Origin: Verrucomicrobiota bacterium
Lineage (GTDB): Bacteria; Verrucomicrobiota; Verrucomicrobiia; Opitutales; Opitutaceae
Assembly (NCBI GenBank): GCA_026398135.1
Contig: JAPLTN010000044.1
Location: 1-43,838 of the forward strand
Reading direction: 5' to 3'
DNA: 43,838 nucleotides
Of this stretch, positions 1 to 43,838 are shown piece by piece. The notes beneath the pieces are model-generated. The model was not told the DNA's origin and searched no databases. It saw only the letters and a list, made by a program, of their open reading frames with translations. How positions within the stretch are numbered: position 1 is the stretch's first letter; every line of letters begins with the position of its first letter. Made by a program: the position numbers and the translations under genes.

Positions 1-65
1 TTGGCTTTGTCCAAATCGCGACAGGCGATTGTTGACCAAGCAGAGATGTCAGGAGTGGCGGGCAT
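1..65 (-). CDS. HEPN-like toxin partner, N-terminal end only (partial)
   Basis: An open frame starts at an ATG at 65 and runs off the left edge, giving 21 visible residues (MPATPDISAWSTIACRDLDK...). It begins inside the last codons of the nucleotidyltransferase gene, in another frame, so the two would be translationally coupled. The W-x(5)-RDL-x-A pattern resembles the first helix of small HEPN proteins, which usually read like W-L-x-x-A-x-x-D-L. Known family behaviour: HEPN/MNT pairs form toxin-antitoxin modules in which the HEPN protein is an RNase and the MNT enzyme AMPylates it. The assignment rests on position and a very short motif, so it is tentative. The RX4-6H RNase motif would lie outside the window. 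Confidence 0.45.
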   Translation of the reverse strand, partial: MPATPDISAWSTIACRDLDKA

Positions 66-399
66 AGAGGCAGACTCCTTTTTGGGTTATATCCGGGAAG
101 AGCGTGGTGCGGTCGTCGCGGTGTTGGTGCCATAACTCGGGAGTAACTACGTTGAGTCCCAAGGGTAAGGTGCCTTGTAGATGTGCGAGGCGACGGGAAA
201 TTTGGTGGCGGGTGGTTCCTCCACTCACTATAAGTAAGTCTATATCGCTATCCGGCCCGGCTTCTCCGCGAGCGACTGAGCCGTAAACCCAAATTTCCTC
301 CGCGCCGAAATCTTCAATCAACGCGCGCAGACACTCTTGAAGCCGAGTAACGGCATCCGGAAGGGGGGGGAGTCGGAGTTGGGTTAGGTCAGCGGTCAC
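49..399 (-). CDS. MNT-type nucleotidyltransferase (MntA-like antitoxin)
   Basis: This 116-residue protein is a minimal nucleotidyltransferase. Around residues 39-57 it carries the polymerase-beta signature GSVARGEAGPDSDIDLLI, which is the GS-x(n)-DxD motif that binds metal and NTP. The rest is short, as in stand-alone MNT proteins. Family knowledge: such proteins act as antitoxins that AMPylate a HEPN toxin encoded beside them. Here the next frame downstream overlaps the stop of this gene and looks like the start of a HEPN protein, which supports that role. A different minimal nucleotidyltransferase function cannot be excluded because the partner is cut by the window edge. Confidence 0.85.
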   Translation of the reverse strand: MTADLTQLRLPPLPDAVTRLQECLRALIEDFGAEEIWVYGSVARGEAGPDSDIDLLIVSGGTTRHQISRRLAHLQGTLPLGLNVVTPELWHQHRDDRTTLFPDITQKGVCLYARHS

Positions 400-702
400 G
401 GAGCGGGGCGGGGGGAGAGGGGGAGGAGCTAGTAAGCGGTAAGCTAGTAGAGCTGAGCGGTTGATAGGTTGATGGGTTGCTGCGGAGCGGAGGGCGGCGG
501 AGCGGCGGGACGCCGCAGGTTAAGTTGAAAGTTTAAGTTTAAGGGCTGGGGGGCGGGGAGGTTCGGAGTTGGTAAGCTAGCGGAGCGGCGGAAATGACGA
601 ATGTCTAATGTCGAATGACGAATGGCGGAGGGAGGAGCTGGTAAGCTAGTAAGCTGGTAAGCGGATGAGCTGGTAGAGCTAGTAAGCTAGGAGCGGGGAT
701 GA
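400..702. repeat. Gene-free stretch with degenerate intergenic repeats
   Basis: No credible gene is present. The stretch is built of low-complexity units. One is a roughly 10-bp motif AGCTRGTA / GGTAAGCTAG, repeated near 427-450, 571-580 and 634-692. Another is a short run of AATGACGAATG variants at 593-628. GGAGCGGGG-type G-rich units lie between them. Related AGCTGGTA and AATGACGAATG units recur at about 1345-1360 and 1385-1420, on the other side of the PIN gene. There are no spacers of constant length, so it is not a CRISPR array. Confidence 0.7.
593..628. repeat. AATGACGAATG intergenic repeat, copy 1
   Basis: Four near-copies of an 8-10 base unit (AATGACG, AATGTCT, AATGTCG, AATGACG) sit in tandem and end in AATGGCGG. 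The same pattern with the same ending occurs at 1385-1420. Read on the other strand it is CATTCGTCATTCG, a non-coding repeat style that I associate with verrucomicrobial genomes. Function unknown. Confidence 0.65.
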
Positions 703-1131
703 TTATGCGCGCCGCAGTGAAGAGGAAGGGAATTCAGTTTGAATCAGGTTGCCTAGGCGGGTGCGGTAGAGGGTGGAATCCACTTTATCTGTGGTTATAA
801 CCGAGCTCCCAAACTGCTCGTACATAGATACTAAACAGGCATACGCATAATCTGCACGCGGGTGATACTTTTCCAAACAATGGGATACGGCCACCCTGTT
901 TTTAGGCAAGACCGGGTGTATGCGAAGCCATTGAGATTCAATCATGGCAAGCACGGCATGTTTAGCGCGCTCGCTCGCCCGAATGTGGTAAATAAGTTCG
1001 GTGATAACGGCTTCGCAGGTATCAAAACCTTGTGGATGGGTGGCAGCCATCTGTTTCGCCCACGGGTGATGCTCGTCTCGCGCGTCGAGCAAGGCGAGCA
1101 GCACACCGGTATCGATCAGGGGGCGTGGCAT
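703..1131 (-). CDS. PIN-domain protein, VapC-like ribonuclease
   Basis: The 142-residue protein has the layout of a PIN domain. It starts with PLIDTGVLLALLDARDEHH, where D7 and the second Asp are the expected first metal ligands. It has a central acidic residue in EAVITELIYHI (around residue 40-47), ADYAYACLV (around 93), and the C-terminal VITTDKVDSTLYR with the last conserved Asp. PIN proteins of this size are usually VapC toxins that cut tRNA or rRNA. A 59-codon ORF ends 6 bases upstream of the start, in the place where an antitoxin gene would be. Activity and toxin status are inferred from family and layout only. Confidence 0.75.
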   Translation of the reverse strand: MPRPLIDTGVLLALLDARDEHHPWAKQMAATHPQGFDTCEAVITELIYHIRASERAKHAVLAMIESQWLRIHPVLPKNRVAVSHCLEKYHPRADYAYACLVSMYEQFGSSVITTDKVDSTLYRTRLGNLIQTEFPSSSLRRA

Positions 1132-1137
1132 AACAAA

Positions 1138-1317
1138 TCAGGTTAGCGCTTTGCGGGAGGAAAGTTTGCCGTCCGATGGGCCATCGTAGGCCCCTATTAC
1201 CCAAGTTGGGAGCAAGGACGGTGTAGAGTTGAGTGGGCGCGCTTGGGCTTTGGCTAGCTTGGCTCTAGCTGAGGTGGGTTTGCCGGGACGAACCTTCGAG
1301 GATTTAAGCACTTTCAT
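1138..1317 (-). CDS. Small ORF upstream of PIN gene, candidate antitoxin
   Basis: This ORF encodes 59 residues (MKVLKSSKVRPGKPTSARAK...) and stops 6 bases before the PIN start. The first half is strongly basic and the second half is more acidic and aromatic (LLPTWVIGAYDGPSDG). I do not recognise it as any named VapB family. The spacing, strand and size fit the antitoxin slot of a VapBC-type pair. It could also be chance, since the region is GC-rich and repeat-rich. Confidence 0.45.
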   Translation of the reverse strand: MKVLKSSKVRPGKPTSARAKLAKAQARPLNSTPSLLPTWVIGAYDGPSDGKLSSRKALT

Positions 1318-1384
1318 GTTCGGTTGGAGGGGCGGAGCGGGGCGCTAGTAAAGCTGGTAGAGCGGGGAGGTGGGAGCGATGGAA

Positions 1385-1420
1385 AATGACGAATGACTGA
1401 TGCCGTATGACGAATGGCGG
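1385..1420. repeat. AATGACGAATG intergenic repeat, copy 2
   Basis: Second copy of the AATGACGAATG tandem repeat, ending in the same AATGGCGGAGCGG context as the copy at 593-628. It lies in the gap between the small ORF and the TPR gene. Confidence 0.65.
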
Positions 1421-1453
1421 AGCGGGGGGGGGCTGACCGACAGCGGTATGAGC

Positions 1454-1473
1454 GGCCTTCGCAAGCGAAGGCC
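1454..1473. repeat. Perfect 9-bp hairpin (REP-like)
   Basis: GGCCTTCGC-AA-GCGAAGGCC is a perfect inverted repeat 15 bases beyond the stop codon of the TPR gene. A close relative with one mismatch lies at 6608-6627, also just past a gene end and followed by CCCT. There is no T-run, so it is not a classic intrinsic terminator. It is better read as a dispersed REP-like element that may stall transcription or protect mRNA ends. Confidence 0.6.
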
Positions 1474-1487
1474 CTACAGGGGGTGGG

Positions 1488-2882
1488 TTAGCGGCTGGAG
1501 TAGAAGGCGTCGATCTTGTTGGCGACGTCGCGGAAGCCGATGTCGTCGCTGTAGATGAGTTTATACTCGGTGATGGCTTCCTGGGCTTTGCCCATGCCTT
1601 CGTAGCATTCGGCGAGTTGGTAGATGATGTCTTTTTTAAGGTCGTCCATGGTGGCGATCTCACTCTTGGCGACTTGGAACTGCTGGACCGCGAGGTCGTA
1701 CATCTTGCGGGCTTTGAGGGTCTTGCCCATGCCGGCGAGGGCGGCGAGGCGGACTTTGGGCGACTTTTGCGCTTGTTGGAAGTTGGCGATGGCCTGCTGG
1801 TGGTCGCCGGCTTCGAGGAGGAGGTTGGCGAGGGTGAATTTGGCGGCGTAGTCGTTGGGGTAGCGTTCGACGTAGGCTTTGGCGTCGGCGAGTTTGACTT
1901 GGGTCAACTCGGCGAGGGCGGCGGTGTGGGCTTGCTGGGCGGCGGTGTCGTCGGGGGTGGCGGCGAGTTGGGCGGCGAGGGTTTTGAGGCGGGCTTCGAG
2001 TACGCTGACGGCGAGGTCGCTTTGGAGTTTTTCGAGGGTGGCGTCGCCGGAGGCGGAGGGGAGGAGGCGGGCTTTTTTGACGTATTCGAGGGCGGAGGCG
2101 GGGTCTTCGAGGCGGCGGTAGCCGTCGATGATGGAGCGGTAGTGATTGAGGTTTTGCGGTTCGGCGGCGAGGCGTTGCTTGGCTTCGTCGATGAGGCGCT
2201 GGGTGGCTTCGCCGGTGGTGACGACTTTGCCGGCTTGTTCGAGGGAATTGGCCTGGGCCTCGTCTTTGAGTTTTTCGCGGAAGGTGCTTTGGGTCTCCCA
2301 GTGGCCTTTGTCCATGGTCTGGGCCACGGAGGCGCGGCGCATGAGTGCGAGGGCGTCGCCGTCCTGGGGGCGAAGCTTGAGCATCTCGTCGGCGATGCGG
2401 AGGGCGTCTTTGTTGAGTTTGGCGTTGAGGTAGGCCTCGGCGAGGTGAAGGAGGGTGTCGTGGTCGCGGGGTTGGATTTCGCGAATGCAGTCCCAGGCGT
2501 AGGCGGCGGTTTCGAGGAGTCCGAGGGCGGCGGTGGCTTCGGCGAGGTTTTTGAGGGCGGGTATGCTCTTGGGGTCGCCGTGGAGGAGTTTTTCGGCGGT
2601 TTCGAGGGATTTGGCGGGGTCTTTTTTGCTGCCGCCGAAGAGGAAGCCCGCCATGGTGACGGAGCCTAAGGCCTTGGACACGAAGGAGGTTTTGCCTTCG
2701 TGGTGACGGATGAGGGCGGCGCGTTGCAGGCGGCGAACCGGGAGGCAGCCGGGGGCGGCCTTCAGAACTTGGGACGTGACCTCGATCACGTAGTCGTAAT
2801 TAGCGCGCTGGAGAGCGACTTGGGCAGATTCGATCTGTTTTTGCAGACGGGGATCGAGGGCGGTGAGGGGAACTTCCTGCAT
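1488..2882 (-). CDS. Tetratricopeptide-repeat protein
   Basis: A 464-residue protein made almost entirely of amphipathic helix pairs. TPR-like units are visible around residues 90-180 (SIPALKNLAEATAALGLLE, then HDTLLHLAEAYLNAKLNKDA) and again near 355-450 (DYAAKFTLANLLLEAGDH, IIYQLAECYEGMGKAQEAI). A helical Ala/Gln-rich middle section links them. There is no signal peptide, although a short Gly/Phe-rich stretch lies near residues 77-85. TPR proteins act as scaffolds for protein-protein contacts, and no partner is evident from the neighbours. The start at MQEVPLTAL is the only reasonable one in frame. Confidence 0.8.
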   Translation of the reverse strand: MQEVPLTALDPRLQKQIESAQVALQRANYDYVIEVTSQVLKAAPGCLPVRRLQRAALIRHHEGKTSFVSKALGSVTMAGFLFGGSKKDPAKSLETAEKLLHGDPKSIPALKNLAEATAALGLLETAAYAWDCIREIQPRDHDTLLHLAEAYLNAKLNKDALRIADEMLKLRPQDGDALALMRRASVAQTMDKGHWETQSTFREKLKDEAQANSLEQAGKVVTTGEATQRLIDEAKQRLAAEPQNLNHYRSIIDGYRRLEDPASALEYVKKARLLPSASGDATLEKLQSDLAVSVLEARLKTLAAQLAATPDDTAAQQAHTAALAELTQVKLADAKAYVERYPNDYAAKFTLANLLLEAGDHQQAIANFQQAQKSPKVRLAALAGMGKTLKARKMYDLAVQQFQVAKSEIATMDDLKKDIIYQLAECYEGMGKAQEAITEYKLIYSDDIGFRDVANKIDAFYSSR

Positions 2883-3110
2883 GGGAGAGGGGGGAAAGGA
2901 GCGAGAAACCGAGGCTAAACGTGTCGGCAGATATAAGACTGTAATCGACTCTCAAAGTGGAAAATAAACCACAAAAGGCAAGGGGCGCGTTGGTGCTGTC
3001 TTCAAAATAATCCGACGCTCTGCTTTCGCCCTGCGGGTGAGAGGGAACCCAAACCGGGCCGGCGTTGCCCTCGGTGGCACGAGCCTCTGGCCCGCATCCG
3101 CGTTCAGGCG

Positions 3111-3130
3111 ATTTTTCTGCCCCCATTTTT
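3111..3130. repeat. Left arm of 20-bp inverted repeat around the GxxExxY gene
   Basis: The sequence ATTTTTCTGCCCCCATTTTT is the exact reverse complement of 3957-3976. The arm is followed inward by CTGACTAAAC, and the opposite arm by ATGACTTAAAC when read inward, so similarity continues for about 10 more bases with a gap. The arm also contains a direct repeat, ATTTTTCTG. Confidence 0.85.
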
Positions 3131-3143
3131 CTGACTAAACGAT

Positions 3144-3944
3144 TTATCGGGTTAGCGATACCAATTGAATCTCATGACGTCGCAAGTTAACCCACTGCAA
3201 AGTGCGCAATGGACTGAGCCGAAGCATCGCACGCAGGTGGTGCTCATATTGGGAAGTGCTTTCGGTTAAAGCGGTGACCCGAAACGCCGTTTCCGGGTTA
3301 AGCATGTGGAAGCATTGCGTGCCCAAACTGGCGCGGCCGCGAGTCAGCGGCAACCGTTGGACAACCTGGTCTTCACCTCCGGCAAAATGGATTAGCGCTT
3401 CGGTGTAGAGTTCCAGATTCAGCCAGCACCCCCAGTCATTCAACAAGTCCAAGAGGTTCTCGCGAAAGAATCGATCCGTCTGATCGTGCTCCTGCCAGGC
3501 TTTCATATCGACCGAAAACTGGCGTCGCTCGGGGTGGGTCAGCGTGGCGTTGACGAATCGCGACTCAACCTGCGCTGGCCTGAAGTTGATCAGCTTGCCG
3601 TGATGCGCTCCGCACAAGAAAAGATAATTGAGCAGCTGGGCTTCGTGCGAACCAGCCAGGGCGAGGGCGGTCTTGAGTTCATAAATACCGGCGTTGGCGA
3701 CGATCAGATCGGGCAAATAGGTCTTCGCAAAATCTCCGTGCGTGACAGTGACGCCGACTTCCGTTGCCGCCTCCAACCCCGCCTCCTTGAGCCGTGCTAC
3801 CAAGTCATTTTGATAAATCGACTCTTCGCAAAGTCGCCCCAGTTCATTCTGACTTTCGAATGCGATTCGCATCACCAGATAATCCAGTTCCGCGAATTCT
3901 CTTTGGTTGATCGGGCGCAAACCATGCGGGCTGATGATGGGCAT
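3144..3944 (-). CDS. GxxExxY family protein with extra C-terminal domain
   Basis: The first ~130 residues carry the family marks: GRLCEESIY matches GxxxExxY near residue 36, followed by PDLIVANAGIYELKT (around 97-111), where the Asp and the E-x-K fit a PD-(D/E)xK nuclease-like core, and LLNYLFLCGAHHGKLINF. GxxExxY proteins are usually about 120-140 residues, so this 266-residue form has a second half (about 135-266) I do not recognise. Function of the family is not settled. The gene sits alone between two inverted-repeat arms at 3111-3130 and 3957-3976, so it may travel as a small unit. Confidence 0.75.
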   Translation of the reverse strand: MPIISPHGLRPINQREFAELDYLVMRIAFESQNELGRLCEESIYQNDLVARLKEAGLEAATEVGVTVTHGDFAKTYLPDLIVANAGIYELKTALALAGSHEAQLLNYLFLCGAHHGKLINFRPAQVESRFVNATLTHPERRQFSVDMKAWQEHDQTDRFFRENLLDLLNDWGCWLNLELYTEALIHFAGGEDQVVQRLPLTRGRASLGTQCFHMLNPETAFRVTALTESTSQYEHHLRAMLRLSPLRTLQWVNLRRHEIQLVSLTR

Positions 3945-3956
3945 TGTTTAAGTCAT

Positions 3957-3976
3957 AAAAATGGGGGCAGAAAAAT
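3957..3976. repeat. Right arm of 20-bp inverted repeat around the GxxExxY gene
   Basis: AAAAATGGGGGCAGAAAAAT is the exact reverse complement of 3111-3130. It starts 12 bases upstream of the GxxExxY start codon, so it may also hold or replace the promoter of that gene. Confidence 0.85.
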
Positions 3977-4393
3977 GAAACGAAATCCTTATACTCGCTC
4001 AAACCAGCCCTTTTCATTCGGTTAATGCATATGGGCCAGCGGCCCATGCCGCCTCTCGCGCCTTGGCCGAGCCACACTTCACGTTCCCGACGGACTGAAT
4101 TTAAACCCATACACGCCCCAGGTTTTGCGCCAGGCGGAGCCTGCAAGGGAGGGCGATTGTACGGCCAATGGTCTCAGCTATTAGGCTGCTGTTTTAATCG
4201 AACTCCGGCTTATTCTCATGCGCGTTCAAGTTTAGCGTAATCTTAGGCTTTGCAAGGTCCGGGGGAGCGCACCCGTCTCGGGTGCTTAGCAGTGCGCATC
4301 GCCCTGCGATCTGAGTTTCCGGCGAGACGCCAAAAATAGCCTGCGGGAAGCGGCTCTCCCCGCACCGTTTAAAATACGGCGGAGAAACGGAGT
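3977..4393. other. Gene-free gap
   Basis: I see no credible gene here. A 7-bp GC hairpin, GCACCCG-TCT-CGGGTGC, lies at 4269-4285, beyond the 3' end of the VOC gene. It lacks a T-run on either side and could be a weak stop signal for that gene. Confidence 0.5.
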
Positions 4394-5329
4394 TCATGCG
4401 GGGAGCGGGGGGAGGGTGGCTTCGATGGCGGCGCGGTGGGGTTCGTATCGGGCGGGGAGTTTTAGGGTGGTGCCGAGGGTTTCCAGGGGCTCGTCGATGG
4501 CGAAGCCGGGGGTGTCGGTGGCGATTTCGAAGAGGATGCCGCCGGGTTCGCGGGCGTAGATGGAGTGGAAGTAGTTGCGGTCCATCTGGGGGCTCACGTT
4601 GAGACCGGCTGTTTGCCATTCGGAGCGGGCGGCGAGCTCGGCTTCGTCGTCCGCAACGCGGAAGGCGACGTGGTGGACGGTGCCCAGGCCGGGTTGGCCG
4701 CGCGGCCCGTCGGGCAGGGTGAGCAGATCGAGACAGGTGCCGGGGACTCCCTGAGCTAAAGCGTAGCGAGCGCGGCGGGTGGTTTCGTCGCGGGTGGTTT
4801 CCCGCGCGCCCATGGTGGAGACGAGGAGCGCGGCGGTGCGGGCGGACGCGGCGTGGGTGAGGGTGACGGAGTGGAAGCCACGCAGGCCGTGGGCAATTGG
4901 AATGTCGGGATGGGACCAAGGCTGGCGAGGGTCGGGTTCGCGGGTGGCGACGATTTCTAGGCCGAGGCCATCGGGATCGGCGAAGCGGAGCACTTGGTCG
5001 CCGAAACGGGCTTCGGTGGTGAAGGGAAGGTGATGGGCGGTGAGGCGGGCGGTCCAGAAGTCGAGGGACGCGGCGGGTACGGACCAGGCGGTGGCGGTGA
5101 CCTGGTCGGAGCCGATACGGCCGCGCGGTTGTCCGGCCCAGTAGAAAAAAGTGAGGGCGGAGCCGGGGGTGCCGACGGTGTCGCCGAAATAGAGGTGGTA
5201 AGTGGAGGGATCGTCGAAATTGACGGTGCGTTTGATGAGGCGCAGGCCGAGGACGCGGGTGTAAAAGGCTACGTTGGCGACGGGATCGCCAGCCATGGCG
5301 GTGATGTGGTGGAGGCCGAGGAGGTTCAT
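4394..5329 (-). CDS. VOC-family ring-cleaving dioxygenase (MhqO-like)
   Basis: 311 residues, the usual length for MhqO/LinE-type proteins. It has two vicinal-oxygen-chelate modules. The first begins LGLHHITAMAGDPVANVAFYTRVLGL and has DPDGLGLEIVAT near residue 120. The second begins GLRGFHSVTL near 148, with TVHHVAFRVAD near 218 and GGILFEIATDTPGF near 260. The metal set of such enzymes (His in LHHI, His in VHHVAF, Glu in LFEIATD) is visible. Family members are thought to cleave hydroquinone- or catechol-type rings using Fe(II). No quinone-stress regulator or reductase adjoins it, so the substrate is open. It stands alone on the minus strand. Confidence 0.85.
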   Translation of the reverse strand: MNLLGLHHITAMAGDPVANVAFYTRVLGLRLIKRTVNFDDPSTYHLYFGDTVGTPGSALTFFYWAGQPRGRIGSDQVTATAWSVPAASLDFWTARLTAHHLPFTTEARFGDQVLRFADPDGLGLEIVATREPDPRQPWSHPDIPIAHGLRGFHSVTLTHAASARTAALLVSTMGARETTRDETTRRARYALAQGVPGTCLDLLTLPDGPRGQPGLGTVHHVAFRVADDEAELAARSEWQTAGLNVSPQMDRNYFHSIYAREPGGILFEIATDTPGFAIDEPLETLGTTLKLPARYEPHRAAIEATLPPLPA

Positions 5330-5502
5330 TTTGAGTTACACGCCTTTGAAATGCGAATTTGGCAACAACGGGCGCAATATCCACACTGTCCGGTGCACCT
5401 CGGGGATTCACGAACGACTGTCTGCTCCATCATCTTGCGTCACCTCATCGGCTCCAAAAGCGGATTTCGGGTTGAACGGTTAAAGAGGGGGCATGAGACA
5501 GA

Positions 5503-5570
5503 GCCGCAGCCCGACCAGCGGACGGGCTGCGGCAAAGGGCACAGAGGCGGCGGGGTGCGGCGACCCCGCC
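5503..5570. terminator. Tandem GC-rich hairpins downstream of rpiB
   Basis: Two strong stems lie just past the stop of rpiB (minus strand, stop at 5595). One is an 11-bp perfect stem, GCCGCAGCCCG with CGGGCTGCGGC (5503-5513 / 5523-5533). The other is an 8-bp perfect stem, GGCGGGGT with ACCCCGCC (5549-5556 / 5563-5570). Neither has a clear T-run, so this is a possible GC-rich terminator or mRNA-end structure rather than a textbook one. Confidence 0.5.
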
Positions 5571-5594
5571 CTGCATGGATCGGCGGTTGCGGAG

Positions 5595-6035
5595 TTAGGC
5601 TAGCTCAATTTTCTGGATACGCGGGAGGTGGCGGCCGCCCTCGAAGGGGGTGGCGAGCCAGGTGCGGACGATCTTGAGGGCCTCGTCCAAGGTCACGGTG
5701 CGTTCGCCGAGGGAGAGCACGTTGCCGTCGTTGTGGGAGCGGTTCCAGATGGCGACTTGCTCGTTCCAGCAAAGGCCGCAGCGGATGCCTTTGACCTTGT
5801 TGGCCACAATGGCTTCGCCGTTGCCGGAGCCGCCGAGCACTATGCCGAACTTAAATTCGCGGCGGGCGACGGCTTCGGCGGTGGGGCGGATCCAGTCGGG
5901 GTAGTCGCAGGAGGCGTCGGAGTAGGTGCCGAAATCCTTCACGGTGTGGCCCTCGGAGAGGAGCATGGCCTTGATGGCCTCTTTGTATTTGAAGCCGGCG
6001 TGGTCGGAGCCGATGGCAATGGTGAAGGTGGACAT
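5595..6035 (-). CDS. rpiB: Ribose-5-phosphate isomerase B
   Basis: The 146-residue protein interconverts ribose 5-phosphate and ribulose 5-phosphate in the pentose phosphate pathway. It opens with IAIGSDHAGFKYKE, the RpiB/LacAB signature. It has FGIVLGGSGNGEAIVANKVKGIRCGLCW near residues 65-92, which contains the phosphate-binding GxGNGE loop, and then NRSHNDGNVLSLGER near 98-112. The catalytic Cys of many RpiBs is replaced by Ser or Thr in some members. Here the loop reads GGSGNG where many enzymes read GTGIG, with Ser in place of the usual Thr. I chose the start at MSTFTIA because the longer frame would add translated intergenic repeat (FRISAFRISAF). Confidence 0.9.
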   Translation of the reverse strand: MSTFTIAIGSDHAGFKYKEAIKAMLLSEGHTVKDFGTYSDASCDYPDWIRPTAEAVARREFKFGIVLGGSGNGEAIVANKVKGIRCGLCWNEQVAIWNRSHNDGNVLSLGERTVTLDEALKIVRTWLATPFEGGRHLPRIQKIELA

Positions 6036-6056
6036 GGGAAGGAGACGGAAGGGGAG

Positions 6057-6096
6057 ACGAAAAGCGGAAATGCGGAAAGCGGAAATGCGGAAAAAA
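6057..6096. repeat. GCGGAAA repeat array 1
   Basis: Tandem degenerate units of GCGGAAA / TGCGGAAA (about 4-5 copies) lie just upstream of the rpiB start (minus strand). Similar arrays lie at 7788-7820 and 8443-8504, each directly in front of another minus-strand gene. Confidence 0.7.
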
Positions 6097-6160
6097 TCGG
6101 CGCAACAGGCGGCGGGTTTCACCTGATAGCGGGCACGGGGGCGCAGAGGTAAACTGGGGA

Positions 6161-6598
6161 ATGAAAAAGAGAGCTATCGGCGGGTGGTTTCGCGTGGTTT
6201 TAATTTTGGCCTGCGGCGCGGGTCTGCTCGGTGGCTGTCAATCGACACCGGAGCGACGAATCGCGAAGAAGGAGGCGGTGTTTTCCAGCTGGTCGGCGCA
6301 AACGCAGGCGAAGATACGCGGCGGGCAGATCGAAGTCGGGTTTACGCCGCAGCAGGTGGAAATGGCGAAGGGCAAACCGGACCGGGTGGGGCGGCGCACC
6401 ACGAAAGCAGGAGACCGGGTGGAGTGGGTCTATTTGTGGAACGATTCACGTTTCTCGCTCGGCTTTGGTCTGGGCCTGGGCAGAGGGAACTTCGAGGAAG
6501 CCGTGGACGCGGGTACCGAAATGAGCGTGGCGGGCGTAGCGACGCGGGTGTTTTTCACCGCCGGGGTGGTCTCGGCGTTTGAGCACTATTCGCAGTGA
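6161..6598 (+). CDS. Small lipoprotein
   Basis: 145 residues. A basic start (MKKRAIGGWFR) and a hydrophobic stretch (VVLILACGAG) lead to the lipobox LLGGC, with the lipidated Cys near residue 26, so export and attachment to a membrane is likely. The mature part includes QIEVGFTPQQVEMAKGKPDRV, reminiscent of the SmpA/OmlA (BamE-type) idea of a short alpha-beta fold with a turn after 'GxxxxxVxxxxGxPD'. The C-terminal part is Gly-rich and hydrophobic (SLGFGLGLGRGNF). I would not call it BamE. It lies alone on the plus strand, divergent from rpiB. Confidence 0.7.
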   Translation: MKKRAIGGWFRVVLILACGAGLLGGCQSTPERRIAKKEAVFSSWSAQTQAKIRGGQIEVGFTPQQVEMAKGKPDRVGRRTTKAGDRVEWVYLWNDSRFSLGFGLGLGRGNFEEAVDAGTEMSVAGVATRVFFTAGVVSAFEHYSQ

Positions 6599-6607
6599 GC
6601 GTGAAGC

Positions 6608-6627
6608 GGCATTCGCAAGCGAACGCC
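6608..6627. repeat. REP-like hairpin, second copy
   Basis: GGCATTCGC-AA-GCGAACGCC pairs over 9 positions with one A-C mismatch. It starts 10 bases after the lipoprotein stop and matches the element at 1454-1473 in loop, length and flanking CCCT. Confidence 0.55.
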
Positions 6628-6771
6628 CTGCGAAGGCACGGTTGAGGATTTGGACTATCGCGGAAATTGGCCAGGGACGGCCAACGCCACACAAAAAAGT
6701 CTGCTGCAAAGCCAACTAAGTGAGCTCACTTGAACGCGAAATAGAACAGCCATGGCAGGGCGTTTGAATTC

Positions 6772-7764
6772 TCAAGCGCCGACGGGGCGGGTGAGGAGGA
6801 CGGTGTTGAGGCCGGGGAGGCGTTCGGAGAATTCCTGGGCGGGGTCGGCCTGGCGGAGGGTGCGCTGGACCATGCCCATCTTGGCGTCGAGGTTGTCGAT
6901 CATGCTGACAAACACGGCCTCGGCGGTGGCGGCGTAGATGGCCGCGCCCCACTCGGGTTCGCCCTGGTGACTGAGGATGATGTGTTCGAGGCGTTCGAGG
7001 CGCTCGGGGTCGAGGCGGGCTTTGATGCCGTGTTTGCGGGCGAGTTGGTAGCCGAGCACGACGTGGCCCTGGAGGATGCCGCGGCGGCTGCGTTTGGTGG
7101 CGAGGGTGCCTTCGTATTCGATGGTTTTGCCGGTGTCGTGCAGGAGGATGCCGGCGAGGGCGAGGTCGGGGTCCACTTCGAGGTAGAGCGGGAGGAGGGC
7201 GCGGCAGGCGCGGGCCATGTGGAGGGTGTGTTCGAGCAGGCCGTGGCGGTAGGCGTGGTGCATGGCCACGGCGGCGGGGGCGTAGCGGAAGGCCTCGCCG
7301 ATCTCCTCGAAAACGCCGCGCACGGTCATGCGCAGTTCGTCGTGGCGGATGAGGTCGATGAAGGTCTGGAACTCGGCCCAGAGCTCGGCCCCGTTTTCGG
7401 GCGGGAGCTCGACGAGGGCGTCCACCAAGCCGGGTTCGGCGGCGATTTGCTCCTCGGAAAGCACGGCGGCCTTGAAGATTTTAGGCGAGAAACGGCCTTG
7501 GAAAGAATCAGAGCGGCCCTCGATGCGGACGACCGAGCCATCGCCGGCGGCTTTGATCGGATCGAAGAGGGGGCTGTCGCCGAAGAGGGTGCAGGAGAAA
7601 CTTCCGCCGCGGTCGCCGAGTTCGAGGGAGAGGAAGGGGTTGCCGTTGGAAGCGGTTTTGACCTGGAGCTTTTTCACCACGAGCACGGCGGCAAAGGGTG
7701 CGCCGGCGTGGAGATCGGGGGACTTGAGTTCGCGAACGGTGAGCAGCGGAGGGGCGTCGGACAT
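6772..7764 (-). CDS. OB-fold/HD-domain 3'-5' exoribonuclease, YhaM type
   Basis: The 330-residue protein has an N-terminal OB-type nucleic-acid-binding part (about 5-100, with FAAVLVVKKLQVKTASNGNPFLSLELGDR) and a C-terminal HD phosphohydrolase part. HD ligands are seen in MHHAYRHGLLEHTLHMA (around 155-171), LAGILLHDTGKTIEY (around 190) and LEHIILSHQGEPEWG (around 252-266). This order and size match YhaM/CbfI-like 3'-5' exonucleases of Bacillus and relatives, which degrade RNA or single-stranded DNA with Mn(II). I chose MSDAPPLL as start because it is five codons inside the longest frame, just clear of the repeat array. Specific substrate is inferred from family. Confidence 0.85.
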   Translation of the reverse strand: MSDAPPLLTVRELKSPDLHAGAPFAAVLVVKKLQVKTASNGNPFLSLELGDRGGSFSCTLFGDSPLFDPIKAAGDGSVVRIEGRSDSFQGRFSPKIFKAAVLSEEQIAAEPGLVDALVELPPENGAELWAEFQTFIDLIRHDELRMTVRGVFEEIGEAFRYAPAAVAMHHAYRHGLLEHTLHMARACRALLPLYLEVDPDLALAGILLHDTGKTIEYEGTLATKRSRRGILQGHVVLGYQLARKHGIKARLDPERLERLEHIILSHQGEPEWGAAIYAATAEAVFVSMIDNLDAKMGMVQRTLRQADPAQEFSERLPGLNTVLLTRPVGA

Positions 7765-7787
7765 GGTGGAAAGAAGCAAAAAAGGTT

Positions 7788-7820
7788 GAAACGCGGAAAA
7801 GCGGAAACGCGGAAATCGAG
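7788..7820. repeat. GCGGAAA repeat array 2
   Basis: Units GAAACGCGGAAAAGCGGAAA and a third GCGGAAA occupy most of the gap between the HD gene start and the end of the isochorismatase-like gene. Confidence 0.7.
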
Positions 7821-7831
7821 GGATGGGGTGA

Positions 7832-8440
7832 TCAGGGGGTGGCGTGGGTTTTGACCAGGGCGGAGATTGCTCGGAAGTCGGGGTGGGCGGCGTTGTGGAG
7901 CAGGGCGTAGAGGACGGTTTCGACCGGGAGCACGGTGATGCCGGAGGCGCGGAGGGCGGCGAGCACGGTGGCGTGGTCTTCTGCGCGGCGGCCGGCGACG
8001 GCGTCGCTCAGGATGGTCACCTGAAAGCCTTCGGCGAGGGCGCCGAGGGCGGATTGGTAAACGCAGACCGGGGTTTCGAGACCGATTAGGAGAAGGTGCT
8101 CGATGGATTGGGCGCGGAGGGCTTCGAGGAGGGCGGGCTCGGCGAGGGCGGAGAAGGTGGTTTTGGCAAATACCGGCGCGGCGGGCGCGAGGGCGCGGAG
8201 GGCGGGGGCGGTGGGGCCGAGTTTGGCCGGGACTTGCTCGGAGAAGAAAATCGGGATGCGCAGGGCGGCGGCGGCGGCGAGGGCAAGGCTGGCGCGGGCG
8301 GTGACGGCGGCGGCGGTGGCGGCGGGCAGAACGCCGAGCAGGGTACTTTGAAGGTCGATGGCGAGCAGGGCTGCGCCGGGGGCGGCGGACTCGGGAACGG
8401 GAGCGGGGGCGGTGACGGGAGATTTCACGGAGCGGGACAT
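7832..8440 (-). CDS. Isochorismatase-family hydrolase
   Basis: 202 residues with the catalytic triad pattern of the cysteine-hydrolase superfamily. Asp lies in LLAIDLQSTLL (around residue 28), Lys in VFAKTTFSAL (around 95), and the nucleophile Cys in LIGLETPVCVYQSALGAL (around 126). Members cleave isochorismate, nicotinamide or related amides. Those with this short form in a housekeeping setting have no agreed substrate. The gene lies between the HD and phosphatase genes on the same strand, each separated by a GCGGAAA array rather than overlapping. Confidence 0.8.
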   Translation of the reverse strand: MSRSVKSPVTAPAPVPESAAPGAALLAIDLQSTLLGVLPAATAAAVTARASLALAAAAALRIPIFFSEQVPAKLGPTAPALRALAPAAPVFAKTTFSALAEPALLEALRAQSIEHLLLIGLETPVCVYQSALGALAEGFQVTILSDAVAGRRAEDHATVLAALRASGITVLPVETVLYALLHNAAHPDFRAISALVKTHATP

Positions 8441-8442
8441 GG

Positions 8443-8504
8443 GGCGGAAAAGCGGAAAAGCGGAAATTTTGAAACGCGGAAAACGGAAAAGCGGAAATTG
8501 GGCG
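8443..8504. repeat. GCGGAAA repeat array 3
   Basis: This is the longest of the three arrays. Six or so GCGGAAA-like units (including GAAACGCGGAAAACGGAAAA) fill the space between the isochorismatase-like start and the phosphatase stop. Confidence 0.7.
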
Positions 8505-8518
8505 GAGGGAGCGGGGAG

Positions 8519-9181
8519 TTAGTCGCCGTAGTAGCGGCGGCGGGCTTTGACCTGCACGAAGCGGCGTTCGGGCAGGATGTAGGCGGTGAGGTGGCCGCCG
8601 AAAACGCAGGCGGTATCGATGCCGACCGACCATTTGAGGCGGAAGATGTCGGGGCGCGGAGTATGGCCATAGATGACAAACGGCGGGCCGGCCCAGCGTT
8701 CGGCCCAAGGGGTGGCATCGGGGGCGTCGGCGCGTTTGCGAGGGCGGCCTTCGGCGTCGATCACCTGAATGCGGGTGACGATGGAAACGGGTTGTTTTTG
8801 CCAGGGTTCGCCGGGGAGGAAACCCCCGTGCACGACGACGAGATTGAGGTCGGGAATCTCGTGAGTGAGGGGCATTTTTTCCAGGTAGGCCCAGTGGTGG
8901 GGCTGGAGGGCGTTAAAGGTTTGTTCGTCGTCGTCCTTGAGCAGGGCGCGGTTCTGGGTGGCCCGATAGGCGAGCAGGCGTGACTCGTGGTTGCCGAGCA
9001 CGGAGAGGGCGTTATGGCGGAGGGCGAGGTCGATGACGCGGGCGCTGTCGGGGCCGCGATTGATGAGATCGCCGACGAGGATGAGGCGATCGTCGGGCGT
9101 GAGGGCGAGACGGTCGAGGAGTTCGGCGAATTCTTGGTGACATCCGTGGATGTCGCCGATGGCAATGATGCGACCGTTCAT
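8519..9181 (-). CDS. PPP-type metallophosphatase
   Basis: 220 residues with every metal-binding block of the PPP superfamily in order: GDIHGC (around 8), GDLINRGPDS (around 38), LGNHES (around 62), VVVHGGF (around 116) and VIYGHTP (around 168). Bacterial homologues act as Ser/Thr protein phosphatases or as Ap4A hydrolases (ApaH-like), and the sequence alone does not choose between them. It is the first of three minus-strand genes and diverges from the plus-strand gene at 9251. Confidence 0.85.
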   Translation of the reverse strand: MNGRIIAIGDIHGCHQEFAELLDRLALTPDDRLILVGDLINRGPDSARVIDLALRHNALSVLGNHESRLLAYRATQNRALLKDDDEQTFNALQPHHWAYLEKMPLTHEIPDLNLVVVHGGFLPGEPWQKQPVSIVTRIQVIDAEGRPRKRADAPDATPWAERWAGPPFVIYGHTPRPDIFRLKWSVGIDTACVFGGHLTAYILPERRFVQVKARRRYYGD

Positions 9182-9250
9182 GCGTGCGAGTGTGGAAAAG
9201 TGCTAGCGTCGCCCGGCGGCGGGGGTAAACAAGAAAGGCCTCTGATCTCC

Positions 9251-9805
9251 ATGGAACTTACTCTGCAATCGTTGTCATCGCGTTGTCATGTCACCGGCCG
9301 GCCCTTTGCCGACGGCGAACGGGTGGTGAGTTTTTTGAATCGGGCGGCGGGCGCGTCGGCGGGGCCGGAGGCGATCGTGCGCTGCGATGTGCTGGAAGCG
9401 GAGCTGCCTAATTTCATGGCGCCGGGGCCGCTGGTTTGCCGCTGGGTGCAGGTTTTCAAGGCGCGGCGGGTGCTGGAAAATCCGGAGCGGACGCTGAAGT
9501 TGACGGCGGAGAGCCTGTTTTTGGCGCTGAACGATCCGGCCAACGAACGCACGGTGGAGAATGACCGCCTGTTGCAGGTGCTGGCGATGATGCTGGAGCG
9601 CAAGCGGGTGCTGCGGGCGAAGGGGCGCACGCCGGACCAACGGCGTTTTGTCTATGAACATGCCAAAAACAAAACCCGGCACGAGGTGGAGGCGGCGGAG
9701 CTGAATCCGGAGTTTTTCCTGTCGATCCAGTCGCAACTGGCGGCGTTGGTGGGCGGGGTTTCGGTGGCGGCGGCCGAGGGGGCGAAGTCGCCGACGGAGG
9801 CGTGA
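9251..9805 (+). CDS. Conserved-looking hypothetical protein
   Basis: 184 residues, no signal peptide or membrane span. The N-terminus has SSRCHVTGRPFADGERVVSFL, a C-x-x-TGRPF-x-x-GE motif with further Cys in VRCDV and LVCRW, which hints at a small metal-binding or treble-clef-like head. The rest is helical and charged (ERTVENDRLLQVLAMMLERKRVLRAKGR) and ends in an Ala-rich tail. I do not recognise it as a named family. I chose the start at MELTLQ because longer frames overlap the divergent phosphatase gene. It lies upstream of the MoxR/VWA operon on the same strand but is separated by about 140 bases. Confidence 0.65.
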   Translation: MELTLQSLSSRCHVTGRPFADGERVVSFLNRAAGASAGPEAIVRCDVLEAELPNFMAPGPLVCRWVQVFKARRVLENPERTLKLTAESLFLALNDPANERTVENDRLLQVLAMMLERKRVLRAKGRTPDQRRFVYEHAKNKTRHEVEAAELNPEFFLSIQSQLAALVGGVSVAAAEGAKSPTEA

Positions 9806-9946
9806 AAAACACGGAGGGATTAACCGCTAATGCGGAGGGCCAATGGCCTCAGTTTTTGGATGTTTTTGAACTTGCGGTGGTTTTCTTCGGGCGGTGACGC
9901 GCGGGGGCTTGCGCGTGAACGCCGATGCACTTCTGCTTTGGGCTCA

Positions 9947-11311
9947 ATGCGAAGCGCGTCGGCTCAAAAATTTTGGGAGAAGGCGGTTCGGGCGTTGGCG
10001 CGGCGGGTGAATTTTGCGGTTTGGCTGGAACGGGCCGCGCCGGGTTTTTTCTGGCTCGGAGTGACGGCGGGGTTCGCCGCCTATGCGCTGCGGAGAATGC
10101 GGGTCGAGGCCGACGGCTCGGCGCCGGGGTGGTGGCTGGGTGTCGGGCTCGGAGTGTTGGCGGTCGGGCTTGGCGGCTGGTGGCGCGGGCGCGGGCGTTT
10201 TTTCCGGGTGGTGGATGCGCGGGGCTGGCTGGAATACCGGCTGGGGTTACATTCCCGTTTGAGCGCGGCGGCAGCCGGGGTGGCGGACTGGCCGCCGGTT
10301 CAGGCGGTGCCGACTACGGTGAGCTGGCGGGCACCGGGCACTTTTGCCTGGCTGGGTGCGGCGGGCGGGCTGGCGCTGGCGGGGTGGCTTATGCCGGTGC
10401 CGGGGGCGGCTGGGTTGGAGTATGCCCGGGCGGTGGAAAAATCCCCCGCGCTGGCTGAGGCCGAGGCCTGGCTGGAGCAACTGGCGGAGCAGGCGGTGGC
10501 GCGGCCCGAGGATGTGGCCAAAATGAGCGAGCAAGCGAACGGACTGGGCGAACGCACGCCGGAGGAACGTTACTCGCATTCGGGGCTGGAAGCGGCGGAT
10601 ACGCTGCGCACCCAGACGGCGGAGGCGATACGCGGGCTGGGTGCGAATCTGGAAGCGGCGGCGGCGGCGCTGGAGCCGTTTGAGCGGGCGGGCGGGACGC
10701 GCAACGATGCCGAACAGGGCGCGGTGGTGGCCCGGCTGGGCGAGGCCTTGCGTGGCTTGCAGGAAGGTCCGCTGGCGGCGGGGGAAGCGTTGCAGGCCAA
10801 ACTTGGCGAGGCGGCGGCGGCGGCGGGAAAACGCAGCCTTTCCCCGGAGCAGGCGGCGCAGTTGAAACAACAACTGGCACGGGCGGGGCGGGCGGCGACG
10901 GGCGTGCTCGGAGCCCAGGGGCAGGGGGCGAGCGTAGCGACGGCCGACCCCGATGCTCCGGTGCGTTTCGGGCCAGGAGGCAAGGGCGCGGGTGCGGGTT
11001 CCGGCGAGGGCGACGAGGTGGGAAGCGGCGGGGTGCAACGCGGTCCGGGGCATGCGCCGCTGTGGTTTCGGGATGAAGCGAGCACGGCCTCGCCGGGAAA
11101 AAACGAAGCAGTGGGCGGCGACGATTTCGGGCGTGCGGCTCTGGGGGAACTGCTCGCGATGGAGCGGGGCGAGCATGAGTTTTCGCCCCGGCAGACGGGC
11201 GCGCCGTCGGCGGCGGGCGCGGTGGCGGCCCCGGCACAGGGCGGGGACGTGGTCTGGGTGGAGCGACTCACGCCGGGCGAACGCGCGGCATTGAAAGATT
11301 TTTTCAAATAA
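9947..11311 (+). CDS. Membrane-anchored helical protein at the head of the MoxR/VWA operon
   Basis: About 454 residues from the chosen start MRSASAQKF; an earlier in-frame start would add 39 unlikely residues. Three hydrophobic segments lie early (APGFFWLGVTAGFAAYAL, GWWLGVGLGVLAVGLGG, and FAWLGAAGGLALAGWLM). A long Ala/Glu/Gln-rich helical region follows (about 190-330), then a Gly-rich linker, and it ends VVWVERLTPGERAALKDFFK. The plan recalls DUF4175-like proteins found beside MoxR genes, but that link is by layout only. The stop is 22 bases before the MoxR start. Confidence 0.6.
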   Translation: MRSASAQKFWEKAVRALARRVNFAVWLERAAPGFFWLGVTAGFAAYALRRMRVEADGSAPGWWLGVGLGVLAVGLGGWWRGRGRFFRVVDARGWLEYRLGLHSRLSAAAAGVADWPPVQAVPTTVSWRAPGTFAWLGAAGGLALAGWLMPVPGAAGLEYARAVEKSPALAEAEAWLEQLAEQAVARPEDVAKMSEQANGLGERTPEERYSHSGLEAADTLRTQTAEAIRGLGANLEAAAAALEPFERAGGTRNDAEQGAVVARLGEALRGLQEGPLAAGEALQAKLGEAAAAAGKRSLSPEQAAQLKQQLARAGRAATGVLGAQGQGASVATADPDAPVRFGPGGKGAGAGSGEGDEVGSGGVQRGPGHAPLWFRDEASTASPGKNEAVGGDDFGRAALGELLAMERGEHEFSPRQTGAPSAAGAVAAPAQGGDVVWVERLTPGERAALKDFFK

Positions 11312-11333
11312 ACGCAGCATTCCGATACTCACC

Positions 11334-12362
11334 ATGGCGCAAAACATACCGGTCCTGAACGATGGCGAACTGGCGGCGGCGCAGACGCGATTCGAGCGTT
11401 TGCTGGCCGGGCTCGACACGGTGCTCTTTGGGCAACGGGCGCTGCTGGAGCTGGTGGTGGTCGGGGTGATGGCGCGCGGGCACATCCTGCTCGAAGGCCT
11501 GCCGGGGCTGGGGAAGACGGAGCTGGTCAAGGGCCTCGCCCAATCGCTCGCGCTGGAATCCCGGCGGGTGCAGTTCACCCCGGATTTGCTGCCCGGTGAC
11601 ATCACGGGAAATCCAGTGTTGCAAGAGGTGGAGGGGAGGCGGGCCTTTGTTTTTCAACGGGGACCGATTTTCGCCAACATCCTGCTCGCGGACGAAATCA
11701 ACCGGGCCTCGCCCAAGACTCAGTCGGCGCTGCTGGAGGCGATGCAGGAGCGGCGGGTGACGGCGGGCGGGGATACGCATGCGCTGCCGGATCCGTTCTT
11801 CGTGCTGGCGACGCAGAACCCCATCGAGCTGGAGGGAACCTACCCGTTGCCCGAGGCGCAGCTGGACCGCTTTTTGTTTAAAATCGAGGTGGCGCGGAGT
11901 TCGTCCGAGGTGCTGCAACGCATCGTGCAGGCGCGCGAGATCGGGGTGTCGGCGGAAGTGCCGGAGGCGATGAGCCGGGCGGAGTTTGCCGAATTGTTGG
12001 GCTGGGTGCGGCGGGTGCACTTGCCGGAGACGGTGGCCAACTACATCGCGCGGCTGGTGAACGCCACCCACCAGGGAGAATCGTCGGCGTCGGCCGGGGT
12101 GCGTTTCGGGGCGAGCCCGCGCGCGGCGCTGGCGCTGGCCGCCGCGGCCAAGGCGAGAGGCCTGCGTTGGGGACGGCCGCATGCGAGTTTCGAGGATGTG
12201 CAGGCGGTGGCGCGGCCGGTCTTGGCGCACCGCATCCTGCTGGATCACGGGGCGCGGCTGGACGGAGCAACGACGGCGCAGGTGGTGGAAAAACTGCTCG
12301 CGGAGGTGAGCGTGCAAGCCACGCCGCTGCCGCAATCGCTGGCGGCGGCCAAAGTGCGTTAA
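11334..12362 (+). CDS. MoxR-family AAA+ ATPase
   Basis: 342 residues. Walker A is GLPGLGKTEL (around residue 50), Walker B is LLADEINRASPKTQSALLEAMQERRV (around 117), sensor 1 is FVLATQNPIELEGTYPLPEAQLDRF, and the C-terminal lid has the MoxR form (ASPRAALALAAAAKARGL). MoxR ATPases act as chaperones that help assemble or activate VWA-domain partners. DUF58 and three VWA-type domains are encoded further down the same operon, which fits that role. An 18-base gap separates it from the next gene. Confidence 0.93.
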   Translation: MAQNIPVLNDGELAAAQTRFERLLAGLDTVLFGQRALLELVVVGVMARGHILLEGLPGLGKTELVKGLAQSLALESRRVQFTPDLLPGDITGNPVLQEVEGRRAFVFQRGPIFANILLADEINRASPKTQSALLEAMQERRVTAGGDTHALPDPFFVLATQNPIELEGTYPLPEAQLDRFLFKIEVARSSSEVLQRIVQAREIGVSAEVPEAMSRAEFAELLGWVRRVHLPETVANYIARLVNATHQGESSASAGVRFGASPRAALALAAAAKARGLRWGRPHASFEDVQAVARPVLAHRILLDHGARLDGATTAQVVEKLLAEVSVQATPLPQSLAAAKVR

Positions 12363-12380
12363 CCCAAGGACGAATCCCTT

Positions 12381-14021
12381 ATGCGACGGCTGCGATTTTT
12401 ATTGGGTTTGGCAGGGGCGCTGGTTCTGGCCTCAGGCGGGCTTTTCGCCGGGGTGCCGTCCAGCGCGACGATTGACGTGGCGACCGAGGCCGACGCGGCG
12501 ATCGGGGTGTCGCCGGTGGCGGAACGCTGGTCGGGCGAGGGTTTTTTGCCGGTGCGGGTGCGGATAGAAAACCGCGCGAACGAGGCCCGGACGTGGAGCT
12601 TTCGTTTCAAGGTGTGGACGAATTATCAGGAAATCACCACCCACGAGGTGAGCGTGTCGATGGGACCGCGCGAAGCCGGGGAGCGGGTGGTCTATGTGCC
12701 GGGCAACGGGCGGGCGGAGAGCGGGCGCGGGGCGTGGGGGAGGGTGGAGGTGAATGGTCCGGGAACGAGCATCGGCAACGGAGTGAATTTCGTAAATCAA
12801 GCTGGCAGTGATCCGATCGTAATCACGGCGGTGAGCGCGGCGCAGGAGTCGGCCTTGTTCGTGGCGAGCAATGGCGCGCCCGGGCCGAAGGCGGAATTGA
12901 GCGTGGTGGATCCGGCGGCGTGGCCGGCGGACTGGCGGGTGTGGTCGCCGTTTCAGCGGGTGGTGTTGACCGAAGACGAATGGACGCGGCTGGATGGCGG
13001 GCGACGGGCGGCGCTGCGCGATTGGGTGCTGATGGGGGGAGTGTTGCAGGTATTTGCAAACCGGATAGGTGAGCCGCGGTCGGGACCGGCGGAGGAGCGA
13101 ATCGGATTCGGGGCGATCCGGCGTTCGCCGCTGACGCTGGAGGCGGAGGAACGGGTAAAGACGGGCTTCGTTTCGCTGGCGGAAGGGGTGCCGACTCATC
13201 CCGAAGCGCTGATGCCGATGTCCTTACCGCCTGAATTACAACTGAGCACGGGACGGCTGGGGGTTTCGTTATTTCTCGTGGTGTTCGGGATTTTGGTGGG
13301 GCCGATCAACCTGTTTGTCTTTGCCCCGGCGGGGCGGCGGCAGCGGCTGTTTTTAACGGTGCCGGCGCTGTCGCTTGCGGCTTCGGTTTTGCTGATGGTT
13401 TATATTGTAGTGAAAGACGGGTTCGGCGGAGAGGGCCTGCAACGGGGCCGGGTGGTGCTGCTGCCGGCGTCGAATCAAGCGGTGGTGGAGCAGCAGCAGA
13501 TTAGCCGGACGGGGGTCTTGCTCGGCGCGCAGTTCGCGCTGCCTGCGGCGGTGGTTTTGACGCAAATTACGGATACTTTGATCGGCGCGACGCTGGATCA
13601 GAATGCGGCGTATTCCCGGAGCGAGAATGGAGCCTCGGGGGACTGGTTCAAGAGCCGCCGGGTGCAGAAGCAGAGTGTGCGTCAACTCGTGCCCACCCGG
13701 GCCCGGGTGGAACGGGTGGCGGGCGGGGGCGGGGCGGACGCGCCGCCGGTGGTGCAGTCCACGGTGGCGACGAAATTGAAGGCGTTTCAATATCGGGATC
13801 GAGACGGAGTTTTATGGCGGGCAGACGAGCTGGAGCCCGGGCGGCGGGTGACCTTGAAGCGGGCACCGGGAGTGGGTGAGGAGCGGCTGGCGGCGGGCGA
13901 GTTTTCGGCGCTTGGCGGCGCGGCGGAGGGGCTGGCTCCGATTGCCACCCATGCGGCCATTCGCTGGCGCGAGCCGGTGTTTGTTTACTGCGGACCAGTG
14001 ATGGAGGCACGCACGCCATGA
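12381..14021 (+). CDS. Exported/membrane protein of MoxR–ABC operon
   Basis: 546 residues. A signal-like N-terminus (LRFLLGLAGALVLASGGLFAG) is followed by a beta-rich extracytoplasmic part (about 30-275). Two membrane spans then lie around SLFLVVFGILVGPINLFVF and LFLTVPALSLAASVLLMVYIVV, and another soluble part completes the protein. The 'GPINLFVFAPAGRRQ' turn is like the GPxNYxxL motif of uncharacterised membrane proteins that neighbour ABC exporters and VWA genes. It overlaps the ABC ATPase gene by 4 bases, so it is probably a subunit of the same transporter or complex. Exact function unknown. Confidence 0.65.
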   Translation: MRRLRFLLGLAGALVLASGGLFAGVPSSATIDVATEADAAIGVSPVAERWSGEGFLPVRVRIENRANEARTWSFRFKVWTNYQEITTHEVSVSMGPREAGERVVYVPGNGRAESGRGAWGRVEVNGPGTSIGNGVNFVNQAGSDPIVITAVSAAQESALFVASNGAPGPKAELSVVDPAAWPADWRVWSPFQRVVLTEDEWTRLDGGRRAALRDWVLMGGVLQVFANRIGEPRSGPAEERIGFGAIRRSPLTLEAEERVKTGFVSLAEGVPTHPEALMPMSLPPELQLSTGRLGVSLFLVVFGILVGPINLFVFAPAGRRQRLFLTVPALSLAASVLLMVYIVVKDGFGGEGLQRGRVVLLPASNQAVVEQQQISRTGVLLGAQFALPAAVVLTQITDTLIGATLDQNAAYSRSENGASGDWFKSRRVQKQSVRQLVPTRARVERVAGGGGADAPPVVQSTVATKLKAFQYRDRDGVLWRADELEPGRRVTLKRAPGVGEERLAAGEFSALGGAAEGLAPIATHAAIRWREPVFVYCGPVMEARTP

Positions 14022-15070
14022 GCACGCCCCTGGTGGAAATGATCAACGTGACGCGGCGCTTCGGCTTCGTGCAGGCGCTGCGCGGAGTGACGTTTACGCT
14101 GGAACGCGGTCAGGTGGCGGGCCTGATCGGGGCGAATGGCGCGGGCAAAACGACCGCGATGCGCATCCTCACTTCGCTCGACGAGCCGGATACGGGCACG
14201 GTGCGCATCGACGGAATCGACGTGGTGGAACAACCCAACTTGGTGCGCCGTCGCATCGGGTGGATGCCCGACCACTTCCAGCCCTACAAAGACACGACGG
14301 TCGGCGACTACCTCGACTTCTTTGCCCGGGCGCATGGCTACCGAGGCGCTGAGCTGAAGCGCAGGCTGGCGGAGGTCATTGATTTTACCGATCTCACGCC
14401 CTTGGTGTCGCGTCCGATGGACCGGTTGTCGAAGGGGCAGACCCAGCGCTTGTGTCTGGGGCGAACGCTGCTGAACGACCCCGACCTGCTCCTGCTCGAC
14501 GAACCGGCGGCGGGGCTCGATCCCCGGGCGCGAATGGAGTTCAAGAACCTCGTGCGCATGCTGCGGGAGCGTGGCAAAACCCTGCTGATCAGTTCGCACA
14601 TCCTTTCCGAGCTGGCCGAGATGTGCGACACGTTGGTGTTCATGGATGCGGGCCGGGTGGTGCACCAAGGCGACAAGGCCTCGTTGCTGCGGCATGAGGC
14701 GGTCGGCGAAGGTGGAGGGGCTTTGCCGGCGGAACCGGGGGCGGCGCCCAAGGCGGTTTTTGAAATCGAGGTGGCCGGACCGGTGGTGGATTTGACCGCG
14801 TGGCTGGAAATGCGGGCGGGCTGGAGGTTGCTGGAAACGCGCAGCGAAGGCGCCCGGGCGGAGTTTTCCGAAGCGAGCCCGGAACGGGTGGCGCTGGAAG
14901 TTCGCCGACTGGCGAACGATCTGCCGCTGCTGTCGTTTCACCGGCAGGAGCGGCGTTTGGAAGAAGCGTTTATCGACATCCTGCGCACCGGAGCGGGGCC
15001 GAGACTAAAGCCGCAACCGGAGATGCGTCCGCCGCCTTTGCCGGGCGGGGCGGGAGGGGATACTTTATGA
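14018..15070 (+). CDS. ABC transporter ATP-binding protein
   Basis: 350 residues. Walker A GANGAGKTT (around 38), Q-loop region near GWMPDHFQPYKD, signature LSKGQTQRL (around 138; a variant of LSGGQ), Walker B LLLLDEP (around 158) and the switch His in LLISSHILSE. It is of the ABC-2/GldA/CcmA exporter class. The last ~100 residues form an extra C-terminal domain. Its partner permease starts in the ATGA overlap at its stop. With MoxR and VWA genes on either side, export of envelope material or drive for a membrane complex is more likely than nutrient uptake. Confidence 0.92.
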   Translation: MSTPLVEMINVTRRFGFVQALRGVTFTLERGQVAGLIGANGAGKTTAMRILTSLDEPDTGTVRIDGIDVVEQPNLVRRRIGWMPDHFQPYKDTTVGDYLDFFARAHGYRGAELKRRLAEVIDFTDLTPLVSRPMDRLSKGQTQRLCLGRTLLNDPDLLLLDEPAAGLDPRARMEFKNLVRMLRERGKTLLISSHILSELAEMCDTLVFMDAGRVVHQGDKASLLRHEAVGEGGGALPAEPGAAPKAVFEIEVAGPVVDLTAWLEMRAGWRLLETRSEGARAEFSEASPERVALEVRRLANDLPLLSFHRQERRLEEAFIDILRTGAGPRLKPQPEMRPPPLPGGAGGDTL

Positions 15071-16554
15071 GCCACGAAACCTCTGCGAAGGCAGTTATGC
15101 CGGAGGCGGTCCTTGAGCCGGAACAGGTGGATTTTCCCACCTGGCTGCCGCCGATGCTGGTGAAGGAGCTTAGGCAGGGCCTGCGCACGCGACGGTTCGT
15201 GGGCGGATTGATCGCGGTGCAGGCGGTGCTGGCGCTGGTCTTTGTTTTTAGTTTCGCGTCGGAGGCGGTGGCGGGCGGAGGCAGGACGGCGAGCGACGTG
15301 TTTTTTTGGATCATAACCGGAAGCGTGCTGCTGGTGGCCCCGCCCCTGCGGGCGCTGGGTGCGCTGGGACCGGAGATTGATCAACGCACGATGGATCTGC
15401 TGCTGCTCACCCACCTGGACGCGCGGCGCATCGTGTGGGGCAAATGGGCGTCGATGCAGGCGCAGACGCTGCTATTGCTGGCGACGTTGATGCCTTATGC
15501 GGTGGTGCGGTATTTTTTCGGCTCGGTGGATCTGGTAAACGACTTCGGGGTGATGGCCAGCATGCTGGTGGGCGGGGCGGTTTTGAGCGCGGTGGGACTG
15601 TGGGCGTCGGGTCTGCCGAGGGTGCTGCGGGTGTTGATCGTGGTGGGCATGGTTTTTACCGTGCCGAATTTCCTCGGCCTCGCCTTCGCCCGCAGTTCCC
15701 ACGTCAGCGCGACGGTCGGACCGGCGGGGGACCTCATGCTGTGGTGGGCGCTGGGTCTGTGGAGCGCGGCGGTTACTTTGCTTTACATGCTGGTGCTGGC
15801 GGTGCGGTGGTTCGCCCCTCCGGCGGAGAACCACACCGGGCTGCCGCGACTGGTGCCGCTGGCGCTGGCGCTGCCGGCCTTGGCGCTGGCTGCGGCGGGG
15901 CGGATGGAGCTGGCAGGAATGCAAATCGTGGTGACGGCGGCGGGCTTGGTTTTTGTCGCGGCGGTGGAACTGGTGACGATACGTGAGCCGATGGCGATTC
16001 ACCTGCGCGGCTGGCAGGCGCGGGGTGGGTGGCAACGCATGGCGGGACGGCTGGTCTTGCCGGGCTGGCCGAGCGCGGCGCTGTGGCTGGCGGCCACGCT
16101 GTCGGTTTTTGGCGTGGGCTGGACGGCGGCCAACGCTTGGCTCGCGGAGGATTTGAAAACCGGGCCGGTGCTGGGCTGCCTGGCGCTGGCCTGGGCCGGG
16201 CTGGTATTTCCGATGGTGCTGGTTTCGTTGATACCGTCGGCGCGCAAGACGGCGGGGGGCTTGTATTTCCTGGTTCATGTGTTGCTGGGCGCGCTGGTGG
16301 TGATCGCCGGGAATGACACGCTGGGCTCGCTGGCCCCGACCTTCATGCAAACCTTGGACTGGATCTCGCACGCGGTGCCGACCGCGAGTTTCTGGCATGC
16401 GGTGATGGAGCTTAAGAAACCGAGCGCGTTGCCCGGAGTGATGATCGCCCAGGCGGCGGGCCTGCTCTTGACGGTGGGGCTGACCTATTGGCTGGCGCGG
16501 CCTTATTGGGAGCGGGTGCGTTGGCTGCGGGGCGAGTCGAAACGGGACGAATGA
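15067..16554 (+). CDS. ABC transporter permease
   Basis: 495 residues from MSHETSAKAV, chosen because its ATG overlaps the ATPase stop (ATGA). After a short cytoplasmic lead with LVKELRQGLRTRRFVGGLIAVQ, the typical ABC-2 type entry 'KELRxxLRxRR', there are about 10-12 hydrophobic spans (for example VLALVFVFSFA, FWIITGSVLLVAPPLRAL, TLLLLATLMPYAVV, VLLGALVVIAG). Partner of the preceding ATPase. It overlaps the DUF58 gene by 4 bases. Confidence 0.85.
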   Translation: MSHETSAKAVMPEAVLEPEQVDFPTWLPPMLVKELRQGLRTRRFVGGLIAVQAVLALVFVFSFASEAVAGGGRTASDVFFWIITGSVLLVAPPLRALGALGPEIDQRTMDLLLLTHLDARRIVWGKWASMQAQTLLLLATLMPYAVVRYFFGSVDLVNDFGVMASMLVGGAVLSAVGLWASGLPRVLRVLIVVGMVFTVPNFLGLAFARSSHVSATVGPAGDLMLWWALGLWSAAVTLLYMLVLAVRWFAPPAENHTGLPRLVPLALALPALALAAAGRMELAGMQIVVTAAGLVFVAAVELVTIREPMAIHLRGWQARGGWQRMAGRLVLPGWPSAALWLAATLSVFGVGWTAANAWLAEDLKTGPVLGCLALAWAGLVFPMVLVSLIPSARKTAGGLYFLVHVLLGALVVIAGNDTLGSLAPTFMQTLDWISHAVPTASFWHAVMELKKPSALPGVMIAQAAGLLLTVGLTYWLARPYWERVRWLRGESKRDE

Positions 16555-17435
16555 GCGCGGGAAGCGAAACTTCGTTGGGGGCGGCGAGGCGCGACGGGCT
16601 GGCGGCGGCGCAGCGCTTCCGTCTGCCCTTTGGCGGGCAACGCTGGCGGGGCGCGGCGGGGGGCTGGCAGGGGTCGGGCGAAGGCAGCTCGATCGATTTT
16701 CATGATCATCGTGCGTATGCGCCGGGCGATGATCCGCGGCATTTGCACTGGGCGGCGTATGCGCGCACCGGGCAATTGACGATGAAGCTGTATCGGGCGG
16801 AAGTGGCGCCGAGGGTGGATTTGCTGGTGGACGCCTCGGCTTCGATGCGGGCGGAACCGGCGCGGGCGGCGCGGACTGAATCGTTGGTGGCGTTTTGTCT
16901 GGCGAGCGCGGCGCGGGCGGGCGCGCCGGTGCGGATCCAGGCGGTGGCGGGGCGACGTTGCCTGCCGCTGGCGGAAGAACAGGTGCGGGCGGAGGGCTTT
17001 TGGGCGGCGGCGGGGGAGCCCGAGACGGGAACGGGAGCGGTCGCGCCGGAAGGTCTGCAAGGGCGGACGGGGGCGATGAAAATATGGATCAGCGATTTGT
17101 TGTATCCGGGGGAACCGGGGGCGGTGTTGCGCGGGCTGGCGGCAGGGGGCGGGTGCGTCTTGGTGCTGGCGCCGGTGCTGGCGGGGGAGGCGGAGTTACG
17201 GGAACGCGGCAACATGGAGTTGGTGGACCGGGAAGGCGGCGCGGCGCGGCACCTGCGCATCGACGACGGAATGGCGGAGCGTTACCAGGCGGCGTATTTC
17301 CGGCATTTTAACTTGTGGCGCGAGACGGCGCGGCGGATGGCGGTGGGCTGGGCGCGGGTGGATAGCAACGGGGCGCTGGCGAGCGCGCTGGCGGGCGAGG
17401 CGAGGCAGGCGGGCGTGGTGGAGGTGGTGGCGTGA
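16551..17435 (+). CDS. DUF58-domain protein
   Basis: 294 residues. The DUF58 core motif is present as RAYAPGDDPRHLHWAAYARTGQLTMKLY (around 56-83), followed by the VWA-like strand LLVDASASM (around 92), where DxSxS is complete, so metal binding is possible. DUF58 proteins usually accompany MoxR and BatA/BatB. Start ATG overlaps the permease stop and its own stop overlaps the next start (GTGA). Probably works with the MoxR ATPase at the membrane. Confidence 0.88.
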   Translation: MSAGSETSLGAARRDGLAAAQRFRLPFGGQRWRGAAGGWQGSGEGSSIDFHDHRAYAPGDDPRHLHWAAYARTGQLTMKLYRAEVAPRVDLLVDASASMRAEPARAARTESLVAFCLASAARAGAPVRIQAVAGRRCLPLAEEQVRAEGFWAAAGEPETGTGAVAPEGLQGRTGAMKIWISDLLYPGEPGAVLRGLAAGGGCVLVLAPVLAGEAELRERGNMELVDREGGAARHLRIDDGMAERYQAAYFRHFNLWRETARRMAVGWARVDSNGALASALAGEARQAGVVEVVA

Positions 17436-19255
17436 ACTGGGCGGGTCTGAGTTTCGCGAATGCGGGCGCGTGGTGGGGCTTGCTGGCGGTGCCTGCGCTG
17501 GTGGCGGTGCATTTTTTTCAACAAAGGGCGCGGCGGGTGGAGCTGAGCACGCGGTTCTTGATCGAGGCGCTCGCGCCGCAAAGCCAGGGCGGGCGTAGTT
17601 GGGAACGGTTTCGGGCTTCGCGGGCTTTTGTCTGCCAGTTGCTCGCGGTGCTGTTGCTCGTCTGGGTGCTGGCGGAGCCGCGCTGGCCGAGGGCGGACTC
17701 CACCCAGACGGTGGTGATCGTTTTGGACGACGCACTGGCCATGCAGGCGGTGGCGGACGAAGCCCGGGCGGCGGCGCGGGAGCGTTTGGCGGCGGCAGTG
17801 GGCGGAGCGGCCAAAACCGAGTGGGTGGTGATGGGGAGCGATCCGCGCGCGCCGCTGCGCTATCGCGGGCCGGAGTTGGGGGCGGCGCAGGCGGCGGTGG
17901 CGGGATGGCGGCCGGGCTTGGGCACGCACGATTACGCGGCAGCGCTGCGCAACGGGCGGACTTTGGTCTCGGCGGGCAGCGGGGTCGGCGAGTGCTGGTT
18001 GATCACGGATCGCGAAAGCAAGGTGCCGGCGGATCAGGCCGCCATTGGCGTCGGGCGGGCGGTGGCGAATGTCGGGTTTGCCGGGGGCTCGGTGTCGCGG
18101 GCCGAGAGCGGCGACCGAATGTGGCGGGCGGTGGTGCAGAATCACGCGGCGGAAGCGCAGCGACGGGCGTGGTGGGTGGAGGGCGGCGCGGGCGCGAGCG
18201 AGCGGCGCAGTGTCGAACTGGCGGCGGAGGGCGTGGTGGAACTCAGCGGAGCCTGGCCTGGCGGGGCGGAACGCATGACGCTGCGCCTGGAGGGAGATGG
18301 GTTCGGGGCGGACGATGTGTTGCCACTGGTCCGGCCGCAGGCGAAGCGGTTGAGCGCCCGGCTGGGCGTGACGGGCGAAACCCGGGAATACTTTAAGAAA
18401 CTGCTCGGCGGCATCGACGGGGTGGAGCTGGGCGCGGCGGTGTCGCCGGGCCTGCGGGTGGTCGAACAGGCAGGCGGCGGGACCGAGGTTGGCGGAGCGG
18501 CGGTGGTGCTGGCGGCGGGCGCGACTAAGTCCGCCGCGACGACGTGGCTGCGGGTTCCGGTGGTGGCGGAGCGGCATGCGCTGGTGGCGGGTTTGAACTG
18601 GCAGGGCTGGCTGGGTTCGGGGGCGGGCAAGCTGACCATGACGGCAAACGACGAGGGTTTGCTGTGGCAGGCGGACGCTCCGCTGGTCTGGCTGCGCGCG
18701 GGCGCAGAGGGGGCGCGAGCGCTGGTGCTGAATTTCGATTGGGCGGCGGGCAACGCGGCCCGTCTGCCCGCTACGGTGTTGATGCTGCGGCGTTACGTGG
18801 AGGCGGTGCGCGATGCGCAGCCGGGCGAGTATGCGGGCAATTTCGACGCGGGCAGTCTGGTGCCGTTGGCGGAGGACGTATCTGGGGAGACGGCGGAAGC
18901 GTGGCGGCTGGAAATCGAGGGCGGGGCCACGCGCGAGCTGGGCGCGGCGGAGCGCGCGGTGCTGCGCGCGCCGGGCGACGCGGGTTTTTTTACGGTGAAA
19001 CGGGGCAAGGAAACGCGGGTGCGGGGCGCGGCGCAATTCGCCGACGCGAGGCAGGGTAATTTCCGGGATGCGGCGGTTTTCCGTCGCGATCCGCCGGCGG
19101 GGGAACGGGCGGAGGCGAGGGCGCGGACCACGCAGGGGGATCCGTTGCGGGCGTTGTGGCTGGCAGCGGCGGGCGCGGCGCTGGTTGCGAGTTGGTGGCC
19201 TGGGCGGGTGGACGCTGAAGGAACTCGTCAGGCGTGGAAAAGGGGGCGGGCATGA
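17432..19255 (+). CDS. BatA-like protein with degenerate VWA
   Basis: 607 residues with a GTG start inside a GTGA overlap. It begins FANAGAWWGLLAVPALVAVHFFQQRARRVELST, the BatA (aerotolerance-type) N-terminal membrane domain, with a second span QLLAVLLLVWVLAEPRWP. The VWA-type strand that follows reads VVIVLDDALAMQAV where an active MIDAS would read DxSxS, so both serines are Ala. The large C-terminal part is beta-rich, with a last span near WLAAAGAALVASWW. Likely a structural, non-metal-binding member of the complex. Confidence 0.78.
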   Translation: MNWAGLSFANAGAWWGLLAVPALVAVHFFQQRARRVELSTRFLIEALAPQSQGGRSWERFRASRAFVCQLLAVLLLVWVLAEPRWPRADSTQTVVIVLDDALAMQAVADEARAAARERLAAAVGGAAKTEWVVMGSDPRAPLRYRGPELGAAQAAVAGWRPGLGTHDYAAALRNGRTLVSAGSGVGECWLITDRESKVPADQAAIGVGRAVANVGFAGGSVSRAESGDRMWRAVVQNHAAEAQRRAWWVEGGAGASERRSVELAAEGVVELSGAWPGGAERMTLRLEGDGFGADDVLPLVRPQAKRLSARLGVTGETREYFKKLLGGIDGVELGAAVSPGLRVVEQAGGGTEVGGAAVVLAAGATKSAATTWLRVPVVAERHALVAGLNWQGWLGSGAGKLTMTANDEGLLWQADAPLVWLRAGAEGARALVLNFDWAAGNAARLPATVLMLRRYVEAVRDAQPGEYAGNFDAGSLVPLAEDVSGETAEAWRLEIEGGATRELGAAERAVLRAPGDAGFFTVKRGKETRVRGAAQFADARQGNFRDAAVFRRDPPAGERAEARARTTQGDPLRALWLAAAGAALVASWWPGRVDAEGTRQAWKRGRA

Positions 19256-21771
19256 AACTGGTTTTAGGCGCGCCGGAGTGGCTGTTTCTGGTCCCGGCCT
19301 TGGTGGCGCTGGGCTGGCGGGTGCGCGCCCTGCGGCTGGGGGAACCCTTGCGGGTGCTGGCGCTGGGTTTGTGGGTGCTGGCGTTGACCGATCCGCAGGT
19401 GCGGGTCGGCGGCGGCGGGCTGGATCTGTGGGTGTTGGTGGACCGGTCGGACTCGGTGTCGGCACCGGCGGCGATCCAGGCTCCCGAGGTGGCGGCGATT
19501 TTGGAGCAGAGCCGGGGTCATGATGACCGGGTGTTTTACGTGGACTACGCGGTGGATGCGCAGCGCCGCGACCAGGGCGACTCCGTGCTGCGCGGCGGCA
19601 CCGGTCGGACCAATACGGCCAACGCGCTGGAATTCGCACTGGGGCAAATGACGCCGGACCGGGCGGCGCGGGTGCTGGTGTTGAGCGACGGGTTTGCGAC
19701 CGATGAACTCGTTTCCGTGGCCGAGAAAATCCTGCGGCGCGGGGTGCCGCTGGATTACCGGTTGCTGGGGGCGGGCTTGGCGGAGGATGTGCGGGTGGGC
19801 GCGGTGGAGCTGCCGTCGCGGGTGCTGCCGGGGGAGGCGTTTCTGGTGGAGTTTTCCTTGGCGGGGCGGGGCGACGGCGATGTGCCCTGGCAGGTCTGGC
19901 GCGGGGACAAGCTGGCGGCGTCCGGTCTGGCGCGGCTCAAAAACGGCGCAGCGCAGGTGCGGCTCACCGACCGCCTGGCGTCGCCGGGGGCGGTACGTTA
20001 TGAGTTACGAATCGCGCCGCCGGGCGATGCCCACGAGGAGAACAATCGCGCGGGGGGCTGGGTGGAGGTGGCGGGGGGCGGTCGGGTGTTGTTGGTAACC
20101 CAGTACGCGGACGACCCGCTGGCGCGTTTGCTGGGCGCGCAGGGTTTGCGGGTCGAGCAGGTGGCGAATCCGGGGGAATTGACGGCGGCGAGCCTGGTCG
20201 GGGCGCGCCTGGTGGTGCTGAATAATGTGCCGGTGAACCGGGTGGCCCCGGAGTTTTTGAAAGCGCTGGATTTCTTCGTGCGCGAGCAGGCGGGGGGCTT
20301 TTTGATGGTGGGCGGGGAAAACAGCTTCGGTTCGGGCGGGTATTTTTCCTCGGCGATTGATCCGCTGCTGCCGGTGTCGATGGAGCTGCGGAAAGAGCAT
20401 CGGAAACTGGCGACGGCGATGGCGTTGATTCTGGATCGTTCGGGCAGCATGGCGGCCAGCGCGGGGGGCGGGCAGACCAAGATGGATCTGGCCAACGCGG
20501 GCACGGCGCGCGCGATCGAACTGCTGGGCAACTTCGATGCGGTGACGGTGCAGGCGGTGGACTCGGCGCCGCACGAGATCGTTGCGCTGGCGCAGGTCGG
20601 ACCGAACCGGGAGCGCATGGTGCAATCGGTGCGGCGCATCGTGAGCGCGGGCGGCGGCATTTATGTTTACGAGGGGCTTAAGGCGGGCTGGGCGCAGTTG
20701 CAAAAGGCGGAGACCGGCCAGCGTCATCTGGTGTTGTTCGCCGATGCGGCGGATGCGGAGGAACCGGGCGACTATGTGAAGTTGCTGGCGGAGATGCGGG
20801 CGGCGGGGGTGACGGTGAGCGTGATCGGGCTGGGCACCGATAAAGACGTGGACGCGGCGTTTTTGCAGGACGTGGCGGCCAAGGGCGGCGGGCGGATTTT
20901 CTTCACCAAGGATGCGGCGGAGCTGCCGGCGATTTTTGCCCAGGAAACGGTTTCGGTGGCGCGTTCGGCGTTTATCAAGGAGCCGACCGGGGCGCAGGGC
21001 ACGCCGGGTTGGAGCCAGATCGCGGGGCGGAGTCCGCAGTGGCTGGCGGCGGTGGACGGGTATAACCTGAGTTATCTGCGCGAGGGGGCGACGGCGGCCT
21101 TGGTGACGACGGACGAATATCAGGGGCCCTTGGTGGCGATGTGGGCGCGCGGGGCGGGACGGGTGGCGGCGGTGTCGTTTCCGCTGGGCGGGGCGTATTC
21201 GACCAAGGCTCGCATGTGGCCGGACTACGGCGACTTCGTGCAAACGCTCACGCGCTGGCTGGCAGGCGAAGATGCCCCGGCGGGGCTGGCGGTGCGCACC
21301 GAGGTGCGCGGAGAAACACTGGTGGTCGAGTTGTTGCACGACGAGAATTGGACCGGCCGGATCGCGCGCACGCCGCCGGTTGCCAGTTTGGCGACGCTGG
21401 GTGGTGCCGGGCGGCCCTTGATTTGGGAAAAGATCGAGCCAGGCCGTTTTCGGGCCAGCGCAGCCTTGGAGCCGGAGCAAGCGGTGCGCGGGGTGGTGCG
21501 GGTGGGTGCGACGGCGCTGGCCTTTGGCCCGGTAGGGGTGGCGGGCACGGCGGAGTGGGCTTTTGACCGGGGGGCGGTGAAGGCCCTGCGTCAACTGGCC
21601 ACGCGGAGCGGGGGCGGTGAGCGATTGGATCTGGGCGCGATCTGGCGGGCTCCGCGCCGCAGCGAGGTGCGGAGTTTGCGCGTGTGGTGGCTGGGCGCGC
21701 TGGCGCTGGTGCTTGTCGCGGAGGCGGCGGTGGCGCGCTGGGATCTGCGCCGACTTAGGCGCTGGCGTTAA
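19252..21771 (+). CDS. Large dual-VWA membrane protein
   Basis: 839 residues, ATG in an ATGA overlap. Hydrophobic N-terminus (WLFLVPALVALGW; VLALGLWVLALTD) places it in the membrane. A first VWA starts LWVLVDRSDSVSA (around 60, DxSxS complete) and a second starts AMALILDRSGSMAAS (around 392, also complete). Between them is a Rossmann-like section (RVLLVTQYADDPLARLLGAQGLRVEQV to GGFLMVGGENSFGSGGY) that resembles the class I glutamine-amidotransferase-like fold seen in such proteins, without an obvious Cys nucleophile. A C-terminal span (WWLGALALVLVAEAAVA) ends it. It is the last gene of the operon and converges on the YjfB-like gene with a 2-base gap. Confidence 0.82.
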   Translation: MKLVLGAPEWLFLVPALVALGWRVRALRLGEPLRVLALGLWVLALTDPQVRVGGGGLDLWVLVDRSDSVSAPAAIQAPEVAAILEQSRGHDDRVFYVDYAVDAQRRDQGDSVLRGGTGRTNTANALEFALGQMTPDRAARVLVLSDGFATDELVSVAEKILRRGVPLDYRLLGAGLAEDVRVGAVELPSRVLPGEAFLVEFSLAGRGDGDVPWQVWRGDKLAASGLARLKNGAAQVRLTDRLASPGAVRYELRIAPPGDAHEENNRAGGWVEVAGGGRVLLVTQYADDPLARLLGAQGLRVEQVANPGELTAASLVGARLVVLNNVPVNRVAPEFLKALDFFVREQAGGFLMVGGENSFGSGGYFSSAIDPLLPVSMELRKEHRKLATAMALILDRSGSMAASAGGGQTKMDLANAGTARAIELLGNFDAVTVQAVDSAPHEIVALAQVGPNRERMVQSVRRIVSAGGGIYVYEGLKAGWAQLQKAETGQRHLVLFADAADAEEPGDYVKLLAEMRAAGVTVSVIGLGTDKDVDAAFLQDVAAKGGGRIFFTKDAAELPAIFAQETVSVARSAFIKEPTGAQGTPGWSQIAGRSPQWLAAVDGYNLSYLREGATAALVTTDEYQGPLVAMWARGAGRVAAVSFPLGGAYSTKARMWPDYGDFVQTLTRWLAGEDAPAGLAVRTEVRGETLVVELLHDENWTGRIARTPPVASLATLGGAGRPLIWEKIEPGRFRASAALEPEQAVRGVVRVGATALAFGPVGVAGTAEWAFDRGAVKALRQLATRSGGGERLDLGAIWRAPRRSEVRSLRVWWLGALALVLVAEAAVARWDLRRLRRWR

Positions 21772-21773
21772 GG

Positions 21774-21986
21774 TCAGGCCACGGCGTTGAGGTGGCTGCC
21801 GACGGTTTCGCTGGTTTCGGCTGGAACCGGGGCGGACTCGATCAACTGGGTGATCGCGGCCCCCTCCTGTTTAATGTGGTCCTGCACTTTCACCGCCACC
21901 GAGACGGCATATTCTTGGCGGGCGCCGGCGCCGACGGGGCTTTGGTCGGCCATGAGATTCGCGGAGATGGAGGAGGGGATGTTCAT
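21774..21986 (-). CDS. YjfB-like small protein
   Basis: 70 residues, no signal peptide. The central helix YAVSVAVKVQDHIKQEGAAITQLIES and the ending VGSHLNAVA match the plan of the YjfB 'putative motility protein' family, small proteins with a conserved helix and a C-terminal P-x(n)-G-x-x-L/I-D/N tail. No flagellar or chemotaxis gene is in the window, so the motility name is only a family label. It stands alone and converges tail to tail with the operon end. Confidence 0.6.
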   Translation of the reverse strand: MNIPSSISANLMADQSPVGAGARQEYAVSVAVKVQDHIKQEGAAITQLIESAPVPAETSETVGSHLNAVA

Positions 21987-22242
21987 GGGAGTGTTTTAAC
22001 GGGCACAGGTATTTGTGATTAAAGCGTTTATTTGTTTTACGGCGGGCAGGCCAGAGGCGGAAAACGTGGCCAACACCCATGGTTATCGGCTGAGTTTGCA
22101 GGGAATTTAGCCTGCTGGGGAATAGTCCCTAGGCGATGGGCAGGCGGGTAATCGGGAAATAGTGGCAACCAGAGCTAAACCTTGGGCGCTATGTGCCGAA
22201 GACACTTGCAGTGTGCAAACCGCAATTTCCCCGCATCCAGTC

Positions 22243-23151
22243 ATGAGCACTTCCCCGTCCGCCGGACCGTATTTGGACGATGAGATCCGACAACGCATCG
22301 AACGCTGCCCCAAGCTCGCGTCGCTCCAGAGTATTAACCGCAAGCTGGCGGGATTGGTGAATTCGGAGCAGAGTTACACCTCGCAAATCGCCGAGATCAT
22401 CCGTCGCGACCCGTCCCTGACCTCGCGTTTGCTGCGCATGGTGAATAGTGTGTATTTCGGTCTCAGTGCGAAGGTTAACAACATCGAGGAGGCGGTGCTT
22501 TACCTGGGTTTGCGGCAGATTCGCGAGCTTTCGATGGCCACTCCGGTGATCGAGGACATGGAGAAAATCAGCCCCAGCGCGCTCAAATTACCCTGGCGCG
22601 AGATGTGGCAGCACTCCATCGGCACGGCGATTATGACGCGGGAGATTCTGGCGACCACCAACCTGCTGGTGGATGACGATACCGACTACATTATCGGCCT
22701 GTTGCACAACGTGGGTAAAGTGGTGCTGGCCACGGCTTGGCCGCATGAGTTTGAGCGGATCGTGGGGCTAAATCATCAAGACCCCGAGGCAGTGTGCGCG
22801 GTCGAGCGAGAACTGGTTGGTTGGGACCACGCGGCGATCGGCGGATATTATTTGGAGAAACACCAGCTTGCCCCCGAAATCGTGGAGGCGATCCGCAACC
22901 ATGCGCATCCCTCGCTGGCGGGGGATCATCGCATCTTCGCCGCCGCCGTGCAGGTGGCCGATCTGGTGGTGCGCAAGGCCGGTATCGCCAGCGGCTTTGA
23001 GCGTCTGCCCGAGATGGAAGCCGGTGCCTGGATGCAGGTCGAAGGCTGGGGGATTTTGTTCAACGAGAACGAGCGCGAGGCATCCCTGGCGCAGGCCGCG
23101 ATCGAGAATACCATGGCTCGACTGCCCAGCATGTTGAGTGGCATGGTTTGA
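22243..23151 (+). CDS. HDOD-domain protein
   Basis: 302 residues. The HDOD domain spans about residues 20-220: LASLQSINRKLAGLVNSE, RRDPSLTSRLLRMVNSVYFGLS, VNNIEEAVLYLGLRQIRELSM, then YIIGLLHNVGKVVLA, where the HD pair is replaced by HN, as is usual in HDOD proteins, and WDHAAIGGYYLEKHQLAPEIVEAIRNHA. These are regulatory, non-catalytic relatives of HD phosphohydrolases. I chose MSTSPSAGP as start, since the 27 codons upstream look unlike protein. The hybrid kinase gene begins 23 bases after its stop, so they are probably one transcript and one pathway. Confidence 0.85.
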   Translation: MSTSPSAGPYLDDEIRQRIERCPKLASLQSINRKLAGLVNSEQSYTSQIAEIIRRDPSLTSRLLRMVNSVYFGLSAKVNNIEEAVLYLGLRQIRELSMATPVIEDMEKISPSALKLPWREMWQHSIGTAIMTREILATTNLLVDDDTDYIIGLLHNVGKVVLATAWPHEFERIVGLNHQDPEAVCAVERELVGWDHAAIGGYYLEKHQLAPEIVEAIRNHAHPSLAGDHRIFAAAVQVADLVVRKAGIASGFERLPEMEAGAWMQVEGWGILFNENEREASLAQAAIENTMARLPSMLSGMV

Positions 23152-23174
23152 CGCGACCGGCTCGTCGAACCCGC

Positions 23175-25088
23175 ATGAATTCCGTTCCCCACACCCTTTC
23201 GCTCTCGCCGGTCTCGGAGCTCGTCTCTTGGGCCGACAGCCTGGAGCTGGCGGTATTGTATGAACCGCGCAGCAATCGCGTGTTAGAGGTAAACCGGGCC
23301 TTTGCGCGCAAGTTTGGGCAACCCGGGCCGACGTGGGTCGGGCACGATTTCTCGGCTTTGCTGCACCCGGAGGACATGCGCGAGTGGACGGAGTCGGGCG
23401 CGCGACTGGCCCGCCCGCCCTTCCATATTTCGCGTGATCATCGCTGGCAGACCGCGCAGGGCTGGCGCTGGATCGCATGGGAAGAGACGGCGGTGCGCGA
23501 TGCCGAGGGCGAGTTACGCGCGGTGCGATCCATCGGCCGCGATGTCACCAAACACCGGCTGGCGGAGGAACATTTTCGCAAGCTGGCGCAGGCGGTCGAA
23601 CAAGCGCCGGTCTCCATCGTGCTCACCACTCCGGGCGGCACGCCGCAGTATGTAAACTCGCGATTCAGCGAAGTCACCGGCTACACCCTGGAGGAGATTT
23701 TTGAGCGCCAGATCCCCTTGCTGCGCGAGGGGCATCCCAGCGAGGCCGCCTACCGGCACTTTTGCACCTTGGTCGCTTCCGGCCACAAGTGGTCCGGCGA
23801 ACTTTGCTCGCGGCGCAAGGACGGTAGCGAGGTGTGGGAACTGGTGCAGGTCTCGCCGATCCGCAACCACCTCGACGAGATCACGTATCTGCTCTGCCTG
23901 CGCGAGGATATCACCGAGCGCAAGGGTCTGGAGGACCGGTTGCGCCAGGCCCAGAAAATGGAGAGCCTCGGCACGCTGGCGGGCGGAATCGCGCACGACT
24001 TTAACAACATCATTTCCATCATTCGCGGCTTCACCGAGCTATCCCGTGAGCTGCCGCCGGGCGATGCCCGTCTGGATCGTTATCTCGGGGCGGTGCACTC
24101 GGCGGCGTTGCGCGCGACCTCGCTGGTCAGCCAGATCCTGTCGTTCAGCCGCAAGAGCGAGGTGTCTTACCGGGCGGTGCAGATCAACACGATGGTGGAC
24201 GAGCTTACCGAGATGTTTAAGGAAACCTTTCCGCGCGACGTCGAGCTGCGCCGGGAATTGGACGACTCCATCGAAGCCTTCGCGGCCGATCCAGACCAGA
24301 TCCGCCAGGTGTTGCTCAATCTCTGCGTAAACGCGCGTGATGCCATGCCCGCAGGCGGCACGCTGACCATCGCCACCGGACGGATTACCGGACAGGAAAT
24401 CGCGGCGCTCAAGGTGGACCCGACCCAGGACTACGTGCATATCCGGGTCGCAGATACCGGCATCGGCATGGTGCCGGAAGTGCGCACGCGCATCTTTGAG
24501 CCGTTTTTCACCACCAAGCAGGAGCATGGCGGCACCGGGCTGGGACTGGCCGTGGTCTATGGCATCGTGGCCAACCACCAAGGCGTGATCGACCTGGAAA
24601 GCACACCGGGCGAGGGCACCGTTTTCCATGTGTATCTGCCGCTAAAGGCGAGGGCGGAGGAACGCTTCGCCGTTGGGGTCCATCCGGGACCGATCCAGTT
24701 GCCCCCCGGCACGGAGAGTGTGTTGCTGGTCGAGGATGAATCGTCGATCCAGGACATCCTCGGCTCGGTACTTAAAAACGCGGGCTACCAAGTGAAGGCC
24801 GCGCTCGACGGATCGGAGGCAATCGAGGCCATTCTCGCGGCCAAGGGCCATTGGGATATCGTGGTGCTGGATCTTAACATGCCGCGGCTCGGCGGCATGG
24901 AAGTGGTCAAGGTCTTGCGTGAGCGCTGGCCGGAAGTGCCGGTGCTGATTATCACGGGCAACATGAACGCCAATATTAAGGACGCGCTCAAGGCCCTGGG
25001 CCAGGAGCACGTCATGGAAAAGCCCTTTGATCTGTCCGAATTTGGCCGGGTGCTGAGGTCGTTGCTCGACGCTCGGTCTGGTGCGTAG
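23175..25088 (+). CDS. PAS–histidine kinase–receiver hybrid
   Basis: 637 residues with no membrane span, so probably cytosolic. Two PAS domains (about 12-125 and 135-255, the latter with TPQYVNSRFSEVTGYTLEEI and a PAC-like LCLREDITERK) are followed by a HisKA-type dimer domain with LGTLAGGIAHDFNNIISII (phospho-His near residue 276). The ATPase domain has NLCVNARDAMP (N box), VADTGIGM (G1), and GGTGLGLAVVYGIV (G2). The C-terminal receiver domain has VEDESS, the phospho-acceptor in VVLDLNMP and the Lys in HVMEKPF. No output domain follows, so the signal likely passes to another protein. The upstream HDOD protein may act in the same pathway. Confidence 0.92.
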   Translation: MNSVPHTLSLSPVSELVSWADSLELAVLYEPRSNRVLEVNRAFARKFGQPGPTWVGHDFSALLHPEDMREWTESGARLARPPFHISRDHRWQTAQGWRWIAWEETAVRDAEGELRAVRSIGRDVTKHRLAEEHFRKLAQAVEQAPVSIVLTTPGGTPQYVNSRFSEVTGYTLEEIFERQIPLLREGHPSEAAYRHFCTLVASGHKWSGELCSRRKDGSEVWELVQVSPIRNHLDEITYLLCLREDITERKGLEDRLRQAQKMESLGTLAGGIAHDFNNIISIIRGFTELSRELPPGDARLDRYLGAVHSAALRATSLVSQILSFSRKSEVSYRAVQINTMVDELTEMFKETFPRDVELRRELDDSIEAFAADPDQIRQVLLNLCVNARDAMPAGGTLTIATGRITGQEIAALKVDPTQDYVHIRVADTGIGMVPEVRTRIFEPFFTTKQEHGGTGLGLAVVYGIVANHQGVIDLESTPGEGTVFHVYLPLKARAEERFAVGVHPGPIQLPPGTESVLLVEDESSIQDILGSVLKNAGYQVKAALDGSEAIEAILAAKGHWDIVVLDLNMPRLGGMEVVKVLRERWPEVPVLIITGNMNANIKDALKALGQEHVMEKPFDLSEFGRVLRSLLDARSGA

Positions 25089-25122
25089 GCGGTAAAAAAG
25101 TCGGTCCTTAAAAAACGCCATT

Positions 25123-25257
25123 TCAGGCAAAGCAGGGTGAAGAAGCCGGGGAACGAGCCGGGATAAGCGATAAAAGCAGGCGGAACAAAAAGGCCCAAAA
25201 GAAGCCCAGGAGCTTCTGGAAGTTCATCGCGGCGGCGCTGCACAGGGCGTGGAGCAT
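25123..25257 (-). pseudogene. Possible transposase C-terminal remnant
   Basis: The frame begins directly after the SGNH stop codon and encodes 44 residues: MLHALCSAAAMNFQKLLGFF, then a hydrophobic Phe/Leu-rich tail. The pattern 'LHALCxAAAMNFxKLL' resembles the tail of some IS DDE transposases. No inverted repeats or upstream catalytic part is seen, and the match is from memory of the motif, so it is tentative. It lies exactly where base composition changes between the GC-rich left part and the carbohydrate island. Confidence 0.35.
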
Positions 25258-26481
25258 TTAGTTTCCGGCCTGGAATAACTGGCAAATGACTTGGGCATAC
25301 AGTCGATGTGTGAAATCATTTGGGTGATTATAGTTATTGCCGCTCAGATCCGAAAATTGCTTCCGCTTGAGTAATTCGGCAAACGGGGTCGTTACATCCG
25401 CCAGCGCCACCTTTGGCGAAGTCAGATTCTGCAGGGCATCACGATAATCAAAATATTTCGGGGCGACCTTTCCCTGCGCGGGAGCCTGGGTCATGGGCGA
25501 TACCAAGACGACATCCGCCTCCGGAGCGGCCTGCTGGACGGCGGTTAACAGGGCGCGCAAGCCCGCCTCGAATTGCGGGCCCGCTTCCTGGTGATTCATG
25601 CCGTAGGCGATCAGGACCAGATCGGGATTAGCTTCGGTTAGGCGGGTGATTTTAGTGAGACCATTGTCGGCCCGCGTGCCAGCCACGCCCAGGTTGAGCA
25701 GCGTCACCGGGGATCCAAAGCGCTGCTGCAAGATGTTCGCCACCAATTGCGCATAGCAGGGCTGGTAAGGTGGCACGTTGACTTTGCTAAATCCGGACGC
25801 GTTATAACCCTCAGTGATGCTGTCACCCAGCGCCACGATGCGCAGGCCCTTCCGCTCCTTTAACTTTACCAAGCTGCGTGTGAGCGACGGGCTGCCGCTC
25901 GGCGGTTGCCACGTCCAAACGTCCGAGTGCGGATAGGTCGCTTGCACCTGTAAATCGTGGAAAAAATGCCCTTCGGACCAAAGTCGGCCACCCATGCCGC
26001 CCTTCGCCGGTTTCATTTCCGCCGCGGTTTTAAAGGGAATGCGGGAACCTGGGGTCAGCTCGATCGTCGCGGTTCCGGGCGTCCATTTATAATCTTTTCC
26101 AGCTTCATATTTCTGCACCAGGTCCGGTTGGGTAAGCAACGGCTGCGAAGCGGGTATAAAAAGGAGTTTTCCCGTGGCGCAGGGACTGCCTTCTTCCTGT
26201 ATAAATAGGATCGGCTCGTTTTTCATCAGTTGTGAACTCCAAAATGGAGCATCATTCCACGAATCGGTCGGGTTGCGTTCGGGCTGGCCCGGTTTTGGTG
26301 CCTGAGTGACGGGAGCGGCCATTGCGGTGGCAGGTTTGTCGCCGGTTGCTTTGATAGTATCAAAAACCGGTAGCGCCGCTTTATGCAAGTCATCCACCAG
26401 CTGGCCCGTCCCCGCCCGGAGAGGTAATTGGAGCGCGGCCATGCCGATTAGGCTGAGAATTAGGATCAGGGATTTATTCAT
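25258..26481 (-). CDS. Secreted SGNH/GDSL hydrolase
   Basis: 407 residues with a signal peptide (SLILILSLIGMAALQLPLRAG). The C-terminal half is an SGNH esterase domain. Block I is LRIVALGDSITEGYN (around 215-229), block II has LGVAGTRADNG, block III is LIAYGMNH where GxND is more usual, and block V has the His in NNYNHPNDFTH. The N-terminal ~200 residues form a beta-rich domain as in two-part carbohydrate esterases. Likely removes acetyl or similar esters from a polysaccharide, making it accessible to the neighbouring glycosidases. It is the last intact gene of the island on the minus strand. Its ATG overlaps the stop of a 72-codon remnant ORF. Confidence 0.82.
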   Translation of the reverse strand: MNKSLILILSLIGMAALQLPLRAGTGQLVDDLHKAALPVFDTIKATGDKPATAMAAPVTQAPKPGQPERNPTDSWNDAPFWSSQLMKNEPILFIQEEGSPCATGKLLFIPASQPLLTQPDLVQKYEAGKDYKWTPGTATIELTPGSRIPFKTAAEMKPAKGGMGGRLWSEGHFFHDLQVQATYPHSDVWTWQPPSGSPSLTRSLVKLKERKGLRIVALGDSITEGYNASGFSKVNVPPYQPCYAQLVANILQQRFGSPVTLLNLGVAGTRADNGLTKITRLTEANPDLVLIAYGMNHQEAGPQFEAGLRALLTAVQQAAPEADVVLVSPMTQAPAQGKVAPKYFDYRDALQNLTSPKVALADVTTPFAELLKRKQFSDLSGNNYNHPNDFTHRLYAQVICQLFQAGN

Positions 26482-26696
26482 CTTAAATTACATTCACCCG
26501 ATTTTTCAGTTCGAAGCACCAAGCGTGGCCGAGAAAGAACGCTGCATACGCGTAGAAATACAGGAATTGTGAGTTGCGCTCCGTGCGATCTTTTACGGCT
26601 GAATGGACTTGGTTCGATCCGACGCTTTGTATGGGCGTCGGCCAGCAGGCCGAGGAGGCCGGCGAGAGCGAGGCAGTTAAACTTGTTATAGCTCAT
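26478..26696 (-). pseudogene. Remnant ORF carrying only a signal-peptide-like start
   Basis: 72 codons. The start MSYNKFNCLALAGLLGLLAD looks like a good export signal, but the rest (HTKRRIEPSPFSRKRSH...) has no protein character. It suggests that a secreted-protein gene has been lost apart from its 5' end. The stop overlaps the SGNH start (ATGA), so it may now only provide coupling. Confidence 0.4.
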
Positions 26697-26714
26697 GGGG
26701 GACGTGCGGCAAAA

Positions 26715-28484
26715 TTAGCGGGCGACTGCCTTGATTTCATAGCGCCCCGGACCGACCGGTTGGTCGGCCAGCAGACGACCGTCCTTGGCGGTGGCGGGCA
26801 GCGGCTTGCCGTTGCATACCAAGCGGGCGTTTCCGGGCGCAGCGGAAGCAGGCAACGGCAGGCTGAGCACTGCGGTCATGCCCGCTGGGATTTCAACCGT
26901 CAGGGCGAAGTCCGGCGCGGTTTTAAACTCAACCAATACGGGTCCCTTGGGGGTGGGCACCTTTGCCCGCGCCCAGGTCAAGGTGCCGGGCTTGGGTGCA
27001 ATTTTGATCCGGCTATAGCCGGGATGGAGCGGCTCCACGCCCATCACTTTGCGCGGGATGATATTGGCCGGAGCCGCCCCCCAGGCATGGTTCCAGTCTT
27101 GGTTGGATTTATACTTTTGATCCCAGGCTTCCCAAGTGATCGTGGTCCCGCTGTCCACCATGTGTCTCCAACTCCGGTTTCCCGGGGCGGTGATCAGTTC
27201 GAGGGCTTGGGTGGCCGCGCCGTGGTCGAAAAGCCCCTCTAGAAGATATTGGGCGGCATAAACCGAGCAGCGCATGCCGCGCGCGGCGACCCAGTTCGTG
27301 ACCTGCGCCTGGTGCTCCGGGGGAACCAAGCCAAAAGCGAGGGGGAAGAGGTTGGCGTGTTGCGAGGTGTGGTCGGTGCCTTCGCCGTCGCGGTAAAGAC
27401 CCTTGGCCGGGTCGAAGAGCACAGCCTGGAACGCGAGCCGGGCGCGGTCGGCCTCGGCCGCGTAGGCGGCGGCATCGTCGGTGTGATTAAGGGCCTTGGC
27501 CAACTCCGCCATGAGTTGGAGCGCCCGCAGGTGAAACGCGTTCACCACGGTGTTGACCGGCGTAAAAACATACCCGTCGCGTTCGCCGGTGGGCCAGTCC
27601 ACGATATCGTTGCGCTTAATCTGGGCGGGGGTGCTGACGAGCAGGCCGTCGGCCCGGGCCTGGTCGAGACGGAGTTTAGTTTTGAGTTTGGGATAACGCG
27701 GGGCCAGCCAGGCGGTGTCGCCGGTATGCAGGTAGTCGGCGTGAGCCATGAATATCATGTGTGAAGCCCATTCGGTGGGCCAGGTCGGGCGCTTCATCAG
27801 GTGGTCGTACGTGTCTCGCGCCATTTGGATATCGTTGTCGGTCGCGTAATGGCTGAGCTGGTTGAGGTAGGCATCGGCCTCGTAGGGGATGCGCTCGCGG
27901 TCGCCATCGACGTAGATACCGGCGAACGTGGTGGCCTTGATGGAGTAACGGCAAAGCTCCCAAATCCGGTTCAGCATCTCGTCGGAGCTGGTGAAGGCAC
28001 TGGCGTGATCATCCCAGGTGCTGGCGTAGGCGGCCTGGCGGCGCAGGTTTTCGGCCTGGAGTTCGCCCGGCCAGCCTTCGATTTCCACCCATCGGAACGG
28101 CAAAACCACGCCCCACTCCGCCGGGGTAAGAACGGCGGCAGGTTGTTTGGTATTACGGGCATCCGCCAACGGTGCGGCGACCAAGGGTTTTGCCCCGTCG
28201 AGTACCAGGGGGATGCTGGCGTAACGCACCGAGCCGGGGGGCTTACGGTTGATCCGGCCTTGGGTAAAAGCTTCGCCCAGATGGACTTTGATTTCCTGAG
28301 AGGCACCCGCCGGGGGCATCAGACGGAGATTGCCAAAGGCCACCCGGCCGAAATCGACCAGGAAAACCCCGGGGGCGACAGTGCGGATTTCCACCGGGGC
28401 TTCGTCCACCAGATGAACCGGGGCGGCTAGACCTGCCGCGGCGGGCAGGAAGGTGAGGAGAATAGCGATGATTTGTTTTTTCAT
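26715..28484 (-). CDS. Secreted GH78-like alpha-L-rhamnosidase
   Basis: 589 residues with a signal peptide (KKQIIAILLTFLPAAAGLAA). A beta-sandwich lead domain (about 25-155) is followed by an (alpha/alpha)6 barrel. The catalytic acid region is GIYVDGDRERIPYEADAYLNQ (around 192-212), matching the D-x-x-R-E/D-R motif of the family, and the general base region lies near HMVDSGTTITWEAWDQKY (around 440). The C-terminal beta-domain ends the protein. This is a compact form of the family, which often exceeds 700 residues. It should release terminal rhamnose from an extracellular polysaccharide. Confidence 0.82.
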   Translation of the reverse strand: MKKQIIAILLTFLPAAAGLAAPVHLVDEAPVEIRTVAPGVFLVDFGRVAFGNLRLMPPAGASQEIKVHLGEAFTQGRINRKPPGSVRYASIPLVLDGAKPLVAAPLADARNTKQPAAVLTPAEWGVVLPFRWVEIEGWPGELQAENLRRQAAYASTWDDHASAFTSSDEMLNRIWELCRYSIKATTFAGIYVDGDRERIPYEADAYLNQLSHYATDNDIQMARDTYDHLMKRPTWPTEWASHMIFMAHADYLHTGDTAWLAPRYPKLKTKLRLDQARADGLLVSTPAQIKRNDIVDWPTGERDGYVFTPVNTVVNAFHLRALQLMAELAKALNHTDDAAAYAAEADRARLAFQAVLFDPAKGLYRDGEGTDHTSQHANLFPLAFGLVPPEHQAQVTNWVAARGMRCSVYAAQYLLEGLFDHGAATQALELITAPGNRSWRHMVDSGTTITWEAWDQKYKSNQDWNHAWGAAPANIIPRKVMGVEPLHPGYSRIKIAPKPGTLTWARAKVPTPKGPVLVEFKTAPDFALTVEIPAGMTAVLSLPLPASAAPGNARLVCNGKPLPATAKDGRLLADQPVGPGRYEIKAVAR

Positions 28485-28900
28485 GATAAAGGAATGATAC
28501 GGACGGGTGGGTGGTAAAGAGGGGTTTCCGCGTTAGGAGTTCATTTTCGTCTCATTGCGGGCAAGGTGGAGAGTAATTGGTATTTAGTCGGTATATAAAT
28601 CGTGGCGGGGGTCGGTCAAACGGGGTCGGGGCGCTATATACGTTAGACCGGAATTTCACGTTTATACCAACTACCGCTTGCTTTCAGACTTTAACGCAGA
28701 GGCTCAAAGGCGCAGAGATAAGGCAAAAGCCCTTCTTTTCCTAATCTTTGCGCACTTAGCGGCTTGGCGGCTCTGCGTTGAAATAAGTCTAGTTTGTTCA
28801 GGGTTTTGGTATTACGCTCTGGGTTTGTATCCATGTAACGGCCCGACCCCATTTTCATGCCGACTGACAGTTACTGTCCCTGATTTGCTGCGAACTCACG
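28485..28900. other. Gene-free gap containing a palindromic repeat
   Basis: No gene is evident. The main content is the inverted-repeat element at 28690-28782. Flanking sequence is AT-richer than the genes on either side and contains no clear promoter I could defend. Confidence 0.6.
28690..28782. repeat. Imperfect palindromic intergenic element (MITE/REP-like)
   Basis: The ends TTTAACGCAGAG and CTCTGCGTTGAA pair at 11 of 12 positions. Inside, GCGCAGAGAT pairs with ATCTTTGCGC with one mismatch. The ~93-bp unit would fold into one long stem. The text 'AACGCAGAGGC..AAAGGCGCAGAG' is a dispersed repeat style known from planctomycete and verrucomicrobial genomes, where it is often mis-called as ORFs reading NAEAQRRR. 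Confidence 0.7.
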
Positions 28901-29980
28901 TCACTGGGGTTCCTTGACCATCTTCAATTTTATCATGCTTACCGGCCAAAATCTTTTCTTGTTCTCAGCGGTGTAGAATAGGGTGAATGTATCGTTACCT
29001 TCATCAATAAGTCCCAACGGTGTACGAATATCGACGGACCAGTTTGCGGGGCCTGGTGGTTGAACAACGATTCGGCCCCCCTTCGACCAATGGATGCCAT
29101 CGGTAGATGTGGTATATCCTACCGAAGTAGTTTCTTTATAGTATTTGGCGGCAGGAGCATTAACAATGTCGGAGTCGTAAACGGCGACATACAAATCGCC
29201 GATACGTGTAACAATCGGATTCTCATTAAAAACAGGTTCAATGGGCAGCGGATTACCTTCTACACGCCGCTTCCAAGGCCCCGTCAAGGTCGGGGCTTCC
29301 GCAAGTCCGACTTGCCACCCAGGCTTCCCACCATGACTGCAATAAAATGCGAACCAGCGATCATTAACTTGATAGGGGAAGAACGAAGGGGTGCCTTGCC
29401 AACCTTCCCACTTCTGTGAATCCGCATCCGGCTGCAGGATGATCCCAAAGTCTTTGTAAGGGCCAGTGATGCCGGCACGGCCTTGAATCGTTGAGGTGGC
29501 GCGCCAGCTTCGTCCGCCGGTGGCCCCTCCCTTGTCGTAGGCGGTATAAAACAATTCCCATCGTTTGTCAGCCTCATTGTAAATCGGCATGGGTGCCCAT
29601 AAAGACTCGTAGGGCAAGCCCGTTTCGGCTCGCGATTTGCCGGAGGTTTCCTTAATCGTCGATTTCCGCTCCCACTTAATTCCGTCCAGGCTGCTCCAGT
29701 GGGCCAGACGCATTTTAACCCAGAAGGGCTCCCCAACCATCTCGGCCGTGAATAGATGGTACACGCCATCGACCTTCACCACCATTCCACCCTCAAAACC
29801 GTATTTGTTATCCTTGCAATCCGAATGATCCGCGTCAATGACCGGTGTTGCCATCAACTCCTGTATTTCAAAGCGAACGGCAGGTTTCAACTCATTGTTG
29901 GTTGTGCTTTTCGCGCAAACAATCCCGTGGGCCACAGTGCCCAGCACTGCGATTGTAACTATCATTTTTTTGAATATCAT
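28901..29980 (-). CDS. Secreted GH43-like five-bladed-propeller protein
   Basis: 359 residues from MIFKKMIVTIAVLG, chosen because AAAGGA lies 7 bases upstream and a signal peptide follows at once. The mature part repeats the blade pattern of GH43/GH32-like enzymes: YGFEGGMVVKVDGVYHLFTAE (around 55-75), AHWSSLDGIKWERKS, MPIYNEADKRWELFYTAYD and ENPIVTRIGDLYVAVYDSD. Acidic residues in these blades (Asp/Glu in FEGG, NEAD and FNENP) may be catalytic, but I cannot assign a GH family. A broken near-copy lies at 40421-41384. A 142-base gap separates it from the GH127 gene. Confidence 0.65.
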   Translation of the reverse strand: MIFKKMIVTIAVLGTVAHGIVCAKSTTNNELKPAVRFEIQELMATPVIDADHSDCKDNKYGFEGGMVVKVDGVYHLFTAEMVGEPFWVKMRLAHWSSLDGIKWERKSTIKETSGKSRAETGLPYESLWAPMPIYNEADKRWELFYTAYDKGGATGGRSWRATSTIQGRAGITGPYKDFGIILQPDADSQKWEGWQGTPSFFPYQVNDRWFAFYCSHGGKPGWQVGLAEAPTLTGPWKRRVEGNPLPIEPVFNENPIVTRIGDLYVAVYDSDIVNAPAAKYYKETTSVGYTTSTDGIHWSKGGRIVVQPPGPANWSVDIRTPLGLIDEGNDTFTLFYTAENKKRFWPVSMIKLKMVKEPQ

Positions 29981-30122
29981 ACAGGTTCCTTTATATTTTT
30001 TTAACAAGCGATTGAAATCTAGGACAGTCAATTTTTTAAGCCAGAAATTCAGTTCTTAGATGTGAAAAGTGCCTGTCCTAATTTTGTGTTTGTCTGATGA
30101 GGCAGAACCACGAATGGTCTAC

Positions 30123-32708
30123 CTACTTCACCATCCACTCGAACGCGCCCGTCGACCAGCCCTGCTGGAGTTGGATCTCGATGCGCAGGGCGGACGTGGT
30201 CACCGGGGTGAAGGTGACGCGATGCAGGGCGTCCCTGCTGGAGGGATAACCCGAAGCGCCCTCCACCGGTTTCCAGGAGCCGTCCGCGGCCTTGTAGGAG
30301 AGCGACCAGGATGCAGGCACCCTGCACTGGCCTCGGCCGGTGTCGTCAAACCACATGATGGACACTTCAGATACCTTTTCGGGCTGCTTGAAGTCGTACT
30401 GCATCCATTCCGCCGTGCCCTTGTGAGGCCAAAAGTCGAAGGCCGTGGCGAAGCCGTCGGTGGCGTTCAGGGGTAGCAGCTGGTCGTTGAGCCGTTGCGG
30501 ATCCATCTCGCCCCCGCGGGTGAAGGACACCGACACCTTGCTCTGCGCGGCGATGGTGGGCAGGGGTCGCGGACGGAGACCTTCGGCGTTGCGGGGGAAC
30601 CAGGTGCGCATGGGCGACAGGCCGCGGTTGTTCCAGGCGAAATAGGGGATGGCGGTGAGCGTCACCGGCGTGCCGGTGGTGGCGCCGTCCGTCGCACGTT
30701 CCGCCCGCTGGGCGGTGATAGTCAGCACCGTGACGCCCTCCAGCAGATCTGGGCGTGGCACCGCTTCGATGCGCGCATCGTCCGGCAGCCAGGTTTCGAA
30801 CAGCGACAGGTCGGGGTGGTCGACACCCTCCAGGCAGTAGACGACCGGGCCGCGCTCCAGGGCCACCTGATTGCGCGTGGCGACGATGGCGGGATTGCCG
30901 TTGACCCGGCGCACGGGCATCGGCAGGTCCAGGGTGACCACGGACCCCGGCTTCCATTCCCGCTTCAGCAGCACGTAGCCGGACTCAGGTTTCACGTCGA
31001 CCTTGATGCTGTCGACCGAGACCGACCAGGCGGCGGGCGTGGCATCATCGTAGGTATAGAGATCGCTCGGCACTGGCCGGCCCTGGACCCAGCCGGGAAT
31101 GCGCAGGGCAAGGGTAAAGGTGGCTGCCTGCGCAGGATTGACCATCAGGCGCACCGCGCCATTCCACGGATATTCCGTGGTCTGGGTGATGGCGACCTTC
31201 ACGCCTTGCACCGTGGCCTCCGCTTCGCTTTGGGCATAGAGGTTCACATACAGGCGATCATCGCGCACCGCGCAGAAGTACTCGGTGAGTGCCGCCATGG
31301 TGCGCAGCACATTGGGCGGACAGCAGGCGCAGCCGAACCAGGCCGCGCGGCCGGCTTTGCCGTGGTTGTTCTTCGCCTTGCCGTCGTATTCCAGGGGATT
31401 GGGGTAGAAGAAGCGGTCGCCGCTCAGGGATACGCCGCTCAGGAAGCCGTTATGCAGCGTGCGTTCAAATACATCCATGTACTTTCCATCGCCTGTCATC
31501 AGGAACATGCGGTGATTCCACATCATGAAGGCGATGGCGGCGCAGGTCTCGTTGTAACAGTTGTGGGGCAGTTCGTAGTCATTGCCGTAGGACTCGGTCC
31601 TAGCGCGGGCGCCGACGCCGCCGGTGAGGTGCATCTTGCGGCCGACGGCGTTCTCCCAGATGGCGGTGATGGCAGTGAGGTAGCTCTGATCGCCGGTGAG
31701 CGCCGCCACGTCGACCATGCCGGAATACATGTAGTTGGCGCGTACCGCATGGCCCACTGCTGTTCGCTGGTCGACCACTTTCTGGTGGCGCTGGTTGTAG
31801 TCGCCGCTGGCCCAGAGGTGACTGTAGCGCGCCTCGGCTGGGTCGACCACTTTCTGGTGGCGCTGGTTGTAGTCGCTCTGGCCGGGGCCACGCACGTCGA
31901 GGAAGTACTTCGCCAAGTCAATCCAGCGCTTGTCGCCGGTGATCCGGTAGAGCTTGGCTAAACCCATCTCAATGACCTGGTGGCCGGGAGCGATTTTCAG
32001 CTCATGGCTGCCGAAATCCTTCTGCAGGAGTTCGGCGCTCTTCAGGCAGATGTCCAACAGGGTACGCTTGCCGGTGGCTTGGAAATGGGCAGTACCGGCC
32101 TCGTAGAGGTGGCCGAGGTTGTAGAGTTCGTGACTGAGTTCCGGTTCCTTTTCCCAACGTTTTTTGCCTATCCAGTCGTGGGCCGGCGAATCCGGATGCA
32201 TAGTGCGCCAAGTGTAGAGGTAACCATCGGGTTCCTGGGCGGCGGCGATGCGGGCGATGTAGCCGTCGAGGCGCTGGTCGAGAGCCGGATCCGGCTTCAC
32301 GCTCATGGCGAAAGACGCGCCCTCGATGGCCTTAAATAAGTCTGAATCATCGAAGGGATAGTCAGTGGGCGGATTGTGCTTGAAGGAAGTCTCGCCAGCG
32401 GCACGGCGTTTCATCACCTCAGTAGCGAGATCGAAGTTCTTGATGCGCTTTGTGCTCTGCTGGAAGGCATAGGGTAGGGTGACGGCGCGGTTGATCTCCT
32501 GGCGCGGCTGCCAGAATCCGCCGATGATTTTAACGGCGGTGAAGGGCACCGGCTGCACGGGGTAGTCGGCGGTGACTAGGGGGGTGATAGAGTTCTGATC
32601 TATTTGCTGAGTCGTGGTCGGTTCGGCAGCGTGCAGCGCTGCCAGCGGTGCCAGCAGCATGGCTGCGAAGATAATAGATATGTGTCTGTTCATGTTAGTC
32701 TTTCTCAT
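30123..32708 (-). CDS. Secreted GH127-type beta-L-arabinofuranosidase
   Basis: About 861 residues with a signal peptide (RHISIIFAAMLLAPLAALHA). The barrel has GGFWQPRQEINRAVTLPYAF (around 55) and VGHAVRANYMYSGMVDVAAL, with its Cys pair in WFGCACCPPNVLRTMA (around 450) and ETCAAIAFMMWNHRMF, as in GH127, where Cys is the nucleophile and Zn is bound. The C-terminal part (about 720-861) looks like a discoidin-type sugar-binding domain. Start at MRKTNMN or MNRHIS; both give a signal peptide. A 36-bp stretch is repeated 72 bp away inside the gene (31769-31804, 31841-31876), adding 24 residues (DYNQRHQKVVD twice). Removes L-arabinofuranose, consistent with a rhamnose/arabinose-containing target. Confidence 0.88.
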   Translation of the reverse strand: MRKTNMNRHISIIFAAMLLAPLAALHAAEPTTTQQIDQNSITPLVTADYPVQPVPFTAVKIIGGFWQPRQEINRAVTLPYAFQQSTKRIKNFDLATEVMKRRAAGETSFKHNPPTDYPFDDSDLFKAIEGASFAMSVKPDPALDQRLDGYIARIAAAQEPDGYLYTWRTMHPDSPAHDWIGKKRWEKEPELSHELYNLGHLYEAGTAHFQATGKRTLLDICLKSAELLQKDFGSHELKIAPGHQVIEMGLAKLYRITGDKRWIDLAKYFLDVRGPGQSDYNQRHQKVVDPAEARYSHLWASGDYNQRHQKVVDQRTAVGHAVRANYMYSGMVDVAALTGDQSYLTAITAIWENAVGRKMHLTGGVGARARTESYGNDYELPHNCYNETCAAIAFMMWNHRMFLMTGDGKYMDVFERTLHNGFLSGVSLSGDRFFYPNPLEYDGKAKNNHGKAGRAAWFGCACCPPNVLRTMAALTEYFCAVRDDRLYVNLYAQSEAEATVQGVKVAITQTTEYPWNGAVRLMVNPAQAATFTLALRIPGWVQGRPVPSDLYTYDDATPAAWSVSVDSIKVDVKPESGYVLLKREWKPGSVVTLDLPMPVRRVNGNPAIVATRNQVALERGPVVYCLEGVDHPDLSLFETWLPDDARIEAVPRPDLLEGVTVLTITAQRAERATDGATTGTPVTLTAIPYFAWNNRGLSPMRTWFPRNAEGLRPRPLPTIAAQSKVSVSFTRGGEMDPQRLNDQLLPLNATDGFATAFDFWPHKGTAEWMQYDFKQPEKVSEVSIMWFDDTGRGQCRVPASWSLSYKAADGSWKPVEGASGYPSSRDALHRVTFTPVTTSALRIEIQLQQGWSTGAFEWMVK
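31769..31876. repeat. 36-bp direct repeat inside GH127 gene
   Basis: The 36 bases at 31769-31804 recur exactly at 31841-31876, 72 bases apart, and encode DYNQRHQKVVD twice. The duplication keeps the frame. The intervening text PAEARYSHLWASG has no counterpart I recall in the family, so a recent tandem duplication is likely. Confidence 0.8.
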
Positions 32709-32826
32709 AATAGCATTTCTCTTTTTATTATTATTCCTGATCAATTACTCTAGGTTGAACCGAAGCCGTAACTCCCCGATCCTACCTCTTCACTCCGATT
32801 ACGTTTTTCATCATCTGTTTCACTCC

Positions 32827-34218
32827 TTATTCCCTCGGATACAACACGTTTAAGCGGCGCTTCTGCGCGTCGGTTGGCTTAACATCCTCGTGCGCCCCTC
32901 CTGGGGTAAAGACCTCGCGCATGGCATCCAGGTACCCGAAGCCGGCCAACGTGGAGGGCATGAGGAAGTGCCCTTCCCCAAACTCATTCCAGTTGGGCAG
33001 CATCACGATCTTGCGCCCCAGCGAATCAGTTGGATGCGAAGGCATGAGTTCATCCCGCGTCCATTGCAGCAAGGTTTGGTAATCGGCTATGGTCGCAAAA
33101 CCGCCACCACTCGCGCCCCAGGGCTGGCGACTCCAGCCCATGGAGATACTCGGCAGGACGCCGAACTTCTCCGCGACCCCCGCCTCGCGCTGTGCGATGT
33201 TGTTTTTCCGCTGGGTATTCGCATCCGGCGTTCCCCACGTATACGCATAGCAGTAGTCCACGCCAATCGACTTCATGGCCTTCATCGCATTGCGATCTGC
33301 ACGTCGCAATTCCATCAACAATACCAGACCAGGGAAGCCCGCCTTTGCCACCTCATCACGCAGCGTTTGAATCGCCTGGCGCGCACCGTCAGTGCCACCA
33401 AACATCCGCTGGAGATTCTTAAGATGGTAAATCGAAAGCACCGGTTTGCCGTCAATCTTCATGTAACGGGGGTCCTTGAAGAAATACTCGATCATGTAAG
33501 GAATCATGTTTTCCCGCCAGTCCTTTGGATTGGTTTCGCAGGCACCGTCATTGGTAATCATTATTGCGAATTTTTTCAGGTGGCTGTAGCGGGCATTGAA
33601 CAGACCTTTGATGATGCCCTGATCCAGCACGCCGTCCTTGATCGGGTTGTTGATCGCGTTATTCGGCCGGTACCAGCAGTGCAACTCGAACCCGATGCCA
33701 TGTTCCACCTGCCATTTGATTTCCCAATCCGTCACCTCCGGGTTCCCTTCATCATACCAGCCCAGGTAGGGTTTCCGCTTTTCCGCATAGGGATAAACAT
33801 AATCCCACCCGGCATACGACGTGCCTTCGCGCCACAGGTTGCAACTTTGCACGCCCAGGATGTGGGAGGCGGCAACAGGCTTCGGCTCCGGAACATAATC
33901 CGCCGGATAATCACGCCACGGATAGACCTGCGCATCATCAACCCAGATATTCCCTGCAAAGCGGATGAATTCCTCCGGCTTCGGGAACGCGATCTTTTCA
34001 GGCAATGGTTTGCCATTGATATAAACCTCTGCTGTCCTGGATTTGGGATCGGCGATGACTTTTGCCATATACCAGAAGTTCGAGCGGTAGGGTGCGATCC
34101 GCTCAAGAGCTACGCCACCCAGATTCACCCCCACACCCTCTTTTTGTTCCAAGCCGCTATTTTTCGGATGGCCTGGCCTGAAACTTTGAGGCTGAAAATA
34201 TCGGGCTTTGTAGCACAT
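32827..34218 (-). pseudogene. GH99-like (WbsX-type) catalytic part of a split gene
   Basis: The frame holds the catalytic half of a large secreted protein: a beta-sandwich end (SNFWYMAKVIADPKSRTAEVYINGKPLPEKI), then VQSCNLWREGTSYAGWDYVYPYAEKRKPYLGWYDEG, which opens a glycoside-hydrolase-99-like TIM barrel of the WbsX type. It continues through WQVEHGIGFELHCWYRP, DPRYMKIDGKPVLSIYHL and VMLPNWNEFGEG. These proteins are thought to act on glycans, with the Glu pair of NEFGEG as a likely catalytic region. Residues before about 34140 are only the out-of-frame tail of the upstream frame. It lacks its own signal peptide, so it depends on the upstream frame for export. Confidence 0.7.
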
Positions 34219-35510
34219 TCGAAAGCCTGCACGGCACCGTCTTTGACTTCCCAGTCGGCTGGCACCTTGCCAACGCCAGACGTCACAAAGGTCTCGTTGA
34301 CGGTGTAGCCTTTGTAAAGGTTGACCGGATTAAGGAACACCTCGCCCGTTGCCGCATCGCCGGTTTTCACCAGTACATAGTCAATGCTCTTGATCGGATT
34401 AACAAATGGCAGACCGCTTGCTTTCAATTCGCCATCCACGAACACGTCAGCTTTTTTTGAGTCAATATCGGCAACAACCTTCACGCCGTAGTCGCGATTG
34501 GTCTCGAAAGGCATCAGCACTTTCCCGGTTTCCCAGCACAGGTTGCCACCCTTGGTCACCAGGCTCACGCCGGCTTGTTCGAGATCACGCAATTGCCAGC
34601 ATGCGCCCTCCATCGCCGTCGGCAGCTTGAAGCGAAACTCAAAGGTGACGGAGCCTTCGGTCTGCCGGGCAACCTTGTGTTTGAGCGTGATGGCGCCGTG
34701 GCTGCTGGTATCCACCAGCTTGAACCAGTCGCTGTGGAAGGCAAAGCCTGCGGAGATGCCTGACGGCTGATATTCGTAATGGCCACCGCTCTTATCGACT
34801 TCCCAGCCGGAAAGCATCACCGTTTTTTCATCACCCCAGCAATACGGCCGGGGTGACATAAACGAGTATTGCAGCAGGTAGCCGGTCGTCAGTTCGCGAA
34901 TGAATGGTTTCGGCGGTCGGGGGCCGACCTTGAGTAACTCCGGTGCCAGACCTGTCGTGTCAAAATACAAAGTCGGCAGGCCGTAACCTTGCTTGGCGAG
35001 GCCATAAGTTCGTTTGGGATAGGCATCGCCCTCGGAGTACACGCCAGGCCCCACGTCGGCCACCGCCAGATGCGCACGGATATCGCCGATTTCCATCATC
35101 GGGTCGCCACCAGCCTCCTCGCCCGAGGTGAGGCGATAGCTTCGGCCTTGTTCAAGCTTCAAGGGAACGGGGAGACGTTCAAAGGCAAAACCCCGCTCAT
35201 CAACCTTGGAACCGGGCGAAACCATCACCCGCGCCAGCGGCTTTTCCGCGGCGGAATCCCAGAGCGTCACCGGATGAACCCGCTGGAGCGCACCGCCACT
35301 GACCGACCGGCCCAGTGCCGTCACGGAAAGCGCCTCCGTCGGAGTAAACTGAAAGCCCGCGTTCCCGGTGAAATCCGTTCTTTGCCCGGTGTATTTCCGG
35401 GCGAACAGGTTCATCTCGCCGGATGCGGTGTTTTCAGCCTGCACCGGCGCGGCCATCAAGGCCGCCATCAGGAGCGTACAGATTATCCGATAAGTTTTTT
35501 TATGAATCAT
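34125..35510 (-). pseudogene. N-terminal part of the split GH99-like gene
   Basis: 461 residues with a signal peptide (YRIICTLLMAALMAAPVQAE). A first domain (about 30-150) is a DUF4082-like sandwich: ARKYTGQRTDFTGNAGFQF and RSYRLTSGEEAGGDPMMEIG. A LamG-type sandwich follows (about 245-375: SVTFEFRFKLPTAMEGACWQLRDLE, NRDYGVKVVADIDSKKADVFVDG). A second LamG copy begins with DIFSLKVSG but then loses frame, ending KKRVWG. The missing strands of that copy, about 25-30 residues, are absent from both frames, so a deletion with a frame change is more likely than a single-base error. The next frame continues the same fold. Confidence 0.65.
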
Positions 35511-35571
35511 AGCAGTTTTATATTTTATGAAAGTTTCAGGTCTTTAACAGGGTTTGGGGTCAAGCGACCGA

Positions 35572-38544
35572 CTAGGGTCGCAAAACCTTCACGCGTTCCA
35601 GCTGCAACCGGTACACTCCTGTTTCATCCGCAGACGGTTCACCAAGACGTGTCACGTTGATCTTGATAAACCTCACTTTCGGATAACCGATCACCGTATA
35701 CAGGTCCACACTCAGCCCCTTGGCATCCGGCGCCGGACAATTGGTAAACGCCGCCACCGTCGTATACTGCTCCCGATCCGTCCCTATCTGCACCGTAAAA
35801 TCGCGAGGAAACCCGGCTACCCCTCCGCCCTTGGTCTTTGTATCACCGCGGGGAACAAGCACAATCCCATTGAGCGTTGCCTCCTCGCCAAGATCGATCT
35901 CAACCCACTCCTTCCCTGCAGCCCCGTCATGCGCCGCAGAACTGTACCCCTTTTTCCTCAAGTCCGATTCAGCAGCCATCAGATTCGCCACACTCCAGCC
36001 GCCTTCTTCATGCGAGGAAGAAGCCGAAAACGTTATCTTTCCCACCTTCTTCTCCTCCGACTGAATTACGCTAACCTTCTCGCTGGCCTCTAGACCGCGC
36101 ACTTCAATCTCATACGTCCCCTTATCAAGCCCGAGTAGCTTGCCAGGCTTGCCATTGACAAGAACGGTTTCGCCCTTCGGCAGCACCACATCCGCACACG
36201 TGCCGGCAGGCACGGTCAGCTTCAGCAGAAGCGTGGTCCCCTTCTTTTCCCAACTGGACGCAATCACTCCATGCGGTGTAGGCACCAGCCCTTTAGCCCA
36301 GCTCACATCATAGAGTGGTAGCGGCTTGACCTGGAATTTACTGAACCCGGGCTCCAGCGGAAGCACGCCCAGTACGTATGCACTGAAATGATAAGCAATC
36401 GCCGTATCCGGATGCGACTCATCGCCCCATCCGCGGCTTATCATCGCCATGCACTCTGTCGTCGTTGCCGCACCCTTCCAGCCCGGGGCCACCAGATTCA
36501 GCCAGTTGTGCTCTACGATCGCCTTCAATCCCTGCTCCCCGTGCCCGTAAGCAAACATGCCGCGACTGGCCAGGCTCTGGAACTTGCCATGCGCAGTCTT
36601 CCGCAGCTGTGGCACAACTCTCTCCGCCTGCCCGGACGTCAGCAACCCCATGGACAATGCCAGCGCGTTTGCATCCGCACCAAGTCGGGGCGTCTCCACC
36701 GCCTCATAAAAATAGCCCGCCTTCTCATCCCACAACCGCTCAAAGAGCGCGCGCTTGATCACCTCGGACTTCTTCCGGGACGCCGCAGCGTCGTCCTTAT
36801 ACCCCAGCCGCGCCGCAATCCTAGCCCCGTCGGTAAAAACACCCCACAACAAAACGTTCATGAAAGCACGCTTGCGCACATCGCCAAGACCAAGATTACG
36901 GGCATGCTTCGAGGTGGCGCGCTCTTGTACAAACAACCCGTCTTCACCGATCTTGCGGCCAAGATATCCGAGCAAACGCTGCAACGCCGGATATATCTCC
37001 TTCAAAGTTGCAACGTCATCCGTATAGAGCAGGTGATCCCAGGCGACAGGCACCAGCCAGGCGGCAAATTCATCCGATGGAAATGGACCATAATCCCCCG
37101 ACGCCGGCGGCACACTGTTCTCCGGGTATGGACAGGCCTGCACATAGCCTTCCGGCGTCTGATTGAACGCCAGCATCTTCAGCGAATCCCGCATGTACGT
37201 CGGCTGGGAGAACGCATAGTAAACATTCCTCTGTGCAAAATACAGGTCACCGGACCAGACCAACCGGTCACGCTTGGCACCGTCCGCCACAAACGAGAGC
37301 GTCCTTGCAAACTGCCACTTCGACAGATCACCGGTAAAATCATCCTCCAGAAGCGTACTGCCTTTTTCGCCCGAAACACGGATGAAATCAAACAGCGGCC
37401 ACTTCTCCTTAGCAGTATAAAACCCGACCCGGCCGGTCAGGAACGCCTCGTCACGGGTCTCATCAACAACCGCGCCATCCAGCCGCGTGGTAATAAGATT
37501 ACCTTTGGCCTCGATTTTCAGATTATACCTGGCCCCATCCGTCAGCGGCCCGGCAAGTTTCTTCTCGCTCAGTACCTTGTCCGCGCCGCCTTTTCGCTGA
37601 ATCAACCGGAACGTCCCATCCAGCGCGAACTCGGCGATATAAGCATTGCGCGCATCCTGCGCGCGGAACGCGACCCCCGCCGCCGAAACATGATGCAGAT
37701 TGGTTCTCAACTCAAAACACGTCTCAACCGCAACATCGCCCCACTCCTTTCCGGTCACGCTCAGCCCGATGTCACCGGCCTGCTCCAATTTGCGCGGCAG
37801 CAGCCAGCCATCGACGGTTTTCCATGCATTGTGATCCGGGAACGAGGCGATCTGCAGAGTCCAGGTGCTGATATACCAGAGGCGATTAAGTTGCTCGTTA
37901 CTGCTAAGGAAAAAGCCGTCGTGCGGCGAACGGTCATGGACCTCGCTGTTCACCATCACCACCGAATCGATATCCACCGTTGTATCCGGACTGTCCAGCT
38001 GCACCCGCACATAACGCGCCTGACCCTGGATCAGCGGTGCAATGAAAGTGCCCGTGCGCGGAATGGTGTAGGTTTCGTGCCGGTTGACGTTGCCTGGCAA
38101 CACGGGCAGGTCCACTGTCGGCCCCATGTAGCGCGCGCTCGTCTCGCGCGTGAAATCGCCCGTCTCGCCAGTCCCGTTCGGATGGCACGCATAAGACAGC
38201 CGGACAACCGGAACTCCGGTTTTCGCAGTAACCGTGAATACCGCATAACCGCCCACACTCTGCTTCCCGAAATCCAAAACCACCACGGGCTTAGCGCCAC
38301 CCTTCTCATAGACGAGACGACAGCTCCTGCCATCCCGGGCCAGCATGGCCTCACTGGTATCAACCTTCCCCTCCTGCCTCAGCACGCCAATCGGCGCAAC
38401 GCGATCAGACTTCGGTGTCAACACCTGCGCCGCCGCGTCAGTGAGCCAGACGCTATCCTTGCTGGCGTTGTTCGTATTGGCAGCCGAGGCCACGCTGACG
38501 CAAAGCCAGAGGGCGGTTAATTTACTTTTATACATTGATTTCAT
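35572..38544 (-). CDS. Secreted multi-domain GH78-type rhamnosidase
   Basis: 990 residues with a signal peptide (MYKSKLTALWLCVSVASA). An N-terminal sandwich (to about 205) is followed by the barrel start DGFFLSSNEQLNRLWYIS. A concanavalin-like insert (about 250-425: WGDVAVETCFELRTNLHHVSAAGVAF, DGARYNLKIEAKGNLITTRLDG) then interrupts the barrel. The barrel resumes at VADGAKRDRLVWSGDL, the acid motif of the family. The C-terminal discoidin-type domain (about 850-990: ITFSASSSHEEGGWSV, DLGEEATLNGIVLV) binds sugar. The insertion in the barrel is unusual. The start overlaps the stop of a GH78-N fragment (ATGA). Confidence 0.82.
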   Translation of the reverse strand: MKSMYKSKLTALWLCVSVASAANTNNASKDSVWLTDAAAQVLTPKSDRVAPIGVLRQEGKVDTSEAMLARDGRSCRLVYEKGGAKPVVVLDFGKQSVGGYAVFTVTAKTGVPVVRLSYACHPNGTGETGDFTRETSARYMGPTVDLPVLPGNVNRHETYTIPRTGTFIAPLIQGQARYVRVQLDSPDTTVDIDSVVMVNSEVHDRSPHDGFFLSSNEQLNRLWYISTWTLQIASFPDHNAWKTVDGWLLPRKLEQAGDIGLSVTGKEWGDVAVETCFELRTNLHHVSAAGVAFRAQDARNAYIAEFALDGTFRLIQRKGGADKVLSEKKLAGPLTDGARYNLKIEAKGNLITTRLDGAVVDETRDEAFLTGRVGFYTAKEKWPLFDFIRVSGEKGSTLLEDDFTGDLSKWQFARTLSFVADGAKRDRLVWSGDLYFAQRNVYYAFSQPTYMRDSLKMLAFNQTPEGYVQACPYPENSVPPASGDYGPFPSDEFAAWLVPVAWDHLLYTDDVATLKEIYPALQRLLGYLGRKIGEDGLFVQERATSKHARNLGLGDVRKRAFMNVLLWGVFTDGARIAARLGYKDDAAASRKKSEVIKRALFERLWDEKAGYFYEAVETPRLGADANALALSMGLLTSGQAERVVPQLRKTAHGKFQSLASRGMFAYGHGEQGLKAIVEHNWLNLVAPGWKGAATTTECMAMISRGWGDESHPDTAIAYHFSAYVLGVLPLEPGFSKFQVKPLPLYDVSWAKGLVPTPHGVIASSWEKKGTTLLLKLTVPAGTCADVVLPKGETVLVNGKPGKLLGLDKGTYEIEVRGLEASEKVSVIQSEEKKVGKITFSASSSHEEGGWSVANLMAAESDLRKKGYSSAAHDGAAGKEWVEIDLGEEATLNGIVLVPRGDTKTKGGGVAGFPRDFTVQIGTDREQYTTVAAFTNCPAPDAKGLSVDLYTVIGYPKVRFIKINVTRLGEPSADETGVYRLQLERVKVLRP

Positions 38545-38795
38545 TTCAGTTCTCGCGGGGTTTTTATAGTGTTAAGCAGAGTGGTATAATCGAACCGTTT
38601 ACGGGCGGGATCGACCCCGGCTTCATCACTCCAAATCCAAGCCGCGTCGGCAAGGTCGATAGTCGGCGCCAGGGCGGGTCCTATCCACTGCGCCTGCCAG
38701 ACGCGATCCGAAGGAGATTCCGCCGATGCGGTGGAAATAAGGAGAAGCGCGGGTGACAACAAGAGGGACGAGATACCACCCAGCAGAACCCGCAT
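38541..38795 (-). pseudogene. 5' fragment of a rhamnosidase-type gene
   Basis: 84 residues from MRVLLGG: a signal peptide (GGISSLLLSPALLLISTASAE) and then DRVWQAQWIGPALAP and AAWIWSDEAGVDPAR, the start of a rhamnosidase-type beta-sandwich. It then runs into unrelated residues and stops. The same segment heads the gene at 41447-42436, with 50 identical bases (38612-38661 and 42243-42292). A longer frame up to 38879 is open and overlaps the GH43 stop, but MRVLLGG matches the start of the other copy. The stop overlaps the start of the next rhamnosidase gene. Confidence 0.75.
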
Positions 38796-38875
38796 GGAGC
38801 TCTGCGAGAATGATTCAGGCTCAAACCCCATGCCTTCAAACCTGGGTTTTATCTTTAATATTGCCGATATAAATC

Positions 38876-40279
38876 TCATTTGGCCCCATTGCGCTTAAAC
38901 CGGAAATGCCTGACTTTTAAATTAAGTTCTTCGTCGCCATTAAATACCATGTATAAATCATGTACGCCTCTGGCATTCTTTATCGGCCCCGTCTGATTCT
39001 TCCAGCGAGTCTCTCCGTCCGTGCTACCAACAGTCGTAGAGCCAATGATTTGACCGTCTGGCGAGTCAATCCTTAACTCGATCAGGCCGCCCTTGCCTGC
39101 AGAGTCCACTTCAATTTCGAACGAAGCTGCACCTGCGCCAAAATCGAAATTTTTAAAAGAGATCCAGCTTTTATTTTTCATGCTTTCAACATACATTATA
39201 TTCGGGCCATCCTCTTTACTAGAATTTTGCTTTATCCCGGGCGAGGACCCGGTATAGTCATCCCCTTTAAATCTGCCGAAGGCGTCATGCTTAATGGTGC
39301 AGACACCGCCAACACCATTTTTTGTCTGTTCAATCTTTGGCATGTCGCCATTTGGCAGGTACTTAAATTCTTCAACGCAGGTGTACCGCCTCTTGCCGCC
39401 ACGGGGACCATCAATGTGATAGAAAAAGTAGTGCTTATCATTAAAATGCGCGATCCCCATCTGTTCATTCAAACCCGTTCTCTGCATAACCACGCCCTTA
39501 TACACATAAGGGCCGTAAGGATTTGTGGAGGTGGCGTAATCAATAGTTCCGGCCTCGGGGCGGCCGGTTTCTTGATTTTTAACAACACAAGTCATAGTGA
39601 ATACACCGTTGTGATAATCAATCCAAGGTCCTTCCCAGAAATAAGGCTTCTCCGGCTTTACAATTTGGGTGACCGCATCATCCGCCAATTCGATCATGTT
39701 TCGCTTAAGTTTGACCACATAAAAGATGTCCTGTCCAAATAACATGTAAGGATCATCTTTGTAAAAAAAGACATTAGCGGTTACCAGTAAACCCGCCCGC
39801 TTGACGCCTGGTGTTTTTTTGGTAATCAGAGGATAACCTAATGCATCCACAAAGGGACCGGTGGGCGAGTCACTGACCGCAACCCCTATTTTATTCTGTC
39901 CTTGAATGGGTGCATAATAATAATATTTTCCATCGGGCCCTTTTTGACAATCACCATCCCATGCCGCCCCACGACTACCACGCGTCCATTTGAAGTCGGT
40001 TACATTCAATACGGAACCGTGATCTATCCAGTCGATGAGATTCGTCGTTGAATACGCGTGGTAGTCATACATGTCGCCATAACCACCATGGTCTGTATCA
40101 TGAGTTGTATAGACATACAACTTGCCGTCACCGAAATTTCCATGCGGGGCTGGATCCGCCGTATAGATGTTCGTGAAGAGCGGGTTCTCGGCTCTAGCGG
40201 GCATACAAATATTCAGCATGGCGACTGAATAGATAGCCAGTAGCCAATTGGAGTTACTGATAAGTTTTATTTTTTTCAT
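38876..40279 (-). CDS. Secreted GH43 with C-terminal carbohydrate-binding sandwich
   Basis: 467 residues with a signal peptide (NSNWLLAIYSVAMLNICMPARAE). The GH43 propeller opens with FTNIYTADPAPHGNFGDGKLYVYTTHD, where the Asp of ADPAP is the general base. The other acidic sites lie in GAAWDGDCQKGPDGKYYYYAP and KPYFWEGPWIDYHNGVFTM (Glu as proton donor). The C-terminal ~130 residues (SWISFKNFDFGAGAASFEIEVDSAGKGGLIELRID) match a CBM6-like sandwich. GH43 enzymes of this plan remove arabinose, xylose or galactose. The gene is clearly AT-richer than its neighbours, which suggests separate acquisition. Confidence 0.88.
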   Translation of the reverse strand: MKKIKLISNSNWLLAIYSVAMLNICMPARAENPLFTNIYTADPAPHGNFGDGKLYVYTTHDTDHGGYGDMYDYHAYSTTNLIDWIDHGSVLNVTDFKWTRGSRGAAWDGDCQKGPDGKYYYYAPIQGQNKIGVAVSDSPTGPFVDALGYPLITKKTPGVKRAGLLVTANVFFYKDDPYMLFGQDIFYVVKLKRNMIELADDAVTQIVKPEKPYFWEGPWIDYHNGVFTMTCVVKNQETGRPEAGTIDYATSTNPYGPYVYKGVVMQRTGLNEQMGIAHFNDKHYFFYHIDGPRGGKRRYTCVEEFKYLPNGDMPKIEQTKNGVGGVCTIKHDAFGRFKGDDYTGSSPGIKQNSSKEDGPNIMYVESMKNKSWISFKNFDFGAGAASFEIEVDSAGKGGLIELRIDSPDGQIIGSTTVGSTDGETRWKNQTGPIKNARGVHDLYMVFNGDEELNLKVRHFRFKRNGAK

Positions 40280-40420
40280 GTGTGTGTGTCCTGCATATCG
40301 GTTAGCTGAAAAATCAGAAGTTATTCACCTGAAGAGAAAATTGCGTTTTATTGGGTGTGATGCATTTCGTTTCCCCATTTCTTACATTGACGTAAGCATG
40401 GCGCCATAGGCATGAGCCAC

Positions 40421-41384
40421 TCACGTCACTGGGGCTCCTTGATCATCTTCAGTTTTATCATGCTCACCGGCCAAAACCTGCTCTTGTTCTGAGCGGTGTA
40501 GAAGAGGGTGAAACCCCAAGGGTGTACGAATATCCACGGACCAGTTTGCAGCGCCTGGCGGTTGAACCACGATTCGGCCGCCCGCCGCCCAATTAATGCC
40601 ATCGGTAGATGTGGTATATCCTACCGAAGTAGCTTCTTTATAGTATTTGGCGGCAGGAGCATTAACAATGTCGGAGTCGTAAACCGCGACATACATATCA
40701 CCGATACGTGTAACAATCGGATTCTCATTAAAAACAGGTTCAATGGGCACCGGATTCCCTTCTCCACGCCGCTTCCAAGGCCCTGTCAATGCGGGGGCTT
40801 CCGCAAGCCCTACCTGCCATCCCGGCGCTCCGCCATGACTGCAATAAAAGGCGACCCAACGATCCTTAACCCGGTAGGGGTAGAACGACGCGGTGCCTTG
40901 CCTGCCCTCCCATTTCTGGGATTCCGCATCCGGTTGAAGGATGATCCCCACATCCTGGTAGGGGCCGACAATGCCGGAGGGGCCTTTAACCGTTGACGTA
41001 ACGCGCCAGATTCGTCCACCGGTGGCCCCACCCTTGTCGTAGGCGACATGAAACAATTCCCATACCTTGTCCGCGTCATTATAAATCGGCATAGGGGATC
41101 CAGATCGCCAGACGCATTTTGACCCAGAAGGGATCCCCTGCCATTTCGGACGTAAACATATAGTACACGCCATCAAGCTTCACCACCTGACCACCCTCAA
41201 ACCCATATTTAATGTCCTTGGCATCCGGATGGTCCTTATCAATCACGGGCATTTCCCTCAACTCCTGTATTTCAAAACGTATGGGATTTTTCAACTCCGG
41301 TTTGGGCGTGGTTTCCGCGCATACAGTTCCTTGGGCTAAAGCACCCAGCGCAGCGATGGCCATTATCAGGTTTTGGATTGTCAT
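40421..41384 (-). pseudogene. Broken paralog of the GH43-like propeller gene
   Basis: Two frames together match the protein at 28901-29980. The first (41079-41384) has the signal peptide, FEIQELREMPVIDKDH and YGFEGGQVVKLDG. The second holds MPIYNDADKVWELF to VDIRTPLG. Relative to the intact copy, a net 98-bp deletion lies near 41093-41107 and a net 23-bp deletion near 40510, and each changes the frame. Both junctions are seen directly by aligning the flanks. The gene cannot make a full protein, although the flanking coding text is still very similar to the intact copy. Confidence 0.88.
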
Positions 41385-41446
41385 ATAGTTTTCTTTTTAG
41401 GGGTTAACGTTTCATTTGTACTATCCGAAATGATTTATCAATGGGT

Positions 41447-42436
41447 TTATACGGAACGGTTTGAAAGCACGGCCTTCTCACAAGCTCTAACCTCCGCCAG
41501 CCACGATACACCGACAGGGACGTTCTGACGGCGGGAATATTCATCCCGCACAGCGCCAAAAGGCAAGGTCTTGGCTTCCTCAAGCAGCGCCAAACGGGTG
41601 GTCAAATCCCCTGATTTTTCGGCGGTACGGAGCGATGAATAATCAACCCGTTCCCATCGGTTTCCCCTCTCGCGGACGACCATGCGTCCGTTGACCCAAA
41701 GCCCGTATTTTGAATCCACCGCGATGCGGGCGAACGCGGTGGACGGTATCTTCGCCAGATTAAAGGTTTTTCGATAGCAGTTCCACTGGTTGGGCTCATC
41801 GGGTACCGCACTCGCCTTGACGGAATTACCCGGCGCCTGAAGGTCGCCCCACGGAGCAACGCCCTGTTTTCCGATTACTTTTACCGTCTTCCAAGCGGGG
41901 GAGTCGATTGTCGGGGCACTTTCCCAGTTCGCATCGGTCGCGATTTCCTGCACCGCACCGCCTTTCAGTTCGATGCGGATCTTACCGATAAGCCCCGCCG
42001 CGTTGGTGGTTTCACCATCGTTATCAGCTTGTATAAGAATACGGTTAAGGCCCGGACGCAGTGACGGCGCGAACTGGATCGTTTTCGGACGAGCCCACTC
42101 ATCTCTCCCCCCGCCCCTTTCTCCGTTCACGAATAGTTTGAAGTGGTTATCCGCTGAGAACCGGGCGGTGGCGGCAACCACTTTGGCGGTTGCGGGAAGC
42201 AAAATCTCACGGCGGAAGAAGACGCTTCCCGGTTTCGCGTTTCGGGCGGGATCGACCCCGGCTTCATCACTCCAAATCCAAGCCGCGTCGGCGAGTTCGA
42301 TGCTCGGCGCCAAGGCGGGTCCTATCCACTGCGCCTGCCAGACGCGATCCGGCGGGGATTCCGCCGCAGCGGTGGAAATAAAGAGGGGCGAAGATGCCAG
42401 CAAGGCGGACAAGATGCCACCGAGCAAACTCTTCAT
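41447..42436 (-). pseudogene. Chimera of rhamnosidase N-terminus and rhamnose isomerase C-terminus
   Basis: 329 residues from MKSLLGG. Residues ~1-260 are a signal peptide plus beta-sandwich domains (DRVWQAQWIGPALAP, SADNHFKLFVNGERGGG, KYGLWVNGRMVV) as in the N-terminal part of GH78-type proteins. The catalytic barrel is missing. The last ~64 residues (about 41450-41641) read LTTRLALLEEAKTLPFGAV, then VPVGVSWLAEVRACEKAVLS, closely resembling the C-terminal end of RhaA, L-rhamnose isomerase (Bacillus RhaA has TERLALMEEFKTYPFGAI there). A cytosolic isomerase tail behind a secreted sandwich makes no working enzyme, so this is a deletion fusion. Conserved W and C of the RhaA tail (V-W-D-x-Y-C) are R and S here. 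Confidence 0.72.
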
Positions 42437-43371
42437 CGAGTTCAACCGGGAGGGTTCAGGGTCTTGACCAATTGCAAACAGACCGACGCGGGATGGGGGG
42501 GGCATGGGGTATTTCTTTTTAGTCCACTGAATAAGTATTGAGGATGAAACAGTGGCCTACCGGATCAGGTTTGGTGCGTAAGCGATTTTCTTTCAATATT
42601 TTACTTGCAGCTAAAGTAAAACGCCCGGTCTGACTCGGCATGCCGGCATTTGCTCGCTGTGGCTAAGCCATTTCAGGCGCGGTTCGGTTTGAGAACGGTA
42701 TCCTCCGGCAAGTGCCTATCACAGATGGGCCGGTTGATAATGAGATTAAACTTCTCCACTTCGAGCGGGCTGTCGCCCGACTAGGTGGCCTCTGAAATCT
42801 GTACGGAGTATGCCGGCTTTTTATGTACGCTGGGGTATTTTGCGTTGGTTTCAGTTCCACGGGTAACAGCGGAACCCCAAATAAGACGAATTTTTAGGGA
42901 TAAGAGCATAGGGTGGAGGCAACGATTCATCTAAAAATGGGGCGCGATGACTCTTTGCGCCGTCCAAACTGCCGTTACTTGTAATGATCGGCGAGGCAAA
43001 ATAACCTATATATTGCGACAGCTGCGCCATCAGGTTTCTTCGCATGCCCATGTCGGCGCAGGCGGCTGATTTCAAGCTACATGATAACGTAACTATTTAT
43101 TTATATTATAATTATGAAATTGAAAATAAACAGGGTTGTAATACGGTCACTCGCGTGGCGGGACGCGTTCACGTGATCTATGCGACCATAGCCATATTTC
43201 GCGACAACCCGCAGTCCGCCTGCCGGCGAAGACGGCTAGTGGCGAAACCAAACATCACTGTGGGTTTTGATCAATGGAGGGAGGTCCCGGAGTATCAGTT
43301 CTTTTCGCGTCCCCCCCGCATGTTCACCGGCATTTTCGATTACACCCGTAAACAGGTGAAGACACGAGGCT
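42437..43371. other. Long gap with possible gene debris
   Basis: No complete gene is convincing. On the minus strand a single frame from about 42906 to 42671 reads ETNAKYPSVHKKPAYSVQ, an in-frame TAG near 42780, then SPLEVEKFNLIINRPICDRH and LPEDTVLKPNRA before a stop. This has protein-like composition and may be the decayed 3' end of a gene, but I cannot name it. The part near 43080-43135 is strongly AT-rich (TTTATTTATATTATAATTAT), which could hold a promoter or be spacer. Confidence 0.45.
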
Positions 43372-43838
43372 TCACACCGTGCGCGAGAAACGGTTGGTGC
43401 CGCGCGCGAGGTAGGCGTCGAAACGCATGGCGATCACGCGAATGAGGAGCACGCCGGCCGGGGTGACCTCAAAACCACGTTCGCTGCGCACCAGCAGGCC
43501 GTCGGCCACGAGATCGACAAGCGAATCGAGTTCTCTGGCGTAGGTTTGGGCGAAGTCGAGGCCGAGGCGCTTTGAGAGAGACGCGAAATCAAGTCGGCGT
43601 TCGCACATCAGGGCCATGATGATCTGGCGGCGGCGGCGATCCTCGGGCGTCAGCAGGAGTCCGCGTTCGATGGGCAGGCGGCCTTCGGCGACGGCGGTTT
43701 CGTAGAGCGCGAGGTCGCGGGTGTTTTGCCGGTAGCTGCCGGCGGTCTGGGAAATGGACGACATGCCGAAGGCGTGGATGGCGGCGCCGGCGCGGGTGCT
43801 GTAGCCTTGGAAATTGCGCTGCAAACGACCGGAGCGCA
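43372..43838 (-). CDS. hemN: Oxygen-independent coproporphyrinogen III oxidase, C-terminal part
   Basis: About 155 residues of the C-terminal end are visible; the start lies beyond the window. RLQRNFQGYSTRAGAAIHAFGMSSISQT matches the HemN block after the radical-SAM barrel. QNTRDLALYETAVAEGRLP and LTPEDRRRRQIIMALMCERRLDF follow, with the HemN C-terminal domain and ending NRFSRTV. The enzyme makes protoporphyrinogen IX from coproporphyrinogen III without oxygen, using a 4Fe-4S cluster and SAM. The radical-SAM cysteines are off-window. The form with LQRNFQGY is true HemN rather than the HemW relatives. Confidence 0.9.
   Translation of the reverse strand, partial: RSGRLQRNFQGYSTRAGAAIHAFGMSSISQTAGSYRQNTRDLALYETAVAEGRLPIERGLLLTPEDRRRRQIIMALMCERRLDFASLSKRLGLDFAQTYARELDSLVDLVADGLLVRSERGFEVTPAGVLLIRVIAMRFDAYLARGTNRFSRTV

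Follow-up and report, generated by a model that had tools for sequence, protein, structure and literature searches.

A two-domain GxxExxY gene between inverted doublet arms in a Verrucomicrobiota genome: probable copy of a small mobile element

What kind of unit is formed when a GxxExxY gene lies between the halves of a perfect inverted repeat? The question is raised by the window, which is the whole 43,838-nt stretch of contig JAPLTN010000044.1 analyzed here, where ATTTTTCTGCCCCCATTTTT occurs exactly at bp 3111-3130 on the plus strand and again at bp 3957-3976 on the minus strand, a span of 866 bp. No such pair appeared in 100 shuffles with up to 3 mismatches allowed, which confirms the perfect 20-bp inverted repeat of the preliminary description, and the inexact similarity reported inward of it takes the form of arms that extend to 26 nt (bp 3111-3136 and 3951-3976; 25 of 26 positions match, with one mismatch). 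The left arm, for its part, is a doublet made of two direct repeats, ATTTTTCTG-CCCCC-ATTTTTCTG. The arms are separated from the start codon by 6 bp and from the stop codon by 7 bp, and the locus lies between protein genes, with a TPR gene on one side and a glyoxalase-type gene on the other. The unit thus has terminal or subterminal inverted repeats, as insertion sequences (IS) and transposons do. Further copies of the 20-mer are absent from the window's own 3.39-Mb genome at up to 2 mismatches. Near the element, bp 49-1131 of the window encode, on the same strand, a small nucleotidyltransferase (bp 49-399) and a PIN-domain protein (bp 703-1131). The features of the unit are as follows (G numbers denote compared genomes, L numbers loci).

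3102-3110, no strand: outer left piece GTTCAGGCG, common to the G530 copy
3111-3136, plus strand: doublet arm 3' of the gene (ATTTTTCTG CCCCC ATTTTTCTG ACT)
3144-3944, minus strand: long (two-domain) GxxExxY protein, 266 aa
3153-3467, minus strand: C-terminal domain, about aa 160-264, a degenerate GxxExxY domain in which no invariant residue is catalytic
3564-3887, minus strand: N-terminal PD-(D/E)XK (GxxExxY) domain, aa 20-127
3951-3976, minus strand: doublet arm 5' of the gene, 25/26 identical to the other arm
3977-4028, no strand: upstream part of the element, ending in GGTTAATGC at 4020-4028, common to the G530 and G624 copies
4031-4047, no strand: palindrome ATGGGCCAGCGGCCCAT beside the outer end; a comparable hairpin is present on both sides in G624

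The N-terminal domain of the protein scores above two curated cut-offs, those of TIGR04256 GxxExxY (69 bits against 35, aa 20-127) and PF13366 PDDEXK_3 (73.9 bits against 22). Its residues E41, D79, E89, K91 and Q103 are invariant among 20 aligned long proteins; these are the catalytic residues of a PD-(D/E)XK active site, here retained. In contrast to these families, the window protein has two domains, the second of which is degenerate; its invariants in the same alignment are G172, L175, Y180, G190, W251 and N253. The doubled length pointed out in the preliminary description therefore stands, while the second half, called unrecognised there, can be assigned by profile comparison: hhalign matched window-type C-terminal domains to the second domain in tandem GxxExxY proteins at 78% (E-value: 1.7e-5) and more weakly to first domains (E-values of 0.0003 to 0.0015), with raw scores of at least 25.7, whereas 60 column shuffles compared with one target reached no more than 19.3. 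Two clear GxxExxY domains are found at L263, L270 and L271, and Pfam gives two PDDEXK_3 stretches each at L263 and L272. Predicted structures of the window protein and one homologue were rejected as evidence (mean pLDDT 37). The sole PDB profile match was 4ic1_A, a Cas4 (aa 63-139, E-value: 0.21); this likeness to Cas4/RecB-like nucleases is not significant. One paper reports a gene beside a reverse transcriptase to which two programs gave different names, cas4 and GxxExxY (PMC8934634). GxxExxY genes are common here, being present in 100 of 141 relatives and, over the cut-off, in 42 of 99 genomes of a set drawn around a Rhodopirellula record.

Copies of the unit were found at other sites. Among 387 genomes of the phylum, the 20-mer occurs at up to 1 mismatch in two, one of them the window's; the single match in G314 (1 mismatch) sits inside a long ORF and was treated as chance. 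The exact 20-mer is present in 55 stretches of the GTDB collection, 22 of which come from one Verrucomicrobiota assembly, BJHT01. A GxxExxY relative was detected at an E-value of 1e-5 in two of the 55: L062 (G417) carries a full gene (75% identity) between the same arms as in the window, and L109 (G530) carries an internally deleted gene between those arms. When window bp 1-9000 were compared with the G417 locus, DNA homology was limited to bp 3105-3990, with none around it. The unit was matched at an E-value of 1e-5 in 8 of 252 family genomes; in three of these (G541, G632 and G512) the match is confined to the gene interior, leaving window-type units in five: G000, G417, G530, G624 (two places) and G635 (two places). 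There was no match in the 14 other genomes of the same genus. Relatives of the gene in catalogued viral contigs were likewise not confirmed, and carriage by catalogued viruses was rejected as an explanation.

There are at least seven window-type copies, the numbers per genome being lower bounds based on the best two candidates in each; G637 (via L059) and G624 show by eye one identical copy, which was counted once. Two copies are intact and five are internally deleted or remnants. The full gene is kept in G000 and G417. In G530, aa 1-51 are fused to 247-266; the first G624 copy retains about codons 1-76 and has lost the rest, and the second has about codons 1-21 fused to 234-266. The first G635 copy consists of two doublet arms with 31 bp between them, and the second of one arm and the gene start only. 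Internally deleted copies with both ends, a feature of MITEs, are thus seen in G530, in both places in G624 and in the first G635 copy. When flanking DNA (up to 1.2 kb) was compared among the seven copies, there were no cross-matches at an E-value of 1e-5, and the boundaries of the unit are similar across several genomes. Because a homologous unit, whole or gutted, recurs at unrelated sites in other bacteria and its graded deletions mostly spare the arms, the unit looks like a mobile element; judged by these comparisons its mobility is well supported, and the compact mobile cassette envisaged at the outset is borne out.

The outer ends were compared by eye. Variants of GCATTAACC ... GGTTAATGC bound the copies in G417, G530 and G624, and the G624 ends form an inverted repeat of 33 bp, of which 31 match, and include a hairpin. 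The window carries an end of this type on the 5' side only: GGTTAATGC lies a few bases beyond the GTTCAGGCG piece in G417 and G530 and is missing there from the window.

The preliminary description had also proposed looking for empty sites and target-site duplications. The glyoxalase gene was found at an E-value of 1e-60 in 8 of 15 genomes of the genus, including the window's. In G389, one of the other seven, a TPR gene lies within 1.5 kb of the glyoxalase gene with no GxxExxY gene between them. Homology to the window ends 12 bp short of the arm on one side (bp 3099) and at bp 4380 on the other, and 421 bp of unrelated DNA occupy the place of the element. This comparison shows presence and absence of the unit, so that an element-free site has been found; it is not a clean empty site, and no target-site duplication was found at G389, the one comparable site. 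The 421 bp (L304, bp 2451-2871) contain an inverted repeat of their own, 25 bp long (88%).

Doublets of this kind are also dispersed without the gene. In a set of 20 genomes, TTCCTRCC doublets numbered 38 in G632, 16 in G443, 15 in G567, 14 in G512, 11 each in G425 and G496, 8 in G417, 6 each in G541 and G574, 5 in G554 and 1 each in G122 and G530, with none in the remaining eight; the reversed pattern occurred once in G122, once in G399 and not at all in G632. Many of the doublets are inverted pairs that form units of about 150 bp, units of 184 bp or compact hairpins of 68-70 bp, and the interiors and borders of the 150-bp units look alike by eye. At L283-L296, a dispersed family of such 150-bp units with TTCCTACC doublets is seen in several genera, the 184-bp units being oppositely oriented. 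G636 has 82 TTTTTCTG doublets and none of the reversed pattern; two of the doublets bracket a GxxExxY gene. Gene-less units are near-identical in JAUSID01 (three copies, 135-138 bp shared, 93-96% identity), and copies in PLIU01 share 82-182 bp at 89-94% identity. Dispersed inverted doublets cognate to a gene occur in G636, G632, G443 and G512, and not in the window's own genome.

Are inverted arms a general property of GxxExxY genes? As a measure we used a flank score, an ungapped local match (+1/-2) between 250 bp on each side, a value that depends on where the flank starts: among 43 loci (L160-L202), 13 scored at least 15 with the rule used for control ORFs, and 21 of 42 did so with the rule of the main count. 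For the main count, 171 of 200 loci were used, after removal of 21 duplicates, 4 loci with short flanks and 4 without a profile match, these last being gutted window-type copies. Since the loci are the best-ranked ones by E-value and include vertical relatives (G443, G512, G541, G632), they are not independent. A score of at least 15 was reached by 26 of 33 long genes, with inverted doublet arms of their own, and by 62 of 138 short genes, with inverted arrays of short units (7 and 76 scored lower), against 22 of 400 and 6 of 400 mismatched flank pairs, respectively; the high null for long genes arises because the arms of relatives resemble each other. Only 2 of 219 other ORFs at the same loci scored as high, by eye a secreted-type and a deacetylase-like protein. 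In a Planctomycetota-centred set around the Rhodopirellula record, 16 of 29 did so (null 18 of 400).

The arms of long homologues differ in sequence but share one design, in which a direct-repeat doublet on one side of the gene is mirrored on the other: TTCCTACC doublets serve as arms in G541, G512, G443 and G632, ATTCCTTTGCC doublets at one G636 gene (L267), and a ATTTTTCTGCC pair (bp 6868-6891 and 7704-7727) around the gene on G636:C28 (L268, bp 6906-7688). At L272 (G645:C114), a two-domain GxxExxY gene lies within a perfect 30-bp inverted repeat, CCCACGGATGGCAGCGCGAACCCACGGATG. An arm period could be called for 20 short genes, 17 of them at 8-10 nt, and for 13 long genes, 12 of them at 14-17 nt; none passed the threshold in 37 and 12, respectively. 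Protein and arm similarity are correlated (r=0.49; 2 of 5000 permutations) over 12 of 21 loci, namely those shared with the protein alignment; once pairs of at least 60% identity are removed, r is 0.25.

Based on these results, we consider it probable, on balance, that the window holds a copy of a small mobile element of about 0.95 kb, encoding a two-domain GxxExxY nuclease, whose gutted copies are mobilised in trans. The N-terminal domain looks active and the C-terminal domain is a degenerate copy of it; together they would act as a pseudo-dimer on the doublet arms, each domain binding one half-site. The nuclease would then cut or nick at both inverted arms, and the freed or copied unit would go in elsewhere. 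Gene-less units with both arms could be moved in trans, as MITEs are by IS or REPINs by RAYTs. We infer that GxxExxY does the moving from three features: lineage-specific arms around the gene, a conserved active site and a number of domains that matches the arm design. It may recognise the arms and be active at present. Several observations count against this explanation, namely the want of a target-site duplication, of a clean empty site, of the 3' outer GGTTAATGC in the window and of further 20-mer copies in its genome, the low flank scores of 7 of 33 long and 76 of 138 short genes and the single arm of the second G635 copy, together with the similar bracketing of TIGR02436 genes, a four-helix-bundle family of unrelated fold.

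This last observation bears on the strongest alternative, that the unit is mobile but its arms are recognised by another enzyme of the cell, GxxExxY being cargo or a stabilising (selfish) gene. At TIGR02436 loci L341-L370, 15 of 30 score at least 15 (2 of 300 null pairs), so that the layout is common to at least two unrelated protein families and cannot be regarded as exclusive to GxxExxY. The TIGR02436 arms are inverted arrays of tandem units (AGTAGCG..., AGGAGTC...), for which the period, when one could be called, was mostly 7-8 nt. Moreover, G567, G496, G554 and G574 contain TTCCTRCC doublets, and a long GxxExxY gene with that arm was not seen in them, which weakens any rule of one gene for one repeat. 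We nevertheless think this alternative unlikely, because the active site is invariant and the arms vary with GxxExxY lineage, although linkage alone could produce the latter.

It is less probable still that the arms are binding or regulatory sites, for autoregulation or protection from the nuclease, rather than ends that are cut, with the unit spread by ordinary recombination. Their closeness to the start and stop codons in the window would suit such a role. However, copies at unrelated sites cease to be homologous close to the arms, and the arms survive most internal deletions.

An element acting at the RNA level has a precedent in the 23S rRNA intervening sequences (IVS): PMC4990558 describes a Coxiella IVS whose terminal inverted repeats pair as a 28-bp stem enclosing an S23p ORF, with cleavage by RNase III in vitro. 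The unit resembles it in having a small ORF between inverted repeats, and the arms could pair in the transcript, with selection on the stem, but its protein is unrelated, its locus lies between protein genes and there is no sign of selection on RNA. A selected stem predicts an excess of G.U-compatible over A.C-type arm mismatches, and the counts show none (33:55 for short genes, 18:22 for long genes and 8:14 for TIGR02436, the family of 23S IVS proteins). An mRNA panhandle, and with it the hairpin-bounded transcript offered in the preliminary description, was therefore rejected and must be considered very improbable; a known RNA family was also rejected, as bp 2880-4400 gave no Rfam match up to an E-value of 1. 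The transition mismatches of short-gene arms in fact lean away from G.U-compatible (33:55, p=0.025).

That the pair is due to chance, or to an ordinary intergenic repeat lying beside a gene by accident, is scarcely credible given flank statistics above those of controls and similar unit boundaries in several genomes, even though GxxExxY went undetected in 53 of the 55 stretches with the 20-mer. The 20-mer is for that reason mostly a dispersed intergenic repeat, as one possibility raised beforehand had it; the part of that possibility which denied any link to GxxExxY is weakened by BJHT01, the source of 22 of those stretches, where a long GxxExxY gene lies between two such doublets.

Among known systems, the proposed element would seem to work most like IS-MITE and REPIN-RAYT pairs, minus their defining enzymes. 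Insertion sequences give rise to MITEs in which the ends are kept and the gene is deleted. The same is seen here, with near-identical short units dispersed, but no recognised transposase and no target-site duplication was found. REPIN-RAYT systems, according to PMC3116915, comprise REP doublets that form hairpins and REP-associated tyrosine transposases, with groups of repeats near particular genes; the doublets here are similarly dispersed as inverted, hairpin-capable pairs. In contrast to those systems, the repeat-flanked gene encodes a PD-(D/E)XK GxxExxY protein (PDDEXK_3) and not a tyrosine transposase (RAYT, Y1/HUH), the arm is a direct-repeat doublet and not a REP palindrome, and gene-bearing and gutted copies of one unit lie at unrelated sites. 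GxxExxY genes are named in only 2 papers of the open-licence literature searched, no link from them to repeats was seen among the papers listed there on MITEs and repeats, and searches there for short arm strings gave unrelated hits among the matches listed.

More tentatively, Verrucomicrobiota and Planctomycetota might harbour small mobile elements of a class not yet recognised, with GxxExxY proteins as their enzymes and with arms particular to each lineage. One domain would go with units of mostly 8-10 nt and two fused domains with doublets of mostly 14-17 nt, gutted copies would become scattered REP-like hairpins, and TIGR02436 could be a second, unrelated enzyme of such elements. If this is true, a large uncharacterised nuclease family would have a function open to testing, and the origin of one class of dispersed repeats in bacteria would be explained.
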